From Plantactinospora sp. BC1 (GTDB lineage Bacteria; Actinomycetota; Actinomycetes; Mycobacteriales; Micromonosporaceae): a stretch of DNA of 64,000 nucleotides. Positions 1 to 64,000 of this stretch are shown here, in pieces (the first letter of the stretch is position 1; the number at the start of each line of letters is the position of its first letter). The DNA lies in contig NZ_CP028158.1 of the NCBI RefSeq assembly GCF_003030345.1, positions 620,001-684,000 on the forward strand. Direction: 5' to 3'. The notes under the pieces are model-generated. The model was not told the origin of the DNA, searched no databases, and saw only the letters and a program-made list of their open reading frames with translations. Made by a program: the position numbers and the translations under genes.

Positions 1-807
1 CGGGTACTGCCGGCGGCCGACCGGCGCATCGTCGAGGCGTTCGCCGCGCAGGCCGCCGTGGCGCTGCGGCAGGAGCGGCTGGCCGAGGAGGCGGCGGCGG
101 CCAAACCGATCGCCGAGGCGGACCGGCTGCGTACCGCACTGCTGGCGGCGGTCAGCCACGACCTGCGTACCCCGCTCGCCTCGGCGAAGGCGGCGGTGAC
201 CAGCCTGCGCAGCGCCGACGTCGAGTTCGACGACACCGACCGGGACGAGTTGCTGGCCACCGCCGAGGAGTCGCTGGACCTGCTGACCCGGCTGGTGGCG
301 AACCTGCTGGACATGAGCCGGCTCCAGGCCGGGGCGTTGGGGCTGCGGCCGGCGGTGCTCGGGTTGGAGGACGTGGTGCCGTCGGCCCTGGACGAGCTGG
401 GCGAGCCGGCCCGCCGGGTCCGGGTCAGCCTCCCCGCGCACCTGCCGGCGGTCCGCTCCGACCCCGGCCTGCTGGAACGGGTACTCGTCAACCTGGTCGC
501 CAACGCGCTGCGGTTCAGCCCGGCGGACCGGCCACCGGCGGTCACCGCCAGCGAGCACGGCGGCTTCGTCGAGCTGCGGGTGGTCGACCAGGGCCCGGGA
601 CTGCCGCGCGAGCAGTGGGAGCGGGCCTTCCTGCCGTTCCAGCGGCAGGGCGACCGGGGCAACCACGCCGGGATCGGGCTCGGACTGGCGCTGTCCCGGG
701 GCCTGGCCGAGGCGATGGGTGGCAGCCTGGAGCCGGAGGAGACCCCGGGCGGCGGGCTGACCATGGTGCTGCGGCTGCCGGTGGCGGACGAGGAGGGGGC
801 CGGGTGA
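1..807 (+). CDS. kdpD: KdpD sensor histidine kinase, C-terminal part
   Basis: The gene enters from the left edge, so only about 268 C-terminal residues are visible. They hold a complete transmitter: the H-box SHDLRTPL with the phospho-accepting histidine codon at 157-159, then a dimerisation helix, the N-box (NLVANALRFSP) and the G-boxes (GPGLP, GIGLGLALS). The arrangement and the KdpE-like partner that follows fit KdpD, the membrane kinase sensing potassium or turgor and controlling the KdpFABC pump. The Kdp-specific N-terminal UspA and membrane domains lie outside the window, so the name rests on the pair. Its TGA overlaps the start of the next gene by four bases (GTGA), which implies translational coupling. 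Confidence 0.85.
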   Translation, partial: RVLPAADRRIVEAFAAQAAVALRQERLAEEAAAAKPIAEADRLRTALLAAVSHDLRTPLASAKAAVTSLRSADVEFDDTDRDELLATAEESLDLLTRLVANLLDMSRLQAGALGLRPAVLGLEDVVPSALDELGEPARRVRVSLPAHLPAVRSDPGLLERVLVNLVANALRFSPADRPPAVTASEHGGFVELRVVDQGPGLPREQWERAFLPFQRQGDRGNHAGIGLGLALSRGLAEAMGGSLEPEETPGGGLTMVLRLPVADEEGAG

Positions 808-1484
808 CCCGGGTACTGGTGGTGGACGACGAGCCGCAGATCCTCCGCGCGCTGCGGATCAACCTGAAGGCCCGGCGGTACGACGTCGAGGTCGCCGGGG
901 ACGGCGCCACCGCGCTGCGGCTGGCGGCCAGCCACCGCCCCGACATCGTGGTGCTCGACCTCGGCCTGCCGGACATGGACGGGGTGCAGGTGATCCGGGG
1001 GCTGCGCGGCTGGACCAACGTGCCGATCATCGTGCTGTCGGGCCGGGCCGGCAGCCAGGACAAGGTGGCGGCGCTGGACGCCGGGGCGGACGACTACGTC
1101 ACCAAGCCGTTCGGGGTGGACGAGTTGCTGGCCCGGGTCCGCGCGGTGACCCGGCGGGCCGCCGGGGCGGGCGAGGAGGTGCCGGCGGTGGAGGTCGGCC
1201 GGCACACGGTGGACCTCGGCGCGCACGCGGTACGCGGTGCCGACGGGGCCGAGGTGCGGCTCACCCCGACCGAGTGGCACCTGCTGGAGATCCTGGTACG
1301 CAACCCGGGCCGGCTGGTCAGCCAGCGTCAACTGCTGCACGACGTGTGGGGTCCGCAGTATCAGTCGGAGACGAACTACCTGCGGCAGTACATGGCGCAG
1401 TTGCGCCGGAAGCTGGAGGACGACCCGTCCCGCCCCCGCCACCTGCTCACCGAGCCGGGAATGGGCTACCGCTTCCAGCCGTGA
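804..1484 (+). CDS. kdpE: KdpE-type response regulator (OmpR family)
   Basis: A 226-residue two-domain regulator. The N-terminal receiver has the acidic pair at residues 8-9, phospho-acceptor Asp near residue 52 (VVLDLGLPD) and the conserved Lys in VTKPF. The C-terminal winged helix (about 130-226) ends with the typical GMGYRF segment. The GTG start at 804 overlaps the kinase stop, so the two are co-translated. It should receive phosphate from the upstream kinase and activate kdpFABC, which is not in this window. An upstream in-frame extension exists to 615 but lies inside the kinase gene and has no domain, so it is rejected. Confidence 0.88.
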   Translation: MTRVLVVDDEPQILRALRINLKARRYDVEVAGDGATALRLAASHRPDIVVLDLGLPDMDGVQVIRGLRGWTNVPIIVLSGRAGSQDKVAALDAGADDYVTKPFGVDELLARVRAVTRRAAGAGEEVPAVEVGRHTVDLGAHAVRGADGAEVRLTPTEWHLLEILVRNPGRLVSQRQLLHDVWGPQYQSETNYLRQYMAQLRRKLEDDPSRPRHLLTEPGMGYRFQP

Positions 1485-1520
1485 CCGATCGCGGCTGCTG
1501 GCCTGACATCCGCTCCCCGT

Positions 1521-2432
1521 TCACCTGGACACCAGAGGCGTTGAACCGCGCGGGTGACGCTCCCGGTGTCCGGGTGAGGGTCTCGCCGCCCGCACCACCA
1601 TGGCCAGCCCGACCAGTACGACGACACCCGCCACGATCTCCGCCCAGGTGATCGGCTCGCCGAGCAGCAGGGCGGCGGCGGCCAGCCCGAAGATCGGCAC
1701 CAGCAGGCTGAACGGGGCGACCCGGGCCACCGAGTACGTCCCGATGAGCCGGTTCCAGATGCCCCAGCCGACCAGCGTGGAGAGGTACCCGACGTAGCCG
1801 ACCGCCAGCACCGCGCTCCAGGACATCCCGGTGATCGCGTCGAAGACCACCCGTGGCCCGTCGACCACCCCGGCCAGGCCGAGCAGCGGCAGCGGCGGTA
1901 CCAGGCTGGACCAGACCAGCAGCGACAGCGGTCGGGTCTCGCCGCTGGCCCGGACCACCACGTTCGCCAGCGCCCAACTGCCGGCGGCGGCGAGGGTGAG
2001 CGCGAAGCCGATCGCGGTGGCGTGCCCGCCCGCGCCGACGGCGAGCAGGGCGATCCCGGCCGAGCCGGTGAGCACCCCGGCGAGCTGGGTGCCGCTCGGG
2101 CGCTCGCCGAGGAAGGCGGTGGCCAGCATCACCGAGACCAGCGCCTGGGTCTGCAACACCAGCGAGGCGAGCCCGGGCGGCATCCCGGCGTCGATGGCGA
2201 CGAAGAGGAGGCCGAACTTGAAGACGCCGAGAATGATCCCGTACCCGAGCACGTACCGCAGCCGCGCGGTCGGCCGGGGGACCAGGAAGACCAGCGGGAG
2301 CGCGGCGGCGACGAACCGCAGCGCGGTCAGCACCAGCGGCGGCAGGTCGCGCAGGCCCACCTCGATGACCACGAAGTTGACCCCCCAGAGGGCGGCGACC
2401 AGGACCGCCTGCATGCGGTGCGGAAATCTCAT
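1521..2432 (-). CDS. EamA/DMT family transporter
   Basis: About 303 residues with ten hydrophobic segments in two EamA repeats, the drug/metabolite transporter architecture. The N-terminus (FPHRMQAVLVAALWGVNFVVIEVGL) is characteristic of this family of small-molecule exporters in the cytoplasmic membrane. The substrate cannot be told. I chose the ATG at 2432; an in-frame ATG at 2456 would add eight residues. The gene is divergent from a LysR-type regulator with 72 bases between the starts, the usual arrangement for a LysR-controlled exporter, so amino acid or metabolite efflux under that regulator is a fair inference. It converges on kdpE with a 36-base gap. Confidence 0.85.
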   Translation of the reverse strand: MRFPHRMQAVLVAALWGVNFVVIEVGLRDLPPLVLTALRFVAAALPLVFLVPRPTARLRYVLGYGIILGVFKFGLLFVAIDAGMPPGLASLVLQTQALVSVMLATAFLGERPSGTQLAGVLTGSAGIALLAVGAGGHATAIGFALTLAAAGSWALANVVVRASGETRPLSLLVWSSLVPPLPLLGLAGVVDGPRVVFDAITGMSWSAVLAVGYVGYLSTLVGWGIWNRLIGTYSVARVAPFSLLVPIFGLAAAALLLGEPITWAEIVAGVVVLVGLAMVVRAARPSPGHRERHPRGSTPLVSR

Positions 2433-2469
2433 GCCGCTCACGCTGCCGGCCGGCATGCTTAAGGTCCAG

Positions 2470-2498
2470 TTCAAGATTCTTAACCGGCGCTGTAGCGT
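2470..2498 (+). promoter_or_regulatory. Promoter of the LysR gene, leaderless transcript likely
   Basis: TTCAAG at 2470-2475 and TAGCGT at 2493-2498 are separated by 17 bases. The -10 element ends seven bases before the ATG at 2505, so transcription would begin at or next to the start codon, and no ribosome binding site is present. Two CTTAA blocks (2458-2462 and 2479-2483) lie in the same divergent interval and may be part of the regulator's binding site. Confidence 0.45.
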
Positions 2499-2504
2499 GG
2501 CTAC

Positions 2505-3410
2505 ATGGATCTGGACGTCCGGCGCCTGCGGGTGCTGCACGAGGTGGCGCTGCGCGGCGGGGTGACCGCTGCCGCCACCGCCCTGCACGTCACCCCGTCG
2601 GCGGTCTCCCAGCAGCTCGCCCAGCTCGCCCGCGAGGCCGGCTATCCGCTGGTCGAACGCTCCGGCCGGGGCGTGGTGCTCACCTCCGCCGGGCAGGTGC
2701 TGGCCGGGCACGCCGAACGGATCCTCGGCGCCGTCGAGCAGGCGGTCACCGGGCTCGCCGTCGCGCACCAGCGGGTCGCCGGGACCGTCCGGGTCGGCTC
2801 CTTCCCGTCCGCCGCCGGTGCCCTGGTCGCCCCGGCCGCCGCCCGGGCGATGGCCGCACACCCCGATCTCGACGTACGGGTGAGCGAGGCGGAGGACGAG
2901 CAGAGCCGGCTGGACCTGCGCTCCGCCGTACTCGACATCGCGGTCCTCCAGGAGTACGACCACGTGCCCGGGATCGCCACCGCCGAGCTGGACCGGCACC
3001 CGATCGCCACCGACCCGATGCACCTGATCACCCCGGCCGGCTGGGGTCGGCGCACCGGACTCCTCGCCGACCTCGCCGACGTGCCCTGGGTGGCCAGCGC
3101 CGCGCACACCCCGTGCGGCAGGTCCACCCTGCACGCCTGCCACCTGGCCGGCTTCGAGCCCGACATCCGGCACCGGGCGATCGACTTCGCGCTCACCCTC
3201 GACCTGGTGGCGGCCGGGCTCGGTGCCGCGCTGGTGCCGGGGATGGCGCTGCGCAACGTACCGGCCGGGGTGCACGTCGAACCGCTGCTCCGGCCGCTCA
3301 CCGGTCGGCGGATCTTCGCGGTGACGCGGCCGAGCGGCGACGGGCCGGTCCATCCGGCGATCGCCGCCGTCCTCGACGCGCTGGCCCAGGCACGCCGACC
3401 GGCACCCTGA
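2505..3410 (+). CDS. LysR family transcriptional regulator
   Basis: A 301-residue protein of standard LysR length. Residues 1-60 form the winged helix (VRRLRVLHEVALRGGVTAAATALHVTPSAVSQQL), followed by the linker helix and a periplasmic-binding-protein-like effector domain from about residue 90. It is transcribed away from the EamA exporter and probably controls it in response to a small ligand. The effector is unknown. The ATG at 2505 is the only sensible start, because the helix-turn-helix begins immediately. Confidence 0.88.
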   Translation: MDLDVRRLRVLHEVALRGGVTAAATALHVTPSAVSQQLAQLAREAGYPLVERSGRGVVLTSAGQVLAGHAERILGAVEQAVTGLAVAHQRVAGTVRVGSFPSAAGALVAPAAARAMAAHPDLDVRVSEAEDEQSRLDLRSAVLDIAVLQEYDHVPGIATAELDRHPIATDPMHLITPAGWGRRTGLLADLADVPWVASAAHTPCGRSTLHACHLAGFEPDIRHRAIDFALTLDLVAAGLGAALVPGMALRNVPAGVHVEPLLRPLTGRRIFAVTRPSGDGPVHPAIAAVLDALAQARRPAP

Positions 3411-3441
3411 CCGCTCCGGCGCCCGCCAGCGGCACCGCGGG

Positions 3442-4596
3442 CTATCGCCGTCCGAGGAAGCGCTGGCCGGCGGCTTCGATCCGCTCGATCTCGGTACGGA
3501 AGAAGCCGGCGATCTCGGCGCACCGGTCGAGGTCGCTCGGGCCGCCCTCCCGGCGGGGCAGGTCCGGATAGGGACTGCCGACGACGAAGATGTTCTCGTC
3601 GTTGTACTGGTTGGCCGGCGCCGTGTAGTTGAACGAACCGGCGACCACCACCGCCTCGTCGATCACCATCAGCTTGTGGTGCAGCTTGCCGAAGGCCGGT
3701 GACCGGACCGGGGCGTAGAGCGCGATGTTGGCCCGGTCGAGGTCGTGGGTGGCGGCCCACTTCTGCACGCCCTGCCCGGGGTCCACCGCCCCGGTCACGG
3801 TCCGCCCGGCCGCGGCCAGCGCGATCATCGCGTCGTCGATCCCGGACGAGCCGGAGAAGGTGAAGATGGCGAAGTCGACCCGCTCGGTCGCCTTCAGCAT
3901 CTGCTTCATGATCTCCAGTTCCGGGGTGTGGTCCGGCGCGAACAGCACCTTCACCGGCACCCCGCCGACGTGGTACGCGTTCGGCACCCGCCCGTGCTCG
4001 CCGCGCCCGAACCGTCCCTGCCGGAGCCGGGCGAACTCGTCGGCGTACTCCCGGCAGATCCGGGCGTCGTGGAAGAGTACGACGTGGTTGAGGTTGCGGT
4101 GGCAGTCGGTACCGGTGAAGTTCGCCGAGCCGGAGAGCACCGCCGCCCGCCCGCCGGCCCGCTGCCGGTAGTCCCGGACCGCGAACTTCTGGTGGAAGAT
4201 CGCCGGGTTGTAGTCGGCCTTGACGTCCACGTCGCAGCGGAGCAGCGCGGCCACGATCCGCCGGTTCGGCTCCAGGCTGCGGCTGCCGGGCTCCGGCTCC
4301 CACTGGGCCCGGCGCCGGGCGTCCGCCTCGGGCTCGCCGGGCCGGGTGGTGACCCGGGGCAGTTTCGCCGTCCGCAGGTAGTCCTGTTCCAGCACCATCC
4401 GGACGCTGACGCCCCGGAACCGGGCGTCGAGGATCGCCTGGGCGATCGGCTCCGAGTCGAGTTCCTGTACGGCGATGTCGAGACTCTCCCGGGCACCGGC
4501 GATGAAGTCGACCACCACCGCCTCGAGGTCGTCGGTGGCGCCGAGTTCCCGAGGCCCGACGTACGCCTCGATTTTCCTGCCGGCGAAGGTCGCCAT
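3442..4596 (-). CDS. Phospholipase D-like domain protein
   Basis: A 384-residue protein with two PLD/HKD motifs, HQKFAVRD near residue 145 and HHKLMVIDE near residue 315, each followed by a Gly-Ser-x-Asn-(F/Y)-T segment (SGSANFTG and AGSFNYTA). Paired motifs of this kind build one active site that hydrolyses or transfers phosphodiesters. There is no signal peptide, so it is probably cytoplasmic. Relatives include cardiolipin synthases, nucleases and uncharacterised PLD proteins; the lack of membrane segments argues against cardiolipin synthase. It is a single-gene unit, converging with the LysR gene and divergent from the AraC gene. Confidence 0.82.
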   Translation of the reverse strand: MATFAGRKIEAYVGPRELGATDDLEAVVVDFIAGARESLDIAVQELDSEPIAQAILDARFRGVSVRMVLEQDYLRTAKLPRVTTRPGEPEADARRRAQWEPEPGSRSLEPNRRIVAALLRCDVDVKADYNPAIFHQKFAVRDYRQRAGGRAAVLSGSANFTGTDCHRNLNHVVLFHDARICREYADEFARLRQGRFGRGEHGRVPNAYHVGGVPVKVLFAPDHTPELEIMKQMLKATERVDFAIFTFSGSSGIDDAMIALAAAGRTVTGAVDPGQGVQKWAATHDLDRANIALYAPVRSPAFGKLHHKLMVIDEAVVVAGSFNYTAPANQYNDENIFVVGSPYPDLPRREGGPSDLDRCAEIAGFFRTEIERIEAAGQRFLGRR

Positions 4597-4699
4597 GCGG
4601 CACAGGCTCGCACCCGGCGGGCCGCCCCGGTGTCGCCTTGGCTACAAACCCGGCCCCGCCGGGGGCAGCCGTAGCCGTTCGGGTGGCAGGCTGAGGGCC

Positions 4700-5392
4700 G
4701 TGTATCGGGAGCGGACGTCCGGGCTGGCCGGTGCCGTCGTCTGGACGGTCACCCGGACCGCCGACGCCGGCCCGGGGCGGGTGCTGCCGGACGGCTGCAT
4801 GGACCTGATCTGGTCGAGCCGGAGCGGTCTGCTGGTGGCCGGCCCGGACACGGTCGCCCAGGTCGTCGCCAGGTCGGCCGGTGACCGGTACGTGGGCCTG
4901 CGCTTCCCGCCCGGCACCGGCCCGGCGGTCTTCGGGCTGCCGGCACACGCGCTGCGCGACCAGCGGGTCCCGCTCGGCGCGCTCTGGCCGGGGCCGGAGG
5001 TGGCCGAGTTGACCGAGCGGGTGGCCTCGCACGACCGGCCCGGCCGGGTGCTGGAGTCGATCGCCGCAGCCCGGCTCGCCGCCGACGGCGGCCCGGATCC
5101 GCTCGCCGCGCCGCTGGCCGCCGGGCTCGCCGCCGGCCGCGAGGTCGCCGACGCGGCGGACGCGCTCGGGCTCGGGACCCGGCAACTGCACCGGCGCAGC
5201 CTGGCGCTCTTCGGGTACGGCCCCAAGACGCTGGCCCGGATCCTGCGGCTGCGCCGCGCGCTGGCCCTGGCCCGGGCCGGTACGCCGGCCGCCGAGGTCG
5301 CCGCCCGGACCGGGTACGCCGACCAGGCGCACCTGTCCCGCGAGGTGAGGAGCCTGGCCGGCGTACCGCTGCGGCAGCTCGTCGGTGCCTAG
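4700..5392 (+). CDS. AraC family transcriptional regulator
   Basis: About 230 residues from the GTG at 4700. The N-terminal half carries the LPDGCMDLIW signature found in DUF6597-type AraC proteins; the C-terminal 100 residues hold the two AraC helix-turn-helices, ending GYADQAHLSREVRSLAGV. Longer upstream translations to 4475 run into the divergent PLD gene and have no domain, so they are rejected. The stop codon overlaps the stop of the convergent VOC gene by two bases. The target is unknown. Confidence 0.8.
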   Translation: MYRERTSGLAGAVVWTVTRTADAGPGRVLPDGCMDLIWSSRSGLLVAGPDTVAQVVARSAGDRYVGLRFPPGTGPAVFGLPAHALRDQRVPLGALWPGPEVAELTERVASHDRPGRVLESIAAARLAADGGPDPLAAPLAAGLAAGREVADAADALGLGTRQLHRRSLALFGYGPKTLARILRLRRALALARAGTPAAEVAARTGYADQAHLSREVRSLAGVPLRQLVGA

Positions 5393-5790
5393 CCGGCCGC
5401 CGGGGCGAGCGGGGCGTACAGGTCGACGCCGTTGCCGTCCGGGTCGCGCAGCACCGCGTACCGCTGTCCCCACGGCGCGTCCCACGGCTTGAGATGGCCC
5501 TCGTGGCCGGCGGCGGTCATCTCGGCGTAGACGCTGTCCACCTCGGCCGGGTCGGCGCACCGGAAGGCGAGGCTGATCTGCGACCCGCCCGGCGGGGACC
5601 AGTCCGGCTCCAGCGAGCGGACCATCTCGACGGTGTCCCACATCAGGCGCACCCCGCCAGGCAGGGCGTACTCCGCGTGCGGCTGCGTGTCGGCGCTGGC
5701 CGGGACGTCCAGTCCCAGCTTCCGGTAGAAGGTGAGAGATCGGGCCATGTCGGCCACGACCAGGCCGAATGCGTCTAGTCTCGGTGTCAT
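5389..5790 (-). CDS. VOC family (glyoxalase/bleomycin resistance fold) protein
   Basis: 133 residues from ATG 5790, a single-module vicinal oxygen chelate protein: the start LDAFGLVVADMARSLTFYRKLGLDV and the end VLRDPDGNGVDLYAPL are diagnostic of the fold. Such proteins act as metal-dependent dioxygenases, isomerases or antibiotic-sequestering proteins, and sequence alone does not decide which. An in-frame start at 5907 would add 39 low-complexity residues and is less likely. It converges on the AraC gene, sharing bases 5390-5391 with that gene's stop codon. Confidence 0.82.
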   Translation of the reverse strand: MTPRLDAFGLVVADMARSLTFYRKLGLDVPASADTQPHAEYALPGGVRLMWDTVEMVRSLEPDWSPPGGSQISLAFRCADPAEVDSVYAEMTAAGHEGHLKPWDAPWGQRYAVLRDPDGNGVDLYAPLAPAAG

Positions 5791-6057
5791 TCGGCCAGCG
5801 TAGGAACCGGTCACGTCCGCGTCTTGAACGAATCGGACCTGCCGGACCGGCGTTCCGGGTGCCGATGCGGTCGAGGGATCATCGGCGTACGGTGTGTTTA
5901 ACGGCATCCGACGTCCTGCTTTCCGCCACCTGACCGGTGGGTTGCGGATGGTCGGCCGCGTTGTCGTGCGCGCGGGTCAGGTCGTCGGCGACAGGCGACC
6001 GGACACGGCGCTCTTTTTTCGGGTACGGGGGTAGACAGAAAGGGAGGTGGCCGGGCG

Positions 6058-6225
6058 ATGGACCCTCTGGCCTACCTGGATGCGGGATCGGGCAGCCTCA
6101 TCGTGCAGGCCGTGGTCGGCGGCGTCGCCGGGGTCGCGGTGGCGGGCAAGCTCTACTGGCGCAGGCTGACCAGCCGGTTCCGCAAGCAGCCCGCGCAACC
6201 CTCGCAGACCTCGAAGCAGGACTGA
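6058..6225 (+). CDS. Small YLDAGSGS membrane protein
   Basis: A 55-residue protein too short for most gene lists. A strong ribosome binding site (AAAGGGAGG) sits nine bases upstream of the ATG. The N-terminus MDPLAYLDAGSGSLIVQAVVG leads into one hydrophobic Gly/Ala/Val helix of about 20 residues, then a basic patch (KLYWRRLTSRFRK) and a polar tail, so it is a single-span protein with a cytoplasmic C-terminus by the positive-inside rule. I recall the Y-L-D-x-G-S-G-S motif from small proteins in other bacteria, where it also lies near sulfatase-type enzymes. The next gene starts 16 bases downstream, so it opens a three-gene operon. Confidence 0.75.
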   Translation: MDPLAYLDAGSGSLIVQAVVGGVAGVAVAGKLYWRRLTSRFRKQPAQPSQTSKQD

Positions 6226-6241
6226 GGGCGGTCCACACCCG

Positions 6242-7711
6242 ATGGTCGTACCACCTCCCGTCCCGGCAACGTCCACCACCACCTCCGACTCCGTTCCCCG
6301 AGCCGATCCCGGCTCCTTCCGCGACCCGGCGAACCGGGTCCTGCACGCCGACGGCCAGGTCTTCCGGGGACTCGGCCCGCAGGGCGCCGAGGACTGGCGG
6401 GCACTGGCCGGGGCGGAGTTCTTCGGCCGGCTGCTCGCCGACGGCAAGGTCTGCGGCACCGAGACCGCCGACCCGGCGACGCTGCCGGCGAGCCTGACCG
6501 GGCAGTGGGCGACCGTGCTCCGGCACGAGCGCATCCCGTTCGTGTCGTACCCGTACGAGTGGTCCTTCGCCATGCTGCGCGACGCCGCGCTGCTGCACCT
6601 GGAGATCCTCCGGACCGCCGTACCGGCCGGCTTCACCACGAAGGACGGTTCGGCGTACAACCTCCAGTGGCGGGGCGCCGAGCCGGTCTTCATCGACGTC
6701 GGCTCGTTCGAGCCGGCCCGCGACGGCGAGCCGTGGGCCGGCTACCGGCAGTTCTGTCAGACCCTGCTCTATCCGCTGCTGCTCCAGGCGCACCTGGGGC
6801 TGGACTTCCAGCCGTGGCTGCGGTCCCGGATCGACGGGATCGAGGCGGGGGAGCTGCGCAAGCTCTTCGGCGGCACCCGACGGTTCCGGGCCGGCGTGCT
6901 CAAGCACGTCCACCTGCACGACGCCATCCAGTCCCGGTACGCCGCCGCCAGCACCGGGACGGTCCGGGCCGAGTTGAAGGACGCCGGCTTCTCCCGGGAG
7001 CTGGTCCTGGCCACCCTGCGCGCGCTGGAGAAGCTGGTCGGCCGGCTCGACTGGCAGCCTCCGGCCAGCCACTGGTCCGGCTACCGGGAGACCTGCACCT
7101 ACTCCGACGCGGACCGGGAGGCCAAGGAGCGGTTCGTCACCGAGGCCCTGGCCGAGTCGAACCGGTCCCGGCTGGTGCTCGACCTCGGCGCCAACGACGG
7201 CAGGTACTCGCGGCTGGCCGCCGGGTACGCCGACTACGTGGTCGCGGTGGAGAGCGACCCGGCCGTGGTCGACCAGCTCTACCGCCGGCTGCGGGCCGAC
7301 GGCGAGCGTCGGGTGCTGCCGCTGGTGATGGATCTGGCCGACCCCTCCCCGGGCGGCGGCTGGCGCGGCGTGGAGCGCGGCTCGTTCGCCGAGCGGGCCG
7401 ACGCGGACGCGGTGCTCGCGCTGGCCGTGGTGCACCACCTCGCCATCGGCCGCAACGTCCCGCTGCCGGAGATCGTCGACTGGCTGGTCGGACTGCTTCC
7501 GACGGCCGGCGGCGGCCGGCTGGTGGTCGAGTTCGTGCACCCCGACGACCCGATGGCGGCCCGGCTGCTGGCCAACAAGCCGGCCGGGCTCTTCCCGGAC
7601 TACCACCGGGAGGAGTTCGAGCGGCTGCTCGGGCAGCGGTGCGACATCGTCCGCCGGCTGGAACTCCCGTCCGGCACCCGCACCCTCTATCTCGGGACAC
7701 CGCGTGGCTGA
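6242..7711 (+). CDS. Class I SAM methyltransferase with kinase-like N-terminal domain (NoeA-like)
   Basis: 489 residues in two parts. The C-terminal half (about 300-489) is a class I methyltransferase with motif I LDLGANDGRYS and a downstream VVAVESD acidic loop. The N-terminal 280 residues contain TTKDGSAYNLQWRG followed by PVFIDVGSFE, a D-x4-N then I-D-x-G spacing that recalls the catalytic and metal-binding loops of protein- or aminoglycoside-kinase folds; this is inference. The same layout occurs in NoeA-like nodulation methyltransferases. It is the second gene of an operon and overlaps the sulfatase gene by eight bases. The acceptor is probably a cell-envelope glycan or lipid but is unknown. 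Confidence 0.78.
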   Translation: MVVPPPVPATSTTTSDSVPRADPGSFRDPANRVLHADGQVFRGLGPQGAEDWRALAGAEFFGRLLADGKVCGTETADPATLPASLTGQWATVLRHERIPFVSYPYEWSFAMLRDAALLHLEILRTAVPAGFTTKDGSAYNLQWRGAEPVFIDVGSFEPARDGEPWAGYRQFCQTLLYPLLLQAHLGLDFQPWLRSRIDGIEAGELRKLFGGTRRFRAGVLKHVHLHDAIQSRYAAASTGTVRAELKDAGFSRELVLATLRALEKLVGRLDWQPPASHWSGYRETCTYSDADREAKERFVTEALAESNRSRLVLDLGANDGRYSRLAAGYADYVVAVESDPAVVDQLYRRLRADGERRVLPLVMDLADPSPGGGWRGVERGSFAERADADAVLALAVVHHLAIGRNVPLPEIVDWLVGLLPTAGGGRLVVEFVHPDDPMAARLLANKPAGLFPDYHREEFERLLGQRCDIVRRLELPSGTRTLYLGTPRG

Positions 7712-9812
7712 GCCCGGCGCCGCCGGCCCGGCGCAGCGGCCGGGACCGGCGGCCGGGTCGGGGCGCCGGGTCGAGGTGCGGGCCCTGGTGGAGATCCTGG
7801 CGCTCTGCGGCCTGGTGATCACGCAGCCGCTGCTGGACGTGACCGGCAAGAGCCCGGACTTCTTCCTCTTCCACGGCGCCGACCGGCGGGACATCCTGCT
7901 GCTGGTGGCGGCGTACACGGTGCTGCCGCCGCTGGTGCTCTGGGGGACCGGTGCGCTGCTCGGGCTGCTGGCCCGCCGGGTCGTGGGGCCGGACCGGGGC
8001 CGGCTGGTCCGGGCGGTACTGCACACGGTGACCCTCGGCCTGCTGCTCGCCGCGCTGGCGATCCAGGTCGGCAAGCACCTCACCCCGGTACGCGGTGTGC
8101 CGCTGGTCGGGCTCGCGGTGCTGGTCGGCGCCGCCGGGGCGTACGCGTACCGGCGCTGGCAGGTCACCGGCCAGGTGCTCCGGGTCGCCGCGGTCGGTCC
8201 ACTCGTCTTCGTGCTGCTCTTCGTCTTCGCCTCGCCCGCCTCGGCCGTGGTGCTGCCGGGGGAGCGGTCCGGGGCCGGTGCGGGGACCAGCCGGGGCGGC
8301 ACCACCCATCCGCCGGTGGTGATGCTGATCCTGGACGAGTTCCCGCTGACCTCCCTGCTGGACGGCACCGGTGCGATCGACGCCCGCCGCTATCCGAACT
8401 TCGCCCGGCTGGCCGGGGAGTCGACCTGGTACCGCAACGCGACCGGGGTGGCCGGCTACACCCCGTACGCGCTGCCGGCGATGCTGACCGGCCGGTATCC
8501 GAGCGAGCAGCAGGCGCCGCACCACTCGCGCTATCCGGACAACCTCTTCACGGCCTTCGCCGGCCCGTACCAGATCCGGGCGCAGGAGAGCATCACCCAG
8601 CTCTGCCCGCCGCGACTCTGCCCGGACCGGGCCGCCGGTTCCGCCCGGGGTGGCCTGCCGACCCTGCTGCGGGAGAGCGCGACCCTGCTGGAACAGATCG
8701 TCTCGCCGTCGGAGACGGGGCAGCGGGACCCCGAGGACTCGTACCGGGAGATCACCCGGCGTGAGGCGGGGAAGGCGGACGGGCCGGCGCCGCCGACCGA
8801 TCCGCAGTTCCGCTGGGGGGCGCTGGACGAGAACCAGCCGGCCCGGTTCGCCGACTTCCTCGCCACCCTCCGGCCGACGGTCCGGCCGACCCTGCACTTC
8901 CTGCACCTGCTGCTGCCGCACTCGCCGTGGAACTACCTGCCCTCCGGGGTCCGCTACGAGTCACCGGACGGGATGCCGAACGACGGGGACGGCTGGGTCG
9001 AGCTGGCGCACCGCCGGCACCTGCTGCAACTGGAGTACACCGACCGGCTGCTCGGCGAGACGCTGCGCCGGATGGACGAGACCGGCCTCTACGACGACGC
9101 GCTGGTGCTGCTCACCGCGGACCACGGGGTCAGTTTCACCCCGGGGGTGCAGGGGCGCGGGCTCGGCGCGGTGGAGCGGGCGCCGGGCGAGGTGCTCTGG
9201 GTGCCGCTCTTCGTGAAACGGCCGGGGCAGCGGGCCGGTGAGGTCGACGACCGGAACTGGGAGCACGTCGACCTGTTGCCGACCGTCGCCGACCTGGCCG
9301 GCGTCGAGGTGCCGTGGCGGACCGACGGCGCGTCGGCGCTCTCCACCACCCGGGCGCCGGGGGACAAGCACTACTACGACCAGCCGGGACAGCCGCGTAC
9401 GGTGCCGGCCGGCGTCTTCGCCGACGTGGTCGCCGGGCGGGCGAACCCGAAGCTTCCGGCGCAGCCCCGACCGGAACTGATCGGTCGCTCGGTCGCCGAG
9501 CTTCCACTCGGTCCGGCGGCCGGCGCGGTGACGGTGCGGAACCGATCCGATTTCGATCAGATCGACCAGGCGGGTGGCCGGCTTCCGGCGCTGGTCTACG
9601 GCACCGTGCCCGACTCGGTGCCGAACGGGACCCTGCTGGCGGTGGCGGTGAACGGCCGGATCGGCGCGGTGGCCCCGGTCGTGGCGCCGGACCCGGGCGG
9701 GCAGCGGTTCGGCGCCCTGGTGTCGGACGAGTCGCTCTTTCTGCCGGGCCGCAACACCGTGGACGTGTTCCAGGTCACCGAGACCGGCACCCTGCGCCCG
9801 CTGCACGGCTGA
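7704..9812 (+). CDS. Membrane-bound sulfatase-like hydrolase/transferase
   Basis: 702 residues. After about 25 cytoplasmic residues come about five membrane segments (to about residue 185), then an extracytoplasmic alkaline-phosphatase-superfamily domain. Metal-binding landmarks are MLILDEFP near residue 210, a nucleophile-position Thr in the GYTPYALPAMLTGR stretch, and TADHG near residue 475. Thr at the nucleophile position, rather than Cys or Ser in C/S-x-P-x-R, argues for a phosphodiester or phosphoglycerol/phosphoethanolamine transferase-like chemistry instead of sulfate ester cleavage. Overlap with the methyltransferase implies a joint function in modifying an envelope polymer. Confidence 0.78.
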   Translation: MAEPGAAGPAQRPGPAAGSGRRVEVRALVEILALCGLVITQPLLDVTGKSPDFFLFHGADRRDILLLVAAYTVLPPLVLWGTGALLGLLARRVVGPDRGRLVRAVLHTVTLGLLLAALAIQVGKHLTPVRGVPLVGLAVLVGAAGAYAYRRWQVTGQVLRVAAVGPLVFVLLFVFASPASAVVLPGERSGAGAGTSRGGTTHPPVVMLILDEFPLTSLLDGTGAIDARRYPNFARLAGESTWYRNATGVAGYTPYALPAMLTGRYPSEQQAPHHSRYPDNLFTAFAGPYQIRAQESITQLCPPRLCPDRAAGSARGGLPTLLRESATLLEQIVSPSETGQRDPEDSYREITRREAGKADGPAPPTDPQFRWGALDENQPARFADFLATLRPTVRPTLHFLHLLLPHSPWNYLPSGVRYESPDGMPNDGDGWVELAHRRHLLQLEYTDRLLGETLRRMDETGLYDDALVLLTADHGVSFTPGVQGRGLGAVERAPGEVLWVPLFVKRPGQRAGEVDDRNWEHVDLLPTVADLAGVEVPWRTDGASALSTTRAPGDKHYYDQPGQPRTVPAGVFADVVAGRANPKLPAQPRPELIGRSVAELPLGPAAGAVTVRNRSDFDQIDQAGGRLPALVYGTVPDSVPNGTLLAVAVNGRIGAVAPVVAPDPGGQRFGALVSDESLFLPGRNTVDVFQVTETGTLRPLHG

Positions 9813-10050
9813 CCGGACCCCGCCGGATCGCGGGTGCCGACCGCCCCTGCCGGGGTAGACCCCTCCGGGTGGACCGGCGGGGATTCGCCGCTGCCACAAC
9901 GGCTAGCAGGTTTCGGCCCGGCGGAGAACGTGTGACCAGCGTGATCCATCACTCACCGGCAGACCACGCAAGGTTCTCGGCTACCCTGCACGTTTACCGT
10001 AAAAAGTGAAGGCAATTCAACGTAGATTCTGCCGGCGAAGCGAGGATCAC

Positions 10051-11334
10051 ATGACGGATGTCAAACTCGACCACCCGGGCGGCCAGCTGTCGATACCGGT
10101 CAAGCCCGCGGTCGACGGCCCAGCCGGCATCGCCACGGGCAACCTGTTGAAGGAGACGGGGTACGTCACCTACGACCCCGGATTCGTCAACACCGCGGCC
10201 TGCTCCTCGGGGATCACCTACATCGACGGTGACGCGGGCATCCTGCGTTACCGGGGCTACCCGATCGAGCAGTTGGCCGAGAAGTCCTCCTTCCTGGAGG
10301 TGTCGTACCTGCTGATCTACGGCGAGCTGCCCACCACACAGCAGCTCGCCGAGTTCGACGAGTGGATCCGGCGGCACTCGCTGCTGCACGAGGAGATGCG
10401 GCGCTTCTTCGACGGTTTCCCCCGGGACGCGCACCCGATGGCCGTGCTCTCCTCCGCGGTGAGCGCCATCTCCACCTTCTACCAGGACAGCCTCGACCCG
10501 TTCGACCGGGAACACGTGGAGATCTCCACGGTGCGGCTGATGGCGAAGGTGCCGACCATCGCGTCGTACGCCTACAAGAAGTCGATCGGGCAGGCGATGC
10601 TCTACCCGGACAACTCGCTCGGGTACGTCGAGAACTTCCTCCGGATGACCTTCGGGGTGCCGGCGGAGCCGTACGAGGTCGACCCGGTCGTGGCCCGGGT
10701 GCTGGACATGCTGCTGGTGCTGCACGCCGACCACGAGCAGAACTGCTCCACCTCCACGGTCCGGCTGGTCGGTTCGAGCCAGGCGAACCTCTTCGCCTCG
10801 GTCTCGGCCGGGGTGAACGCGCTCTTCGGCCCGCTGCACGGCGGCGCCAACCAGGCGGTGCTGGAGATGCTCGACGACATCCGGGCCAGCGGCAGCGACG
10901 TGCCGGGCTTCGTGCGGCGGGTGAAGGACAAGGAGCCGGGCGTCAAGCTGATGGGCTTCGGGCACCGGGTCTACAAGAACTACGACCCCCGGGCCGCCAT
11001 CGTGAAGCAGGCCGCCCAGGACGTGCTGGCCCGGATGAACAAGCCGGACCCGCTGCTGGACCTCGCGATGCAGTTGGAGGAGATCGCCCTCGCCGACGAC
11101 TACTTCGTGTCGCGCCGGCTCTACCCGAACGTCGACTTCTACACCGGCCTGATCTACAAGGCGATGGGTTTCCCGACCAAGATGTTCACCGTGCTCTTCG
11201 CGCTCGGCCGGCTGCCCGGCTGGATAGCGCAGTGGCGGGAGATGATCTCGGATCCGGAGACCAAGATCGGTCGCCCCCGGCAGCTCTACACCGGCGCCGC
11301 CGAGCGGGACTACGTACCGGTCGAGAAGCGCTGA
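10051..11334 (+). CDS. gltA: Citrate synthase
   Basis: 427 residues, the length of type II citrate synthases. It condenses acetyl-CoA and oxaloacetate in the TCA cycle. Visible active-site segments are GPLHGGANQAV, MGFGHRVYKNYDPRA and the Asp-containing FYTGLIYKAMGFP. The N-terminal beta-domain (residues 1-60) is of the actinobacterial hexameric type. The ATG at 10051 follows a GCGAGG ribosome binding site; an upstream in-frame start at 10006 adds 15 unsupported residues. It is monocistronic, closed by a strong terminator. Confidence 0.95.
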   Translation: MTDVKLDHPGGQLSIPVKPAVDGPAGIATGNLLKETGYVTYDPGFVNTAACSSGITYIDGDAGILRYRGYPIEQLAEKSSFLEVSYLLIYGELPTTQQLAEFDEWIRRHSLLHEEMRRFFDGFPRDAHPMAVLSSAVSAISTFYQDSLDPFDREHVEISTVRLMAKVPTIASYAYKKSIGQAMLYPDNSLGYVENFLRMTFGVPAEPYEVDPVVARVLDMLLVLHADHEQNCSTSTVRLVGSSQANLFASVSAGVNALFGPLHGGANQAVLEMLDDIRASGSDVPGFVRRVKDKEPGVKLMGFGHRVYKNYDPRAAIVKQAAQDVLARMNKPDPLLDLAMQLEEIALADDYFVSRRLYPNVDFYTGLIYKAMGFPTKMFTVLFALGRLPGWIAQWREMISDPETKIGRPRQLYTGAAERDYVPVEKR

Positions 11335-11366
11335 TCCAGCCCAGGCCCGCCGGGCCCGGTCGTTCA

Positions 11367-11404
11367 CCGGCCGTCGACGCGTACCACGCGTCGGCGGCCG
11401 GTTT
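11367..11404 (+). terminator. Terminator after gltA
   Basis: A 15-base-pair hairpin with one G-T pair: CCGGCCGTCGACGCG at 11367-11381 pairs with 11387-11401 across a TACCA loop, followed by TTT. It sits 32 bases behind the gltA stop, the expected place for a Rho-independent terminator in a GC-rich genome. Confidence 0.8.
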
Positions 11405-11441
11405 GTCGTGGGCGGTCCGGCGCCGGACGAACCCCACCTCC

Positions 11442-11466
11442 GTGTAACAGGGCTCACGCTGGGTAG
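11442..11466 (+). promoter_or_regulatory. Possible SigB/F-type promoter of the acetate transporter gene
   Basis: GTGT at 11442-11445, 15 bases, then GGGTAG at 11461-11466. This agrees with the looser GNNT-N14/16-GGGTA form of SigB/SigF promoters but has one mismatch to GTTT. Transcription would start near 11473, about 59 bases before the gene. It is weaker than the three similar sites before ctaD, the GAF-ANTAR gene and the DUF2231 gene. Confidence 0.35.
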
Positions 11467-11531
11467 TCGGCGGTGGCTACGTGCCCGACCGCGACAAGGC
11501 GGTGCGAACCGCTGCGTAGAAGGAGCCTGTG

Positions 11532-12281
11532 ATGACACATATGTCACGTTCGGCCCAACCCGGCCGTGGTGGTGGCCATGACGGCCACGACGGCGAGTTC
11601 GAATTCTGGCGGAACCACGCGCACATCTCGCTCCAGCCGGTGGCGGCGCCGTCGATCCTGGGACTCTTCGGTTACGCGGCGGCCACCTTCGTCGTCGCCA
11701 CGAACCTCGCCGGCTGGTACGGCAACGCCAACACCCAGACGTTCCTCTTCCCGTTCGCCGCGATGCTGGGCGGGCTGGCACAGTTCCTCGCCGGCATGTG
11801 GGCGTACCGGGCACGCGACGGGCTGGCCACCGCCATGCACGGGATCTGGGGCGCCTTCTGGCTCTCCTACGGCATCCTCTACCTGCTGATCGCGATCGGC
11901 GTACTGGTCCAGCCGACCCCGTTCGTGGCGCTCGGCTTCTGGTTCGCCGCGCTCGCCGCGATCACCTGGTCCGGTGCCTTCGCCGCGCTGGCCGAGAACA
12001 TCGGCCTGACCCTCGTGCTGGGAACCCTGGCCGCCGGGGCCAGTTGCCTGGCGGTGGGCCAGATCGCCGACATCTCGCCCTGGCGTACCGCCGGTGCCTA
12101 CATCCTGATCGCCTCCGCGGTGGTCGCCTGGTACACCGCCACGGCGATGATGCTGGAGGGCACGTTCCGCCGGGTCATCCTGCCGATCGGCAAGCTGCGC
12201 GGCCCGAACGTCCCCGGCCGGGAGCCGCGCCAGGTCATCCAGTTCATGGCGGGCGAACCCGGCATCAAGGTCGGCCAGTAG
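11532..12281 (+). CDS. Acetate/succinate transporter, GPR1/FUN34/YaaH (SatP) family
   Basis: About 249 residues with a charged N-terminus and six membrane helices. The first helix region reads PSILGLFGYAAATFVV, a family hallmark, and the FPFAAMLGGLAQFLAGMWAYRARDGLATAMHGIWGAFWLSYG region matches SatP-type carriers, which import acetate or succinate with protons. AGGAG at 11521-11525 is better spaced for ATG 11532 than for the in-frame GTG 11529, so I chose the former. Position behind citrate synthase suits acetate use, but a terminator separates them. The stop codon lies inside a short imperfect duplication. Confidence 0.85.
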   Translation: MTHMSRSAQPGRGGGHDGHDGEFEFWRNHAHISLQPVAAPSILGLFGYAAATFVVATNLAGWYGNANTQTFLFPFAAMLGGLAQFLAGMWAYRARDGLATAMHGIWGAFWLSYGILYLLIAIGVLVQPTPFVALGFWFAALAAITWSGAFAALAENIGLTLVLGTLAAGASCLAVGQIADISPWRTAGAYILIASAVVAWYTATAMMLEGTFRRVILPIGKLRGPNVPGREPRQVIQFMAGEPGIKVGQ

Positions 12282-12296
12282 CGACAGGGTCGGCCA
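12269..12296 (+). repeat. Short duplication spanning the stop codon of the acetate transporter
   Basis: GGTCGGCCA occurs at 12269-12277 and again at 12288-12296, each followed within a few bases by CGAC. The TAG stop (12279-12281) lies in the first copy. It is the weakest of several such stop-codon duplications in this window. Confidence 0.4.
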
Positions 12297-12330
12297 CCGA
12301 CCGGCCGGCGGCGAGCCGGCCCCGACGCCC

Positions 12331-12374
12331 GACGCGGGCGGGTTCCGGCGCAGAGGCCGGAGCCCGCCCGCGTC
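12331..12374 (+). terminator. Terminator-like hairpin after the acetate transporter gene
   Basis: A 12-base-pair stem (12331-12342 with 12363-12374), a TT/AG internal loop, then a further five pairs (12345-12349 with 12356-12360) closing a six-base loop. No T tract follows, which is common for actinobacterial terminators. A smaller hairpin, GGCCGGC with GCCGGCC at 12303-12321, precedes it. Confidence 0.6.
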
Positions 12375-12390
12375 CGCGCCCGCGCCGGTC

Positions 12391-12430
12391 CTCGTGGTCC
12401 GGCCCGGCCTCCTCGTGGTCCGGCCCGGCC
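12391..12430 (+). repeat. 21-base direct repeat, two copies
   Basis: CTCGTGGTCCGGCCCGGCC occurs at 12391-12409 and at 12412-12430. It lies between the terminator and the promoter region of the SRPBCC gene. No function is visible. Confidence 0.7.
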
Positions 12431-12521
12431 GGTTTGGCACTTTACGACGGTTCTTCGGGTTCATCCCGATAGCGTGGTGGTGCACGGCATCCGACGACCA
12501 GCCACGGCGAACGGGGAAACG

Positions 12522-13484
12522 ATGCGCGGAGCACCGCTGGACATGCCCGAGGAGACGCTGGACATGCCCGACGGCGACGGCCACCTCCTGCCGCGCGCGC
12601 TCGGCCTGCTGAGCCTCGGCCTCGGCGCCGCGGCGCTCGCGGCGCCCGCCCAGGTCGGCAGGCTGATCGGGCTCGACGACGTGCCGGCCGGACCCGCCGT
12701 GCTGCGCGCGATCGGTGCCCGGGAACTGGTACCGGTCCCCGGGCTGCTCCTCGCCCGCCGACCGGCCGGCTGGGCCTGGACCCGGGTCGCCGGAGACGTG
12801 CTGGACCTGGTGCTGCTCGCCCGGACGCTGCCGCAGCGGCGCGGGGAACGCCGCCAGCGGGTCGCCGCCACCCTCGGCGTCGTCGCCGGGATCACCGCCG
12901 TCGACGTGCTGGCCGCCGTACGCAGCTGGCGCTCCTCCGGTGCGCCGCGCCGGGCCCTACGGGCCAGCGCCACCGTCACCATCAACCGGCCGGCCGACGA
13001 GGTCTACCGGTTCTGGCGGGACTTCGAGAACCTGCCCCGGTTCATGTACCACCTGGAGTCGGTCCGGACCGACGGGGACGGGCGGTCGCACTGGACGGTC
13101 CGGGCCCCGGGCGGACGCCGGGTCGCCTGGGACGCCGAGCTGGTCGAGGACAGCCTCAGCGAGCTGATCAGCTGGCGTTCGGTGCGCGGCGCCCGGGTGC
13201 CGAACGCGGGCCGGGTCCGGTTCGCCCGCGCGGCCGGTGGCCGGGGCACCGAGGTCCGGGTCGACCTGGCGTACGCGCCGCCGGGTGGTGCGGTCGGCCG
13301 GGCCGTCGCGAAGCTCTTCGGCGAGGAGCCGGGGCAGCAGATCCGGGACGACCTGCGCCGGTTCAAGCAGGTCATCGAGACCGGTGAGGTGGTGCTGTCG
13401 GAGGGGAGCCCGGCCGGGCTGGCCACCCCGCAGCAGCTACGGCAGAAGCCGGCGCGTCCACGGGCCGGACGCCCGTCCCGCTGA
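12522..13484 (+). CDS. SRPBCC family protein with membrane N-terminus
   Basis: About 320 residues. Residues 20-140 hold three or four weakly hydrophobic helices resembling DUF4267-like membrane segments (LPRALGLLSLGLGAAALAAP). Residues 150-290 form a polyketide cyclase/START-like SRPBCC domain (ATVTINRPADEVYRFWRDFENLPRFMYHLESV), which binds hydrophobic ligands. The ATG at 12522 has GGGGA upstream; a GTG at 12474 would add 16 unsupported residues. The dehydrogenase gene starts 27 bases downstream with its own GGAGG, so the two form an operon, a pairing that I recall as recurrent in actinobacteria. Confidence 0.78.
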   Translation: MRGAPLDMPEETLDMPDGDGHLLPRALGLLSLGLGAAALAAPAQVGRLIGLDDVPAGPAVLRAIGARELVPVPGLLLARRPAGWAWTRVAGDVLDLVLLARTLPQRRGERRQRVAATLGVVAGITAVDVLAAVRSWRSSGAPRRALRASATVTINRPADEVYRFWRDFENLPRFMYHLESVRTDGDGRSHWTVRAPGGRRVAWDAELVEDSLSELISWRSVRGARVPNAGRVRFARAAGGRGTEVRVDLAYAPPGGAVGRAVAKLFGEEPGQQIRDDLRRFKQVIETGEVVLSEGSPAGLATPQQLRQKPARPRAGRPSR

Positions 13485-13511
13485 CCCGACGCCCGACACC
13501 GGAGGTAGTCC

Positions 13512-14684
13512 ATGAAGGCGAACTGCTGGCAGGGCCGGGAGACCGTCCGGGTGGAGGACGTGCCCGATCCACGGATCATGAACTCCCGGGACGCCGTCGT
13601 ACGGGTCACCAGTACCGCGATCTGCGGTTCCGACCTGCACCTCTACCACGGGTACATCCCGACGACCAAGCACGGCGACATCCTCGGCCACGAGTTCATG
13701 GGCGAGGTGGTCGAGGTCGGGCCGGAGGTCGGGAACCTGCGGATCGGTGACCGGGTGGTGGTGCCGTTCCCGATCGCCTGCGGCAACTGCCTGGCCTGCC
13801 AGGCCGGGCTCTACTCGCTCTGCGAGAACTCCAACCCGAACGCCGGGCTCGCCGAGAAGCTGCTCGGGCACTCGCCGGGCGGGCTCTTCGGCTATTCGCA
13901 CATGCTCGGCGGGTACGCCGGCGGCCAGGCCGAGTACGCCCGGGTGCCCTTCGCCGACATCGGACCGATCAAGGTCCCCGACGACCTCCCCGACGAGAAG
14001 GTGCTGCTGCTCTCCGACATCTTCCCGACCGGCTACATGGGTGCCGAGATGTGCGGGCTGAACGGTGGTGAGATCGTCGCGGTCTGGGGTGCCGGCGCGG
14101 TGGGGCTGCTGGCGATGTGCAGCGCGTACCTGCTCGGCGCCGAGCGGGTGATCGCGATCGACCGCTACCCGTACCGGTTGCGGATGGCGCAGGAGCGGGC
14201 CGGTGCGGAGCCGTTGAACTACGAAGAGGTCGACGTGGTCGAGGCGCTGCGCGAGATGACCGGCGGGCGGGGCCCGGACGCCTGCATCGACGCGGTCGGC
14301 ATGGAGGGGCACCACTCCTCGGCGGTGCTCGCCGGCTACGACCGGGCCAAGCAGTCGGTCCGGCTGGAGACCGACCGGCCGCACGCGCTGCGCGAGGCGA
14401 TCATGAGTTGCCGCAACGGGGGTACGGTCTCGGTGATCGGCGCGTACGCCGGTTTCATCGACAAGTTCCCGATCGGCTCGCTGATGAACCGGTCGCTGAC
14501 GCTGCGCAGCGGGCAGTGCCACGTGCAGCGCTACACCCGGCTGCTGCTGGACCGGATCCGTCGCGGCGAGGCGGATCCGAGCTTCGTCATCACGCACCGG
14601 CTGCGGCTCGACGACGCGCCGATCGGCTACGAGATGTTCCGGCAGAAGGCGGACGACTGCGTCAAGGTCGTGCTCAAGACCTGA
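13512..14684 (+). CDS. Zinc-dependent alcohol dehydrogenase (formaldehyde dehydrogenase-like)
   Basis: 390 residues of the medium-chain dehydrogenase family. Catalytic zinc ligands are seen in [12 protein letters not shown] and [10 protein letters not shown]; the structural-zinc loop is [15 protein letters not shown]; the NAD-binding motif is [15 protein letters not shown]. The overall layout resembles glutathione-independent formaldehyde dehydrogenases, which oxidise small alcohols or aldehydes. The true substrate is not determined. The ribosome binding site GGAGG lies seven bases before the ATG. Its stop overlaps the convergent regulator gene by 11 bases. Confidence 0.87.
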
Positions 14685-15060
14685 CCGGGCCGGCGCCGGA
14701 CCGTCCCGGGACGGTGTCCCGCTCGTCCTCGGTACCCGGGGTGCCGGCCGGGCGACCGCCGCTCGGCCGGGCCCGGGCGACGATCTCGTCCAGCGCGGCG
14801 ACGTGCCCGTCGAAGGCGGTCAGCCCGGCGTCGGTGAGGGTCACCCAGGTACGCCGGATGCCCCGTCCCCGGTTCTCCTTGTGCACGGTGACGTAGCCCG
14901 CCGCGCCGAGCGCGCTGACGTGCTTGGAGAGCGCCGAGTCGCTGAGCCCCAACTGCTCGCGCAGATAGCTGAACTCCACCGCGTCGGCCGGGGCGAGCAG
15001 GGCGACGAGCGAGAGCCGGGCCGGTGCGTGGATCAGCTCGTCGAACCGGGGCCGGGTCAC
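14674..15060 (-). CDS. Winged-helix transcriptional regulator
   Basis: 128 residues from GTG 15060. The sequence [53 protein letters not shown] is a compact winged helix of the MarR/ArsR-like HTH_34 type, with a basic wing ([20 protein letters not shown]). The start overlaps the stop of the upstream membrane-protein gene by four bases, so they are co-translated. The regulator probably binds the two ACTTTCC palindromes in front of that operon and autoregulates it. Confidence 0.82.
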
Positions 15061-15548
15061 CGGGTTCCGGTCCGTGCCGGGGCCCCCGGGTCGGGGGCCG
15101 GCCCGTAGGTGACGCGGTAGAGCCAGTGGGCCATGGCCGCCATCAGCAGGGCGGACGGGATCGCGGCGAGGACCGAGGTCGGCCCCTCCGGCACGAGCGG
15201 CTGGAGCAGCAGCCGGGTCAGCGCGTACGTGCCGGCGAGCCCGACCAGCCAGCCGGCGGTGACCAGCAGGTTGCCGGGGCGCCACGCGTTCCGGCGGTAC
15301 CGCACGGTGTCGCCGGCCGAGCGTCGCGACTGCGCGACGTGCCCGGCGAGCAGCAGCGAGGCGCCGACGGCCAGGGTGAGCAGCGGCACCGGGAACGGGA
15401 AGTCCAGCCCGGCCATCGCCAGGTAGTAGCCGCCGACCGTCAGCAGGGTGTACCGCCGGCCGGGGCGCTGCCGGGCCAGTTCGGCCCGGACCTGCCGGTC
15501 GCGGTCGCGGACCTGGTCGAGCGCGACACGGGCCTGTTCGGCCTCCAT
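15057..15548 (-). CDS. Membrane protein co-transcribed with winged-helix regulator
   Basis: 163 residues with a charged coiled N-terminal 40 residues (EAEQARVALDQVRDRDRQVRAEL) and four hydrophobic helices. A GAGGAG ribosome binding site precedes ATG 15548, which decides the start over 15590. I do not recognise a named family, although small membrane proteins paired with HTH_34-type regulators are common in actinobacteria. The pair may form a sensing unit in which the membrane protein influences the regulator, but nothing in the sequence proves it. Confidence 0.72.
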   Translation of the reverse strand: MEAEQARVALDQVRDRDRQVRAELARQRPGRRYTLLTVGGYYLAMAGLDFPFPVPLLTLAVGASLLLAGHVAQSRRSAGDTVRYRRNAWRPGNLLVTAGWLVGLAGTYALTRLLLQPLVPEGPTSVLAAIPSALLMAAMAHWLYRVTYGPAPDPGAPARTGTR

Positions 15549-15590
15549 CGATCCTCCTCGGTGCCGGGGGCGGTGCCCGGAGCCGGACAC

Positions 15591-15637
15591 CTACTTTCCA
15601 AGTAAGAAAGTAGCACCAACTTTCCGTTGTGGAAAGT
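15591..15637. promoter_or_regulatory. Tandem palindromic operators
   Basis: Two matching inverted repeats: ACTTTCC-N5-AGAAAGT at 15593-15611 (extending to CTACTTTC...GAAAGTAG, 15591-15613) and ACTTTCC-N5-GGAAAGT at 15619-15637. Centres are 26 bases apart. They lie 43 bases upstream of the membrane protein/regulator operon and about 120 bases upstream of the divergent PrsW gene. The shared half-site and spacing argue for two dimers of one regulator, most simply the winged-helix protein encoded here. Confidence 0.7.
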
Positions 15638-15755
15638 CCGTTGGGCAGGTGCGCCGGCCGGATTCGCCGACACGTTCGACCCCACCCGCAGCGGGTACGC
15701 CCCGAACCCAGCCCCGGATCGGCCACCAGGGCGCGACGGACCGTGCGGAGGCGCG

Positions 15756-16709
15756 ATGGACGGCGTCGGCAGGCAGTGGACGGTGCCGATCACGCCGCGC
15801 CGTCAGTGGCTGCGGATCTTCCTGGTCGGCCTGGCGCTCTGGCTCGCCACGGTGGCGGTCATCTTCCTCACCGGCAACCCGACCCTGCTGCCCACCCTGG
15901 TGCTGCTCGGCAGCTTCCTGGTGCCGGTGACCTTCGTCGCCTGGGCCTTCCAGCGCCGGGACACCGGCGAGGTCACCGTGAGCGCGGTCTTCGGCACCTT
16001 CCTCGCCGGGGGCGTACTCGGGATCCTCGCCTCGGCCGTGCTGGAGTCGTACCTGCTGCGCCCCTCGGTGCTGCTCTTCCTCGGGGTCGGCCTGATCGAG
16101 GAGGCCGCCAAGCTGGCCGCGCTGGCGCTGCTGACCCGGCATCTCGTGGCCAAGACCGTCCGGGACGGGATGATCCTCGGCGCCGCAGTCGGCTTCGGCT
16201 TCTCCGCACTGGAATCCGCCGGGTACGCCTTCATCGCGCTCTTCACCGTGCAGGGCCTCTCGGTGGTGCAGGTGGTGCAGACGGAGATCCTGCGCGGCCT
16301 GGTGGCGCCGGTCGGGCACGGGCTCTGGACCGCCATCCTCGGCGGTGTCCTCTTCGCGCCGAGCGGGCGGGAGCACTTCGTGGTCGGGCTGCGGCTGCTC
16401 TACGCCTATCTGGGGGTGGCGATCCTGCACGCGCTCTGGGACGCGATGCACGTGATCGCGTTCTACCTGACCCTGCTCTTCACCGGCGCGCGCGACCAGC
16501 TCACCCTGGACGGTTCCCTGGGCCGGCTGACCCCGGTCCAGGCGGTGTTGATGCCGGCGCTGGAAGGGCTTGGGCTGACGCTCGTCGCCGTGATCGGGGT
16601 CGTCTGGCTGGTGGTGCTGTGGCGGTCCGCCCGGAACGGACCGGGGCGACCGGCGAGCGGCTGGCGGGTGCCGACCGGTTCGGGCAGGGCAGCGGCACCG
16701 CGCCCCTGA
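15756..16709 (+). CDS. PrsW family glutamic-type intramembrane protease
   Basis: 317 residues with about eight membrane helices. PrsW signatures are present: EEAAKLAAL (catalytic Glu pair), FGFSALESAGY, and the His motifs HGLWTA and HALWDAMH. PrsW cleaves membrane proteins such as anti-sigma factors; the substrate here is unknown. The ATG at 15756 has GCGGAG five bases upstream. An upstream in-frame start at 15627 falls inside the operator region and is rejected. Its 3' end overlaps the convergent DMT gene by 209 bases. Confidence 0.87.
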   Translation: MDGVGRQWTVPITPRRQWLRIFLVGLALWLATVAVIFLTGNPTLLPTLVLLGSFLVPVTFVAWAFQRRDTGEVTVSAVFGTFLAGGVLGILASAVLESYLLRPSVLLFLGVGLIEEAAKLAALALLTRHLVAKTVRDGMILGAAVGFGFSALESAGYAFIALFTVQGLSVVQVVQTEILRGLVAPVGHGLWTAILGGVLFAPSGREHFVVGLRLLYAYLGVAILHALWDAMHVIAFYLTLLFTGARDQLTLDGSLGRLTPVQAVLMPALEGLGLTLVAVIGVVWLVVLWRSARNGPGRPASGWRVPTGSGRAAAPRP

Positions 16710-17637
16710 GCCGGGCCGGACCGCGACGCCCGGGCCGCGACCGGCGCCGCCCCGGCGTGGGCTGGTCCGCCGCGGCGAGTCGCAGCACGCCCCAGGCGGC
16801 GAGGGCGGCACCGGCCGTGGCGGCGAGGCCGCCCCAGTAGCCGCCCGCCGTCCGCTCCCCGAGCAGCAGGATGGCGATGGCGGCCGAGGCGACCGGGTTG
16901 GCCAGGGTGACGGTGGCCAGCGGCGCGCCCAGGCCGACGCCCCGGTAGGCGAGCTGGGAGAGCAGCAGTCCGGCGGCGGCCATCCCGGCCACCGTCAGCG
17001 CCAGGCCGGCGGTGGGCAGCAGTGCCCCGCCGTCGGTGACGAGCCCGGAGACGAGCTGGGTGAGCGCGGAGGCCACCGCGAAGGCGATTCCGGCCGCGGT
17101 CGCGGTGAGCAGGCTGCGCGACAGCGCCGACCGGCTGGCCCGGCCGGCCAGTACCAGCACGGCCACCAGCGCGCCGGCCACCCCGGCCAGCGCCCAGCCC
17201 TGCCCCGGCAGGAGGTCGTGGTCGCCCGCCCCGGGCAGCGTCAGCGCCAGCAGCAGCACCAGGCCGGCCACCGTGGCGGCCGCCCCGGACCACTGCCGGG
17301 CCGATGCCCGGCGACCGATGGTGGCCGCCGCGATCGGCAGCGCGAGCACCAGGGTGAGTACGCCGAGCGGCTGCACGACCGAGAGCGGCCCGTACGCCAG
17401 CGCGGCGACGTGCAGGGCGGCGCCCGCACCGTTGCCCGCCACCGACAGCCACCAGCCGGACCGGCGCAGGACGGTGCCGAGATAGCCCCGCCCCGCGTCC
17501 CCCGTCGGTCCGGCCTGACTGGCGAGCCGTTCCTGTAGGACCGCCGCCCCCGCGTACGCCGCTGCCGAGGCCACCGACAGGACGATCGCCAACACCAGTG
17601 CGATCACGGCCGGCCCCCCGAGACCATGACTCGTCAT
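16501..17637 (-). CDS. DMT-type multi-spanning membrane protein
   Basis: 378 residues. Residues 1-285 contain nine or ten hydrophobic helices (VIALVLAIVLSVASAAAYAGAAVLQERLASQ at the start, VASAAIAILLLGERTAGGYWGGLAATAGAALAAWGVL at the end), the pattern of DMT-like proteins, perhaps EamA- or NIPA-related. The last 90 residues are Arg/Pro/Ala-rich and read antisense to the end of PrsW; this tail may be real or the product of an unnoticed frameshift. Substrate unknown. It is divergent from the DUF3817 gene across 254 bases. Confidence 0.72.
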   Translation of the reverse strand: MTSHGLGGPAVIALVLAIVLSVASAAAYAGAAVLQERLASQAGPTGDAGRGYLGTVLRRSGWWLSVAGNGAGAALHVAALAYGPLSVVQPLGVLTLVLALPIAAATIGRRASARQWSGAAATVAGLVLLLALTLPGAGDHDLLPGQGWALAGVAGALVAVLVLAGRASRSALSRSLLTATAAGIAFAVASALTQLVSGLVTDGGALLPTAGLALTVAGMAAAGLLLSQLAYRGVGLGAPLATVTLANPVASAAIAILLLGERTAGGYWGGLAATAGAALAAWGVLRLAAADQPTPGRRRSRPGRRGPARLRGAVPLPCPNRSAPASRSPVAPVRSGRTATAPPARRPRSRRRASAQALPAPASTPPGPGSAGPGNRPG

Positions 17638-17891
17638 GACCTCATGATCCTCCGTGACCGCACTCCTGACGTCCCCCCGTGGTGGGCATCACCCGTACGC
17701 CGCTGGGTGTAGACGGGCTCCGGTCGATTCCCCCGAGAGGGTGAGGGCCTCCTCCCCACGGCGGGCCCCGGCTCTGCCGAACGGCTGGTCCGGCGGGGCG
17801 GGCCGGCGGCGTCGCCTAAGCTGTCAGCCGGACCGGATCGGTGGCGGTCGGCCGGCGTCGTCGTCGGGCGGACCAGCGGAGGGGGAGCGGA

Positions 17892-18272
17892 ATGCACCGC
17901 ACGGCGGTGAGGCTGTTCGTGCTGGCGGCGGTCGCCGAGGCGACCTCCTGGCTCGGGCTGTTGGTCGGGATGGCGGTCAAGTACGGCCCGCCAGGCAACG
18001 AGATCGGGGTGCAGATCTTCGGCCCGGTGCACGGTGGACTCTTCGTCGCGTACGTCGGTCTGGTTCTGCTGGTGGCCCGGCTGGGCCGGTGGCGCTGGCT
18101 GACCGTCGGCGTCGCGCTGGCCTGCGCGGTGCCGCCGTTCGCCACCCTCGTCTTCGAGCGGTGGGCCCGGCGTCGTGGCCTGCTGAACGTCGCTTCCGGT
18201 GACCCGGCCGGCGGTGCGGGGGAGCCGACGACCGGCCTGGACCGGCCGCTGGAGGACGCGGCCCGACCCTGA
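17892..18272 (+). CDS. DUF3817 membrane protein
   Basis: 126 residues with three hydrophobic helices, beginning FVLAAVAEATSWLGLLVGMAVKYGP and containing VHGGLFVAYV, both typical of DUF3817, a small integral membrane family of unknown function. GGGGAG lies six bases before ATG 17892; the upstream in-frame GTG at 17841 gives an Arg-rich stretch and is rejected. The last 25 residues are a polar tail. It converges on the next membrane-protein gene with a 17-base gap. Confidence 0.78.
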   Translation: MHRTAVRLFVLAAVAEATSWLGLLVGMAVKYGPPGNEIGVQIFGPVHGGLFVAYVGLVLLVARLGRWRWLTVGVALACAVPPFATLVFERWARRRGLLNVASGDPAGGAGEPTTGLDRPLEDAARP

Positions 18273-18289
18273 CCCCGGGCCGGGTGCGG

Positions 18290-18835
18290 TCAGCGGGCCA
18301 GCGCCAGCCAGGCGACGAGCGCGCCGATCAGCAGCAGGCCGATCGCGGCCTGGAGCAGCAGCGCCGGGCCGAGGTGGGACCAGAGGGTCGGGGTACGCGG
18401 CGTGAGCAGTTGACCGGTGGTGAGGTTGACGATCCGCTCCACCCGGGGGGCGAGCCCGGCGTCCTTCTGCGAGCGTACGGTCACCTGGATGTGGTCCGCC
18501 GGTTCCAGCGCGCTCTGCGGCAGGTGTCCGTGGATTTCCATCTCGCAGAGCACCCCGCTGCCGTCGCGCACCCGCAGCGGGGTCACCAGGAACTCCGGCC
18601 CCTTGCGCAGGTCCTTCCACTTCCGTCTCGCGCCCGCGCCGGCACCGGCCCGGAGCACCGAGGCGATCAGCAGCAGCACCACCTTGACCACCGCCGCCGT
18701 GCCGAGTACGGCGACCAGGACGGGCTGCCCGATCCGGACCTCCCGGGAGTAGCCCTCCATCAGCCGTACGACGTGACCGGTGATGACCGGTCCGGGGCGC
18801 CAGGCCACCCGTTCGGGAAACAGTTCACCGTCCAT
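18290..18835 (-). CDS. Hypothetical membrane protein with two membrane segments
   Basis: About 181 residues and no family that I recognise. A hydrophobic helix at about residues 35-57 (VLVAVLGTAAVVKVVLLLIASVL) is followed by a basic loop, a soluble beta-rich domain (FLVTPLRVRDGSGVLCEMEIHGHL) and a C-terminal helix (LLLQAAIGLLLIGALVAWLALA). The topology suggests a folded middle domain held between two anchors. I took ATG 18835; ATG 18880 and 18913 are in-frame alternatives with no better ribosome binding site. It is a single gene. Confidence 0.6.
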   Translation of the reverse strand: MDGELFPERVAWRPGPVITGHVVRLMEGYSREVRIGQPVLVAVLGTAAVVKVVLLLIASVLRAGAGAGARRKWKDLRKGPEFLVTPLRVRDGSGVLCEMEIHGHLPQSALEPADHIQVTVRSQKDAGLAPRVERIVNLTTGQLLTPRTPTLWSHLGPALLLQAAIGLLLIGALVAWLALAR

Positions 18836-19003
18836 GCGTTCACCACCGAGAGTCCGCTCCCGAACACGAATTGTATCGATCATGACGAATGAACCGGCAG
18901 TGAGTGAATCCATTTCACGTAATGTGACGATCCGCTCACTCCTGGCTGCTCGGGACGTTTCCGGGCACCGGCCGGCCCGGGAGGAGGCCGCCCGAGCAAG
19001 CCC

Positions 19004-19053
19004 GCCGCCGAGGTGACAAGCCGCCGAGGTGACAGGCCGCCGCCGAGGTGACA
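19004..19053 (+). repeat. 15-base direct repeat, three copies
   Basis: GCCGCCGAGGTGACA begins at 19004, 19020 and 19039, so the copies are separated by one and four bases. The array ends 50 bases before the baeRF start codon, within a 268-base interval without genes. It could influence expression of the downstream operon, but no palindrome is present. Confidence 0.8.
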
Positions 19054-19103
19054 AGCCGACCGGCGTGGGTAACCCCGGCGGGAGCTTGGAGAGGGGACGA
19101 CCC

Positions 19104-20228
19104 ATGCAGCTGTCCTTCCTGCGTCCGATCTGTGCCCATCCCGGCCCGTGGACGTCGGTCTACCTGGACGCCTCCCGGGACACCCACGACGCCCATCCCG
19201 CGCTCGACCTGCGCTGGCGGGCCCTCCAGGAACGGCTGGCGGCGCAGCGGACCGACCCGCGCGACGTCGCGGCCCTCGACGCCGTGGTCCGGGGGCACGA
19301 CCCGATGCCCGGCGACTACGGCCTCGCCGCGTTCGCCACCGGCGGCGAGGTGGTGCTCACCGAGTACCTCTCCGCGCCGCCGCTCAAGGACATCGCCGCG
19401 CACGGGCCGGTCGCGCACACCATGCCGCTGGTCGCGCAGCGCCGCGAACAGATCCCCTGGGTCCGGGTGCTCGCCAGCCGTACCGGGGCCGGCCTGGACG
19501 CGATGAGCGCGGGCGGGGTACCCCGGCACGCCCAGGTCGAGGGCGGCAACCGGTGGCCGCTGCGCAAGGTGCACCCGGGCGGCTGGTCGCAGCCGCACTA
19601 CCAGCACGCGGCGGAGCTGGCCTGGCAGCGCAACGCCGGGGACGCCGCCTCGGCCACCGCCGCGCTGGCCGAACGGGTCGGCGCCGAAGTGATCGTGGTC
19701 GCCGGGGAGACCCGGGCCCGGCAGTTGCTCGCCGCCCAACTGCCGGAGTTCTGGCAGGACCGGGTGGTGCAGACCGACGCCGGTTTCCCGGCCGCCGGCG
19801 CCGACCAGACCGCCTTCGACGACGTCACCGTGCAGGCCATCGCCGAGGTCGCCGCCGCGCACGCCGACGTGGCACTGGACAGGTTCGGCATGCAGCGCGA
19901 CGTCGGCGCCGGCCTGGACGCGGTGGTGACCGCACTGCAACGCGGCCAGGTGGACACCATGCTGATCGTGGACGACCCCTCCTCGACCGACGAGCTCTGG
20001 ATCGGTCCGGAGCCGACCGACATCGCCACCGGCCCCGACGAACTGCTGGCGATCTCCGTCGAGCAGCCGCAGCGGGTACGCGCCGACGCCGCCCTGGTCC
20101 GCGCGCTGGTCGGCACCGACGCCGGAGTCACCGTGCTCGGCCCCGAGCAGGCACCCGACCTCACCGACGGGGTCGGCGCGGTCCTGCGCTACGTCGACGC
20201 CAGCACGCCGGCGGACCGCAATGGCTGA
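19104..20228 (+). CDS. baeRF (bacterial archaeo-eukaryotic release factor-like) protein
   Basis: 374 residues. The order of segments (SVYLDASRDTHDAHPALDLRWRALQERL at the start, an acidic central domain, then AELAWQRNAGDAASATAALAERVGAEVIVVAGETRARQLLAAQLPE) matches baeRF/Vms1-type proteins related to eRF1 domain 2 and L7Ae-like domains. Such proteins are proposed to act on stalled ribosomes or tRNA, but the function of actinobacterial members is mostly untested. The ATG at 19104 has GAGAGGGG upstream. It overlaps the TPP enzyme gene by eight bases, a tight coupling of unlike genes. Confidence 0.75.
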   Translation: MQLSFLRPICAHPGPWTSVYLDASRDTHDAHPALDLRWRALQERLAAQRTDPRDVAALDAVVRGHDPMPGDYGLAAFATGGEVVLTEYLSAPPLKDIAAHGPVAHTMPLVAQRREQIPWVRVLASRTGAGLDAMSAGGVPRHAQVEGGNRWPLRKVHPGGWSQPHYQHAAELAWQRNAGDAASATAALAERVGAEVIVVAGETRARQLLAAQLPEFWQDRVVQTDAGFPAAGADQTAFDDVTVQAIAEVAAAHADVALDRFGMQRDVGAGLDAVVTALQRGQVDTMLIVDDPSSTDELWIGPEPTDIATGPDELLAISVEQPQRVRADAALVRALVGTDAGVTVLGPEQAPDLTDGVGAVLRYVDASTPADRNG

Positions 20229-22110
20229 CCCCGGGCGGTCGGCGGTGCGGACGAGCACGGTGACGGCGGACCGGACCATCGCCGACCTGCTGGTCGAACG
20301 ACTGCGCGCCTGGCGGGTACCCCGGGTCTTCGGCGAACCCGGCGAGGGGGTGGCGCTGATCGTCGACGCGCTGCGCCGGGCCGGCGGCGACCCCGGCTTC
20401 GTACCGTCCCGGCAGCCGGAGGCGGCCGGCTTCATGGCGGCCGGGCACGCCAAGTACACCGGCACGGTCGGGGTGTGCCTGGCCACCCAGGGACCGGGCG
20501 CGCTGCACCTGCTCGGCGGCCTCTACGACGCCAAGCTGGACAGCAAGCCGATGGTGGCGATCATCGGGCAGCAGACGTACAGCGCGCTGGGCAGCGCCTA
20601 CCAGGAGATCGAGCTGCCCCGGCTGTTCAGCGACGCCTGCGCCCAGTTCCTGCGTACCGCCGCGGTGCCGGAACAGGTGCCGTACCTGGTCGACCAGGCG
20701 ATCCGTACCGCCGTGTCGACCCGGAGCCCGACCTGCCTGGTGGTGCCGCACGACCTGCTCGGGTACTCCGTACCCGACGGGATGCCGCACCCCGACGGCG
20801 GCGGCGTGCTCGCCTCGGCGCCCGGCCTGCCCCCGGCCCGGGTGGTTCCGCACGAGGAGGACCTGAACGCCGCCGCCCAACTGCTCAGCGCCGGACAACG
20901 GGTGGCGATCCTGGTCGGTCAGGGCGCCTACGGCGCCGCCGACGAGATCGTCGAACTGGCCGACCGGCTCGACGCCGGGGTGGCGACCTCGCTGCTCGGC
21001 AAGCCGGTGCTGGACGAGCGGCTGCCCTACCACACGGGCGTGCTCGGCCAGGTCGGCACGGCGGCGAGCGCGCAGTTGATGGCCGGCTGCGACATCCTGC
21101 TGATGGTCGGCACCAACGACCCGTGGACCGGCTACTACCCGGTGCCGGGGCAGGCCACGGCGGTGCAGATCGACATCGACGGCAGCCGGCTGGCCAGCCG
21201 GTATCCGATCGACGTCCCGCTGGTCGGCGACGCCCGGGAGACGCTGCGGGCCCTGCTGCCCCGGGTGCCGCAGCGGCGCAACCGGGACTGGCGCGACATG
21301 ATCGAGGGGGCCGTGGACCGGGCCCGCGCCGAGTGCGACGCCCGGGCCGAGGAGCGGACCGCGCGGCTGAACCCCCGGCTGGTGCTCCGGGAACTCTCCG
21401 CCCGGCTGCCGGCCGAGGCGTCGGTCGCGGTCGACGTCGGGTCGGTGACCTACTGGTACGCCCGGCACCTGCAACTGCCACCCGGAGTACGGGCACATCT
21501 CTGCGGCACGCTCGCCTCGGTCGGATCGGCGGTGCCGTACGCCATCGCGGCCAAGTTCGCCCAGCCCGACCGGCCGGTCGTGGTCCTGCTCGGCGACGGC
21601 GCCATGCAGTCCGGCGGGCTCGCCGAGCTGATCACCGTGGCGCAGCACTGGCCGGAGTGGCCCGATCCCCGGATGGTGGTGCTGGTGCTGAACAACTCCG
21701 ACCGGACCGGCCGGGGCGGCGAGCCGGAGCGCGGGCCGGACGACGAACCGGTCCGGGCACCTGGGGCGGATCTGGACCGGCCGGCCGCACCCGGGATGTC
21801 GACGCCGGAGGCGGTACGCGCCGGAGACATCCCGTACGCCGGCTGGGCCCGGCTGCTCGGGCTGCACGGCATCGGGGTCGACCGGCCGGACCAGATCGGA
21901 CCGGCCTGGGAGGAGGCGCTCGCCGCCGACCGGCCCACCCTGATCGAGGCGGTGGTCGAGCCGTCGACCCCGCTGGACGCGCCGGAACAGCCCTTCGCCG
22001 ACCTGCGCGGCCTGCTGGCCGGCGGGACCGGGGAGGGCGCCGGCACGGCGATCCGCAACCGTGCCCAGGGCCTGGCCGATCGCGCCGCCAACGGCGCCGA
22101 CCTCGTCTGA
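20221..22110 (+). CDS. Thiamine pyrophosphate-dependent enzyme (pyruvate oxidase / acetolactate synthase family)
   Basis: 629 residues in the three-domain TPP-enzyme order: PYR domain (IADLLVERLRAWRVPRVFGEPGEG), central domain, PP domain with the GDGAMQSGGLAEL motif. The TPP/metal segment GDG...NNSD is present, but right after NNSD there is an acidic, Pro-rich insert of about 35 residues before IPYAGWARLLG, where relatives have a short loop. The catalytic Glu of the PYR domain is probably in RQPEAAGFMAAGHA. The reaction is undecided: pyruvate oxidase, acetolactate synthase or a decarboxylase. It is co-translated with the baeRF gene. Confidence 0.8.
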   Translation: MADPGRSAVRTSTVTADRTIADLLVERLRAWRVPRVFGEPGEGVALIVDALRRAGGDPGFVPSRQPEAAGFMAAGHAKYTGTVGVCLATQGPGALHLLGGLYDAKLDSKPMVAIIGQQTYSALGSAYQEIELPRLFSDACAQFLRTAAVPEQVPYLVDQAIRTAVSTRSPTCLVVPHDLLGYSVPDGMPHPDGGGVLASAPGLPPARVVPHEEDLNAAAQLLSAGQRVAILVGQGAYGAADEIVELADRLDAGVATSLLGKPVLDERLPYHTGVLGQVGTAASAQLMAGCDILLMVGTNDPWTGYYPVPGQATAVQIDIDGSRLASRYPIDVPLVGDARETLRALLPRVPQRRNRDWRDMIEGAVDRARAECDARAEERTARLNPRLVLRELSARLPAEASVAVDVGSVTYWYARHLQLPPGVRAHLCGTLASVGSAVPYAIAAKFAQPDRPVVVLLGDGAMQSGGLAELITVAQHWPEWPDPRMVVLVLNNSDRTGRGGEPERGPDDEPVRAPGADLDRPAAPGMSTPEAVRAGDIPYAGWARLLGLHGIGVDRPDQIGPAWEEALAADRPTLIEAVVEPSTPLDAPEQPFADLRGLLAGGTGEGAGTAIRNRAQGLADRAANGADLV

Positions 22111-22202
22111 GGCCGGGCCGGATCTCGCCTCGACTCGATCTCGTCCGAGGCCGTTTGGATCTCGTCCGGCGCCGTCGGGATCTCGGCCGGCGCCCGGCCG
22201 GT
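22102..22202 (+). repeat. Degenerate 21-22-base tandem repeat containing the TPP-enzyme stop codon
   Basis: Five units each begin with CTCG: at 22102 (CTCGTCTGAGGCCGG..., where TGA is the stop codon), 22124 (shortened to 16 bases), 22140, 22161 and 22182. Units 3 and 4 differ from unit 1 at a few positions. The array extends past the stop codon into the interval before the convergent gene. Confidence 0.65.
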
Positions 22203-22246
22203 CTCGTTCTGGCGATCGGCCCGTCCCGTTCCGGCGCCGGTCGGGA

Positions 22247-22702
22247 TCAGGCGCGCTCGACCTGCCGGCCGGACCACTGCTCGACCAGCCGGATCGCCTC
22301 GTCGGCCGGCACGTCGGCCCCGTCGACCGAGCCGAGCCAGACCGGCGTACGCGCCCCGGCCGGCCAGGCCGCCAGCAGGCGCTGGTCACCGGTCCCGGGG
22401 TGCAGGCTCAGCCTGGTCACCCGGGTCCAGGCCAGCACGCCCTGCCGCCCGGTGCGGATCCCGTCCGGGCCCGCCGACCGGCCGGCCCGGCCACGCCGTT
22501 CCGCGAGTACCAGGCCGACCGCGACCAGCAGGCCGGCCAGGCTGGTCACCAGGGTCGCCACCGCGATCGGGCGCAGCCCGTCGCCGGAGGCCACCTGCCA
22601 GCCGGCCAGCCCCGCCACCACCAGGGCGAACGGGACGACGGCGACGGCGAAATAGCTGGCGTACCGGGGGCCGCCGGCCGGTCCGAAGCTCAACTGGGTC
22701 AC
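22247..22702 (-). CDS. Hypothetical protein with two membrane helices and a PH-like C-terminal region
   Basis: 151 residues. Two hydrophobic helices at about 17-35 and 47-65, then a basic linker (ERRGRAGRSAG) and a beta-rich C-terminal half (GVLAWTRVTRLSLHPGTGDQRLL) that resembles bacterial PH-like domains following a membrane hairpin. No named family is certain. It converges on the TPP-enzyme repeat region and is divergent from the following gene. Confidence 0.6.
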   Translation of the reverse strand: MTQLSFGPAGGPRYASYFAVAVVPFALVVAGLAGWQVASGDGLRPIAVATLVTSLAGLLVAVGLVLAERRGRAGRSAGPDGIRTGRQGVLAWTRVTRLSLHPGTGDQRLLAAWPAGARTPVWLGSVDGADVPADEAIRLVEQWSGRQVERA

Positions 22703-22892
22703 AACCGACGATCATCCGGATCCGGCCCGCCCGGAGCAAACCGGACCGGCGCCCGGGCGTGGCGGGCCGGCGGCAGCGGGGCCGGACATAACGGCCCGTC
22801 CTCCGAATTGCGCCCGCCAGGTTGCTGACCGCCCGTTTGAACCCGATCGGGACGGGAAGGCCCGGGCAGCGCGGACGAGGGAGGTGGGCCCG

Positions 22893-24305
22893 GTGCGGGA
22901 GACACAGGAGTGGCTGGCCGCGGGTGGGTCCGGGCTCCCCGGACCGGACCGCATCGTCTCGGCGGAGAGCACCGGCCGGGTGCTGTTGGCCGTGGCGTCC
23001 CGCGCGGTCCGTGGCCAGGACTGCGCCGATCTCGGGTACCACCCGCTGCTGTCGCGCTTCCGGGGCGCGCCGGAGGCGGTACGCCGCTCCGCGCTGGCCC
23101 GGGCGGCCACCCGGACGGCGCTCACCGCCGAGCAGGCCGGGGCGCTCGACGCCGACCGGGTGGCCCGGTGGATGGTCGAGCACTACCCGCCGCGCTGGTA
23201 CCCCGGTGTCGTGATCGGCTCCCCGCACGGCGGAGCGGTCCACCTGGCCACCGCGATGGGCGTGCCCTGGCTGCCGGCCGGCTTCGAGGTGTCGGTGCAG
23301 TGGCCGGAGGGCCGGGTCGACCGACCGGGCGAGGCGTCGGCGTACGGCGGTCGGGTCGCGGCCCGGGTGATCGCAGGCAACCCGGGGGTACGCGTACGGC
23401 AGGTGCACGATCCGGCCGGTCGGGGCGTACTGGCCGGCTCGACGGTCTCCCTGGTGGTCCGCTGGGACCGGCTGCCGGAGGCGTACCGGGAGTTCCTCGG
23501 CAGCCGGCTGGCGCCGGGGGCCCCGGTGCTGCTGCTGCGGGACGTGCGCACCTGGCCGGTGGTCGACGCGGGTGACGGGCACAGCTTCCAGCTCGGCGGG
23601 CCGGTCAGCGGGCTGGAGCCGGCCGACTTCCGGGCCGGCAGTGAACTGCTCGGGCAGGTGCTGCGCGGGGCCGGCGGTGACGGGGCGAGTTGGGACGCTC
23701 CGGAGGGCGGCCGACCCGGATACGCCGAACAGGGCGTCGAGCCCGGTTTTGAGACGAGTCTGCTGGACTGGGTACGCGGCGCGGGCAGCCCGCTGCACCG
23801 GGTGCTCTTCCCGGGCCCGGACGCGCTCAGTGCCGCCGCCGCGGACGTGTACCGGAGCTGGCTGCGCGGGGCCGGCAAGAGCGGGGACCGCTGCGTGGTG
23901 GAGTGCGGGCGGCTGATCGACCCGTGGCAGGTGGTCCGGGCCGGCCTGGTGCCGTACTGGTGCGAGAACGCCACCGCGCGCAGCGTGGCCGGGGCGGAGT
24001 GGTGGCTCGCCGGCAGTGCCCCGTTCAGCTCGCTGGACGTACTCCCGGAGCCGCCGGGGCTGCGCTCGCCGGCCCTGGCCGGACTGCCGCAGTGGCTCGC
24101 GGTGGCCTCGTTCGGGCGCCGTCGCCGGGCCGTGGACCGGGTCGCCGCCCGGGGCTACCCGGTGACCTCGGTGGCCACCCGGCACGCCACGGAGGTACTC
24201 CGGAACCAGCCGTACGACCTGCCGGCACCCGCGCCGCTGCGGGTGGTGGAGGCGCTGGCCGGGCTGCGCGCCAGCGGTACCCCGCAGGGTCTGCTGGTCT
24301 GCTGA
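22893..24305 (+). CDS. Hypothetical 470-residue protein
   Basis: I do not recognise a named family. GAGGGAGG sits eight bases before GTG 22893, which decides it over GTG 22884. There is no signal peptide or membrane segment. A striking element is the GVVIGSPHGGAVHLATAMGVPWLP region (about residues 105-130), whose small-residue/His-Gly-Gly turn recalls an alpha/beta-hydrolase elbow but lacks a clear G-x-S-x-G. Codon use is like its neighbours, so recent transfer is unlikely. It is a single gene 226 bases upstream of the sigma factor gene. Confidence 0.65.
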   Translation: MRETQEWLAAGGSGLPGPDRIVSAESTGRVLLAVASRAVRGQDCADLGYHPLLSRFRGAPEAVRRSALARAATRTALTAEQAGALDADRVARWMVEHYPPRWYPGVVIGSPHGGAVHLATAMGVPWLPAGFEVSVQWPEGRVDRPGEASAYGGRVAARVIAGNPGVRVRQVHDPAGRGVLAGSTVSLVVRWDRLPEAYREFLGSRLAPGAPVLLLRDVRTWPVVDAGDGHSFQLGGPVSGLEPADFRAGSELLGQVLRGAGGDGASWDAPEGGRPGYAEQGVEPGFETSLLDWVRGAGSPLHRVLFPGPDALSAAAADVYRSWLRGAGKSGDRCVVECGRLIDPWQVVRAGLVPYWCENATARSVAGAEWWLAGSAPFSSLDVLPEPPGLRSPALAGLPQWLAVASFGRRRRAVDRVAARGYPVTSVATRHATEVLRNQPYDLPAPAPLRVVEALAGLRASGTPQGLLVC

Positions 24306-24531
24306 TCCGCCTGATCGCAAAACTCCTCGCGACAGTCACGTGGCGTGATTGAGTACCTACAGGGCGGGAAGAACGCTGACTGCTGGCTGGTCAACCGCGC
24401 TGCGCAACGCAGTGTGCGGCGTTCGCTCGTTCAGTTTCGGTACATGTTCGCTTCCGGCGCGGTGACGTTCCGTACGGCACCGATGACCGGATTCGCATCC
24501 CGGGCGGGGGACCTTCCTGAGGGAGGCGCGG

Positions 24532-25668
24532 ATGTTCGGACAGATCACCACCACACCACCGGCCGAGCGGGGGCTGGAGGACCTGGACGCGGCCGCTCTG
24601 GCGTACGCGGCGCGGATCGCCGGCCTGCCGCCGGAACGCCGGCAGGAGGCCCGGGACGACCTCGTCCGGTTCGCCCTGCCGTTCGCCGGCAGGTTGGCCC
24701 GGCGCTACCGGGGCCGGGGTGAACCACTGGAGGACCTGGAACAGGTGGCGCGGTTGGGCCTGGTGAACGCGGTCGACCGGTACGACCCGGAACGGGGCTC
24801 GTTCACCGCGTACGCCGCGATCACCATCGTCGGCGAGATCAAACGGCACTTCCGGGACCGGACCTGGGGTGTGCACGTACCCCGGCGGCTGCGCGACCTG
24901 ATCCTGGAGGTCGGCCAGGCGACGGCGGCGCTGACCAGCGAGCTGTCCCGGGCGCCGAGCGTGGCCGAGTTGGCCGCCCGGCTGGAGACGCCGGAGGAGG
25001 AGATCCTCGCGGCGCTGGAGTCGGCGGCCGGCTACAGTCCGGCCTCGCTGAACGCCCCGGTCGGCGGGGAGAGTTCGGCGGAGTTCGGCGACCTCGTCGG
25101 CGAGTCCGACACCGACCTCGAGTCGGTCGACGACCGGGTGACGGTCAGCGGGCTGCTCGGCCGGCTGCCCTGGCGGGAGCGGCGGATCCTGGCGATGCGC
25201 TTCTACGGCAACCAGACCCAGGCCGAGATCGCCGCCCGGTTCGGCATCTCGCAGATGCACGTCTCCCGGCTGCTCTCCCGGGCGCTCACCTGGCTGCGGC
25301 AGGCGATGCTCGCCGACTCGCCGGCCCCGTGGCAGGCCGGCGGGGCCGAGGCGGGTGGCGCGCCGGCCCGGCTCGAGGTGCGCCAGGCGGGGGAGCGGGT
25401 GGTGGTCGAGGTGACCGGGGAGATCGACCGGGAGACCGCGGAGCAGTTGCGCCAGGCGGTGGTCGAGGCGGTCGCCGACGGGCATCCGACGGAAGTGGCG
25501 ATCGACCTGACCGACGTGGCGAAGCTGGACGGGCCGGCGCTGGCCGCCCTGGTCGCCGGCCGGGACGCCGCACATCGGGCCGGGGTCCGGTGGCGGCTGG
25601 CTCGGGCGCAACCGGTGGTGCAGCATTCGCTCAGCGCCGCCGGCCTGGTCGCGTTGCCGGCGGACTGA
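24532..25668 (+). CDS. SigB/SigF-type RNA polymerase sigma factor fused to a STAS domain
   Basis: 378 residues. Residues 1-265 form a SigB/F/G-family sigma factor: region 2 (LVNAVDRYDPERGSFTAYAAITIVGEIKRHFRD), region 3, region 4 (QAEIAARFGISQMHVSRLLSRAL). A linker leads to a C-terminal STAS fold (residues 280-378; EVTGEIDRETAEQLRQAV, VAIDLTDVAKLDGPALAALV). In anti-anti-sigma STAS proteins the residue after the conserved Asp is the phosphorylated Ser; here it is Gly (LDGPAL), so this domain is probably not switched by kinase phosphorylation. The fusion suggests that the sigma factor carries its own partner-binding module. GAGGGAGG precedes the ATG. Confidence 0.88.
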   Translation: MFGQITTTPPAERGLEDLDAAALAYAARIAGLPPERRQEARDDLVRFALPFAGRLARRYRGRGEPLEDLEQVARLGLVNAVDRYDPERGSFTAYAAITIVGEIKRHFRDRTWGVHVPRRLRDLILEVGQATAALTSELSRAPSVAELAARLETPEEEILAALESAAGYSPASLNAPVGGESSAEFGDLVGESDTDLESVDDRVTVSGLLGRLPWRERRILAMRFYGNQTQAEIAARFGISQMHVSRLLSRALTWLRQAMLADSPAPWQAGGAEAGGAPARLEVRQAGERVVVEVTGEIDRETAEQLRQAVVEAVADGHPTEVAIDLTDVAKLDGPALAALVAGRDAAHRAGVRWRLARAQPVVQHSLSAAGLVALPAD

Positions 25669-25704
25669 CCGACATCCCGGTACCTGCCGGTGCGCCGCGC
25701 GTCG

Positions 25705-27756
25705 TCATCGGCCCTCCTCCTCTTCCGGCCGGTCGTCGCCGGTCCGCCGGCCGGTCCGCCACCGAGGGCTCTCCGGGCCACCCCGGGCGGTGTCGTCGAC
25801 GTTCTCGTCGGGCTCGCTCGGCTCGAACGCCGGCCGGCGTACCTCGTGCGGCTCCGGTACCTCGATCGGCCGGGCACCGGAGTCGGCCGGCGGGTGGTGC
25901 GCGACGGCGGCGTCCGCGCCGTGCGCCCCCTCCGGGGCCGGGACCTCGCCCTCGGGGTGCGGCGTCTCGTGCCGCAGCTCGTCGCGGGCCCCCTGGGGTG
26001 GTCGGGTGGACCGCTGCGGCAGGTCCCGGCCGAGGTCGGCGACGAGCGGGCCGTACTTCGCGTCGAAGGCGGGCCGCTCCGACCGGATCCTGGGCATCCG
26101 GTCGAAGTTGCGCAGCGGCGGCGGGGAGGTGGTCGCCCACTCCAGGGAGTTGCCGAAGCCCCAGGGGTCGTCGACCGCCACCATCCGGCCGAACCGCCAC
26201 GACTTCCAGACGTTGTAGAGGAAGAAGAGCGTGGAGAAGCCGAGTACGAAGGAGCTGATCGTGGAGAAGGTGTTCAGCGCGGTGAAGCCGTCGGTCGGCA
26301 GGTAGTCGGCGTACCGGCGGGGCATCCCCTCGTTGCCCAGCCAGTGGTGCACCAGGAAGGTGCCGTGGAAGCCGAGGAACATGGTCCAGAAGTGGGCCCG
26401 GCCGAGGCGCTCGTCGAGGAGCCGGCCGGTCATCTTCGGGAACCAGAAGTAGACCCCGGCGAAGGCGGCGAAGACGATGGTGCCGAAGAGTACGTAGTGG
26501 AAGTGCGCCACCACGAAATAGGTGTCGTGGGTGTGGAAGTCCACCGGCGGGCTGGCCAGCAGCACCCCGGTCAACCCGCCGAAGAGGAAGGTGACCAGGA
26601 ACCCGATCGAGAAGAGCATCGGCGTCTCGAAGGTGAGCTGCCCCTTCCACATCGTGCCGATCCAGTTGAAGAACTTCACCCCGGTCGGTACGGCGATCAG
26701 ATAGCTCAGCCAGCTGAAGAACGGCAGCAGTACCTGGCCGGTGCCGAACATGTGGTGTGCCCAGACGGTCATCGACAGGATCGTGATCGCGATGGTGGCG
26801 GCGACCAGCCCCTTGTAGCCGAAGATCGGCTTGCGGGCGAAGACCGGGATGACCTCGGTGATGATGCCGAAGAACGGCAGCGCCACGATGTAGACCTCGG
26901 GATGGCCGAAGAACCAGAAGAGGTGCTGCCAGAGCAGCGGGCCGCCGTTGATCGGGTCGTAGACGTGCGCGCCGATCCGGCGGTCGGCGTAGAGCGCGAG
27001 CAGCGCGGCGGCGAGCAGCGGGAAGACGAGTACCACCAGCAGGGCGGTGAAGAGCATGTTCCAGGTGAAGATCGGCATCCGGAACATGGTCATCCCGGGC
27101 GCCCGCAGGGTCAGGATGGTGGTGATCAGGTTGACCGCGCCGAGGATGGTGCCGAGGCCGGAGAGGACCAGTCCGATCACCCACATGTCCGGGCCGATCC
27201 CCGGCGAGTGCTGGTCCCGGCTCAGCGGGGTGTACGCGGTCCAGCCGAAGTCCGCCGAGCCGTTCGGGGTGAGGAAGCCGGCCAGCACCAGCGAACCGCC
27301 GAGCAGGTAGAGCCAGTACGCCAGCGCGTTGAGCCGGGGGAACGACACGTCCGGGGCGCCGATCTGCAACGGTACGACGTAGTTGCCGAAGGCGAACGCC
27401 AGCGGGGTGGCGAAGAGCAGCAACATGATCGTGCCGTGCCCGGTGAAGAGCTGGTTGTACTGCTCGGGGGAGAGGAACTGCATTCCCGGCCGGCCCAGTT
27501 CGGCGCGCATCAGCATCGCCATCGCGCCGGCGATGACGAAGAAGCCGAACGCCGTGGTGAGGTAGAGCAGGCCGATCTGCTTGGCGTCGGTGGTGCCGAG
27601 CAGCCGGATCAGGGTGCTGCCCCGGATCGCCCTGCGGATCTGGCCCGGGTGGCCGCCGGACCGGGAGGGTGCCAGGACCAGCGGCCCGCGCTCCCGCCCC
27701 TGCTCCCGATCCTCCCCGCGCTCCCGCTCGGGTTCGGTGACCGCCCGCTTCGGCAT
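25705..27756 (-). CDS. ctaD: Cytochrome c oxidase subunit I
   Basis: 683 residues; the core of about 550 residues has 12 membrane helices. Haem and copper ligands are visible: GHGTIM (low-spin haem), HPEVY (CuB His with the D-channel Glu of the GHPEVY motif), VWAHHMF, and HFHYVLF. The D-channel entry Asp is in [12 protein letters not shown] roughly 110-residue Pro/Glu/His-rich tail follows the last helix, longer than in most actinobacterial CtaD proteins. No other cox gene lies nearby, so this is probably an extra copy. A SigB/F-type promoter lies 46 bases upstream. Confidence 0.93.
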
Positions 27757-27801
27757 CCCCGGCTCACCTCGTAGCTGATCACGGCTAGGACGAGGGGCGG
27801 C

Positions 27802-27825
27802 TACCCGGTAAACCGACGGCGAAAC
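27802..27825 (-). promoter_or_regulatory. SigB/F-type promoter of ctaD
   Basis: On the minus strand GTTT (27825-27822) is followed after 15 bases by GGGTA (27806-27802). This exactly matches the GTTT-N15-GGGTA pattern of SigB/SigF-class promoters. Transcription would begin near 27795, about 40 bases before the ctaD ATG. The only SigB/F-class sigma gene in the window ends about 2 kb away. Confidence 0.65.
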
Positions 27826-27941
27826 CCGGCAGGCCGACCATTTCGCCTCGCTCTGCCTCTAACGGGTGAAAACCGACGAAGGCGGGCCGGGTCGGGCGTC
27901 GGGCCGCAGCGGTGCCCGGCCGTCAGGCGCGGACCGGCGAC

Positions 27942-27963
27942 GGATCAACCGAGGGATCAACCG
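27942..27963 (+). repeat. Short duplication spanning the GT4 stop codon
   Basis: GGATCAACCG occurs at 27942-27951 and at 27954-27963. The GT4 stop codon (minus strand, 27959-27957) lies in the second copy, so the first copy is its duplicate just downstream of the gene end. Confidence 0.6.
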
Positions 27964-29117
27964 GGTACGGGTCGACCGGTCGGGTGGCCGACCGGGCGTA
28001 CCCGGTCGTACAGCTCGACATAGCGTTGCGCCATCGTCGCCGGGGTGAACCTGCGGCTGGCCTCCCGGCGGCAGTCCCGCTCGTCCAGCCGGCCGACCTC
28101 CCGCACCAGGTCGGCGAGGCCCTCCTCGTCCTCGGCGAGCAGTCCGGTCCGGCCGTGCTCGATCAGCTCCGGCAGGCAGCCCCGGCCGATCGCCAGCACC
28201 GGGGTGCCGAGGGCCAGCGACTCGATCACCGCCGTCCCGCCGGGCTCCTCCCAGCAGAGCGGGAAGAGGCTGGCCCGGGCCGCCGCCACCAGCTCGTCCC
28301 GGGCGCCGCCGGCCACCATCCCCACCCAGCGCACCCGGTCGCCGTCCACCAGCGGGGCGACCTGCTCCCGCCAATACCGTACGTCCGGATTCTGGTCCGC
28401 CTCCGGCCCGGCGGCGGCCAGCTCCTCCGGACGCAGGTACGGCCCGACCGGTCCGGCCAGCACCAGGTCGAACCCGGCCTGGTGGGCCAGTCGGGCCCCC
28501 ACGTGCTGCCCCTTGCCCGGCGTGATCCGGCCGAGGATCACCAGGTGGTCGGACTTCTCCACCGGCGGCCGTCGGTCGGCCGCCACCGCCAGCGGGGTGG
28601 CCAGGTGCACGTGCCCGACCGCGTGGTCGCGCAGCGCCTGCGGGGCCCGGGCGAGCTGCGCCGCCGAAACCCCGTTCACCCGTACCCGGTCACCGCCGTC
28701 CAGATATCCGTAGAGGTCCGGATGCTTGCCGAGGTCCCAGTGCAGGGTGTGCAGCGCGGGCCCGCTCCCCGGACCCATCGCGGTCAGCACGGCCAGCCCG
28801 ACCGCCTCCACGTGGTCGTGCACCAGGTCGATGTCGTCCCGCTCGCGCAGGGCCCGGACCACCCCGTTCAGGTGCGCGTGCGAGATCCCGCAGACCTGGT
28901 TGTACGGCCGTTGCAGCGCCCCGAACTGGCCGTCCGGAAAGACCGACAGCAGTTCGTCGACCGGCAGCGTGGCGTCGGCGGTCGAGGCGAGCACCACCCG
29001 TACGCCGAGCCGGCGCAGCTCCGGCACCAGCGTGGCGACGACGTTCTCGATCCCGCCGTACCCGGGCGGCGGCACCGGGAGCCACGGGCCGGCGTTCATC
29101 AGCACGGTCAGGCCCAT
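27957..29117 (-). CDS. Glycosyltransferase family 4
   Basis: 386 residues with the two-Rossmann GT-B fold. The N-terminal PPPGYGGIENVVATLVPEL loop and the C-terminal EEPGGTAVIESLALGTPVLAIGRG segment (the E-x7-E donor-binding motif) are typical of retaining GT4 enzymes. A GGGGAGGA ribosome binding site fixes the ATG at 29117. Donor and acceptor are not evident. Its stop lies 49 bases behind GpgS on the same strand, so the two may act on the same compatible solute or polysaccharide; that is inference. Confidence 0.85.
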   Translation of the reverse strand: MGLTVLMNAGPWLPVPPPGYGGIENVVATLVPELRRLGVRVVLASTADATLPVDELLSVFPDGQFGALQRPYNQVCGISHAHLNGVVRALRERDDIDLVHDHVEAVGLAVLTAMGPGSGPALHTLHWDLGKHPDLYGYLDGGDRVRVNGVSAAQLARAPQALRDHAVGHVHLATPLAVAADRRPPVEKSDHLVILGRITPGKGQHVGARLAHQAGFDLVLAGPVGPYLRPEELAAAGPEADQNPDVRYWREQVAPLVDGDRVRWVGMVAGGARDELVAAARASLFPLCWEEPGGTAVIESLALGTPVLAIGRGCLPELIEHGRTGLLAEDEEGLADLVREVGRLDERDCRREASRRFTPATMAQRYVELYDRVRPVGHPTGRPVPG

Positions 29118-29133
29118 CCGTCCTCCCCGGCCG

Positions 29134-29169
29134 CACCGCCGTACCCGGTCACACCGCCGTACCCGGTCA
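29134..29169 (+). repeat. 18-base tandem duplication spanning the gpgS stop codon
   Basis: CACCGCCGTACCCGGTCA at 29134-29151 and again at 29152-29169. The gpgS stop codon (minus strand, 29169-29167) is at the end of the second unit; the first unit is its exact copy between the two genes. A partial third unit begins at 29170. Confidence 0.8.
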
Positions 29170-30189
29170 CACCGCCGCCCCCCGGGACGACGGCCGCAGT
29201 TCCACCAGCGGCGGGCGCTCCCGGACCGAGACGTCGCTGATCACGATCTCCCGATCGAGGTTGGGCAGCGCGCTGCTGCCGTCCCGGCGGAACTGCACCA
29301 GCAGGTTCCCCGGCGGCGCGCTCTCCTCGACCAGGCCCCGCCGGCAGAGCCGCTGCCACACGGTGTGCATGATCTGCCCGGACATCCGGCCGAGCGCCTC
29401 GGTGTCCTGGTGCCGGTGCAGGCGTTCGCCGAGGTCGACCTGGGCCAGGGCGTCCAGGCCGCACATCTCCAGCAGGTCGATCAGCATCGCCGTCTCGACG
29501 CCGTAACCGGAGACGAAGGGCACCCGTTCGAGTACGTCCCGACGGCCGGCGTACTCCCCGGCGAGCGGCTGGACGAAGCCGGCCAGTTCCGGCCAGAAGA
29601 GGTTGAACAGCGGTCGGGCCACCAGCTCGGTCACCCGGCCGCCGCCCTCCGCCTCGACGCCGCTGGTGCCGACCAGCGGGCGGTGGTAGAAGCCCTTGAC
29701 GAACGCGACCGACGGGTCGGTGAGCAGCGGGCCGAGCAGCCCGGTGACGAAGTGCGGCTGGAACTCCCGCAGGTCGGCGTCGACGAAGGCGACCAGGTCC
29801 CCGGTCGACGCGGCCAGCCCGGCCCAGAGGGCGTCCCCCTTGCCGTCCAGCCGGGGCAGCCCCCGGGTCATCTCGTCCTGGCTGACCACCCGGGCCCCGG
29901 CCGCCGCCGCCACGACGGCGGTCCGGTCGTTGGACCGGGAGTCGACCACCACGACCTCGTCGACGAGGTCGATCTGCTCGACCAGGCAGGCCCGGATCGC
30001 CGCCACGATCGCGCCGACGGTGGCCTCCTCGTCCCGGGCCGGGATCACCACACTGACCGTGCGGGTCCCCTTCAGGTATGCGAGCTGTCGCGGCGTCCAC
30101 TGGTCGGCCACCCCGGTACGGTGGGTGGACCACGCCTCCAGCGCCGGTGACACGGGTGTACGCGAGCGCCGCACGGCGACCTCCCCCAC
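29167..30189 (-). CDS. gpgS: Glucosyl-3-phosphoglycerate synthase
   Basis: 340 residues, close to the mycobacterial GpgS length. GT-A features are visible: VSVVIPARDEEATVG at residue 45, LDGKGDALWAGL, FVDADLREF (the DxD metal motif) and KGFYHRPL. It transfers glucose from an NDP-glucose donor to 3-phosphoglycerate, the first step to glucosylglycerate and, in mycobacteria, methylglucose lipopolysaccharides. It is divergent from secA2. Its stop lies in a tandem duplication in front of the GT4 gene. Start at 30189 is taken; the conserved region begins about 40 residues in. Confidence 0.88.
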   Translation of the reverse strand: MGEVAVRRSRTPVSPALEAWSTHRTGVADQWTPRQLAYLKGTRTVSVVIPARDEEATVGAIVAAIRACLVEQIDLVDEVVVVDSRSNDRTAVVAAAAGARVVSQDEMTRGLPRLDGKGDALWAGLAASTGDLVAFVDADLREFQPHFVTGLLGPLLTDPSVAFVKGFYHRPLVGTSGVEAEGGGRVTELVARPLFNLFWPELAGFVQPLAGEYAGRRDVLERVPFVSGYGVETAMLIDLLEMCGLDALAQVDLGERLHRHQDTEALGRMSGQIMHTVWQRLCRRGLVEESAPPGNLLVQFRRDGSSALPNLDREIVISDVSVRERPPLVELRPSSRGAAV

Positions 30190-30435
30190 TGCCTCGACCG
30201 GCGCCCGTCCAGGCCCCGGTGCAGCCCTCCAGCCTTCCCCGCCGGCCCCGGATCAACCGTCCCGGCACCCGCCCGACGGCACCCCGGGGACGGGTCGCCG
30301 GACGGCGCTCACAATCCGCCCATCCGGGCACACCCGGGCGGTACGGACATCCGGCCGCCGACCCGGCGGAGAGCGGACCCGGCACCGGCCGGGCGGGCCG
30401 CACTTTGCCGGAGAGTTCGCGTACCGTTGCCCGTC

Positions 30436-32730
30436 ATGGGTGTGTCGCAACGGTTGAAGACCAGGGTCCGGCGTTTCCTCCAGCGTCCGGGCACCACAGT
30501 TGATCTGGCGCCGCTGGAGAAGCTGCTGCCCACGATCGAGGCGCGGGAGGAGGACCTCACCGAGCTCAGCGACGAGGAACTCACCGAGGCCGCCGGTAGG
30601 GCCGAGGACTTCGTCGAGATCTGCGCGGTGGGCCGCGAGGCCGCCCGGCGCGGGCTCGACCAGCGGCCGTACGACGTCCAGCTGCTCGGCGCCATGTCGC
30701 TGCTGGCCGGCAAGGTCGCCGAGATGGCCACCGGTGAAGGCAAGACGCTGACCGCGACGATCGCCGCGTACGGGCACGTCCGGCGGGGCAACGGGCCGGT
30801 GCACGTGCTCACCGTCAACGACTACCTGGCCCGCCGGGACGCCGAGTGGATGGAGCCGGTCTACCGGCTGCTCGGGCTGAGCGTCGGCTGGGTGACCGAG
30901 GCGTCCACCCGGGAGGACCGCCAGGCGGCGTACGCCTGCGACGTCACCTACGTCTCGGTCAGCGAGGCCGGCTTCGACTTCCTCCGCGACCAGCTCGTCA
31001 CCGACATCGACGACCGGGTGCAGCCGCCGCTGACCACCGCGATCGTGGACGAGGCCGACTCCATCCTGATCGACGAGGCCCGGGTGCCGATGGTGCTGGC
31101 CGGCGCGGTGCCGGGCGAGCAGGACCCGGTGCACCAGGCCGCTGCGGTGGTCCGTGGGCTGCGGGCCGGGCGGCACTACACGGTCGCCGACGACGGCCGC
31201 AGCGTCGCCTTCACCGACGCCGGGCTGGCCGAGGTCGAGTCCCGGCTCGGCGGCGTCGACCTCTACGACGACGAGCACGTCGAGCAGCTCTCCGCGGTCA
31301 ACGTCGCGCTGCACGCGCACGCGCTGCTGCACCGGGACGTCGACTACATCGTCCGCAACGACGGGGTCGAGCTGATCGACGAGATGCGCGGCCGGGTCGC
31401 CCAGCGCCGCCGCTGGCCGGACGGGCTCCAGGCCGCCGTCGAGGCGAAGGAGGGGCTCGACGCCACCGCCGAGGGTGAGGTGCTCGGCACCATCACCGTG
31501 CAGGCATACGTCGCGCTCTACAAGACCGTCTGCGGGATGACCGCCACGGCGGTGCTGGTCGGCGACCAGTTGCGGGAGTTCTTCTCGCTGGAGGTCGCGG
31601 TGATCCCGCCGAACACCCCCTGCGTCCGGATCGACGACCCGGACCGGATCTACGCCACCCGGGGTGAGAAGGAAGAGGCGCTGATCCAGGAGATCCAGGA
31701 GCAGCACGAGACCGGCCGCCCGGTGCTGATCGGCACCCTGGACGTGCAGGAGTCGGAGCGGCTCGCCGAGGCGCTGCGCGAGGCCGGGGTGCCGTGCACG
31801 GTGCTGAACGCCAAGAACGACGCCGAGGAGGCGGCGATCATCGCCGAGGCCGGCAAGTACGGCGCGGTGACCGTCTCCACCCAGATGGCCGGCCGGGGTG
31901 TCGACATCCGGCTCGGCGGCAGCGACCAGGCCGACCGGGACCGGGTCGCCGAACTCGGCGGCCTCTTCGTGATCGGCAGTGGCCGGCACGACAGCCGGCG
32001 GGTCGACGACCAGCTCCGGGGGCGGGCCGGCCGGCAGGGCGACCCGGGCCGCTCGGTCTTCTTCGTCAGCCTTGAGGACAACCTCGTCGTCCGGCACGCC
32101 CCGGACGCGATCCCGCCGTCGCCGCGGATGAACGCCGACGGTCTGGTCACCGACGAGCAGGTCGACTTCGCCGTCGAGCACGCCCAGCGGATCGCCGAGG
32201 GCGTCAACCACGAGATCCACCGCAACACCTGGCGCTACAGCGTGGTGATCGAGCAGCAGCGCAAGGCGCTGGCCGAGCGCCGGGAGCGACTGCTCACCAC
32301 CGAGGTGGCGGCGCAGATGCTGACCGAGCGCTTCCCGGAGCGGGCCAAGGAGATGGACGAGGAACTCCTCTCCCGGGTCGGCCGGTCGATCGCGCTCTAC
32401 CACCTCGACCGGCTCTGGGCGCAGCACCTGGCCGAACTCTCCGAGGTGCGCGAGGGCGTACACCTGCGGGCGCTCGGCCGGCTCGATCCGCTCGACGAGT
32501 TCCACCGCTCGGCGGTGCCGGCGTTCAACGCGCTAGTACCGGAGATCGAGACCCGTACGGTGGAGACCTTCGAGGAGAACGAGTTCGACGACGACTGGCA
32601 GCCGGGCGAGGGTGAGCTGGCTCGACCCAGCGCCACCTGGACCTATCTGGTGCACGACAACCCGTTCGGCTCGGAACTCGACCGGCTGATCGCCGCCGTC
32701 GGTCGCCGGCTCAGCTCCAGCCCGCGCTGA
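30436..32730 (+). CDS. secA2: Accessory preprotein translocase ATPase SecA2
   Basis: 764 residues, shorter than housekeeping SecA (about 900) and lacking the C-terminal zinc-binding SecB tail. DEAD motor motifs are present: MATGEGKT (Walker A, about residue 100), VDEADSILIDEAR (Walker B), and MAGRGVDI with QLRGRAGRQGDPG of the second motor domain. Mycobacterial SecA2 exports a limited set of proteins and has this size. I chose ATG 30436 over TTG 30427. TACCGT at 30422-30427 could be a -10 element, making the transcript leaderless. A terminator closes the unit. Confidence 0.9.
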   Translation: MGVSQRLKTRVRRFLQRPGTTVDLAPLEKLLPTIEAREEDLTELSDEELTEAAGRAEDFVEICAVGREAARRGLDQRPYDVQLLGAMSLLAGKVAEMATGEGKTLTATIAAYGHVRRGNGPVHVLTVNDYLARRDAEWMEPVYRLLGLSVGWVTEASTREDRQAAYACDVTYVSVSEAGFDFLRDQLVTDIDDRVQPPLTTAIVDEADSILIDEARVPMVLAGAVPGEQDPVHQAAAVVRGLRAGRHYTVADDGRSVAFTDAGLAEVESRLGGVDLYDDEHVEQLSAVNVALHAHALLHRDVDYIVRNDGVELIDEMRGRVAQRRRWPDGLQAAVEAKEGLDATAEGEVLGTITVQAYVALYKTVCGMTATAVLVGDQLREFFSLEVAVIPPNTPCVRIDDPDRIYATRGEKEEALIQEIQEQHETGRPVLIGTLDVQESERLAEALREAGVPCTVLNAKNDAEEAAIIAEAGKYGAVTVSTQMAGRGVDIRLGGSDQADRDRVAELGGLFVIGSGRHDSRRVDDQLRGRAGRQGDPGRSVFFVSLEDNLVVRHAPDAIPPSPRMNADGLVTDEQVDFAVEHAQRIAEGVNHEIHRNTWRYSVVIEQQRKALAERRERLLTTEVAAQMLTERFPERAKEMDEELLSRVGRSIALYHLDRLWAQHLAELSEVREGVHLRALGRLDPLDEFHRSAVPAFNALVPEIETRTVETFEENEFDDDWQPGEGELARPSATWTYLVHDNPFGSELDRLIAAVGRRLSSSPR

Positions 32731-32740
32731 CCCGTCACCC

Positions 32741-32796
32741 ACCCGCAGATCCCGGGGTTGATCGTCGGAAGCCTGACGGCAACCCCGGGGCGGGTG
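32741..32796 (+). terminator. Terminator after secA2
   Basis: CCCGGGGTTG at 32751-32760 pairs with CAACCCCGGG at 32780-32789; ACCCG at 32741-32745 and CGGGT at 32791-32795 extend the stem beyond a bulge, and CGTC/GACG (32763-32766 with 32775-32778) pair inside the loop. The structure begins 11 bases behind the secA2 stop. Confidence 0.7.
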
Positions 32797-32822
32797 GGAT
32801 CGTTCTCTTCCTGGAACGGGTG

Positions 32823-32846
32823 GTTTGTCCACCCGGCGCTCGGGTA
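32823..32846 (+). promoter_or_regulatory. SigB/F-type promoter of the GAF-ANTAR gene
   Basis: GTTT at 32823-32826, 15 bases, GGGTA at 32842-32846. It has the same layout as the ctaD promoter. Predicted transcription start is near 32853, leaving a leader of about 115 bases that contains a 24-codon open frame. Confidence 0.65.
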
Positions 32847-32899
32847 GTAGCGCAGGTCCGTACCGGCGCGGGATCGGTGACGGCGGGGGAGAGGCGACC

Positions 32900-32974
32900 A
32901 TGAGACAGGCGACGGTGCGAACCGGACGTACCGCGGGGGGCGCGGTGGTGGCGGGGGTTCCGGAACGGTGCTGA
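32900..32974 (+). CDS. Possible 24-codon leader peptide upstream of the GAF-ANTAR gene
   Basis: ATG 32900 follows GGAGAGG with a good spacing and opens a frame of 24 codons (MRQATVRTGRTAGG...). Its TGA at 32972-32974 lies two bases after the GTG (32968-32970) of the ANTAR gene, so translation of the two would be coupled. The main gene itself has no clear ribosome binding site, which favours coupling. It may be a regulatory upstream frame with no protein function. Confidence 0.4.
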   Translation: MRQATVRTGRTAGGAVVAGVPERC

Positions 32975-33714
32975 GGCTGAGGACGACGACGGAGCCGTCG
33001 ACCGAAGCCCCGGGCGTGCTGGAGACCGCCGCCCTGCTCCGCGAAGTGACTGCCGGACTGATCGCGAGCGACGACTTCGACGCCGCGCTGGACCGGCTGG
33101 TACGTACCGTCCGGGACGCCATCCCAGCGGTGAGCTGGTGCGGCGTCACTGTGTTGCGGGCCGGAGCGCCCGCCTCGGTCGCGGCCTCGGAGCCCCGACT
33201 CGGCGACCTCGACGACGTCCGGCACGGCTCGGACGGTCCGGCGATGACGGCGATCCGCTCCCGGGAGATGGTCTGGTCGGCGGACCTGCGTACCGAGACC
33301 CGGTGGCGGCCGTGGACCGGCCGGGCGCTGGCGCTGGGCGTACGCGGGGTGCTCGCCGTACCGGTCGACGTCGACGAGCACGTGGTCGGGTCGATCAACC
33401 TGTACGCCCGCGAGCCCGGCGTGCTGACCGCCAGTCAACAGCTCACCGCGATGCTGCTCGCCGAACACGTCGGGTTGCTGCTCGGCGCGGTGCGGGACCG
33501 GTCCCGGCAGACCGAGCTCGCCGACGCGGCCGACGACACGCTCTCGGCCGGTCAGGTCATCGACCAGGCGGTGGGGGTTATCATGACCCAACGTGGCTGT
33601 CCGGCCACGGAGGCGCTACGGGTGTTGCGGTCCGCCTCGGCGGCGCTGGCCATTCCGTTGCGGGACGTGGCCGAGCGGCTGGTCACCTCGGTGGCCCGTC
33701 GTCGCGACAACTGA
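32968..33714 (+). CDS. GAF and ANTAR domain regulator
   Basis: 248 residues. Residues 20-165 form a GAF sensor domain (DFDAALDRLVRTVRDAIPAVSWCGVTVL). The C-terminal 55 residues are an ANTAR RNA-binding domain (VIDQAVGVIMTQRGCPATEALRVLRSASAAL with the conserved A-x-G-x-I/L-M signature). ANTAR proteins bind dual hairpins in nascent transcripts and prevent termination; GAF-linked ones are frequent in actinobacteria. Ligand and targets are unknown. The SigB/F-type promoter suggests stress-dependent expression. Confidence 0.85.
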   Translation: MLRLRTTTEPSTEAPGVLETAALLREVTAGLIASDDFDAALDRLVRTVRDAIPAVSWCGVTVLRAGAPASVAASEPRLGDLDDVRHGSDGPAMTAIRSREMVWSADLRTETRWRPWTGRALALGVRGVLAVPVDVDEHVVGSINLYAREPGVLTASQQLTAMLLAEHVGLLLGAVRDRSRQTELADAADDTLSAGQVIDQAVGVIMTQRGCPATEALRVLRSASAALAIPLRDVAERLVTSVARRRDN

Positions 33715-33745
33715 CCCTCCGCCGTGGTGCGCGCGATGCGGCGTC

Positions 33746-33770
33746 GTTTCGGCGGGGTGGCCCGGGGGTA
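33746..33770 (+). promoter_or_regulatory. SigB/F-type promoter of the DUF2231 gene
   Basis: GTTT at 33746-33749, 16 bases, GGGTA at 33766-33770. The element lies 43 bases upstream of the ATG, with predicted transcription start near 33777. It begins only 32 bases after the stop of the GAF-ANTAR gene. Confidence 0.6.
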
Positions 33771-33813
33771 GCACGCTGAGGGCTGGTCGACGAGCGAGCC
33801 GGGAGGCGCCACC

Positions 33814-34320
33814 ATGCAGAGCCGCCTACGGGTGCACGGTCATCCGATCCAGCCGATGCTGGTGACCTTTCCGTTCGGCCTGTTCGTCTGCGCCACGGTC
33901 TTCGACCTGGCCGACGTGGTCGGCGGCCCGGCGATCCTCGGGCTGGTCGGCTACTGGACGGCGGTGGCGGCGCTGGTCGCGGGCGGTCTCGCCACGGCGG
34001 CCGGCATGATCGATCTCTGGGACGTGCCCGGTGATCCGACCCGGCGCACCGCTATCACCTTCAACCTGGTGAACGCCGCCGTGGCGGTGCTCTTCGTCTT
34101 CGCCTGCCTGATCAGGTCCGGCGTGCCGGAGCACGGGGCGAACGCCGGCCTGGTCGCGGTCGAGCTGCTCGGCCTGCTGGTGGGCGCGGTCGGGGTACGG
34201 CTCGGCGGCAGCCTGGTGCGGCAGTTCGACCAGGGGCGTACCGAGCCGACGAGCTTCGACGGGTTCGGCCCGCCGGCCAGTTCGGTCGCCGGGGGCTTCG
34301 GCCGACGTCGCGGCGGCTGA
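33814..34320 (+). CDS. DUF2231 membrane protein
   Basis: 168 residues with four membrane helices. The start RVHGHPIQPMLVTFPFGLFVCATVFDL is the DUF2231 signature (HP-hydrophobic-HFP-like). The family's function is not established; members often sit in redox or haem contexts. GGGAGG precedes the ATG by eight bases. A short polar tail ends the protein. Probable SigB/F control links it with ctaD and the GAF-ANTAR gene. Confidence 0.83.
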   Translation: MQSRLRVHGHPIQPMLVTFPFGLFVCATVFDLADVVGGPAILGLVGYWTAVAALVAGGLATAAGMIDLWDVPGDPTRRTAITFNLVNAAVAVLFVFACLIRSGVPEHGANAGLVAVELLGLLVGAVGVRLGGSLVRQFDQGRTEPTSFDGFGPPASSVAGGFGRRRGG

Positions 34321-34356
34321 CCGACCGGCACCCGGCAGCGGCCGGCACCCGGCAGC

Positions 34357-34407
34357 GTCGTCAGGGGTGTGCGGTCGTCAGGGGTGTGCGGTCGTCAGGG
34401 GTGCGCG
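34357..34407 (+). repeat. 17-base tandem repeat, three copies, spanning the DUF3500 stop codon
   Basis: GTCGTCAGGGGTGTGCG at 34357-34373 and 34374-34390 and, with one change, at 34391-34407. The stop codon of the DUF3500 gene (minus strand, 34397-34395) is the TCA of the third unit; the other two units are copies lying beyond the gene end. Another small duplication (CCGGCACCCGGCAGCG) is adjacent at 34325-34356. Confidence 0.85.
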
Positions 34408-35348
34408 GTCGCCCGGTGCTCGGCGAGCAGGTCGGCACCGAAGTCGCCGCGTGGGCGGCGGAGCACGCTGTGCGCGTGGTTGCCGTCCTCACTGGTGTTG
34501 TCGTACTCGATGAGCAGGTCCTCGCCCTGGATGCGGTAGTAGTGTCGCCCGCCCGGCCTGGTCGGACCCTCCCAGGCGAAGTAGAGGTCGCCCCGGGCGA
34601 CCCGGGCCGCCTCCTGGCGGGCCAGCTCGGGCGGGAGCCGGTCGAGATAGAGCGCGACGAGCTGGTCGAGCAGTGCCCGGCCGGTCGGCCCGAGTCCACC
34701 GGCCCGGAGCCCGGCCGGTTCGATCCGGCTGTCGAACCGTGCCCGGGTGCCACTGCGGATGTCGGCCGGTGCCTGGTCGGCGACGATCGCCGCGCCGCGC
34801 CCGTCCGGGCCGATCGCGTCGAGCAGGGCGCGGGCGAGATCCTCCTCGGGCCCGAGGGGTCGGCTGACCGGGCGGCCGGCGTAGCTCACCGTCGCCGGGT
34901 TGGCGCCGAGGAAGAGCGGGGCGGGGGAGACCCGGTCACCGGCGACGGTCATCGTGACCGAGAGGTGGTGTCCCTCGAACCGCCAGGACCACTGGTCCTC
35001 CCGGGCCGGGTCGCCGAAGACCACGATCCGGTAGTCGTCGCTGTGCCGGCCCCGCCGCCACTCCTCCTGCCGGTCGAGCACCTCCTCCAGGGCCATCACG
35101 GCGGTCGCCTGCGCGTACGCGTGCGGGCTCAGCGCGGTGGCCAGCAGCCGGTGGGTCGCCTTGCGGCCGGTCCGGTCGAGGTCGGCGAGGCAGGCGCCCG
35201 GTCGGGGCAGCGGCCGGTACTCGATCCAGCGCCGGCCGGCCTCGTCGCCGAACGGACGGGTGGCCAGCGCCCGGGCCGGACCCGGTAGCGCGTCCAGCAG
35301 TGCGGTGGCCGCCGTCCGCATCTGCCCGGCCAGGTTGGTGTTGCGCAT
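34395..35348 (-). CDS. DUF3500 protein
   Basis: 317 residues. The segments FGDEAGRRWIEYRPLPRPG, QWSWRFEGHHLSVTMTV and PLFLGANPATV are characteristic of DUF3500. The function of this family is unknown and nothing here suggests export: there is no signal peptide from ATG 35348, which has AGGGGGA just upstream. In-frame upstream starts to 35471 read through a repeat-rich interval and are rejected. It is a single gene. Confidence 0.8.
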   Translation of the reverse strand: MRNTNLAGQMRTAATALLDALPGPARALATRPFGDEAGRRWIEYRPLPRPGACLADLDRTGRKATHRLLATALSPHAYAQATAVMALEEVLDRQEEWRRGRHSDDYRIVVFGDPAREDQWSWRFEGHHLSVTMTVAGDRVSPAPLFLGANPATVSYAGRPVSRPLGPEEDLARALLDAIGPDGRGAAIVADQAPADIRSGTRARFDSRIEPAGLRAGGLGPTGRALLDQLVALYLDRLPPELARQEAARVARGDLYFAWEGPTRPGGRHYYRIQGEDLLIEYDNTSEDGNHAHSVLRRPRGDFGADLLAEHRATAHP

Positions 35349-35752
35349 TCCCCCTGTATACCGGCTGTGCCGGCACTCCTGACGACCAGGCTCTCGGCCG
35401 TGCGGTCGGGCCCTCTGACGGGCCGTGCGGTCGGGCCCTCCGGTGGGCGTGTGGTCGGTGGCGGTCGGCATGGGACCGGCGTGCGGCCGGCCGGTGCCGG
35501 GCGGTACCTGCCGGTGTGCGGTCGCGCCGGTCTGCTCACCCGGCCCACCGGTGTCTGTCCGGGTCGGACGGTCTCCTCCGGCCTGCCCGGGTTTCCGGCG
35601 GAACCGGTTGATGCCTTGTGGAGCGTGCCTGGTCGGAGGATGATCGAAAGAAGTTCCTTGATCGTCAATAATGTGACTGGGATCACATCGACGTCCACCA
35701 TCTCCAGGTAAGGTCTGGTCAATCGTTAACCCCTTTCGAAGGGTGCCGCCAG
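35349..35752. other. Intergenic region of 404 bases between the DUF3500 and LVIVD genes
   Basis: No gene is supported here. The left part carries the ribosome binding site of the DUF3500 gene and a 20-base repeat, GGCCGTGCGGTCGGGCCCTC, at 35396-35415 and 35421-35440. The right 120 bases are distinctly lower in GC than the rest and hold the Crp-type site and promoter of the LVIVD gene. Confidence 0.7.
35672..35687. promoter_or_regulatory. Crp/GlxR-type operator
   Basis: TGTGA-N6-TCACA without a mismatch at 35672-35687, the consensus for Crp and GlxR cAMP receptor proteins. A -10-like TAAGGT at 35709-35714 would place transcription start near 35721, so the operator centre lies at about -41.5, the class II activator position. 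It is the only perfect site that I noticed in the window. Confidence 0.75.
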
Positions 35753-37210
35753 ATGTTCAGACTCTCCCCACAAGGGCCGCGGCGACTCCGGATCGTCGGG
35801 CTCGCCGCTCTCTCCTTCCTGGTGGTGACCGTTGCCGTCGCTCCGGCAGGCAATGCCCAACCGATGGCCGCGACGGACCGGACCACAACGGACGTCGCCG
35901 CTCCGCCGGGCGTGGACGAGATCTCCAGCAGCCCGAACCTCCGCCAGATCGCCAACGTCCCCAAGCAGGGCAGCTTCGCCACCGAGGCCGCCCTCGACTC
36001 GGACCTCGCCTTCCAGGGCCGGTACGTCTTCGCCGGCAACTACGAGGGCTTCGTCATCTACGACGTCAAGAACCCCGCCCGGCCCACCATCGTCTCCCAG
36101 GTGGAGTGCTCGGGCTCGCAGAACGACATCTCGGTCTACGGCGACCTGCTCTTCCTCTCCACCGACGACCCGCGCAGTGACGACTCGTGCGACAGCACGA
36201 GCGTGCCGCGCACCGAGACGGTCTGGGAGGGCATCAAGGTCTTCGACATCAAGGACAAGCGCAACCCGCGCTACGTCAAGTCGGTGAAGACCGCCTGCGG
36301 CTCGCACACCCACACCCTGGTGCCGAGCAAGGACAAGAAGTCGGTCTACCTCTACGTGGCCTCGTACGGACCGTCGGACACCTACGCCGGCTGCGCGACG
36401 CCGCACGACTCGATCTCGATCGTCAAGGTACCGCTGAAGAAGCCGACCCAGGCCGCCGTGGTGGCGGTGCCGAACCTCTTCCCGGACGGCGGCAACCCCG
36501 GTGGCAACGGCAGCTCGACCACGAGCGGCTGCCACGACATCACCGTCTACCCGAGCAAGGACCTGGCCGCCGGCGCCTGCATGGGTGACGGCATCCTGCT
36601 GAACATCGCCAACCGCGAGGCGCCCCGGGTGATCAACCGGGTACGCGACACGGTGAACTTCTCGTTCTGGCACTCGGCGACGTTCAACAACTCCGGTACC
36701 AAGGTCGTCTTCACCGACGAACTCGGCGGCGGCGGCGCCGCGACCTGCGTCGAGACCGTCGAGCCGACCCGGGGCGCCAACGCCATCTACGACATCGCCG
36801 GTCGGGGCGACGGCCGCAACCTGGTCTTCCGGAGCTACTACAAGATCCCCCGGCTGAACACCACGCTGGAGAACTGCGTCGCGCACAACGGGTCGCTGAT
36901 CCCCGTGCTCGGCCGGGACATCATGGTCCAGGCGTGGTACCAGGGCGGCATCTCGGTCTTCGACTTCACCGACTCGGCCCGCCCGGTCGAGATCGCCTAC
37001 TGGGAGCGGGGTCCACTCTCGACGGAGCGCCGGATCACCGGCGGATCGTGGTCGGCGTACTGGTACAACGGCCACATCTACTCCAACGACATCCAGAAGG
37101 GCCTGGACGTCCTGGAGCTGCGGGACTGGCGGATCTGGACGGCGCACCTGACCCGGTTCAAGGAGCTGAACGTGCAGACCCAGCCCAGCTACCTGGGCAG
37201 CAACTGGTAG
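35753..37210 (+). CDS. Secreted LVIVD-repeat protein
   Basis: 485 residues. Residues 1-37 form a signal peptide (RRLRIVGLAALSFLVVTVAVAPAGNAQP). The body has beta-propeller LVIVD-type repeats such as FVIYDVKNPARPTIVSQ, IKVFDIKDKRNPRYVKS and ISVFDFTDSARPVEIAY. The protein should be exported and folded outside the cell; three or four Cys pairs are possible. Function is unknown, and propellers of this kind usually serve binding. A Crp-type site and a class II promoter precede it; a perfect hairpin terminator follows. Confidence 0.83.
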   Translation: MFRLSPQGPRRLRIVGLAALSFLVVTVAVAPAGNAQPMAATDRTTTDVAAPPGVDEISSSPNLRQIANVPKQGSFATEAALDSDLAFQGRYVFAGNYEGFVIYDVKNPARPTIVSQVECSGSQNDISVYGDLLFLSTDDPRSDDSCDSTSVPRTETVWEGIKVFDIKDKRNPRYVKSVKTACGSHTHTLVPSKDKKSVYLYVASYGPSDTYAGCATPHDSISIVKVPLKKPTQAAVVAVPNLFPDGGNPGGNGSSTTSGCHDITVYPSKDLAAGACMGDGILLNIANREAPRVINRVRDTVNFSFWHSATFNNSGTKVVFTDELGGGGAATCVETVEPTRGANAIYDIAGRGDGRNLVFRSYYKIPRLNTTLENCVAHNGSLIPVLGRDIMVQAWYQGGISVFDFTDSARPVEIAYWERGPLSTERRITGGSWSAYWYNGHIYSNDIQKGLDVLELRDWRIWTAHLTRFKELNVQTQPSYLGSNW

Positions 37211-37230
37211 CCACAGCCGTACGCACCGGG

Positions 37231-37265
37231 CGGCCCGGTCCCCGCGAGCGGGGACCGGGCCGTTC
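37231..37265 (+). terminator. Terminator after the LVIVD gene
   Basis: CGGCCCGGTCCCC at 37231-37243 pairs perfectly with GGGGACCGGGCCG at 37250-37262 over a GCGAGC loop, followed by TT. The hairpin starts 20 bases after the stop codon. Confidence 0.85.
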
Positions 37266-37303
37266 CCGTGATAACTTGCCCGACCTGTGGGAGGGGAGGG
37301 CCG

Positions 37304-37675
37304 GTGCGGGACGGCATCTACGTCGGCCAGGCGGAGATCGACGGCGCGGAGAACGGCGGCTGGCTGCTCGGCCACTTCATGCCGCCCGGCGTGGACGTGC
37401 GGCACAGCGCCGAGGTGGAGGTCAAGTGGGGGGTGCACCCGGCCGGTGACACCCGGGCCGAGTGGGTGACCGGAGAACGGCGTACCGCCCTGCTGGTGCT
37501 GGTCTCCGGTCGGTTCCACGTCGAGCTGCGGGACCGTACCGTCGTGCTGACCAGACCGGGTGACTACGTCGTCTGGGGACCCGGGGTCGACCACTCCTGG
37601 CTGGCTCCGGAACCGGCGGTGGTGCTCACGGTCCGCTGGCCGTCGGTGGCCGGCTACAAGGTCGCGGCGAGCTGA
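37304..37675 (+). CDS. Cupin-like small protein
   Basis: 123 residues from GTG 37304, with a very strong ribosome binding site (GAGGGGAGGG). The second half, TALLVLVSGRFHVELRDRTVVLTRPGDYVVWGPGVDHSWLAPEPAVVLTVRW, reads as a cupin beta-barrel (G-x-F then PGD...H). The metal-binding His set of the first motif is incomplete, so catalysis is doubtful and ligand binding or signalling is as likely. An upstream TTG-type start at 37268 is less supported. Confidence 0.72.
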   Translation: MRDGIYVGQAEIDGAENGGWLLGHFMPPGVDVRHSAEVEVKWGVHPAGDTRAEWVTGERRTALLVLVSGRFHVELRDRTVVLTRPGDYVVWGPGVDHSWLAPEPAVVLTVRWPSVAGYKVAAS

Positions 37676-37825
37676 ATCCGCCGCTCGGGTCGGCCGTACC
37701 CGGCGGCGGGGAGGCGGCCGGCGGGGTCCGGGAAACGGTACCGGGTCCCCGTGCCCGGGGGACCGACCGCCGCGACGGGGGCACGCGGGGCCGGTTCCTG
37801 GGCACGGGGACGTCCTCGGTGCCGG

Positions 37826-38935
37826 TCAGCCGAGTGTGCAGCTGACCGCCGGGGCCGGATTGCTGCCTGTCCAACTGCCGACGAAGCCGAACGTGGCCGT
37901 ACCGCCGGGCGCGAGCGAGCCGTTCCAGCCGACGTTCCGGGCGGTCACCGTGCCGCCGCTCTGCGACACGGTGGCGTTCCAGGCCTGACTGACCTGTTGA
38001 CCGGCAGCGAAGGCCAGCTCGGCCGTCCAGGACCGGCCCGCCGTGGTGCCGTTGTTGGCAACCGTCACCTCACCCTGGAAGCCGCCCTGCCACTGCCCGA
38101 TGCTGCGGTAGGTCGCCGTACAGCCGCCGGCCGGTGGTGCGGTGGTGGCGGTCGGCGGCGGGGTCGGGGTCCGGGTCGGCGGTGGGGTCGGGGTACGGGT
38201 CGGCGGCGGGGTGGGCGTGACGCCGTCCAGCACCGCCGCCAGCGCCGGATACCACCGGTCGGACATCTTCTGGTCCCCGGCGGCGTTGGGGTGCACCCCG
38301 TCGTAGGTGTCGCTGCCCGTGCTGAAGCCGGTCCACTGGTCGACCACCACGATCGGCGATCCGGCGGTGCTCTTCGACGCCGCCCAGCCCGGAATGGCGT
38401 CGTTGAGCGCCACCACCCGCTGGCCACACTCGGCGCAGGTGCTCGGCGCCATCGGGATGATCTTCGCGACCAGGATCTTCATCGCCGGGTTGCTGGCCCG
38501 CATCTGGTCCACCAGCTTCCCGTACGCGGCGAGGATGGTCGAGGTGGCCCGGTTGCTCCAGACGTCGTTGGTGCCGAAGTGCATCAGTACGACGTCCGGG
38601 CGGGTGGCGGCGAGCCACGGCGGCAACTGGTTCTGGTCGGCCACGGTGGTCACCAGGGCGCCGCCGTGCCCCTCGTTCTCCCCGTCGTACGGCTGTCCGC
38701 AGCCCTGCGGGCCGAGCGTGCCGACGAAGTCGATGTCGGTGTACCCGGTGTCCTGCAACCGGTTCCAGAGGATGGAGCGCCAACAGCCCGGGGAACCGGT
38801 GATCGAGTCGCCGAGCGGCATGATGCGCACGGGTGCCGGTGCCTCCGCCGGTAGCGCGGGTCTGGCCACGACGACCGTGCCGAGCGCGACGGCGAGCGCG
38901 GCGAGCACGATGCTGAGCAGGGGCCTGCGGAGCAT
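37826..38935 (-). CDS. Secreted SGNH/GDSL esterase with C-terminal cellulose-binding module
   Basis: 369 residues. A signal peptide (residues 1-30) is followed by an SGNH hydrolase domain: MPLGDSITG (block I nucleophile), HFGTNDVW (block III), and DGVHPNAAG (block V, catalytic Asp-His). A Pro-Thr linker (TPTPPPTRTPTPPPT) leads to a CBM2 domain from about residue 270 (CTATYRSIGQWQGGFQGEVTVANNGTTAGRSWT). This is the layout of secreted acetylxylan or related carbohydrate esterases (CE3-like) that act on plant polysaccharides. The start ATG 38935 has a suitable signal sequence. Confidence 0.9.
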   Translation of the reverse strand: MLRRPLLSIVLAALAVALGTVVVARPALPAEAPAPVRIMPLGDSITGSPGCWRSILWNRLQDTGYTDIDFVGTLGPQGCGQPYDGENEGHGGALVTTVADQNQLPPWLAATRPDVVLMHFGTNDVWSNRATSTILAAYGKLVDQMRASNPAMKILVAKIIPMAPSTCAECGQRVVALNDAIPGWAASKSTAGSPIVVVDQWTGFSTGSDTYDGVHPNAAGDQKMSDRWYPALAAVLDGVTPTPPPTRTPTPPPTRTPTPPPTATTAPPAGGCTATYRSIGQWQGGFQGEVTVANNGTTAGRSWTAELAFAAGQQVSQAWNATVSQSGGTVTARNVGWNGSLAPGGTATFGFVGSWTGSNPAPAVSCTLG

Positions 38936-39124
38936 GGTTGTCTCCTGTCACGGTGTTAGGGGTGGAACGTGCCCGGCCCTGTGCGCCCGAGATATTCAAG
39001 CAGGTAACTGGATCAGAACTCAACCGGTACCGTCCGCCTACGGTCCGTGTCGTCTGCCTGCCGGCCGTTACGCCGACGGTGAACGGGTCTCCGTCAGCCT
39101 GTCGCCGGGGGCGAGGATGGACCG

Positions 39125-39847
39125 GTGACAGAGCACGACGTGGCGGTACGCCGGCTCGACCTCGGCTACTTCGTCCGGTCGGCGGCGGAGGCGGGCGAGC
39201 CGCACCCCCGGGTCGAGCCGGCGTACGGCTACCTGGTCCGGCGCCCGGAGGGGTTGCTGCTCTTCGACACCGGCATCGGCGAGCTCGACCCGGAGACGGA
39301 GGCGCGCTACCGGCCGGTCCGCCGGCCGGTGCTCGCGGCCCTGGCCGCCGCCGGGATCGGCCTCGACGAGATTGCGCTGGTGGTCAACTGCCACCTGCAC
39401 TTCGACCACTGTGGTGGCAACCCGGCCCTGGCCGGCCGGCGGATCGTGGTGCAGCGGGCCGAGCTGGCCGTGGCCCGACAGCCCGGTCACACCATCCCCG
39501 AACTGGTCGACTTCCCGGGTGCCCGCTACGAGGAGCTGGACGGCGAGGCCGAGATCTGGCCGGAGGTGTGGATCCTGCCCACCCCGGGGCACACCGTCGG
39601 GCACCAGTCGCTGGTGGTACGCCAACCGGACGGCACCCTCGTCCTCGCCGGGCAGGCGCACGACTTCGCCTTCCAGTTCGGCTCGGCCCAGCTCGCCCTG
39701 CGGGCGGCCCGGGACGGGGTGGCGGAACCGCTGCCGCCGGTGCCGGGGTGGCTGCCCCGGCTGATGGACCTCGACCCGGCCCGGGTGCTCTTCGCGCACG
39801 ACGGCGCGGTCTGGGAACCGACCTCCGACGAGTGGCGGCGGGCGTGA
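39125..39847 (+). CDS. Metallo-beta-lactamase fold hydrolase (lactonase-like)
   Basis: 240 residues from GTG 39125. Metal-binding motifs are HLHFDHCGG (HxHxDH, about residues 90-98), GHTVGHQ, GQAHD and the C-terminal HDGAVW. The layout resembles N-acyl homoserine lactonases (AiiA-type), which open lactone rings, but glyoxalase II or other hydrolases cannot be excluded. It lies 21 bases upstream of the NTF2 gene and may head a three-gene operon. Confidence 0.8.
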   Translation: MTEHDVAVRRLDLGYFVRSAAEAGEPHPRVEPAYGYLVRRPEGLLLFDTGIGELDPETEARYRPVRRPVLAALAAAGIGLDEIALVVNCHLHFDHCGGNPALAGRRIVVQRAELAVARQPGHTIPELVDFPGARYEELDGEAEIWPEVWILPTPGHTVGHQSLVVRQPDGTLVLAGQAHDFAFQFGSAQLALRAARDGVAEPLPPVPGWLPRLMDLDPARVLFAHDGAVWEPTSDEWRRA

Positions 39848-39868
39848 CGACACGGGAGGGGTGGCCGA

Positions 39869-40246
39869 ATGTCCGATGACACCAGGGTGGCGGCGCTGCG
39901 CGAGGCCGAGCGGCGGCTCCAGGCGGCCCAGCTCGCCTCGGACGTCGCCGAGCTGGACCGACTGCTCGACGAACGACTCGTCTTCACCGGCCCGGACGGC
40001 AACCACTACGGCAAGCAGGACGACCTGCGGGTGCACCGCACCGGGGAGCAGGTCCTGACCGAGGTCCGCGAGGAGGAGTTGACCGTCCTGGTCAGCGGCG
40101 ACACCGGGGTCAGCTGGTTTCTCGGCACCCTGGCCGGGACGATGGCCGGCACGCCGTTCACGGCACGGGTGCGGTACACGCGCACCTGGATCCATGTCGA
40201 CGGTGGCGGGTGGCGACTGCTGGCGGCACACGTCAGCGCCGTATGA
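39869..40246 (+). CDS. NTF2-like (SnoaL/DUF4440) protein
   Basis: 125 residues with the cone-shaped NTF2 fold: an amphipathic N-terminal helix (REAERRLQAAQLASDVAELDRLLDERLVFTGPDG) and then antiparallel strands (WFLGTLAGTMAGTPFTARVRYTRTWIHVDGGGWRLLAAHVS). Such proteins are small-molecule enzymes or binding proteins. GGGAGGGG precedes ATG 39869. Its stop overlaps the following ATG by four bases. Confidence 0.78.
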   Translation: MSDDTRVAALREAERRLQAAQLASDVAELDRLLDERLVFTGPDGNHYGKQDDLRVHRTGEQVLTEVREEELTVLVSGDTGVSWFLGTLAGTMAGTPFTARVRYTRTWIHVDGGGWRLLAAHVSAV

Positions 40247-41838
40247 CCACCTCCGGTGCGCGGCGCCAGGGTCACCCGATGGTGATCTTTCCGGTCGACG
40301 ACGTCACCCCCGCCGCCGAGCCGCTGCCCACCCGGCCGCTCGGGGAGCTGTTCGGCGACGCGATCGTCGTCGGCGGAGACCCGACGCTGCCGGTGCTGGT
40401 GCCGGACGGCGTTCATCCGCTGCTCGGCGCCGTGGCGCGGGCGTTCGCCGACCACCGTCCGCTGGTGCTCTCGCCGGACGCGGTGTGGCTGACCATCGCG
40501 CAGGGCGTCGCCCAGCACGTCCGGCTGCACGCGGAGGAGTTGCGGCCCCGACTGGTACGCCACTCCGGGCGCAAGCGGCTGGAGGTCGTCGTCGACGGCA
40601 CGATGCCGGAGAACGCGGAGGCCTGGCGGGACATGGTGGAGCTGTTCGGCAAGCTGCTCCGGGCCGAGAGCGCCGGGGCGGACCTCTTCGAGTGCGACTT
40701 CTCCACCAGTACCGAGGTCGAGCGGGTCGCCGGGCGGATCGTCATGCTCGACGCGTACTCGCCGTACTTCGCGATCTGGATGGTCTTCGTCTGCGGGATC
40801 CCGTCGATCACCCTGACCGGCACGGTCGAGGACTGGCGGCGGATCCGGGACCGGGTGGACGCCCTCGCGGATCTGGGGCTCACGACCTGGCACCGCTCGC
40901 TCGCACCGATCCTCGACCAGTTCGTCCGGGCCGCCTCCGGCGACGTCGACACCGCCTTCTGGCAGCGCATCTACAGCCCCGTCGACGCGTACGGCGGTGA
41001 GGTGGTCACCGGTTGGGTGGCGCGGCTGTATCCGTACCTCAGCGGGAACGCCGTCGCCGACGAGCCGAACCCGCTGCTGGAGCTGCCGATCGGCGAGCCT
41101 CGCGACGTCACCGTCGCGCACGGTTTCTATCACGGTCCCGGCATCCGGACCGACCGGGTGCCGGGCACCCTGTCCCGGGTGGTCATCAACGTCAACGACC
41201 GGGTCGGCGGCGACAACCGGGCGCTGGCCCTGCACGGCGGCCTGGCGGCCGTGGCACAGGACGACGGGGGTGCGCTGCGCCCCGTCGCCGGCTGGTATCT
41301 GGGGCGGGCGAGCGTCGCGATCGACGACGTGCTCGACCGGATCGTCCGCGACCACCAGACCACACCGCCGCAGCCCGATCACCCCATGCACACGCACACC
41401 GACGGCGATCTCGTCGCGATCTATCGACGGATCGGTTCGGCGACCCTCTTCGACGGTGGGTGGCGGCTGCTGCCGGCCGCCGAACAGGACTGGATCTTCG
41501 ACGGCGTCGGCGACCTGGGGATCGCGGTGATCGGCGAACTCGCCGACGGCCGGAGCCTCTGCGCCGCCGCCGACTTCACGGCCCAGACGACACACTGGGT
41601 CGTCTGCCGCGTCGAGCGGGGTGCGGCCGACCGGCCGGGCTCACCCGGACCGCTGCGCCTGGTGGACCGGCTCGCCGAGGTGCCGGTGTACGGCAGCTCG
41701 CTGGCCCTGCTGCTCGACGCCGCGCTCGACTCCGGCGGCGACATCAGGCACCTCGAGACCGGTCGACTCGACGCCCTGGCCGGGGCGGCAGCCCAGCAGC
41801 ACCCGCCGGTGGACGGACGCGATCCGGGCGTGGCCTGA
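40243..41838 (+). CDS. DUF4419 protein
   Basis: About 531 residues from ATG 40243, overlapping the NTF2 stop (ATGA). The region VHPLLGAVARAFADHRPLVLSPDAVWLTIAQGVAQHVRLHAEELR and the FECDFSTSTEVERVAGRIVMLDAYSPYF segment are diagnostic of DUF4419, a family found in bacteria and fungi with no known function. No signal peptide or membrane segment. Tight coupling to an NTF2-like protein is unusual. An upstream in-frame start at 40210 is inside the previous gene. Confidence 0.82.
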   Translation: MTTSGARRQGHPMVIFPVDDVTPAAEPLPTRPLGELFGDAIVVGGDPTLPVLVPDGVHPLLGAVARAFADHRPLVLSPDAVWLTIAQGVAQHVRLHAEELRPRLVRHSGRKRLEVVVDGTMPENAEAWRDMVELFGKLLRAESAGADLFECDFSTSTEVERVAGRIVMLDAYSPYFAIWMVFVCGIPSITLTGTVEDWRRIRDRVDALADLGLTTWHRSLAPILDQFVRAASGDVDTAFWQRIYSPVDAYGGEVVTGWVARLYPYLSGNAVADEPNPLLELPIGEPRDVTVAHGFYHGPGIRTDRVPGTLSRVVINVNDRVGGDNRALALHGGLAAVAQDDGGALRPVAGWYLGRASVAIDDVLDRIVRDHQTTPPQPDHPMHTHTDGDLVAIYRRIGSATLFDGGWRLLPAAEQDWIFDGVGDLGIAVIGELADGRSLCAAADFTAQTTHWVVCRVERGAADRPGSPGPLRLVDRLAEVPVYGSSLALLLDAALDSGGDIRHLETGRLDALAGAAAQQHPPVDGRDPGVA

Positions 41839-41883
41839 GGGTGGACCGGTCCGCCGGACCTCCCGGTCGTACCCTTGGCGGTC

Positions 41884-42378
41884 GTGGAGCGTTGCGACGA
41901 GTGCGGGTTCGACTATTCCTCCGTCCCGGCCGAGGCGCTGCCCGACCGGCTCTGCGGATTCGGGTCACGGTATTCCACCGGGCTGCGCGCGGCCCGGGAC
42001 CCGCGGCGGCGCCCGGCCGAACGGGTGTGGTCGCCGCTGGAGTACGCCTGCCACGTGCGGGACGTCTTCCGGGTCCAGGGGGAGCGGCTCGCCCTGGCGC
42101 TGGCCGTCGACGAACCGGAGTTCACCCCGATGGGCCGGGACGAGCGGGCGGTCGCGGACGCCTACAACGAGCAGGATCCGGTGGTGGTGCTCGGCGAACT
42201 CGACGCGGCGGCCGGGGAACTGGCGACCGCCTTCGGTCGGCTCGGCCCGGCGGAACTCGCCAGGACCGGCAGCTATCCGTGGCCGCAGCGGCAGGTCCGG
42301 ACGATGTTGTGGCTGGGCCGGCACAGCGTGCACGAGGGGGAGCACCACCTGCTCGACATCGGTCGCGGCGCCGGGTAG
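41884..42378 (+). CDS. DinB family protein
   Basis: 164 residues from GTG 41884. The helical bundle with WSPLEYACHVRDV and the final HSVHEGEHHLLDI motif carries the metal-binding His residues of DinB/YfiT proteins, which include thiol-dependent transferases (mycothiol S-transferases in actinobacteria). An N-terminal C-x2-C-G-F-D-Y segment is shared with actinobacterial members. A TACCCT at 41870-41875 would give a leaderless mRNA, since transcription would start close to the GTG. Confidence 0.8.
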   Translation: MERCDECGFDYSSVPAEALPDRLCGFGSRYSTGLRAARDPRRRPAERVWSPLEYACHVRDVFRVQGERLALALAVDEPEFTPMGRDERAVADAYNEQDPVVVLGELDAAAGELATAFGRLGPAELARTGSYPWPQRQVRTMLWLGRHSVHEGEHHLLDIGRGAG

Positions 42379-42440
42379 CCCGTAGCCAGCTTCGGCTCGG
42401 GCCGGATCGGGGCGGGTCGGTCGTCGCTGCGGTCGGCGGG

Positions 42441-43526
42441 TCAGCGGCGACCGTTGAGCGAGTCGAGGAAGCGTTCCTCGAACGCGGCCCGGTCCGCCTC
42501 GAAGGCGGCCCGGACCCGGGCGCCGTACCGGTCGACGACCGTACGCCCGGACTGCTCGCCGGCCTGCACGACCGAGATCGGCACCGTACGCCGGGCGGTG
42601 ACGATGTCGTCGTGCACCAGCCAGACGGCGGCGAGCGCGTCCCACCAGTACATGATGCCGAGGTCGATCAGGGCCGCCAGGTCGGGCTGGCTGACGATCC
42701 GGTACGCGATCCGCGCCCCCGGTGCGGTCTGCTCGGCGCCGAGCCGGGCGACGAAGTCGGGGGTGATCGGCACGAACCGGGTGGCGTCGAGCGGCACCAG
42801 GTGTACGGTGCCGGGCCGGGCCCGGAGCAGCATCCGCCGCGCCGAGGGCGGATCCATCCACATGTTGAATTCCTGCGAGTTGTCGAATCCGGGCAGCGCC
42901 GAGCCGTACAGGTTGCCGGGCACGGCCAGCGCGCCGCCCATCACGTAGATCCGGGCCACCCGGTCGCGCACCCCGGGGGAGGCGAGCGCGTCGGCGAGGT
43001 TGGTCATCGGGCCGGTGGCGAGCAGGACGACGTCCCGGGGTGCCGTCCGGGCGGCTCTTCCGATGAGCTGGGCGGCGCCGAGTGGTGACGGCGGCACCGG
43101 ATGGTCGGCGTCGTCGAGCGCGCCGGTGAGTACCGTCTCGATGGTGTCGACCAGCTCCGGCGGGGCGGGGTTCACCCCGGCTCCGGTGGCACCGTCGGCG
43201 ACGGGTACCCGGGGCAGGCCGCACTGCTCCAGTACGCTCCGCGCGTGGGTCAGCGCCCGGCCTGGTGCGCCGAAGCCGTTGTTGGCCACGGTGACCGCCC
43301 GCAGGTCGATCCGGCCGAGCTTGTGCTCCTCGCAGAGCAGCGCGAGCGTCGACGCGTCGTCGAAGTCCATGTCGCTGTCGTAGATGACCGGCACCGGCCC
43401 GCCGGCCGGCCGCCCGGACCCGGACGGCGCGGCGGAGGCTGGCCCGGGCCACTGCCCGGCGAGTACGACCCCGACGGCCAGCATCGCCGCCACGGTCCGA
43501 CGCGGTAGCACCCGCACTGTCGACAC
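42441..43526 (-). CDS. Secreted nucleoside hydrolase (IU-NH family)
   Basis: 361 residues. An export signal (residues 1-33, RRTVAAMLAVGVVLAGQWPGPASAA) precedes an inosine-uridine hydrolase domain. The usual DTDPGxDDA calcium-binding start is here DSDMDFDDA, so the metal-binding Asp residues are retained. Other landmarks are ATGPMTNLADAL, MGGAL and NMWMDP. The enzyme would release ribose and base from extracellular nucleosides. It is divergent from the nickel-type ABC operon, with the Nur-like box between them. Confidence 0.85.
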   Translation of the reverse strand: MSTVRVLPRRTVAAMLAVGVVLAGQWPGPASAAPSGSGRPAGGPVPVIYDSDMDFDDASTLALLCEEHKLGRIDLRAVTVANNGFGAPGRALTHARSVLEQCGLPRVPVADGATGAGVNPAPPELVDTIETVLTGALDDADHPVPPSPLGAAQLIGRAARTAPRDVVLLATGPMTNLADALASPGVRDRVARIYVMGGALAVPGNLYGSALPGFDNSQEFNMWMDPPSARRMLLRARPGTVHLVPLDATRFVPITPDFVARLGAEQTAPGARIAYRIVSQPDLAALIDLGIMYWWDALAAVWLVHDDIVTARRTVPISVVQAGEQSGRTVVDRYGARVRAAFEADRAAFEERFLDSLNGRR

Positions 43527-43668
43527 CTCCCCGTTTCGACCACTGACTCGAAGATAGACGGTGATCGACGGCGCCGGGTGCCGTGCCGACCTCGGGCCGC
43601 AGGTGAACGGTCGAGTCTCCGGCCGGTTGCCGACACAAGATCAATAGCTTAATGCGCGATGTGCGTTG

Positions 43669-43685
43669 TTGCCAAACTTTTGCAA
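43669..43685. promoter_or_regulatory. Nur-box-like operator
   Basis: TTGCCA-N5-TTGCAA at 43669-43685. The published box of the streptomycete nickel repressor Nur is tTGCaa-N5-ttGCAA, so there is one mismatch. It lies 80 bases upstream of the substrate-binding-protein gene and about 140 upstream of the divergent nucleoside hydrolase. If real, it makes the ABC importer a nickel-repressed nickel transporter. Confidence 0.6.
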
Positions 43686-43764
43686 CTCTGCCACCGTGAT
43701 CAGCCGAGGGTGCCGGTGAGCCGGTCACCCCCGCGTCCATGTCCGACCTCCGTGGGAGACCTCC

Positions 43765-45366
43765 GTGATCCGGATCCGTCCGACCGTCCGCCGATTCGTG
43801 GCGGTGGCCGCCGCCGGTGGCCTGCTCGCCGTCGCGTCCTGCTCGTCATCGACGGCACCCGGGGCGTCCACGGCCGCCGGTGACACCTTCGTGGTCGCCA
43901 CCGGTGGCGAGCCGGACACGCTGAACCCGGTGCTCAACTACGGTGTCGACGGAGCATCGCTGATCTTCGACGGCCTGGTCGCCCGGGACGCGCAGAACCG
44001 GCTGGTGCCGGGCCTCGCCACCGAACTGCCGACGGTCTCCACGGACGGCCGGACCGTGACGGCCAAGCTCCGCGACGGGGTGCTCTTCCACGACGGTACG
44101 GCGCTGACCGCCGCCGACGTCGTCTTCACCTACCGGACCGTGCTGGACCCGAAGGTCGACTCCACGCTCCGATCCGACCTGGAGATGCTGGCCTCGGTCG
44201 AGGCGCCGGACCCGGCCACCGTGGTGTTCCGGCTCAAATACGCGTACGCGCCGTTCCTGCAACGGCTCACCCTCGGCATCGTGCCGGCCAAGGCACTGGA
44301 CGGGCAGGACGTCAACAAGGCCGGGTTCAACCGCAAGCCGGTCGGCACCGGCCCGTACCAGGTGGAGTCCTGGACCCCCGGCGACCGGCTGGTCCTCACC
44401 GCCAACGACCGCTACTTCGCCGGGAAGCCGACGAACCGGCGCCTGGTGGTGGCGTTCGTCGCCGACGACAACATCCGGGCCCAGCGGATGCGGGCCGGCG
44501 AGTTCGACGTCGCCGAACTGGCCCCGAAGCTCGCGGCCGGCTTCGACGGCGGCGCCGGCTACCGGGTCGAGCGGGTGCCGACCGCCGACTACCGGGGCGT
44601 GATGCTGCCGATGGGCAACCCGGTCACCGCCGACCCGGCGATCCGGCGGGCGCTCAACCTCGCCGTCGACCGGGCCGCCATGGTCACCGGGGTACTCGGC
44701 GGGGCCGGCGAACCGGCCCACGGACCGGTCCCGCCCACGTCGGAGTTTGCCGAACCGGCCGTCGTCGGCAAGCCGACCGCCGACCCGGCCGCCGCCACCG
44801 CGCTGCTCGACGCCGCCGGCTGGACGCCCGGTGCGGGCGGCATCCGGGCCAGGGACGGCCGCCCGGCCCGGTTCACCCTGATGTACCCGGCCAGCGACAG
44901 CCTCCGCAAGGAACTGGCGCTGGCGGTGACCGCCGACGCCAGGAAGGTCGGCATCGAGATCACGCCTGCGGGCCTGACCTGGGACGCGATCGACCCACGG
45001 CTCAACTCCGACGCGCTGATCATGGGCTACGGCACCCCGTACGACCCGGACTTCGTCTCCTACAAGCTGTTCGGGTCCCGCTTCGCCGGGCAGGGCTACT
45101 TCAACCCCGGACATTACAAGTCGACAGTGGTCGACCAGGCGTTGCAGCAGGGCCGCGACCAGTCCGACCCGGCCCGGCGCAAGCAGGCGTACTCGACGTT
45201 CCAGAAGCAGCTCGCCGCCGACGTGCCGTGGGTCTACCTCACCTACCTCAAGCACACCTACGTGCTGCGGGACTCGATCGACGGGGTGTCGCCCCGGGTC
45301 GAGGCGCACGAGCACGACGTGGCGAACAGCCTCTGGTGGAACATCAACACCTGGACCCGCCGGTGA
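43765..45366 (+). CDS. nikA: Family 5 solute-binding lipoprotein, probably nickel
   Basis: 533 residues. The signal ends in a lipobox (LLAVASC), so the mature protein is lipid-anchored. The family 5 binding-protein pattern is clear: GGEPDTLNPVLNYG at the N-terminus, then LRDGVLFHDGTALTAADVVFTY, and GTGPYQVESW. Relatives bind peptides or nickel; the Nur-like box and the exact A-B-C-D-E order argue for nickel, and a His-rich VEAHEHDVANSLWWNINTW end could contribute ligands. The next gene overlaps its stop (GTGA). Confidence 0.8.
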   Translation: MIRIRPTVRRFVAVAAAGGLLAVASCSSSTAPGASTAAGDTFVVATGGEPDTLNPVLNYGVDGASLIFDGLVARDAQNRLVPGLATELPTVSTDGRTVTAKLRDGVLFHDGTALTAADVVFTYRTVLDPKVDSTLRSDLEMLASVEAPDPATVVFRLKYAYAPFLQRLTLGIVPAKALDGQDVNKAGFNRKPVGTGPYQVESWTPGDRLVLTANDRYFAGKPTNRRLVVAFVADDNIRAQRMRAGEFDVAELAPKLAAGFDGGAGYRVERVPTADYRGVMLPMGNPVTADPAIRRALNLAVDRAAMVTGVLGGAGEPAHGPVPPTSEFAEPAVVGKPTADPAAATALLDAAGWTPGAGGIRARDGRPARFTLMYPASDSLRKELALAVTADARKVGIEITPAGLTWDAIDPRLNSDALIMGYGTPYDPDFVSYKLFGSRFAGQGYFNPGHYKSTVVDQALQQGRDQSDPARRKQAYSTFQKQLAADVPWVYLTYLKHTYVLRDSIDGVSPRVEAHEHDVANSLWWNINTWTRR

Positions 45367-46376
45367 CCCGACCAGCAACGGCGGTCAGGCGTCGGGGCCG
45401 GCTCGCCGGAGCGGGCGCGGTGGTACGCCGTCGGCTGCTGGTCGCCGTACCGGTGCTCGTCGCCACCAGCATGGGCATGTTCGCCCTCGGCGCGGCCTCC
45501 CCGGTCGACCCGGCGAAGCAGTACGCCGGAGCGGCGGCGTTCACCACCAGCGAGGAGAACCTGGCGCAGATCCGGGCCAACTGGGGCGTCGACGACCCGC
45601 TGCCGGTGCAGTACCTGCGCTGGGTCGGCAACCTGCTCCGCGGCGACCTCGGCTGGTCGACGAGTCGACACGAGGCGGTCGGCTCGGTCATCGCGGCCCG
45701 GGCCGGCTGGACGCTGTTGCTGGTCGGTGCCGCGCTCGCCGTCGTACTCGTGGCGAGCCTGCTGCTCGGGTCGCTGGCCGCGTACCGCCGGGGTGGGCTC
45801 TTCGACCGTGGCCTCCGGGCGGCGGCGTTCGCGGTCCAGTCGATGCCGGTCTTCTGGCTCGGGCTGGCCGCCATCGCGCTCTTCGCCCTCGCCCTGGGTT
45901 GGCTGCCGGCCGGCGGGCTGACCGACGTCACCGCGACCGGCACCTCGTGGGGCGACGTCGCCCACCACCTCGTGCTGCCGATCGGGGTCCTCGCGGTCTC
46001 CCAGGCCCCGTGGTTCGTGCTCTTCGTCCGGGACGCGGTCGCCGACAGCCTCCGCGACGACCACGTCCTCGCCGCCCGGGCCCGGGGACTGCCCGGCCGC
46101 ACGGTGCTGTTCGGGCACGCGCTGCGTACCGCGCTGCTGCCGTTCCTCACCCTGGTCGGCACCCACCTGCCCGAACTCGTCGGCGGTGCGGTGCTGGTCG
46201 AGACCGTCTTCTCGCTGCCCGGACTCGGCGCGGTCACCGTGCAGGCCGCGCTGGGCAGCGACTTTCCGCTGCTCGCCGCGATCACCCTGCTGACCACCGC
46301 CGTGGTGCTGACCGCCAACCTCGCCACCGACCTCGGCTACGCCGCCGCCGATCCCCGGGTGCGCCTCGATGACTGA
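45363..46376 (+). CDS. nikB: ABC permease, NikB/DppB type
   Basis: 337 residues from GTG 45363. Six membrane helices, with the DppB-type N-terminal topology and the long periplasmic loop after helix 1 (RANWGVDDPLPVQYLRWVGNLLRGDLGWS). The EAA-type coupling motif is AARARGLPGRTVLFGHALRTALLPFLTLVG. Inner-membrane half of the importer. It overlaps nikA by four bases and nikC by eight. Confidence 0.82.
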   Translation: MTRPATAVRRRGRLAGAGAVVRRRLLVAVPVLVATSMGMFALGAASPVDPAKQYAGAAAFTTSEENLAQIRANWGVDDPLPVQYLRWVGNLLRGDLGWSTSRHEAVGSVIAARAGWTLLLVGAALAVVLVASLLLGSLAAYRRGGLFDRGLRAAAFAVQSMPVFWLGLAAIALFALALGWLPAGGLTDVTATGTSWGDVAHHLVLPIGVLAVSQAPWFVLFVRDAVADSLRDDHVLAARARGLPGRTVLFGHALRTALLPFLTLVGTHLPELVGGAVLVETVFSLPGLGAVTVQAALGSDFPLLAAITLLTTAVVLTANLATDLGYAAADPRVRLDD

Positions 46377-47253
46377 CCTGACCCGTACCCGTGTCGGGTC
46401 CGCCGGCTGGCGGCCCCGCTTCCGGCTGCGTCCCGGCCAGGCCGGTGCGGTCGTGGCCGGCGCGGTGCTGTCGGTCGCGGTCGTCGCCTGTCTGGCCGCG
46501 CCGCTGCTCTGGCCGCTCGACCAGAGCGCGGTCGCCCTGGACCGGATCCGGCTGGCCCCGTCCTGGGACCATCCCGCCGGCACCGACGACCTCGGCCGGG
46601 ACGTCGCGCACCGGGCCCTCTACGGGCTGCGGGTCTCGCTGCTCGTCGGCGCGGTCGCCGCGCTGGTCGCCACCGTGATCGGCGGCATCGTCGGCGGGAT
46701 CGCCGGCACCGTCGGCGGCCGGGTCGACCGGGTACTGATGCGGATCGTGGACACCGTCGCCGCCCTGCCGCACCTGCTGCTCGGCATCTTCATCGTCGCG
46801 ATGCTCCGCCCCAGCCTCGGCGCGGTGATCGCCTCGATCGGGCTCACCCACTGGCTATCCACCGCCCGGATCGTCCGGTCGGAGCTGCTGAGCCTGCGGA
46901 CCCGGCCCTTCGTCGACGCGGCGATCACCGGGGGCGCGAGCCGGCTCCGGGTGCTGACCCGGCACCTGCTGCCGCACGTGCTGCCCCGGCTGGCCCTGGC
47001 CATCACGCTGATGATCCCGCACGCCGTCTGGCACGAGACCGCGCTCTCCTTCCTCGGGCTCGGCCTGCCGCCGCACCTCGCCTCGCTCGGCAACATGATC
47101 AACGACGGCCAGGGGTCGCTGCTGGCCGGCGCCTGGTGGGCCAGCCTCGCCCCGGGAGCGGTCATCGTCGTGGTCACCCTGGCCATCGCCGTGGTCGCCG
47201 CCCGCTGGCGGGACCGGCTCGATCCCCGCGTCCGAGCGGAGCTACAGCTGTGA
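46369..47253 (+). CDS. nikC: ABC permease, NikC/DppC type
   Basis: 294 residues, second membrane half of the importer. After the N-terminal helix the typical DppC segment PAGTDDLGRDVAHRALYGLRVSLLVGAVAAL is followed by the EAA loop (AAITGGASRLRVLTRHLLPHVLPRLALAI) and ETALSFLGLGLPPHLASLGNMIND. Its stop overlaps the start of nikD by four bases. Confidence 0.83.
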   Translation: MTDLTRTRVGSAGWRPRFRLRPGQAGAVVAGAVLSVAVVACLAAPLLWPLDQSAVALDRIRLAPSWDHPAGTDDLGRDVAHRALYGLRVSLLVGAVAALVATVIGGIVGGIAGTVGGRVDRVLMRIVDTVAALPHLLLGIFIVAMLRPSLGAVIASIGLTHWLSTARIVRSELLSLRTRPFVDAAITGGASRLRVLTRHLLPHVLPRLALAITLMIPHAVWHETALSFLGLGLPPHLASLGNMINDGQGSLLAGAWWASLAPGAVIVVVTLAIAVVAARWRDRLDPRVRAELQL

Positions 47254-48302
47254 AGAGCACCCCATCCGGTACCAGCACCATCGCCACCGCCGCTGCCAGT
47301 GCCGGTGTCGGTGCCGGCGGTCCGGTGCGCGCCGGTGCCGCTGAGCCGGTGCTCACCGTCGACGGGCTCACCGTCCGGTTCCGGCTCCGGGACGCGACCG
47401 TGCACGCCGTCAGCGACCTCGCCCTCACCGTCCACCCGGGGGAGCTGCTGGCCGTCGTCGGCGAGTCCGGCTGCGGCAAGTCGGTCCTCGCGCACGCCCT
47501 GCTCGGGCTGCTGCCCCGCAACGCCACCGTCACCGGCTCCGCCCGGCTGCACCAGCCGGGCGGCGGGCAGCTCGACCTGATCACCTGCGGTGAACGGGTA
47601 CTCGCCGGCTCGGTCCGGGGCCGGCGGGTCGGTCTGGTACCGCAGAGCCCGGCCACCGCGCTCAACCCGGTGCGTACCGGCCGTCGCCTGATCGAGGAGA
47701 CCCTGCGGGCACACCGGCACAGCCGCGCCGAAGCCGTCGCCGGGGCGGAACGCGCCGCCACCGAGGTCGGCCTCGACGTCGCCGACCTGGACCGCTATCC
47801 GCACGAACTCTCCGGCGGGATGGCACAGCGGCTCGTCACCGCGCTCGCCCTCGCCCCGGACCCGACCCTGCTGATCGCCGACGAACCCACCAGCGGGCTG
47901 GACCAGCCCCTGGTCGAGCAGACCCTCGACCTGCTCCGCCGCAGGTGCGACAGCGGAAAGTCGGTCGTGCTGATCACCCACGACCTCGCCGCCGCCGAAC
48001 GGGTCGCCGACACCGTCGCCGTGATGTACGCCAGCCGGGTCGTCGAGCACCAACCCGCCGGGCGGTACTTCACCGCGCCCGCCCACCCGTACGCCGCCGC
48101 CCTGCTCGACGCGCTGCCGGGCCGCGCCTTCCGGGCCGTACCGGGGCACCCGCCGATGCTCACCGCGCTGCCGGAGGGCTGCGCCTTCGCCGCCCGCTGC
48201 CCGTACGCCACCGACGCCTGCCGGCGGCAACCGCCGTTGGCGGCGTACGACGCGGGCGCGGTCGCCTGCCACCACCCGCTCTCCGCCGGAGTTCCGTCGT
48301 GA
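47250..48302 (+). CDS. nikD: ABC ATPase, NikD/DppD type
   Basis: 350 residues from GTG 47250. Walker A GESGCGKS, ABC signature LSGGMAQR and Walker B LLIADEPTSGLD are intact. The oligopeptide/nickel C-terminal segment with its Cys-rich FAARCPYATDAC motif is present. The N-terminal 30 residues are a low-complexity Ala/Gly/Ser extension. It overlaps nikC and nikE by four bases each. Confidence 0.83.
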   Translation: MKSTPSGTSTIATAAASAGVGAGGPVRAGAAEPVLTVDGLTVRFRLRDATVHAVSDLALTVHPGELLAVVGESGCGKSVLAHALLGLLPRNATVTGSARLHQPGGGQLDLITCGERVLAGSVRGRRVGLVPQSPATALNPVRTGRRLIEETLRAHRHSRAEAVAGAERAATEVGLDVADLDRYPHELSGGMAQRLVTALALAPDPTLLIADEPTSGLDQPLVEQTLDLLRRRCDSGKSVVLITHDLAAAERVADTVAVMYASRVVEHQPAGRYFTAPAHPYAAALLDALPGRAFRAVPGHPPMLTALPEGCAFAARCPYATDACRRQPPLAAYDAGAVACHHPLSAGVPS

Positions 48303-49141
48303 CCGCCGTGCCCACATCGACAGTCGTACCGGGATCCGGGCAGCTCGCCGCGCACGAGGTCACCGCCGGCTACCGGCGACAGGTGGTGCTCGACCGGGTC
48401 AGCCTCTGCATCGACCGGGGCGAGGCGGTCGGCCTGCGGGGGCCGTCCGGTGGCGGCAAGTCCACCCTGGTCCGGGTCCTCGCCCTGCTGCACCGGCCGG
48501 ACGGTGGCCGGGTGACGGTCGACGGTACGCCGGTCACCGCCACCCGGTACGCGGTGCCGGTGGCCGTCCGTACCCGGATCGCGGTCCTCTTCCAGAGTCC
48601 CCGGGCCGCCGCCGACCCACGGCTGAGCCTGACCGACCTGATCGCCGAGCCGCTCCGCGCCACCCGGCACCCCGCCGACGAGATCCGCCACCGGGTCGCC
48701 GAACTCGCCGACCTCGTCGGACTCACCCCCGACCTGCTCGGCCGGCGCCCGCACGCGGTCAGCGACGGGCAGCTCCAACGCGCCTGCCTCGCCCGTGCCC
48801 TCGTCCATCGCCCCGACTATCTGCTCTGCGACGAGGCCACCGCCATGCTCGACGCCTCCACCCAGGCGCACGTCGCCGCCGTGATCAGGGACTACCAGCA
48901 CGAGCACCGGGCCGGGGTCCTGCTCGTCACGCACGATCCGGCGCTGATGAGCCGCTGGGCGGACCGGGTCGTCGAGCTACCAGCGGCGGCGGCGCCGGAA
49001 GCCGACGCGGCGGGGACGTCGAGCGGGACGGGGACGTCGAGCGGGGCGGGGACGTCGAGCGGGGCGGGGACGTCGAGCGGGGCGGGGACGTCGAGCGGTG
49101 TCGACCGGCGTGTCGAAGGTGGTGTGCCCGGCCGGTCATGA
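48299..49141 (+). CDS. nikE: ABC ATPase, NikE/DppF type
   Basis: 280 residues. Walker A is GPSGGGKST and Walker B LLCDEATAMLDAS, but the signature is VSDGQLQR rather than LSGGQ, common in this subfamily. After the core the protein ends in a repetitive tail (TSSGTGTSSGAG...) encoded by 18-base repeats. The Cys-rich end segment of DppF-type ATPases is absent. It completes a five-gene importer. Confidence 0.82.
   Translation: MTAVPTSTVVPGSGQLAAHEVTAGYRRQVVLDRVSLCIDRGEAVGLRGPSGGGKSTLVRVLALLHRPDGGRVTVDGTPVTATRYAVPVAVRTRIAVLFQSPRAAADPRLSLTDLIAEPLRATRHPADEIRHRVAELADLVGLTPDLLGRRPHAVSDGQLQRACLARALVHRPDYLLCDEATAMLDASTQAHVAAVIRDYQHEHRAGVLLVTHDPALMSRWADRVVELPAAAAPEADAAGTSSGTGTSSGAGTSSGAGTSSGAGTSSGVDRRVEGGVPGRS
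49012..49101 (+). repeat. 18-base tandem repeat, five copies, in the 3' end of nikE
   Basis: Units of GGGGACGTCGAGCGGGGC (with small changes) start at 49012, 49030, 49048, 49066 and 49084. Each adds six residues (Gly/Thr-Ser-Ser-Gly-Ala-Gly type) to the C-terminus. Because the unit is a multiple of three, copy-number change would keep the frame. Confidence 0.9.
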
Positions 49142-49150
49142 TGGTGGCTG

Positions 49151-49967
49151 ATGGCCCGGCTGACGCAGCTCCATTCGATACCGGCGGAAGCGCAGGCCGT
49201 GGCGTGCGAGACGATCGTCCGGCTCCCGCACCCACGGCTGCGCCACCACGTGCTCGGCTACGCCGGATTCCGGGCCGGGTCGCGGAGCAGGATCCCGCAC
49301 CGGCTCCTGCCGTTGAGCTACGCCATCCTGCTGGTCGACTTCGCGGACCCGGACGCGCTGGTCACCGGGGGCGCGCAGTACGGCGACGCTGGCCGGGCGC
49401 ACCGACTGGGCGTACGGGGTGAGCGTCGGGTTGACCCCGGCCGGGGTGGCCGCGCTGCTCGGCGTACCGATGCCGGAGCTGACCGAGGTCACCGCCCCGC
49501 TGTCGGAGCTGGTCGGCCCGCGCGCCGTCGGGCTGGCCGAGCGGCTGCGCGGGGCGCCGGACTGGCCGAGCCGGTTCGCCCTTCTCGACCGGGTACTCAC
49601 CGGGTGGCTGGCCGGTGCACCGGCAGGGTCGGCGGACGCGCTGGTCAGCGCCGCCTGGTGGCGGCTGTCGCAGAGTCCCGAGCGGCTCCGGATCGGCGTG
49701 CTCGCCGACCGGCTCGGAGTCAGCCGTCGTCGCCTCGAACTCGGCTTCCGCCGCCAGATCGGCCTGACCCCGGCGACCGTCGCCCGCACCGCCCGGTTCC
49801 AGCACGCGATCCGGCTTCTCCTGCACGGTGCCGACCTGGCGGACACGGCTGTCGAGACGGGGTACGCCGACCAGCCGCACTTCACCCGCGAGGTGCGGGC
49901 GCTCTCCGGCCTCACCCCGACCGAGCTGTGCGCATTTCTTCAAGACCACGCACCTGGCCGTCGATAG
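49151..49967 (+). pseudogene. AraC family regulator broken by a frameshift
   Basis: Residues 1-73 (from ATG 49151) read as the N-terminus of an AraC protein and stop making sense after ALVTG. From there the frame with MSVGLTPAGVAALLGVPM...GYADQPHFTREVRALSGL carries on to the TGA at 49967 and contains both AraC helix-turn-helices. Removing one G from the run GGGGG at 49367-49371 joins them as ...VTGARSTATLAGRTDWAYG..., which reads well as one protein. The gene is therefore either a recent pseudogene or a sequencing error in a G run. Confidence 0.75.
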
Positions 49968-49978
49968 CGTCTCGATGC

Positions 49979-50698
49979 ATGAGACTCGACGGCAGGACGG
50001 CACTGGTCACCGGCGGTTCCCGGGGAATCGGCCGGGCCATCGTGCAACGGCTCGCCGAGGCCGGCGCGCGGGTGGTCTTCACCTACCGGAACGACCGGGC
50101 GGCGGCCGACGAACTCGTCTCCGGGTACGACGGTGTGCGTGCCGTCCGTGCCGACCAGGCGGACCTGGCCAGCCTCGGGCCGATGTTCGCACCGGTCCGC
50201 GACGGCCTGGACATCCTGGTCAACAACGCCGCGATCGGCCCGCCGACGCCGATCGCCCAGCTCAGCGGCGAGGAGTTCGACCGGGTGATGACGGTCAACG
50301 CGAAGTTTCCGCTGCTGGCGATGCGCGAGGCGGCCACGCTGCTGCGGGACGGCGGCCGGATCGTCAACATCTCCACCCTGAACACCGTGCTGCCGGCACC
50401 CGGGCTCGCCCTCTACTGCGCCAGCAAGGCCGCCCTCGAACAGTTCACGGCGGTGGCCGCCCGGGAACTCGGCCCCCGGGGCATCACCGTCAACACGGTC
50501 TCGCCGGGCGCCACCGACACCGACCTGCTCCGGGCGTCGAACCCGGCCGAGGCGCTGGCCAGTACCGCGACGCTCACCGCACTGGGCCGGATCGGGCAGC
50601 CGGCGGACGTCGCCGCCGTCGTCGCCTTCCTCGCCGGACCCGACGCCGGGTGGATCACCGGACAGAACATCCGGGCGACCGGCGGTCTGCTCCTCTGA
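49979..50698 (+). CDS. Short-chain dehydrogenase/reductase
   Basis: 239 residues, classical SDR. Cofactor motif TGGSRGIGRA at residues 11-20, NNAAIG at about 80, and the catalytic Ser (NIST), Tyr and Lys (YCASK). ADELVSGYDGVRAVRADQADL and RNDR suggest an NADP-type cofactor pocket. The start follows the AraC gene by 11 bases, so the regulator's loss could free it from control. Substrate unknown. Confidence 0.87.
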   Translation: MRLDGRTALVTGGSRGIGRAIVQRLAEAGARVVFTYRNDRAAADELVSGYDGVRAVRADQADLASLGPMFAPVRDGLDILVNNAAIGPPTPIAQLSGEEFDRVMTVNAKFPLLAMREAATLLRDGGRIVNISTLNTVLPAPGLALYCASKAALEQFTAVAARELGPRGITVNTVSPGATDTDLLRASNPAEALASTATLTALGRIGQPADVAAVVAFLAGPDAGWITGQNIRATGGLLL

Positions 50699-50749
50699 GA
50701 CACTCCGCTGTCCGGAGGCACTCCGCCGACGGCGGTGGGGTCGGGCGGA

Positions 50750-51292
50750 TCAGACCCGGTCGAGCGGCCGGTGCGGCTCCGCCGGCAGCTGCACGGTGAT
50801 CTCGTCGCCGGGCCGGATCTCGCCGCCCTCGCGTACCACGCCCATGATGCCGGCCAGCCGGACCAGGTTGCCGGCCTCGTCGCGCCGGAGGACCCGCTTG
50901 AGCAGGCCGGCCTGGAAGTTGTCGATCTGCACGCACGGGTTGCGCAGCCCGGTCACCTCGACCACGGCCGCGTCGCCGAGCCGGAGCAGCGTGCCGACCG
51001 GCAACCCGAGCAGATCCACACCCCGGGTGGTGACGTTCTCGCCCATCTCGCCCGGGGCCACCTGGTGACCGCCGGCGCGCAGCTCCTCGTGCAGCTCCGA
51101 GTGGATCAGATGTACCTGCCGGAGGTTCGGCTGGGTCGGATCCTGCGCCACCCGCGAGCGGTGCTTGACGGTGACGCCGAGGTGCGCGTCGCCCTCCACG
51201 CCCAGCCCGGCAAGCAGCCGGATGCTGTCCCGGGTCGGCTTGCTGAAATGGTGCCCCTCGTCCCGGGACACCGCCGTCACCACCGCGCCCAT
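50750..51292 (-). CDS. MOSC domain protein
   Basis: 180 residues from ATG 51292 (GGGGAGG upstream; longer frames to 51460 rejected). GVEGDAHLGVTVKHRSRV, GENVTTRGVDLLGLPVG and the Cys in LRNPCVQIDNF are typical of MOSC domains, the sulfur-carrier fold found in molybdenum-cofactor sulfurase and YiiM. It may bind or sulfurate small metabolites. Single gene, convergent with the SDR. Confidence 0.83.
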   Translation of the reverse strand: MGAVVTAVSRDEGHHFSKPTRDSIRLLAGLGVEGDAHLGVTVKHRSRVAQDPTQPNLRQVHLIHSELHEELRAGGHQVAPGEMGENVTTRGVDLLGLPVGTLLRLGDAAVVEVTGLRNPCVQIDNFQAGLLKRVLRRDEAGNLVRLAGIMGVVREGGEIRPGDEITVQLPAEPHRPLDRV

Positions 51293-51491
51293 CAGACCTC
51301 CCCGTCCGGTGTGAGCCGCACTCCGCCGGCCCCGGCGGTCGCGGACAGTCACTTTGATCATAGTCCGGTCCTGCTGGGCACCCGCGCGGTATCGGTTGAG
51401 CAGGTCCGAGCAGAACCCGCCGGTTTGTGGGGAGAGGCCGTGCAGTCGGGTACTGGTCACAAACTGGTTCAGAACGATGAAATCTGGGTGG

Positions 51492-51521
51492 TGACACTCC
51501 GCTGTGGACGGGACTACGCTG
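51492..51521 (+). promoter_or_regulatory. Promoter upstream of the small XRE gene
   Basis: GTGACA at 51492-51497 and TACGCT at 51516-51521 are 18 bases apart. The transcription start would be near 51528, about 85 bases before ATG 51614. The rest of the 321-base interval between MOSC and XRE has no gene. Confidence 0.4.
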
Positions 51522-51613
51522 GCCGGCGATCGGATGATCGCAGAGGGTGATCACCCGAGGTTGTGGGGGCGGCTGACGGCGTGAGTCCGGTACGAGCAGG
51601 GGAGTCAGAGCAG

Positions 51614-51847
51614 ATGACCATGTCACCGTCCGAGTTCCTGATCCGGGAGTTGCGACGCCGCAGAGTCGCCGCCGGTCTCAGTCAGGAGGCGCTGGGGGAG
51701 TTGATGCACTTCTCCGGCTCACACGTCAGCTCGGTCGAGACCGGCCAACGCCCACCGACGCCGAAGTTCCTCAAGGTGGCCGACGAGGTGCTGAACACCG
51801 GCGGCCTGCTCAGGGACCCGGGCGGCGGTCGATCGCCCCGGGAGTGA
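51614..51847 (+). CDS. Short XRE-type helix-turn-helix protein
   Basis: 77 residues holding just the helix-turn-helix (IRELRRRRVAAGLSQEALGELMHFSGSHVSSVETGQRPPTPKFLKVADEVL). Actinobacterial proteins with this HTH usually continue for another 200 residues with a DUF5753 ligand-binding domain; here the frame ends after LRDPGGGRSPRE. It could be a truncated relic or a genuine mini-regulator. There is no trace of the missing domain in the other frames that I could recognise. Confidence 0.65.
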   Translation: MTMSPSEFLIRELRRRRVAAGLSQEALGELMHFSGSHVSSVETGQRPPTPKFLKVADEVLNTGGLLRDPGGGRSPRE

Positions 51848-51968
51848 TCTCGCCCGGCCCACCGGTCGTCCGGCTGTGCGGCACCAGATTCTGCAACCGG
51901 AGTACCCGGCCGGCCGTCCGGCCTAGACTCCTTCCGCCGGTATTGACCTCGGTGGATAGGCGGAGTGG

Positions 51969-53240
51969 GTGTCGACGACCGATCGCGTGGGTGGACAGTC
52001 GCACCACCGGAGCCGGCTGTGGCCGACGATCGCCGTGGTCGCGGTCTGGATCGCCACCCGGACGGTCTTCGTCCTGATCTACGCGAACGTGGTCCGGGCG
52101 CCGGTCGGGAACGTCTTCGCCGACGTGGCGCTCTTTCGGCGCTGGAGCGACGAGCTGCTCGACTGGCAGGTTCCCCGCGACGATCCGATGTGGCAGTACC
52201 CGCCCGGCGCCGCCGCGCTGTTCCGGTCCCTCCGGCACGTCGCGGGGGACTCGGCAGGCTCGTACGAGATCACGTTCTTCGCCCTGGCCCTCGTCGCCGA
52301 CCTGCTGGTCCTGCTCACCCTGCTCCGACTCGCCCGTGGCGACGGCCTGCTCCTCGGCGTCTGGGCGTGGGCCGTGGTCGTCCCGTTGCTCAACCTGCTG
52401 ACGTACGCCCGGTACGACATCTTCGTCACCGCGCTCGCCGTCGTCGCGCTCGCCGCGACGATCCGGCGTCCGGTCCTCGCCGGTGCGGCGCTGGGCATCG
52501 GCGCGCTGGTCAAGGTCTGGCCGGCGGTACTGCTGATCGCTGCCAGACCGCTCGATGGCCTCCGGCCGGTCCTTGCCGGCTTCGCCGTGACGATCGCCGT
52601 GCTCGGCGGTCTCCTCACGCTCGCCTTCACCGGCGCCTGGTCCGGGTTCACCGGCAACCAGGCGGACCGTGGCCTCCAGATCGAATCGATCGGTGCCACC
52701 CCGCTGGTCCTGGCCCGCCTCGGCGACCGCGGCGTCGACGTCCGCTACGCCTACGGTGCGATGGAGTTCGTGCCCGACCCGTTCGTCCGACCGGTGACGC
52801 TCGGGCTGCCCGTCCTGACGTTTCTCGGGCTGGCCGCCCTGGGCCTCTGGTGGCTCGCCAGGGGACGGCATCTCACCTGGACCGGCGCCCTCGGCTTCGA
52901 CGTCGCACTGCTGGCAGTCCTGACGACGGTGGCGACCAGTCGGGTCTTCTCCCCGCAGTACATGCTCTGGCTGGTCGCGGTGGCGGCGGTCTGCCTGACC
53001 CGCCGGGACACGACGCAGCGCGTCGCCAGCGCCCTGATCGTCGTCGCGACCGCGCTGACCAGCGCGCTGTTCCCGTGGTACTACGCACAGGTGTCGACGG
53101 ACCCCGCCTGGCCGGGTACCGCCCTGCTGGTCGTCCGGAACGCCCTCGTCGTGGCGGCGCTCGGCATCGGCTTCCGCGCCCTGACCCGGCGTCGTGAGGG
53201 CGCGGCCCAGGTCGACGCTTCGCGCCTTTCACCCGTTTGA
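51969..53240 (+). CDS. Multi-spanning membrane glycosyltransferase, GT87/DUF2029 type
   Basis: 423 residues from GTG 51969 with about ten membrane helices. The first loop with FADVALFRRWSDELLDWQVPRDDPMWQYPPGAAALF has the Asp and YPPG arrangement of GT-C polyprenol-phosphate mannosyltransferases of the GT87/PimE type, and WPAVLLIA plus SRVFSPQYMLWL appear in the later helices. It probably adds mannose or another sugar outside the membrane to a lipid-linked glycan. Single gene. Confidence 0.75.
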   Translation: MSTTDRVGGQSHHRSRLWPTIAVVAVWIATRTVFVLIYANVVRAPVGNVFADVALFRRWSDELLDWQVPRDDPMWQYPPGAAALFRSLRHVAGDSAGSYEITFFALALVADLLVLLTLLRLARGDGLLLGVWAWAVVVPLLNLLTYARYDIFVTALAVVALAATIRRPVLAGAALGIGALVKVWPAVLLIAARPLDGLRPVLAGFAVTIAVLGGLLTLAFTGAWSGFTGNQADRGLQIESIGATPLVLARLGDRGVDVRYAYGAMEFVPDPFVRPVTLGLPVLTFLGLAALGLWWLARGRHLTWTGALGFDVALLAVLTTVATSRVFSPQYMLWLVAVAAVCLTRRDTTQRVASALIVVATALTSALFPWYYAQVSTDPAWPGTALLVVRNALVVAALGIGFRALTRRREGAAQVDASRLSPV

Positions 53241-53278
53241 AGGAGGTACGTGAAGATCGGCGTTACGATGGCCGCGTA
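53232..53278 (+). promoter_or_regulatory. Shared 47-base element upstream of the LtrA gene (copy A)
   Basis: CCCGTTTGA (53232-53240), TACGT (53247-53251), and GTTACG-x-TG-x-CCG-x-GTA (53262-53278). The identical blocks at identical spacing occur at 54673-54719. About two thirds of the 47 positions agree. A TACGAT -10-like hexamer at 53264-53269 lies within it. The copy overlaps the end of the GT87-type gene and lies about 80 bases before the LtrA start. Confidence 0.5.
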
Positions 53279-53357
53279 GTGGCGGACGCCCCGGCCCGCC
53301 GCCGGCACCCCTGCGGAGCCATGGCGGGAGAGGCTGTCGTCATCAGGACGGATCCCC

Positions 53358-54560
53358 ATGCGGCGCTTTCTCCGATTCCGAACGGTGCCGGCCAGCGCCG
53401 GAATCGACCGCGCGAGCCCGTTCGAACTCTTCTTCGACCTCGTCTTCGTCTTCGCCCTCACCCAGATCATCGCCTTCATGGGGCATCCGCCCAGCTTCAC
53501 CAGCCTGGCGCGGGGACTGTTGCTCCTGCTGTTGCTGTGGTTCTCCTGGGGGGCGTACATCTGGCTGAGTAACCAGGCCCGGTCCGACGTCGGGCTGATC
53601 CAGGCCGGCACGCTGCTGGCGATGGCCGCCCTGTTCGTGGCCGCTCTGGTGATCCCGGAAGCCTGGCGCACCGAGGCCGGATCGATGCGGGCGCCGCTGA
53701 TCCTGGTGGTGGCCTACGTGACGCTCCGGGCGGTGCAACTCGCCCTCTACTACCGGGTCGCCGCACACGACCCGGCGGTACGCACCGGACTGCGGGTGCT
53801 CGCGATCCCGATCGTGCTGGCCTGGATCCCGCTCGTCCTCGGCGCGCTGTACGGCGGTTCTGTGCAGACCCTGCTCTGGGCGGTGTCGTTGCTGGTCGAC
53901 ATCGGTGGCCAACGGCTCGCGCTCGCCGCCTTCGGCGGTTGGCAGTTGCGGAATCCCGGTCACTTCAGCGAGCGGCACAACCTTGCGCTGATCATCGCGC
54001 TCGGCGAGTCGCTGATCTCCATCGGCACCGGGGCCGGGAAGGCGGTCACGCACCCGCCGGTGCTGGCGGCCGCCCTGCTGGGCCTGCTCTCGACGGTCTG
54101 CCTGTGGCGGCTGTACTTCGAGAACGTCGGGCCGGCCGCCGCCCGCGCCCTGGCCGGGGCCCCGGCGCCGCAGCGCGACCGGATCGCCGCCGACGGGTAC
54201 GGTCTGGCCTACCTGCTGATGATCACTGGAATCATCTACCTGGCGCTCGGGATCGAACAGGTCGTCGCGGACCTGGCCGAGAACCGGTCCGGCGGGTTCG
54301 CCGGTGCACCGCTGGACTGGCCCTCGGTCGTCGCCCTGCACGGCGGTGCCGCGCTCTACCTCGCCGGTCGGCCACTCTTCCTCTGGGTCGCCCTCCGGTC
54401 GGCGCCCCGGGCGCAGTTCGGCGCGGTCGGCGCGGCGCTGTTGCTGTTGCCTGCGGGAGCGCACCTGCCCGCCCTGGCCGCGTTCGGCCTGGTCGTGGCG
54501 TTGCTGGTCGTGGCGACCGGTTACGAACGCGTGCGCTGGCGGCCGGCGCCGCAGTCCTGA
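53358..54560 (+). CDS. LtrA (low temperature requirement A) family membrane protein
   Basis: 400 residues, about 12 membrane helices. The start ASPFELFFDLVFVFALTQI and the middle ERHNLALIIALGESLISIG are family hallmarks. LtrA was named in Listeria for growth at low temperature; the biochemical role is unknown. ATG 53358 precedes MRRFLRFRTV. It is followed by copy B of the 47-base element, and the PQQ-propeller gene then starts. Confidence 0.83.
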   Translation: MRRFLRFRTVPASAGIDRASPFELFFDLVFVFALTQIIAFMGHPPSFTSLARGLLLLLLLWFSWGAYIWLSNQARSDVGLIQAGTLLAMAALFVAALVIPEAWRTEAGSMRAPLILVVAYVTLRAVQLALYYRVAAHDPAVRTGLRVLAIPIVLAWIPLVLGALYGGSVQTLLWAVSLLVDIGGQRLALAAFGGWQLRNPGHFSERHNLALIIALGESLISIGTGAGKAVTHPPVLAAALLGLLSTVCLWRLYFENVGPAAARALAGAPAPQRDRIAADGYGLAYLLMITGIIYLALGIEQVVADLAENRSGGFAGAPLDWPSVVALHGGAALYLAGRPLFLWVALRSAPRAQFGAVGAALLLLPAGAHLPALAAFGLVVALLVVATGYERVRWRPAPQS

Positions 54561-54672
54561 CGCGGCACCGGGTTACCCGTCTCGTGCGGCCGGCGGCCGA
54601 CGATCTCCTGGTTGATCCGCCGCATGCCGCCCCCGGCCCGACACGCTGCCGGCGGCGCTTTGCCGCCGTTCG

Positions 54673-54719
54673 CCCGTTTGATTGAAGTACGTCATTGCAC
54701 GGGTTACGCTGACCGGGTA
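54673..54719 (+). promoter_or_regulatory. Shared 47-base element upstream of the PQQ-propeller gene (copy B), with promoter
   Basis: Matches copy A in the blocks CCCGTTTGA, TACGT and GTTACG-x-TG-x-CCG-x-GTA with the same spacing. Within it TTGAAG (54682-54687) and TACGCT (54705-54710) are 17 bases apart, a good vegetative promoter; copy A lacks the -35 element. Probably a common regulator binds both. Confidence 0.55.
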
Positions 54720-54768
54720 AGTGGTGGCTTACCCGGACCCCGCTTCGTCGTGTCGGCGTGCGCTGGGA

Positions 54769-55950
54769 ATGGGTGGAAACGTGAACGTCACCGGCATCGA
54801 CCATCGTCCGACCGGCCTGTCGGCCCCGCCCGGGCCGACCCGGCACCGCCACACCGGCACCCTCGCCGGTGCCATGGCCGGAGCCGTCCTCGCGCTGCTG
54901 CTCGGCTATCTGCCCGGGGCGCGGCTGGGACTGCCGGGCCGGCCGAGCGAGCCGACCGGGCCGCAGCTCCGGTGGGCCTTCACCGCCGCCGACGAGACCT
55001 ACGCCGCACCGGTCGTCGCGGGCGGCACGGTCTATCTCGGCAGCGCCGACGGCACCCTCTACGCGCTCGACGCCGCCACCGGTACGGTGCGCTGGACCCA
55101 TCCGGTCCCCGAGCCGGAGACCACCCTGACCATCGCCGATGGCGTCCTCTACCTCGCCGGTTCCGAGCTGCTCTACGCGCTCGACGTCGCCACCCAGCGG
55201 ATCCGGTGGAGTTTCCGGGTCGGCGGCAGCCTCCGGTCGACAGTGAGCGCGACCGGCGGGCTGGTCTACGTCGCCGACCAGCACGGCAGCCCCGGTCCGA
55301 ACCTCTACGCGCTGGACCAGGCCACCGGCCGGCTCCGCTGGAGCCGCAACCTGGGCCGCCTGCACGGCACCGGACCGACGGTGGCGCACGGCGTCGTCTA
55401 CGTCGGCGGCGACCACACGCTGTACGCGCTCGACGCGGCTACCGGTGCGCTCCGGTGGAGCTATCCCGACCTGCCGGGACCGGTGGGTGCCGCCCCGGTG
55501 GTCTCGGACCACGCCGTGCACATCACGGCCGCCGGCAGCTACCTCGGCGCCTTCGACCTGTGGGACGGCCGGAAACTGTGGAGTCACGAGTCGGATCTGG
55601 TGGCGACACCGGTGGTCCGGGACGGCACCGTCTACGTACCGCTCGGCACCGGCTGCTGTTTCGACCGCTGGCGTACCAACGCCTACCGGGCGTCGACCGG
55701 GGAACTCCTCTGGTCGGCCGAGTTCCACGCCTCGGGGCTGGTCACGGCGGGCGGAGTCCTCTACTCCCGCGCGGCCGGCGACGGCACGGTGTACGCGGTC
55801 GATCCGGCGACCGGCGCGGTGGGCTGGCGCTTCGCGGCCGGGGACCGGAACTCGGGCGCCCCCGCCGCCACCGGCGACAGCGTGTACGTGGCCGACGGCG
55901 AGCGCACCCTCTACGCGTTTCGGGCTCCACCGCCGCCACCCTGGCGCTGA
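54769..55950 (+). CDS. Membrane-anchored PQQ-type beta-propeller protein
   Basis: About 393 residues. A single membrane segment (GTLAGAMAGAVLALLLGYLPGA, residues 30-52) with a short cytoplasmic N-terminus anchors a propeller made of repeats ending in TLYALDAATGTVRW, LLYALDVATQRIRW, LYALDQATGRLRW, TLYALDAATGALRW and YAVDPATGAVGW. PQQ-binding residues are not established, so it may be a structural or BamB-like propeller. ATG 54769 and GTG 54781 are both possible starts. Confidence 0.75.
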   Translation: MGGNVNVTGIDHRPTGLSAPPGPTRHRHTGTLAGAMAGAVLALLLGYLPGARLGLPGRPSEPTGPQLRWAFTAADETYAAPVVAGGTVYLGSADGTLYALDAATGTVRWTHPVPEPETTLTIADGVLYLAGSELLYALDVATQRIRWSFRVGGSLRSTVSATGGLVYVADQHGSPGPNLYALDQATGRLRWSRNLGRLHGTGPTVAHGVVYVGGDHTLYALDAATGALRWSYPDLPGPVGAAPVVSDHAVHITAAGSYLGAFDLWDGRKLWSHESDLVATPVVRDGTVYVPLGTGCCFDRWRTNAYRASTGELLWSAEFHASGLVTAGGVLYSRAAGDGTVYAVDPATGAVGWRFAAGDRNSGAPAATGDSVYVADGERTLYAFRAPPPPPWR

Positions 55951-56172
55951 TCCGGCCCCCGTGCGGCCGGCCCGGCGGCGAGCAGGGCGCTGGCCGCAAC
56001 GGCGCAGCATGTCACTTCTGCGCGGGAATCAGTAACAAACTGGCCGTTGTCCGTCCCGACCCCCGTCACTAGAGTCCTACGCCATCCGGCGCAGTCCAGG
56101 GGGGCACGGCGCCCGCACTCCTGTCCGGGACTGCCGACGTGACGCAACCGAGCGGGGACGGGAGCTGGCGTG

Positions 56173-57654
56173 ATGCGGGAGATTCCACACTGGATCGACG
56201 GGGCCGAGGTGGCCGGCGGCGGGGACCGGCGGCTGCCGGTCTACGACCCGGCGACCGGGGAACGGCAGGCCGAGGTGGTCGCCGCGACCGACGCCGAGGT
56301 GCGCGTCGCGGTCCGCTCCGCCGCCGCCGCGCAACCCGGCTGGCGGGCGGCGTCGCTGTCCCGCCGGGCCGAGGTGATGTTCCGGTTCCGCGACCTGGTG
56401 GACGTCAACCGGAAGGAGATCGCCACCCTGCTCTCCACCGAGCACGGCAAGACGGTGGCCGACGCGGCCGGCGAGGTGGCCCGGGGCCTGGAGAACGTCG
56501 AGTTCGCGGCCGGCGCTCCGCACCTGCTCAAGGGCGGCTACAGCGAGCAGGCCGCGACCGGGGTGGACGTCTATTCGATCCGCCAGCCGCTCGGGGTGGT
56601 CGCCGGGATCACCCCGTTCAACTTTCCGGCCATGGTGCCGATGTGGATGTTCTGTACCGCGTTGGTCGCCGGCAACACCTTCGTGCTCAAGCCGAGCGAG
56701 AAGGACCCGAGCGTCTCGCTGCTCCTCGCCGACCTGCTGCGCCGGGCCGGGCTGCCGGACGGGGCGTTCAACGTGGTCCAGGGCGACCGGTCGGCGGTCG
56801 AGGCGCTGATCGCCGACCCGGACGTCGCCGCCCTCTCCTTCGTCGGCTCCACCCCGGTGGCCCGGTCGATCTACGTCGCCGGTACCGCCGCCGGCAAGCG
56901 GGTGCAGGCGCTCGGCGGGGCCAAGAACCACATGGTGGTGCTGCCGGACGCCGACGTCGGGGCCGCGGCCGACGCCGCCGTCTCGGCCGGGTTCGGTTCG
57001 GCGGGGGAGCGCTGCATGGCCGTCTCGGTGGTGGTCGCGGTCGGCGCGGTCGCGGACCCGCTGGTCGAGGCGATCGCAGAGCGGATGGCGCGGATCCGGG
57101 TCGGCTCGGCCAGCGACCCGGACGCCGAGATGGGACCGTTGATCACCGGCGAGCACCGGGACCGGGTGCGGGCGTACCTGGATCGTCCCGGCGGGCGGGT
57201 GGTGGTCGACGGGCGGGCGCTGCCGGCCGCCGACGGGCCCGGGTTCTTCCTCGGCCCGTCCCTGGTGGACCATGTCGCGACCGACTCCGGCTACTACCTC
57301 GACGAGATCTTCGGGCCGGTGTTGTCGGTGGTCCGGGTCGACAGCTACGCCGAGGCCGTCGCACTGGTCAATTCCCACGAGTACGGCAACGGCACCGCGA
57401 TCTTCACCCGGGACGGCGGCGCGGCCCGGCGCTTCCAGTACGACGTGGTCTGCGGCATGGTCGGGATCAACGTGCCGATCCCGGTGCCGGTCGCCTACTA
57501 CAGCTTCGGCGGCTGGAAGTCGTCGCTCTTCGGCGACCTGCACATGTACGGCCCGGAGGGGCTGGCCTTCTACACCAGGACCAAGGTGGTCACCTCGCGC
57601 TGGCCCGACCCGGCGACCAGCGAGGTCGACCTCGGCTTCCCCAAGGTGCGCTGA
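56173..57654 (+). CDS. mmsA: Methylmalonate-semialdehyde dehydrogenase (CoA-acylating)
   Basis: 493 residues, aldehyde dehydrogenase superfamily. It converts methylmalonate semialdehyde to propionyl-CoA in valine and inositol degradation. Landmarks are the FNFPAMVPMWMF motif special to MmsA, the NAD-binding FVGSTPVA, and the active-site Cys in SAGERCMAVS. GGAG at 56161-56164 favours ATG 56173 over GTG 56170. Single gene. Confidence 0.92.
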   Translation: MREIPHWIDGAEVAGGGDRRLPVYDPATGERQAEVVAATDAEVRVAVRSAAAAQPGWRAASLSRRAEVMFRFRDLVDVNRKEIATLLSTEHGKTVADAAGEVARGLENVEFAAGAPHLLKGGYSEQAATGVDVYSIRQPLGVVAGITPFNFPAMVPMWMFCTALVAGNTFVLKPSEKDPSVSLLLADLLRRAGLPDGAFNVVQGDRSAVEALIADPDVAALSFVGSTPVARSIYVAGTAAGKRVQALGGAKNHMVVLPDADVGAAADAAVSAGFGSAGERCMAVSVVVAVGAVADPLVEAIAERMARIRVGSASDPDAEMGPLITGEHRDRVRAYLDRPGGRVVVDGRALPAADGPGFFLGPSLVDHVATDSGYYLDEIFGPVLSVVRVDSYAEAVALVNSHEYGNGTAIFTRDGGAARRFQYDVVCGMVGINVPIPVPVAYYSFGGWKSSLFGDLHMYGPEGLAFYTRTKVVTSRWPDPATSEVDLGFPKVR

Positions 57655-57717
57655 GCGGGGCGGTACGGCGACGGGGGACCGCCCGGACCCGTATCGGATG
57701 TCGGTCGGGGCTTGTGA

Positions 57718-57744
57718 TAAAACCTACTAAGCAGATAGGTTTTA
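57718..57744. promoter_or_regulatory. Palindromic operator upstream of the cysteine dioxygenase gene
   Basis: TAAAACCTA-N9-TAGGTTTTA, a perfect nine-base inverted repeat, in a clearly AT-rich island. A TACCCT at 57750-57755 serves as -10, so the palindrome covers the -35 region, fitting either a repressor or an activator that replaces the -35. The start codon follows at 57791. Confidence 0.7.
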
Positions 57745-57790
57745 TGGGCTACCCTCACCGGTAGTCGCACACCTGCCCTGAGGACCGAAA

Positions 57791-58270
57791 ATGATCTCCA
57801 TTTCTTCGAACCCGTCGACCGGCCCGGACCCGCTCGCCATCGCCCGCCGGTACGCGGCGGAGGCGGCCGGCCCGGCCGGTTGGCCCGTACCGCTGCGCTT
57901 CGACCCGCTCGAACGCTGGTACCACCGGCTGGCCGGCGCCGCCGACCACGAGGTGTGGCTGCTCACCTGGCTGCCCGGACAGCACACGGACCTGCACGAC
58001 CACGGCGGCTCCGCCGGTGCCTTCCTGGTCGCCGCCGGGACCCTGGTCGAGGAGACCGTGGCCCGGGGCCGGCTGCACCCCCGTCAGCTCGGCACCGGCG
58101 CCGGTCGCCGGTTCGGCGCCCGGCATGTGCACCGGGTGGCCAACACCGGCGACGAGCCGGCGGTGAGCGTGCACGTCTACCGCCCCGCGCTGCGGAGGAT
58201 GACCCGCTACCGGCTCGACGGCGGGCGGCTGCGGGTCGCCGACGTGGCCGAGGCGGGAGTCGCCTGGTGA
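57791..58270 (+). CDS. Cysteine dioxygenase
   Basis: 159 residues, bacterial type I cysteine dioxygenase of the cupin fold. Iron ligands are in HTDLHDHGGSAGAF and HVHRVAN. It oxidises cysteine to cysteine sulfinate. Conserved RYAAEAA and RRMTRYRLDGG segments match actinobacterial members. GAGGACC lies before the ATG. The rhodanese gene starts 55 bases downstream, so the two form an operon under the palindrome. Confidence 0.86.
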   Translation: MISISSNPSTGPDPLAIARRYAAEAAGPAGWPVPLRFDPLERWYHRLAGAADHEVWLLTWLPGQHTDLHDHGGSAGAFLVAAGTLVEETVARGRLHPRQLGTGAGRRFGARHVHRVANTGDEPAVSVHVYRPALRRMTRYRLDGGRLRVADVAEAGVAW

Positions 58271-58325
58271 CCGGGTGCGACACCCGGTGCGGGTTCGAGG
58301 CCCGACACGACGGAAGGACAGCACG

Positions 58326-58829
58326 GTGAACCTGACCAACCTCCGAGAGCCCGTCGACGGCTGTCGCGGAGCGCAGGCCCCGGCCGGTTCGCGGAGCATC
58401 GACGAGATCCTCGCGGCCGCCCGGGTGCGGCTGCGCCGCCTGGAACCGGAGGCGGGGCATCTCGCCGCCCGCGCCGGTGCGGTACTGGTCGACATCCGCC
58501 CCGCCGCCCAGCGGGCCGCCACCGGGGCGATCCCGGGGGCGCTGCCGGTGGAACGCAACGTCCTGGAGTGGCGCTTCGACCCGCGCAGCTCCGCCCGGCT
58601 TCCGCTCGCCGACCGGTACGACCTGCCGGTCATCGTCTTCTGCCAGGAGGGCTACACGTCGTCCCTGGCCGCCGCCGCCCTCCAGGAGATCGGCCTGCAC
58701 CGGGCCACCGACATCGTCGGCGGATTCGTCGCCTGGCGCGGGCTCGGGCTGCCCGCCTTCGGGCCGACCGACGTCTACGCCCAGCCCGAAACCGTCCCGC
58801 CGGTGATCCCCCGGCGGGCGCTCACCTGA
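58326..58829 (+). CDS. Rhodanese-like domain protein
   Basis: 167 residues from GTG 58326 (GGAAGGA upstream). The single rhodanese domain has VLVDIRPAAQRAATGAIPGALPVERNVLEWR and the catalytic Cys in the loop IVFCQEGYTSS. It may carry sulfane sulfur or process products of cysteine oxidation. The pairing with cysteine dioxygenase, common in streptomycetes and relatives, supports a sulfur detoxification unit. Confidence 0.85.
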   Translation: MNLTNLREPVDGCRGAQAPAGSRSIDEILAAARVRLRRLEPEAGHLAARAGAVLVDIRPAAQRAATGAIPGALPVERNVLEWRFDPRSSARLPLADRYDLPVIVFCQEGYTSSLAAAALQEIGLHRATDIVGGFVAWRGLGLPAFGPTDVYAQPETVPPVIPRRALT

Positions 58830-58886
58830 CCCCCGCGCGCCAACGCACGCGGGCGGACCGGACCAACGTCCCACGAAGGAGTTCCC

Positions 58887-59672
58887 ATGTCGGTCGTCGC
58901 CATCCACCCGCGTACCCCGTCACCCGCCGGACCGCGCCGGGCCCCCTCGGCCCGGCGCCGTTCGCCGGCCGTCGAGACCGCGTCGGCCGTCGAGACCGCG
59001 CCGGTCATCCGGGTCACCGTCGACCTCCCGCTGGTCGGCGGGCGGGTCACCGAGGAGCTGGCCCTGCTGCTCGGGCTGGTTCGTCAGCTACGCGACCAGG
59101 GCGCCGACGTGGTGACCGAGACCCGCCTGCCGGGCCGGACCGCCACCGACCCGGGCCTGCCCGGCCTGCCGGACTCGCTGCTGCCCGATCTGCCGGAGCC
59201 GTTGCGGCCCGGCGCCGGTCTGCCGGAGCCGTCGCTGCCCGGCGTCGGTCTGCCGGAGCCGTCGCTGCCCGGCGTCGGTCTGCCGGCGGCGTCGCTGCCG
59301 GGCGTCGGTCTGCCGGAGCCGTTGCCGACCGCCGCCGGTGCGGCGACGGCGACCGGTCCGGACGACGGCGACTCGCTACGGGTACTGACCGGACCCCGGG
59401 TGGTGCTCCAGGGCGGGCGACCGGTCCCGTTTACCCGGCTGGAGTTCGACCTGCTGGTCTTCCTCGCCCGCAACCCGCGCCGGGTCTTCACCCGGTTGCA
59501 ACTGCTCGGCAACGTCTGGGGGTACGAGCACGCCGTCGCGCGTACCGTCGACGTGCACGTACGCCGACTGCGGGCCAAGGTGCACCCGTCGATGCCGCTG
59601 GTCACCACCGTGCACGGGGTCGGCTACCGGCTCGCCGACGACGCCGCGGTACGCATCGACGACCTCACCTGA
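58887..59672 (+). CDS. Orphan winged-helix regulator with [10 protein letters not shown] repeats
   Basis: 261 residues. The C-terminal 95 residues are an OmpR-type winged helix ([53 protein letters not shown]), but no receiver domain exists. Instead there is a short N-terminal module ([40 protein letters not shown]), then 4.5 copies of a ten-residue proline repeat ([10 protein letters not shown]). The module recurs in the paralogue at 60830. Activity is therefore not controlled by phosphorylation. GAAGGAG precedes the ATG. Confidence 0.8.
59191..59330 (+). repeat. 30-base in-frame tandem repeat encoding [10 protein letters not shown]
   Basis: Units begin at 59191, 59221, 59251, 59281 and (partial) 59311. 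The second and third are identical; the others differ at a few bases. The product is an elastin-like Pro-Gly-Val linker between the N-terminal module and the winged helix. Confidence 0.9.
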
Positions 59673-59713
59673 CGCCCCCGGCCTCCCAACGGCCCGCTGG
59701 GCGGCGGAGGGGC

Positions 59714-60637
59714 TCAGCCGAGCAGGGCGGCGATGGCGGCGAGCGAGACGGCGGCGGCGATGGTGGAGAGCACCACCACGTCCCGGGCGTGCGGCTGGGC
59801 CTGCCGGTAGTGGGTGGCGAAGACGAAGACGTTCTGCGCGGTCGGCAGCGCCGAGGTGACCACGGCGGCGAGCAGGGCCGGACCGGTCAGCCCCAGCGCG
59901 TACCGGGCGATCAGGTACGCCACCACGGGCTGTACGACGATCTTGAGGATCACCGCGACGTACCGCTCGGCGGACCCGGGACCGACCGCCAGGGGGCGGC
60001 TGCCGGGCAGCGACATGCCGAGCGCGATCAGGGCCAGCGGAACGGCGGCCGAGCCGACCAGGTCGAACGGGAGCAGCAGCTCGGCCGGGGGCTGCCAGCC
60101 GGAGACCGAGACCAGCAACCCGCCGGCCGAACCCAGCATGATCGGGTTCCGGGCCGGCAGCAGCGCCAGCCGGCGTACCGACAGGCCCCGGTCGGTGGTG
60201 GTGGCGTCCAGTACCCCGAGGGCCAGGGGCGCCGCCACCAGCACCTGGAAGATCAGTACGGGGGCGACGAAGGAGACGTCTCCGAGCACGTACGCGGCGA
60301 CCGGCAGCCCGAGGTTGGCCGCGTTCACGTACGACGCGGACATCGCGCCGACGGTCGCCTCGCCGGCCGGGCGGCGCCAGCCGAAGCGCGCCACGAGCAG
60401 GTAGACCGCCGCCACGATCAGGGTACTCAGCACGAAAGCGGCCAGCGCCGGGGTGAACAGATCGGCCACTGTGGAGCGGGCGAGGGTGCCGAAGAGCAGC
60501 GCGGGGGTCGCGACCAGGAAGACCAGCCGGGCGATCACCGCGGTGCCGTGCGGGCCGAGCAGGTCGTACCGGCCGACGAGGTAGCCGACCAGGGTGACCG
60601 ACCAGATCACCGCGAACCCCGTCACCACACCCCGCAT
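59714..60637 (-). CDS. AEC family transporter
   Basis: 307 residues from ATG 60637 with ten membrane helices in two halves. AEC features are FLVATPALLFGTLA, SYVNAANLGLPVAAYVLG (the conserved N-x-G-x-P), and ALPTAQNVFVFATHYRQ in the second half. AEC carriers export or import auxin-like acids, malate or other organic anions. Starts at 60646 or 60868 are possible. It lies between the two orphan winged-helix genes, which flank it and may control it. Confidence 0.8.
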   Translation of the reverse strand: MRGVVTGFAVIWSVTLVGYLVGRYDLLGPHGTAVIARLVFLVATPALLFGTLARSTVADLFTPALAAFVLSTLIVAAVYLLVARFGWRRPAGEATVGAMSASYVNAANLGLPVAAYVLGDVSFVAPVLIFQVLVAAPLALGVLDATTTDRGLSVRRLALLPARNPIMLGSAGGLLVSVSGWQPPAELLLPFDLVGSAAVPLALIALGMSLPGSRPLAVGPGSAERYVAVILKIVVQPVVAYLIARYALGLTGPALLAAVVTSALPTAQNVFVFATHYRQAQPHARDVVVLSTIAAAVSLAAIAALLG

Positions 60638-60829
60638 CCTGACCATCCTGCCGGGTGTGCGTGCCGCGACATGATCTGGTACTAAGAGCGAGCAAGTGAT
60701 TCCGTTGAGTTTGTCGATTGTCACATTCATGCATCGTCGTGTCCCCTTGACCCTCGCCCCGGTGCCCGGAAGCATCGAGGCAGCGGCGGTTCGGGCCGTG
60801 GGGAACACCCGGAGCAGCCAAGGAGGACC

Positions 60830-61447
60830 ATGTCGGTCAGCCCCGCCTCGTCGCGTACCGGGTGGCACAGCGCCCAGCCGGTCGGCCCCGGCCGGCCGCC
60901 GGGAGCCTCCCGCCGGCCCGCCGGGTCGACCGCGCCGACGCTGACGGTAACGTTATCGATCCCGCTCGTCGGCAACGAGGAACTCCTGACGGCACCCGCC
61001 CGTCGGCTGCTCGAAGCCGCCCGCGAGCTGGTGGAACGGGGCGAGGCGACGATCACCGGTGGGTTCGCCGGCCAGGCGGAACGCCGCGCCGAAGCGGCCG
61101 CCCCGCGCACGCCGGCCCGACCGGTCTCCTCCACCGCCACCGGCGGCTCGGAGCTGCACATCCTCGCGGCGTCCCGGTCCGTGCTGCTCGGCGGCGAGCC
61201 GCTGCCGCTCACCCGGCTGGAGTTCGACCTGCTGATGCACCTGGTCGCGCACCCCCGGCGGGTCTTCACCCGACTCCAGTTGCTCACCGCCGTCTGGGGC
61301 TACGAGCACACCGGGGTACGCACCGTCGACGTGCACATCCGGCGACTGCGCGGCAAGGTCGGCGACGTACCGCTGATCACCACCGTCTACGGGGTCGGCT
61401 ACCGGCTGGCCGACGACGCCGTGGTCACCATCGACCGGAACGCCTGA
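60830..61447 (+). CDS. Orphan winged-helix regulator, paralogue of 58887
   Basis: 205 residues. It has the same N-terminal module (TLTVTLSIPLVGNEELLTAPARRLLEAARELVERG) and a near-identical OmpR-type winged helix ([51 protein letters not shown]) but without the proline repeat. No receiver domain. It is divergent from the AEC gene across 192 bases that are low in GC. Strong ribosome binding site AAGGAGG before ATG 60830. Confidence 0.8.
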   Translation: MSVSPASSRTGWHSAQPVGPGRPPGASRRPAGSTAPTLTVTLSIPLVGNEELLTAPARRLLEAARELVERGEATITGGFAGQAERRAEAAAPRTPARPVSSTATGGSELHILAASRSVLLGGEPLPLTRLEFDLLMHLVAHPRRVFTRLQLLTAVWGYEHTGVRTVDVHIRRLRGKVGDVPLITTVYGVGYRLADDAVVTIDRNA

Positions 61448-61487
61448 CCCACCGGCCGGGACGGCCGACCCACCCCGGGGCGAGGCG

Positions 61488-62144
61488 TCAGCTCCACGGG
61501 GTGGGCCCGGCGTCCCGGGAGAGCAGGGCGGCCTGCACCCGGTTCGTGCAGTCGAGTTTCCCCAGGATCCGGCTCACGTACGTCTTGATGGTCATCTCGC
61601 TCATCCGCAGCCGCCGGCCCACCTCGGCGTTGGAGAGACCCTCGGCGACCAGGCGCAGGATCTCCGACTCCCGCGCGGTCAGTACGGCCAGCCGGTCCCG
61701 CGCCTGCCGTCGCCGCGCCGCCGGTTCCGGCGCCACCATCCCGAGCAGCAGCCGGGTCACCGCGGGGGAGAGGTAGGCGTCGCCGTCGTGCGCGGCGCGT
61801 ACCGCGCGGATCAGCTCCTCCGGCGTGCAGTTCTTCAGCACGAACCCGGCCACCCGGGCCTGCACCGCCCGCAGCACGTTCGGCTCCGCGCCGAACGAGG
61901 TCAGCACCACCACCCGGAGTCCCGGCAGTCGCCGGCCGAGTTCGTCGACCACGTCGAGGCCGTCCAGCACCGGCATCCGGATGTCCAGCAGTGCCACGTC
62001 GACCCGGTGCCGGAGCGCGGCGTCGACCGCCGCGCCGCCGTCCGCCGCCTCGGCGACCACCTCGATGTCGCCGGCCGACTCCAGCACGGTGCGGATGCCG
62101 GCCCTGATCAGTGGCTCGTCGTCGGCGAGCAGCACCCTGATCAC
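61488..62144 (-). CDS. LuxR/NarL-type response regulator
   Basis: 218 residues from GTG 62144. The receiver has the acidic pair near residue 9 and the phospho-acceptor Asp in VALLDIRMP; the C-terminal LuxR helix-turn-helix is LTARESEILRLVAEGLSNAEVGRRLRMSEMTIKTYVSRILGKL. The stop of the kinase gene lies one base upstream, so they form one unit. It probably regulates the nearby ABC exporter genes to the right. Confidence 0.9.
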   Translation of the reverse strand: MIRVLLADDEPLIRAGIRTVLESAGDIEVVAEAADGGAAVDAALRHRVDVALLDIRMPVLDGLDVVDELGRRLPGLRVVVLTSFGAEPNVLRAVQARVAGFVLKNCTPEELIRAVRAAHDGDAYLSPAVTRLLLGMVAPEPAARRRQARDRLAVLTARESEILRLVAEGLSNAEVGRRLRMSEMTIKTYVSRILGKLDCTNRVQAALLSRDAGPTPWS

Positions 62145-62145
62145 C

Positions 62146-63453
62146 TCACCGCACCCCCAGCAGCATGCTCGCCGGCATCGCCACGAACATCAGGGCCGCG
62201 GTGGCGAGCCCGAGGGCCAGGGTACGGATCCCGCCCGGCGCGGGCAGCTCGGCGTCCGCGGCGTCCGGCTCCGCGACGGGCAGCATCGCGAGGAGTCGCC
62301 AGCTCCGTGCGCCGCCGTCCGGCTGGGCGGGATCGCCGGGCTCGACGATCCGGTACGCGACCAGCCCGCCCGCCTGCTCGGCCCGCTCCCGCAACCCGAC
62401 CAGCCCGTGCCCGACCGCTCCCGGCCCGTCGCCCTCGCCCTCCGCGCCTCCGATACCGCAACCGCCACCGTCCCGGGTGGGTCCGGGGCCGGGCGGCGTC
62501 CCGGCCCGCTCGGGCAGCGGGTTGTCGACGGTCAGCAGCAGGGCGTCCGGCTCCCACCGCAGCCGTACCGTCACCGGCTGCCCCGGCGCGTGCTTCAGCG
62601 CGTTCGTCAGCCCCTCCTCGACCACCCGGTACGCCGCCCGCCCCGCCGCGCCGGGCAACGGGCCCGGGGTACCCTCCTGTCGCAGCGTCACCGGGGTGCC
62701 GGCCGCGCGGAACTCCGCGACCAGCGGGCCGATCCGCTCCGAGCCCGGCGACCGCTGATCGGTCCCCTGCCCGCCGCGCAGCGCACCGACCAGCTCGTAG
62801 AGTTCGTCCAGGGCGCCGCGTGCGGCTCCGGCGAGCTGCCGCACCGCCTGGCGCTGCACCGGCGGCAACTCCGCCACCTCCAGCGCGGCGGCCTGCACCG
62901 AGACCAGGCTGAGCCGGTGGCCGAGCGAGTCGTGCATGTCCCGGGCGATCCGCAGCCGCTCCCGGAGCTGCTCCTGCTCGGCGAGCAGCTCCCGCTCCCG
63001 GCGGAGCTGCCGGTTGTGCCGGTCCAGGGTGGAGACCAGCCGCTCCTGCTGGGCCAGGTAGCGGCCGACCAGCACCGGCAGTGCGGCGAAGACCAGGTAC
63101 GTCGAGATCAGGTTCGGGACCGTGCCGGGCTCCGCCGGGGCGGTCACCAGGTGTACGGCGAGCGCGCCGGTCAGCGCCCCGGCCACCATCACCGCACTGG
63201 TGCGGTCCAGCGCCTCCCGCCCCGCCTGGTAGGCGGCCCAGAGCAGCAGGACGTACCCGCCGTCGGAGAGTGCGACGAGCAGCAACGCGCCGATCAGCGC
63301 ACCGACCGGGGCCCGGCGGCGTACCGCGATCACCAGTGCGACCAGCACGACGTGGCCGACGACGTCCCAGGGCGACGTCCCGGGCCCGGAGCCGGCCAGC
63401 AGCAACGCGGTCTCCGCCAGCAGTACGACCACGGGCAGCAGGTGTCGGCGCAT
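62146..63453 (-). CDS. Sensor histidine kinase, HisKA_3 type
   Basis: 435 residues. Four to five N-terminal helices, a short coil (RRERELLAEQEQLRERLRIARDMHDSLGHRLSLV with the phospho-accepting His in DMHDSLGH), then the HATPase domain with N-box VVEEGLTNALKHAP and G-box GHGLVGLRERAEQAGG. The last 25 residues form a hydrophobic helix (TLALGLATAALMFVAMPASMLLG), an unusual C-terminal anchor for this class. Partner of the LuxR-type regulator downstream; divergent from the ABC ATPase gene. Confidence 0.9.
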   Translation of the reverse strand: MRRHLLPVVVLLAETALLLAGSGPGTSPWDVVGHVVLVALVIAVRRRAPVGALIGALLLVALSDGGYVLLLWAAYQAGREALDRTSAVMVAGALTGALAVHLVTAPAEPGTVPNLISTYLVFAALPVLVGRYLAQQERLVSTLDRHNRQLRRERELLAEQEQLRERLRIARDMHDSLGHRLSLVSVQAAALEVAELPPVQRQAVRQLAGAARGALDELYELVGALRGGQGTDQRSPGSERIGPLVAEFRAAGTPVTLRQEGTPGPLPGAAGRAAYRVVEEGLTNALKHAPGQPVTVRLRWEPDALLLTVDNPLPERAGTPPGPGPTRDGGGCGIGGAEGEGDGPGAVGHGLVGLRERAEQAGGLVAYRIVEPGDPAQPDGGARSWRLLAMLPVAEPDAADAELPAPGGIRTLALGLATAALMFVAMPASMLLGVR

Positions 63454-63623
63454 GCCAGCAGGTTACGTCCGCCGGCCACCCGCCGGCACCGACCGGCACA
63501 CCGGTGGCACCCCGCCGGCCGGCGCCCCGGCGGTGCCGCCCCTTGGCCCCGTCGACATTGGTGGGCGGGGTGGACGACTTTCGAGGACTGTTCCGGCTGG
63601 CGGCGCTGCCTAGCGTGGCGGTC

Positions 63624-64000
63624 GTGATCGAGGTGTGCAATCTCAGCAAGCGCTACGGGCGGACGGTCGCGGTCGACGGGATCTCCTTCACGGTCCGGGC
63701 CGGACAGGTGACCGGCTTCCTCGGCCCGAACGGTGCGGGCAAGTCGACGACGATGCGGATGATGCTCGGCCTCGACCGCCCGAGCGGCGGTCGGGTACTC
63801 ATCGACGGCCGGAGCTATCCGGAGCACGTCGCCCCGCTGCGCTCGGTCGGCGCGCTGCTGGAGGCCCGGTCGGCGCATCCGGGGCGCACCGCGTACCACC
63901 ACCTGCTCTGGTTGGCGCAGAGCAACCGCATCCCGCGCGCCCGGGTCGCCGAGGTGCTCGCCCTGGTCGGGCTGGAGAGCGTGCCGAAACGGCGGGTCGG
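63624..64000 (+). CDS. ABC transporter ATP-binding protein, N-terminal part
   Basis: The first 125 residues only; the gene leaves the window. Walker A is GFLGPNGAGKSTTMRMMLGL, and the context VIEVCNLSKRYGRTVAVDGISF with GALLEARSAHPGRTAYHHLLWLA fits the daunorubicin/bacitracin-exporter (ABC-2) ATPases. TAGCGT at 63611-63616 ends seven bases before GTG 63624, so the mRNA is probably leaderless. An in-frame GTG at 63615 would add three residues. The divergent LuxR-type two-component system is its likely regulator. Confidence 0.85.
   Translation, partial: MIEVCNLSKRYGRTVAVDGISFTVRAGQVTGFLGPNGAGKSTTMRMMLGLDRPSGGRVLIDGRSYPEHVAPLRSVGALLEARSAHPGRTAYHHLLWLAQSNRIPRARVAEVLALVGLESVPKRRV

What the first reader, a model, noticed from the sequence alone, without database searches (positions are those of the whole stretch)
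24532..25668. Sigma factor carrying its own STAS domain with the phosphosite lost
Seen: a full SigB/F-type sigma factor continues into a STAS domain, where the residue after the conserved Asp (Ser in phosphorylatable anti-anti-sigma factors) is Gly (LDGPAL). Known: SigB/F sigma factors are normally held by separate anti-sigma kinases and freed by separate STAS proteins. Inference: the fusion places the antagonist in cis and may lock or redirect anti-sigma binding without phosphorylation, giving a different regulatory logic.
Basis: partly seen in the sequence, partly recalled or inferred. Interest (0 to 1): 0.75.

Follow-up and report, generated by a model that had tools for sequence, protein, structure and literature searches.

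The report
Sigma factor with built-in STAS domain
This gene makes a stress-type sigma factor (a protein that tells RNA polymerase which genes to read) with a regulatory docking domain joined to its end; the same fusion, called sigma-SsdA, was described in a related bacterium in 2023, and here it appears without its usual partner gene beside it and probably switches on a neighbouring respiratory oxidase gene.

Summary
Window 24532-25668 (+) encodes a full SigB/F/G sigma factor (residues 38-259) fused to a SpoIIAA/RsbV-class STAS domain (282-373). Gly334 replaces the phosphorylated Ser. Of 73 sigma-STAS ORFs compared (window included), 0 have Ser/Thr at that site.

The architecture is not new: it is sigma-SsdA of Actinoplanes missouriensis (Tezuka 2023, PMC10733313). 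There the STAS is what the RsbW-like anti-sigma SipA grips. That supports anti-sigma binding without phosphorylation, but not a self-releasing "antagonist in cis".

New here: (1) The window locus has no sipA. Six of seven genomes of its genus, and three of three of another, keep the STAS without a close SipA; the window's own genome has two SipA homologues elsewhere. (2) Some Micromonospora lost the STAS, probably at least twice, mostly while keeping SipA, so the two are not obligately paired. (3) A sigma-SsdA-type promoter precedes the linked aa3 oxidase gene coxI in 41 of 41 loci (1 of 28 unlinked coxI genes), and sipA in 32 of 51. The linked oxidase is a likely target.

Verdict: a new member of a known kind, with an unidentified partner in this genus.

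The parts
24532..25668 (+). CDS of the sigma-STAS fusion, 378 aa (sigma-SsdA orthologue)
   Evidence: orthologues
24643..25308 (+). SigB/F/G sigma factor part, residues 38-259
   Evidence: TIGR02980 253.6 bits; Pfam regions 2, 3, 4; fold search lists S. aureus SigB in RNAP among the best matches
25309..25374 (+). Linker, residues 260-281, low model confidence at 270-277
   Evidence: AlphaFold2 pLDDT below 50 at 270-277
25375..25650 (+). STAS domain, residues 282-373
   Evidence: PF01740 and PF13466; SpoIIAA/RsbV fold
25528..25533 (+). Asp333-Gly334: Gly in place of the phosphorylated Ser (SpoIIAA Ser58)
   Evidence: alignment to 1auz; 0 of 73 ORFs with Ser/Thr
25705..27756 (-). Linked coxI/ctaD, aa3-type cytochrome c oxidase subunit I, convergent with the sigma gene
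   Evidence: NF050116 960.5 bits, over its cut-off of 880; PF00115
27802..27825 (-). Sigma-SsdA-type promoter GTTT-N14-CGGGTA, 45 nt upstream of the coxI ATG
   Evidence: exact match to the published consensus; relaxed form at about the same place in 41 of 41 linked coxI genes, 1 of 28 unlinked
22884..24305 (+). Conserved upstream gene, 473 aa, no Pfam or NCBIfam match

Best explanation
The gene is an orthologue of sigma-SsdA: a general/oxidative-stress SigB-type sigma factor whose C-terminal STAS has lost the phosphosite and serves as a docking handle for an RsbW-like anti-sigma protein, without the Ser phosphorylation of classical partner switching. Shown here: the architecture, family relationship, site loss, purifying selection on the STAS, absence of sipA at this locus, and a conserved sigma-SsdA-type promoter before the linked oxidase gene (and before sipA in 32 of 51 loci that have it). 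Shown by others in A. missouriensis: the STAS is what SipA binds. Inferred: that docking is also the role of the STAS here, that in this genus the partner is unlinked (a SipA homologue elsewhere, as in G000 at 293754 and 4957588, or another RsbW-type protein), and that this sigma factor drives the linked aa3 oxidase subunit I.
For: Domain content and fold. Site residue in 73 STAS-bearing ORFs: A61 G7 P2 H1 M1 V1. Published domain mapping. STAS dN/dS 0.22 in this genus, 0.09 in g11, 0.11 in Micromonospora; sigma part 0.012-0.021. Of four A. missouriensis suppressor positions read as loss of function (D68N, F91S, S100P, L372P), Asp68, Phe91 and Leu372 are the same residues in the window (residue 100 is Val) and invariant in A2 (26 rows) or A3 (15 rows), if numbering is collinear. 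Promoter: 41 of 41 linked coxI upstreams, Markov control mean 0.45 and at most 3; in the own genome 2 of 2 linked COX1 genes and 0 of 2 unlinked; 1 of 28 unlinked coxI genes in the control set.
Against: No sipA at the locus, and no close SipA in 6 of 7 genus members or 3 of 3 g11 genomes, so the known partner cannot explain why the STAS is kept there. Micromonospora that lost the STAS mostly keep SipA (8 of 11 genomes; 6 of 7 loci), which a strict SipA-STAS pairing does not predict. The genome has three SigB/F/G sigma factors over the family cut-off, so the promoter need not belong to this one. No binding or expression was measured here.
Confidence: 0.68

Rival explanations
1. Constitutive self-antagonist: like the Ser-to-Ala forms of SpoIIAA, the unphosphorylatable STAS always binds anti-sigma kinases, keeping its own sigma (or other sigmas) free.
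For: The site residue is Ala in 61 of 73 ORFs, and a deposited SpoIIAA chain (1tid) also carries Ala there; the GE[IV]DR motif is kept in 15 of 15 aligned rows.
Against: In A. missouriensis mutations in ssdA suppress the sipA defect, and the authors treat the sipA deletion strain as having a hyper-active sigma, so SipA bound to the STAS seems to inhibit rather than free it; the sigma domain alone did not bind SipA.
Confidence: 0.15
2. Drift: where SipA has been lost, the STAS is a leftover under weakening constraint and has no partner.
For: STAS dN/dS in the window genus is about twice that in Micromonospora (0.22 against 0.11, no error bars); the site loop is remodelled in g1 (DGPA), g11 (E[HP]GG) and G007 (HAAA), all without sipA at the locus; the STAS was lost outright in some Micromonospora.
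Against: dN/dS stays well below 1, and is 0.09 in g11, which lacks SipA; the domain is kept in 7 of 7 and 3 of 3 genomes of those genera; the seven g50 loci also lack sipA, yet six of them keep DAAG.
Confidence: 0.22
3. The STAS senses a small molecule or has another non-RsbW role.
For: STAS folds also occur in transporters and stressosome proteins; the paper's authors leave room for modifications or other molecules.
Against: The closest folds are anti-sigma antagonists; no ligand evidence.
Confidence: 0.08

Closest known systems
sigma-SsdA/SipA of Actinoplanes missouriensis (Tezuka et al. 2023, PMC10733313)
   Same: SigB/F/G domain plus C-terminal STAS, nearly identical length (379 and 378 aa) and domain borders (37-260/282-377 against 38-259/282-373); coxI (ctaD) next to the gene, as the authors note for Micromonospora
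   Different: No sipA at this locus; the site loop is DGPA, whereas 54 of the 73 ORFs have DAAG or DAGG; the linked coxI carries the promoter. The paper's main text mentions ctaD only for synteny.
Classical partner switching (SigF-SpoIIAB-SpoIIAA, SigB-RsbW-RsbV; M. smegmatis SigF with RsfB Ser-63, PMC7693655 abstract)
   Same: Same sigma family and same STAS fold
   Different: STAS joined to the sigma rather than separate, and not phosphorylatable at the canonical Ser
STAS proteins without the Ser
   Same: Site lost: 9 of 21 STAS domains in this genome lack Ser/Thr there, both fusions included (site placed by eye)
   Different: Seven of those nine are not fused to a sigma factor

Membership tests
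SigB/SigF/SigG sigma factors | TIGR02980 over its curated cut-off; regions 2, 3 and 4 | tested here: met
   253.6 bits against 234.35; Pfam regions 2, 3, 4
STAS domain | Pfam model over cut-off; b-b-a-b-a-b-a fold | tested here: met
Phosphorylatable anti-anti-sigma factor (SpoIIAA/RsbV) | Ser/Thr after the conserved Asp | tested here: not met
   Gly334; 0 of 73 ORFs
sigma-SsdA | One chain with SigB/F/G and C-terminal STAS domains | tested here: met
   tree with Actinoplanes and Micromonospora homologues. The A. missouriensis sequence itself was not aligned.
sigma-SsdA/SipA system | sipA (STAS plus RsbW-like) at the locus | tested here: not met
   the only tblastn hit of 11 SipA queries in the window is the sigma gene's own STAS (E 1.6e-4); coxI to next gene 201 bp
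sigma-SsdA/SipA system | A SipA homologue somewhere in the genome | tested here: met
   G000:293754 and 4957588, E about 1e-107 (both are rows of the search profile, but one also finds the other at 265 bits); none at E 1e-95 or better in the other 6 genomes of the genus
sigma-SsdA/SipA system | Anti-sigma binds the STAS, not the sigma domain | not testable with these tools
   shown only in A. missouriensis
sigma-SsdA regulon | GnTT-n14-CGGGTA promoters at target genes | tested here: met
   linked coxI 41 of 41 in relaxed form; sipA 32 of 51; own-genome strict pattern 12 hits against 1 for the reversed pattern. Which sigma uses them is untested.

The most novel reading that the evidence does not exclude
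After SipA was lost in this genus, the phosphosite-free STAS tail was rewired to another, still unknown, regulator, giving a sigma factor controlled wholly through its tail without the canonical phosphorylation and dedicated in part to an alternative aa3 oxidase.
Probability: 0.3. Interest if true: 0.6.

Novelty: new member of a known kind. Interest (0 to 1): 0.42.

Why it matters
Sigma-SsdA is, by its authors' account, the first sigma factor with an anti-sigma antagonist domain, and they leave open how inhibition through that domain works. The natural variants found here (STAS kept without SipA; STAS lost with SipA kept) are ready-made tests of what the STAS does. The conserved promoter before the linked oxidase gene offers a concrete target and a reason why the two genes stay together. 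In M. smegmatis the SigF regulon also responds to loss of the aa3 oxidase (PMC7693655, abstract), so a tie between this sigma type and that oxidase may be more general.

Tried and rejected
Rejected: (a) that the fusion is a frame or assembly artefact: open in 7 of 7 genus genomes. (b) That STAS and SipA are simply lost together: in Micromonospora (handle genus g4; tables counted by hand), a SipA hit at E <= 1e-95 occurs in 47 of 49 genomes with the STAS and 8 of 11 without it; Fisher p 0.04, without correction for kinship, and a strong hit does not prove an intact gene. (c) That scrambling of the site loop marks loss of SipA: g1, g11 and G007 fit, but other loci without sipA keep DAxG. (d) That a copy of the lost STAS sits elsewhere in the STAS-less genomes: in 11 of 11 none; four of them have one weak hit (E 1e-9 to 1e-8, 33-38% identity) to a stand-alone STAS.

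Inconclusive: the fusion outside the family. In 396 phylum genomes, open matches covering both domains came only from two family members (G000, G009) at E <= 1e-90, a threshold that could hide diverged fusions; one further match spans both domains with two stops inside (G647), and the paper names one case in Nonomuraea. At up to one mismatch the promoter motif is only weakly enriched in the window as a whole (12 against 6.3 expected; 4 of 100 shuffles reach 12). SipA dN/dS was higher where the STAS is lost (median 0.43 against 0.28 in the sister clade), but ranges overlap, all 13 sequences with the STAS together give 0.36, and nothing was tested formally. The whole-protein model has pTM 0.33, so it says nothing on how the two halves touch. 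The sigma-STAS tree puts two STAS-less species together, unlike the neighbour-gene tree; the STAS-less rows lack those columns and the sigma part hardly varies, so I trust, for which I printed one support value only.

Rows dropped or doubled: the 80 loci include genes held in two collections (L079 and L326, L083 and L323); 40 of the 41 coxI upstream sequences are distinct. One search tested the 30 of 43 coxI matches that became loci; one is the window's own, and L370 was dropped because its anchor lies 425 nt from the expected place, which leaves 28, 1 with a motif (with L370 it would be 1 of 29). Neighbour controls used seven of the twelve window ORFs translated. L309 was left out of the tree. 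G190 and G254 had no sigma match at 1e-72 and were left out of the Micromonospora counts.

Full report
What is there. Window 24532-25668 (+) is one open frame of 378 aa: a SigB/F/G sigma factor (TIGR02980, 253.6 bits, residues 38-259) followed by a linker and a STAS domain (PF01740, 52.0 bits, residues 282-373). The whole-protein model matches S. aureus SigB in an RNA polymerase complex and other sigma factors (mean pLDDT 71.8, pTM 0.33). The STAS modelled alone (mean pLDDT 83.1) matches TM1442, SpoIIAA, RsbV, RsbS and RsfB. In the alignment to SpoIIAA (1auz, E 2.1e-4) window Gly334 stands at the phosphorylated Ser; Pro335 replaces the second Ser.

Site loss is family-wide. Of 80 sigma ORFs, one at each of 80 loci (at least two loci are the same gene held twice), 73 carry the STAS; the residue at the site is Ala 61, Gly 7, Pro 2, His 1, Met 1, Val 1, never Ser or Thr. 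The commonest loop is DAAG (33) or DAGG (21), so the site was probably lost early, to Ala, and the window's DGPA (7 of 7 in its genus) is a later change. Lack of the Ser is common in STAS domains in general: 9 of 21 in this genome (placed by eye).

It is already described in kind. Tezuka et al. 2023 (PMC10733313; I read the abstract, sections 8, 9, 11 and 14, and found passages, not the supplements) report sigma-SsdA of Actinoplanes missouriensis with this architecture and its inhibitor SipA (STAS plus RsbW-like domain). [quoted passage not shown] the sigma domain alone did not bind. They treat the sigma as hyper-active in the sipA deletion strain. They list orthologues in Actinoplanes, Pseudosporangium, Couchioplanes and Micromonospora and note ctaD between the two genes in Micromonospora. 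'Serine' has no occurrence in the main text, and the passages shown for phosphorylation and for residue names (12 of 15 places) do not discuss the STAS phosphosite. Of seven paper searches, the one that brought up this paper first was; the listings of the other six (titles and starts of abstracts) showed no other sigma-STAS fusion.

The window's genus lacks the usual partner. The gene after coxI starts 201 bp away; the only SipA hit in the window is the sigma gene's own STAS. With a SipA profile, G000 (the window's genome) has two strong homologues, at 293754 beside a second sigma-STAS gene and at 4957588 (both are rows of that profile). Among the other six genomes of the genus, four have only weaker full-length relatives (E 3e-37 to 1e-42) and two have only kinase-domain matches (E about 4e-17); g11 has only kinase-domain matches in three of three. 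At the locus itself a SipA-like ORF over 150 bits is absent in 7 of 7 of the genus and 3 of 3 of g11, and over the whole set it is present in 45 of 73 STAS-bearing loci. A second sigma-STAS gene at E <= 1e-72 is found only in G000 among the seven. The STAS is nevertheless under purifying selection in these genera (0.22 and 0.09; Micromonospora 0.11; pairwise Nei-Gojobori medians, no error bars).

The reverse case also exists. In Micromonospora, 11 of 60 genomes with the sigma gene match only to residue 275-298, at 89-94% identity; seven named loci (M. zingiberis, qiuiae, lutea, radicis, andamanensis, M. sp. CP22, rosaria) show the frame ending where the STAS should begin, with coxI and the 473-aa gene still beside it. 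No copy of the STAS lies elsewhere in 11 of 11 genomes. A tree of neighbour proteins puts M. rosaria apart from the other six, so there were probably at least two losses. SipA is a full-length ORF in six of the seven loci, with only a remnant in M. qiuiae (L076). In other genomes it is frameshifted (L062, L079, L082, which keep the STAS; G252, which does not), or only a weak kinase-half match is left (G186). The pairing seen in A. missouriensis is therefore not obligate.

A likely target. The published consensus GnTT-n14-CGGGTA matches exactly at 27802-27825 (-), 45 nt before the coxI ATG. A relaxed form (G.TT-N13-16-GGGTA) lies at about the same place in 41 of 41 linked coxI genes, the boxes conserved and the spacer not; Markov controls give 0.45 on average, at most 3. 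Neighbours: 0 of 27, 0 of 42, 0 of 37, 0 of 37 and 0 of 15 for five genes, 3 of 9 for a DUF2231 gene; the sigma gene itself 2 of 80 (start estimated); sipA 32 of 51 against 0.17 expected, in a 460-nt region about the start of its open frame. Of four COX1 genes in this genome the two beside sigma-STAS genes have it and the other two do not. Of 28 coxI genes not beside a sigma-STAS gene (27 from genomes without a match at E <= 1e-72 or from outside the family, one from G000), 1 has a motif, at another position. The own genome has 12 hits of a strict pattern against 1 for its reverse; ORFs just downstream include an OsmC-like protein (22.6 bits for its first 90 residues, under the Pfam cut-off of 27.5), a SelR (MsrB) protein and a cupin, in keeping with the oxidative-stress role in A. 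missouriensis; five of the nine pieces had no Pfam match. The genome has three SigB/F/G sigma factors over the cut-off, so the assignment to this one rests on linkage.

Reading. The STAS most likely works as a docking handle for an RsbW-like regulator, independent of the classical Ser phosphorylation; where sipA is kept and carries the promoter, the sigma would drive its own inhibitor. In this genus the partner is open. 

Noticed in passing
22884-24305 +: 473-aa protein with no Pfam or NCBIfam match, kept next to the sigma gene in Micromonospora, the window genus and three of the named Actinoplanes-type loci.
   Followed up: partly
L031:5734-8869 (G000:C1:293.7-296.9 kb): Second sigma-STAS locus in the same genome: a SipA homologue, two stand-alone STAS ORFs (one with DSS, phosphorylatable in principle) and the sigma-STAS gene, convergent with another coxI.
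   Followed up: partly
32823-32846 +: Second exact sigma-SsdA-type promoter in the window, 121 nt before a 248-aa ORF (32968-33714 +) without a Pfam match in its first 90 residues.
   Followed up: no
33814-34320 +: DUF2231 membrane protein gene with a relaxed form of the same promoter 68 nt upstream, in 3 of 9 loci tested; another DUF2231-like ORF (under the Pfam cut-off in its first 90 residues) follows one of the 12 strict genome hits.
   Followed up: no
L062, L079 (= L326), L082, L076: sipA frameshifted or reduced to a remnant in several Micromonospora; sequencing errors are not excluded.
   Followed up: partly
G000:C1:4957588-4958382 +: A second SipA homologue (280-aa frame) in the window's genome, near a stand-alone STAS gene (4957025 -); neither of the two sigma-STAS genes found in this genome is nearby.
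   Followed up: no
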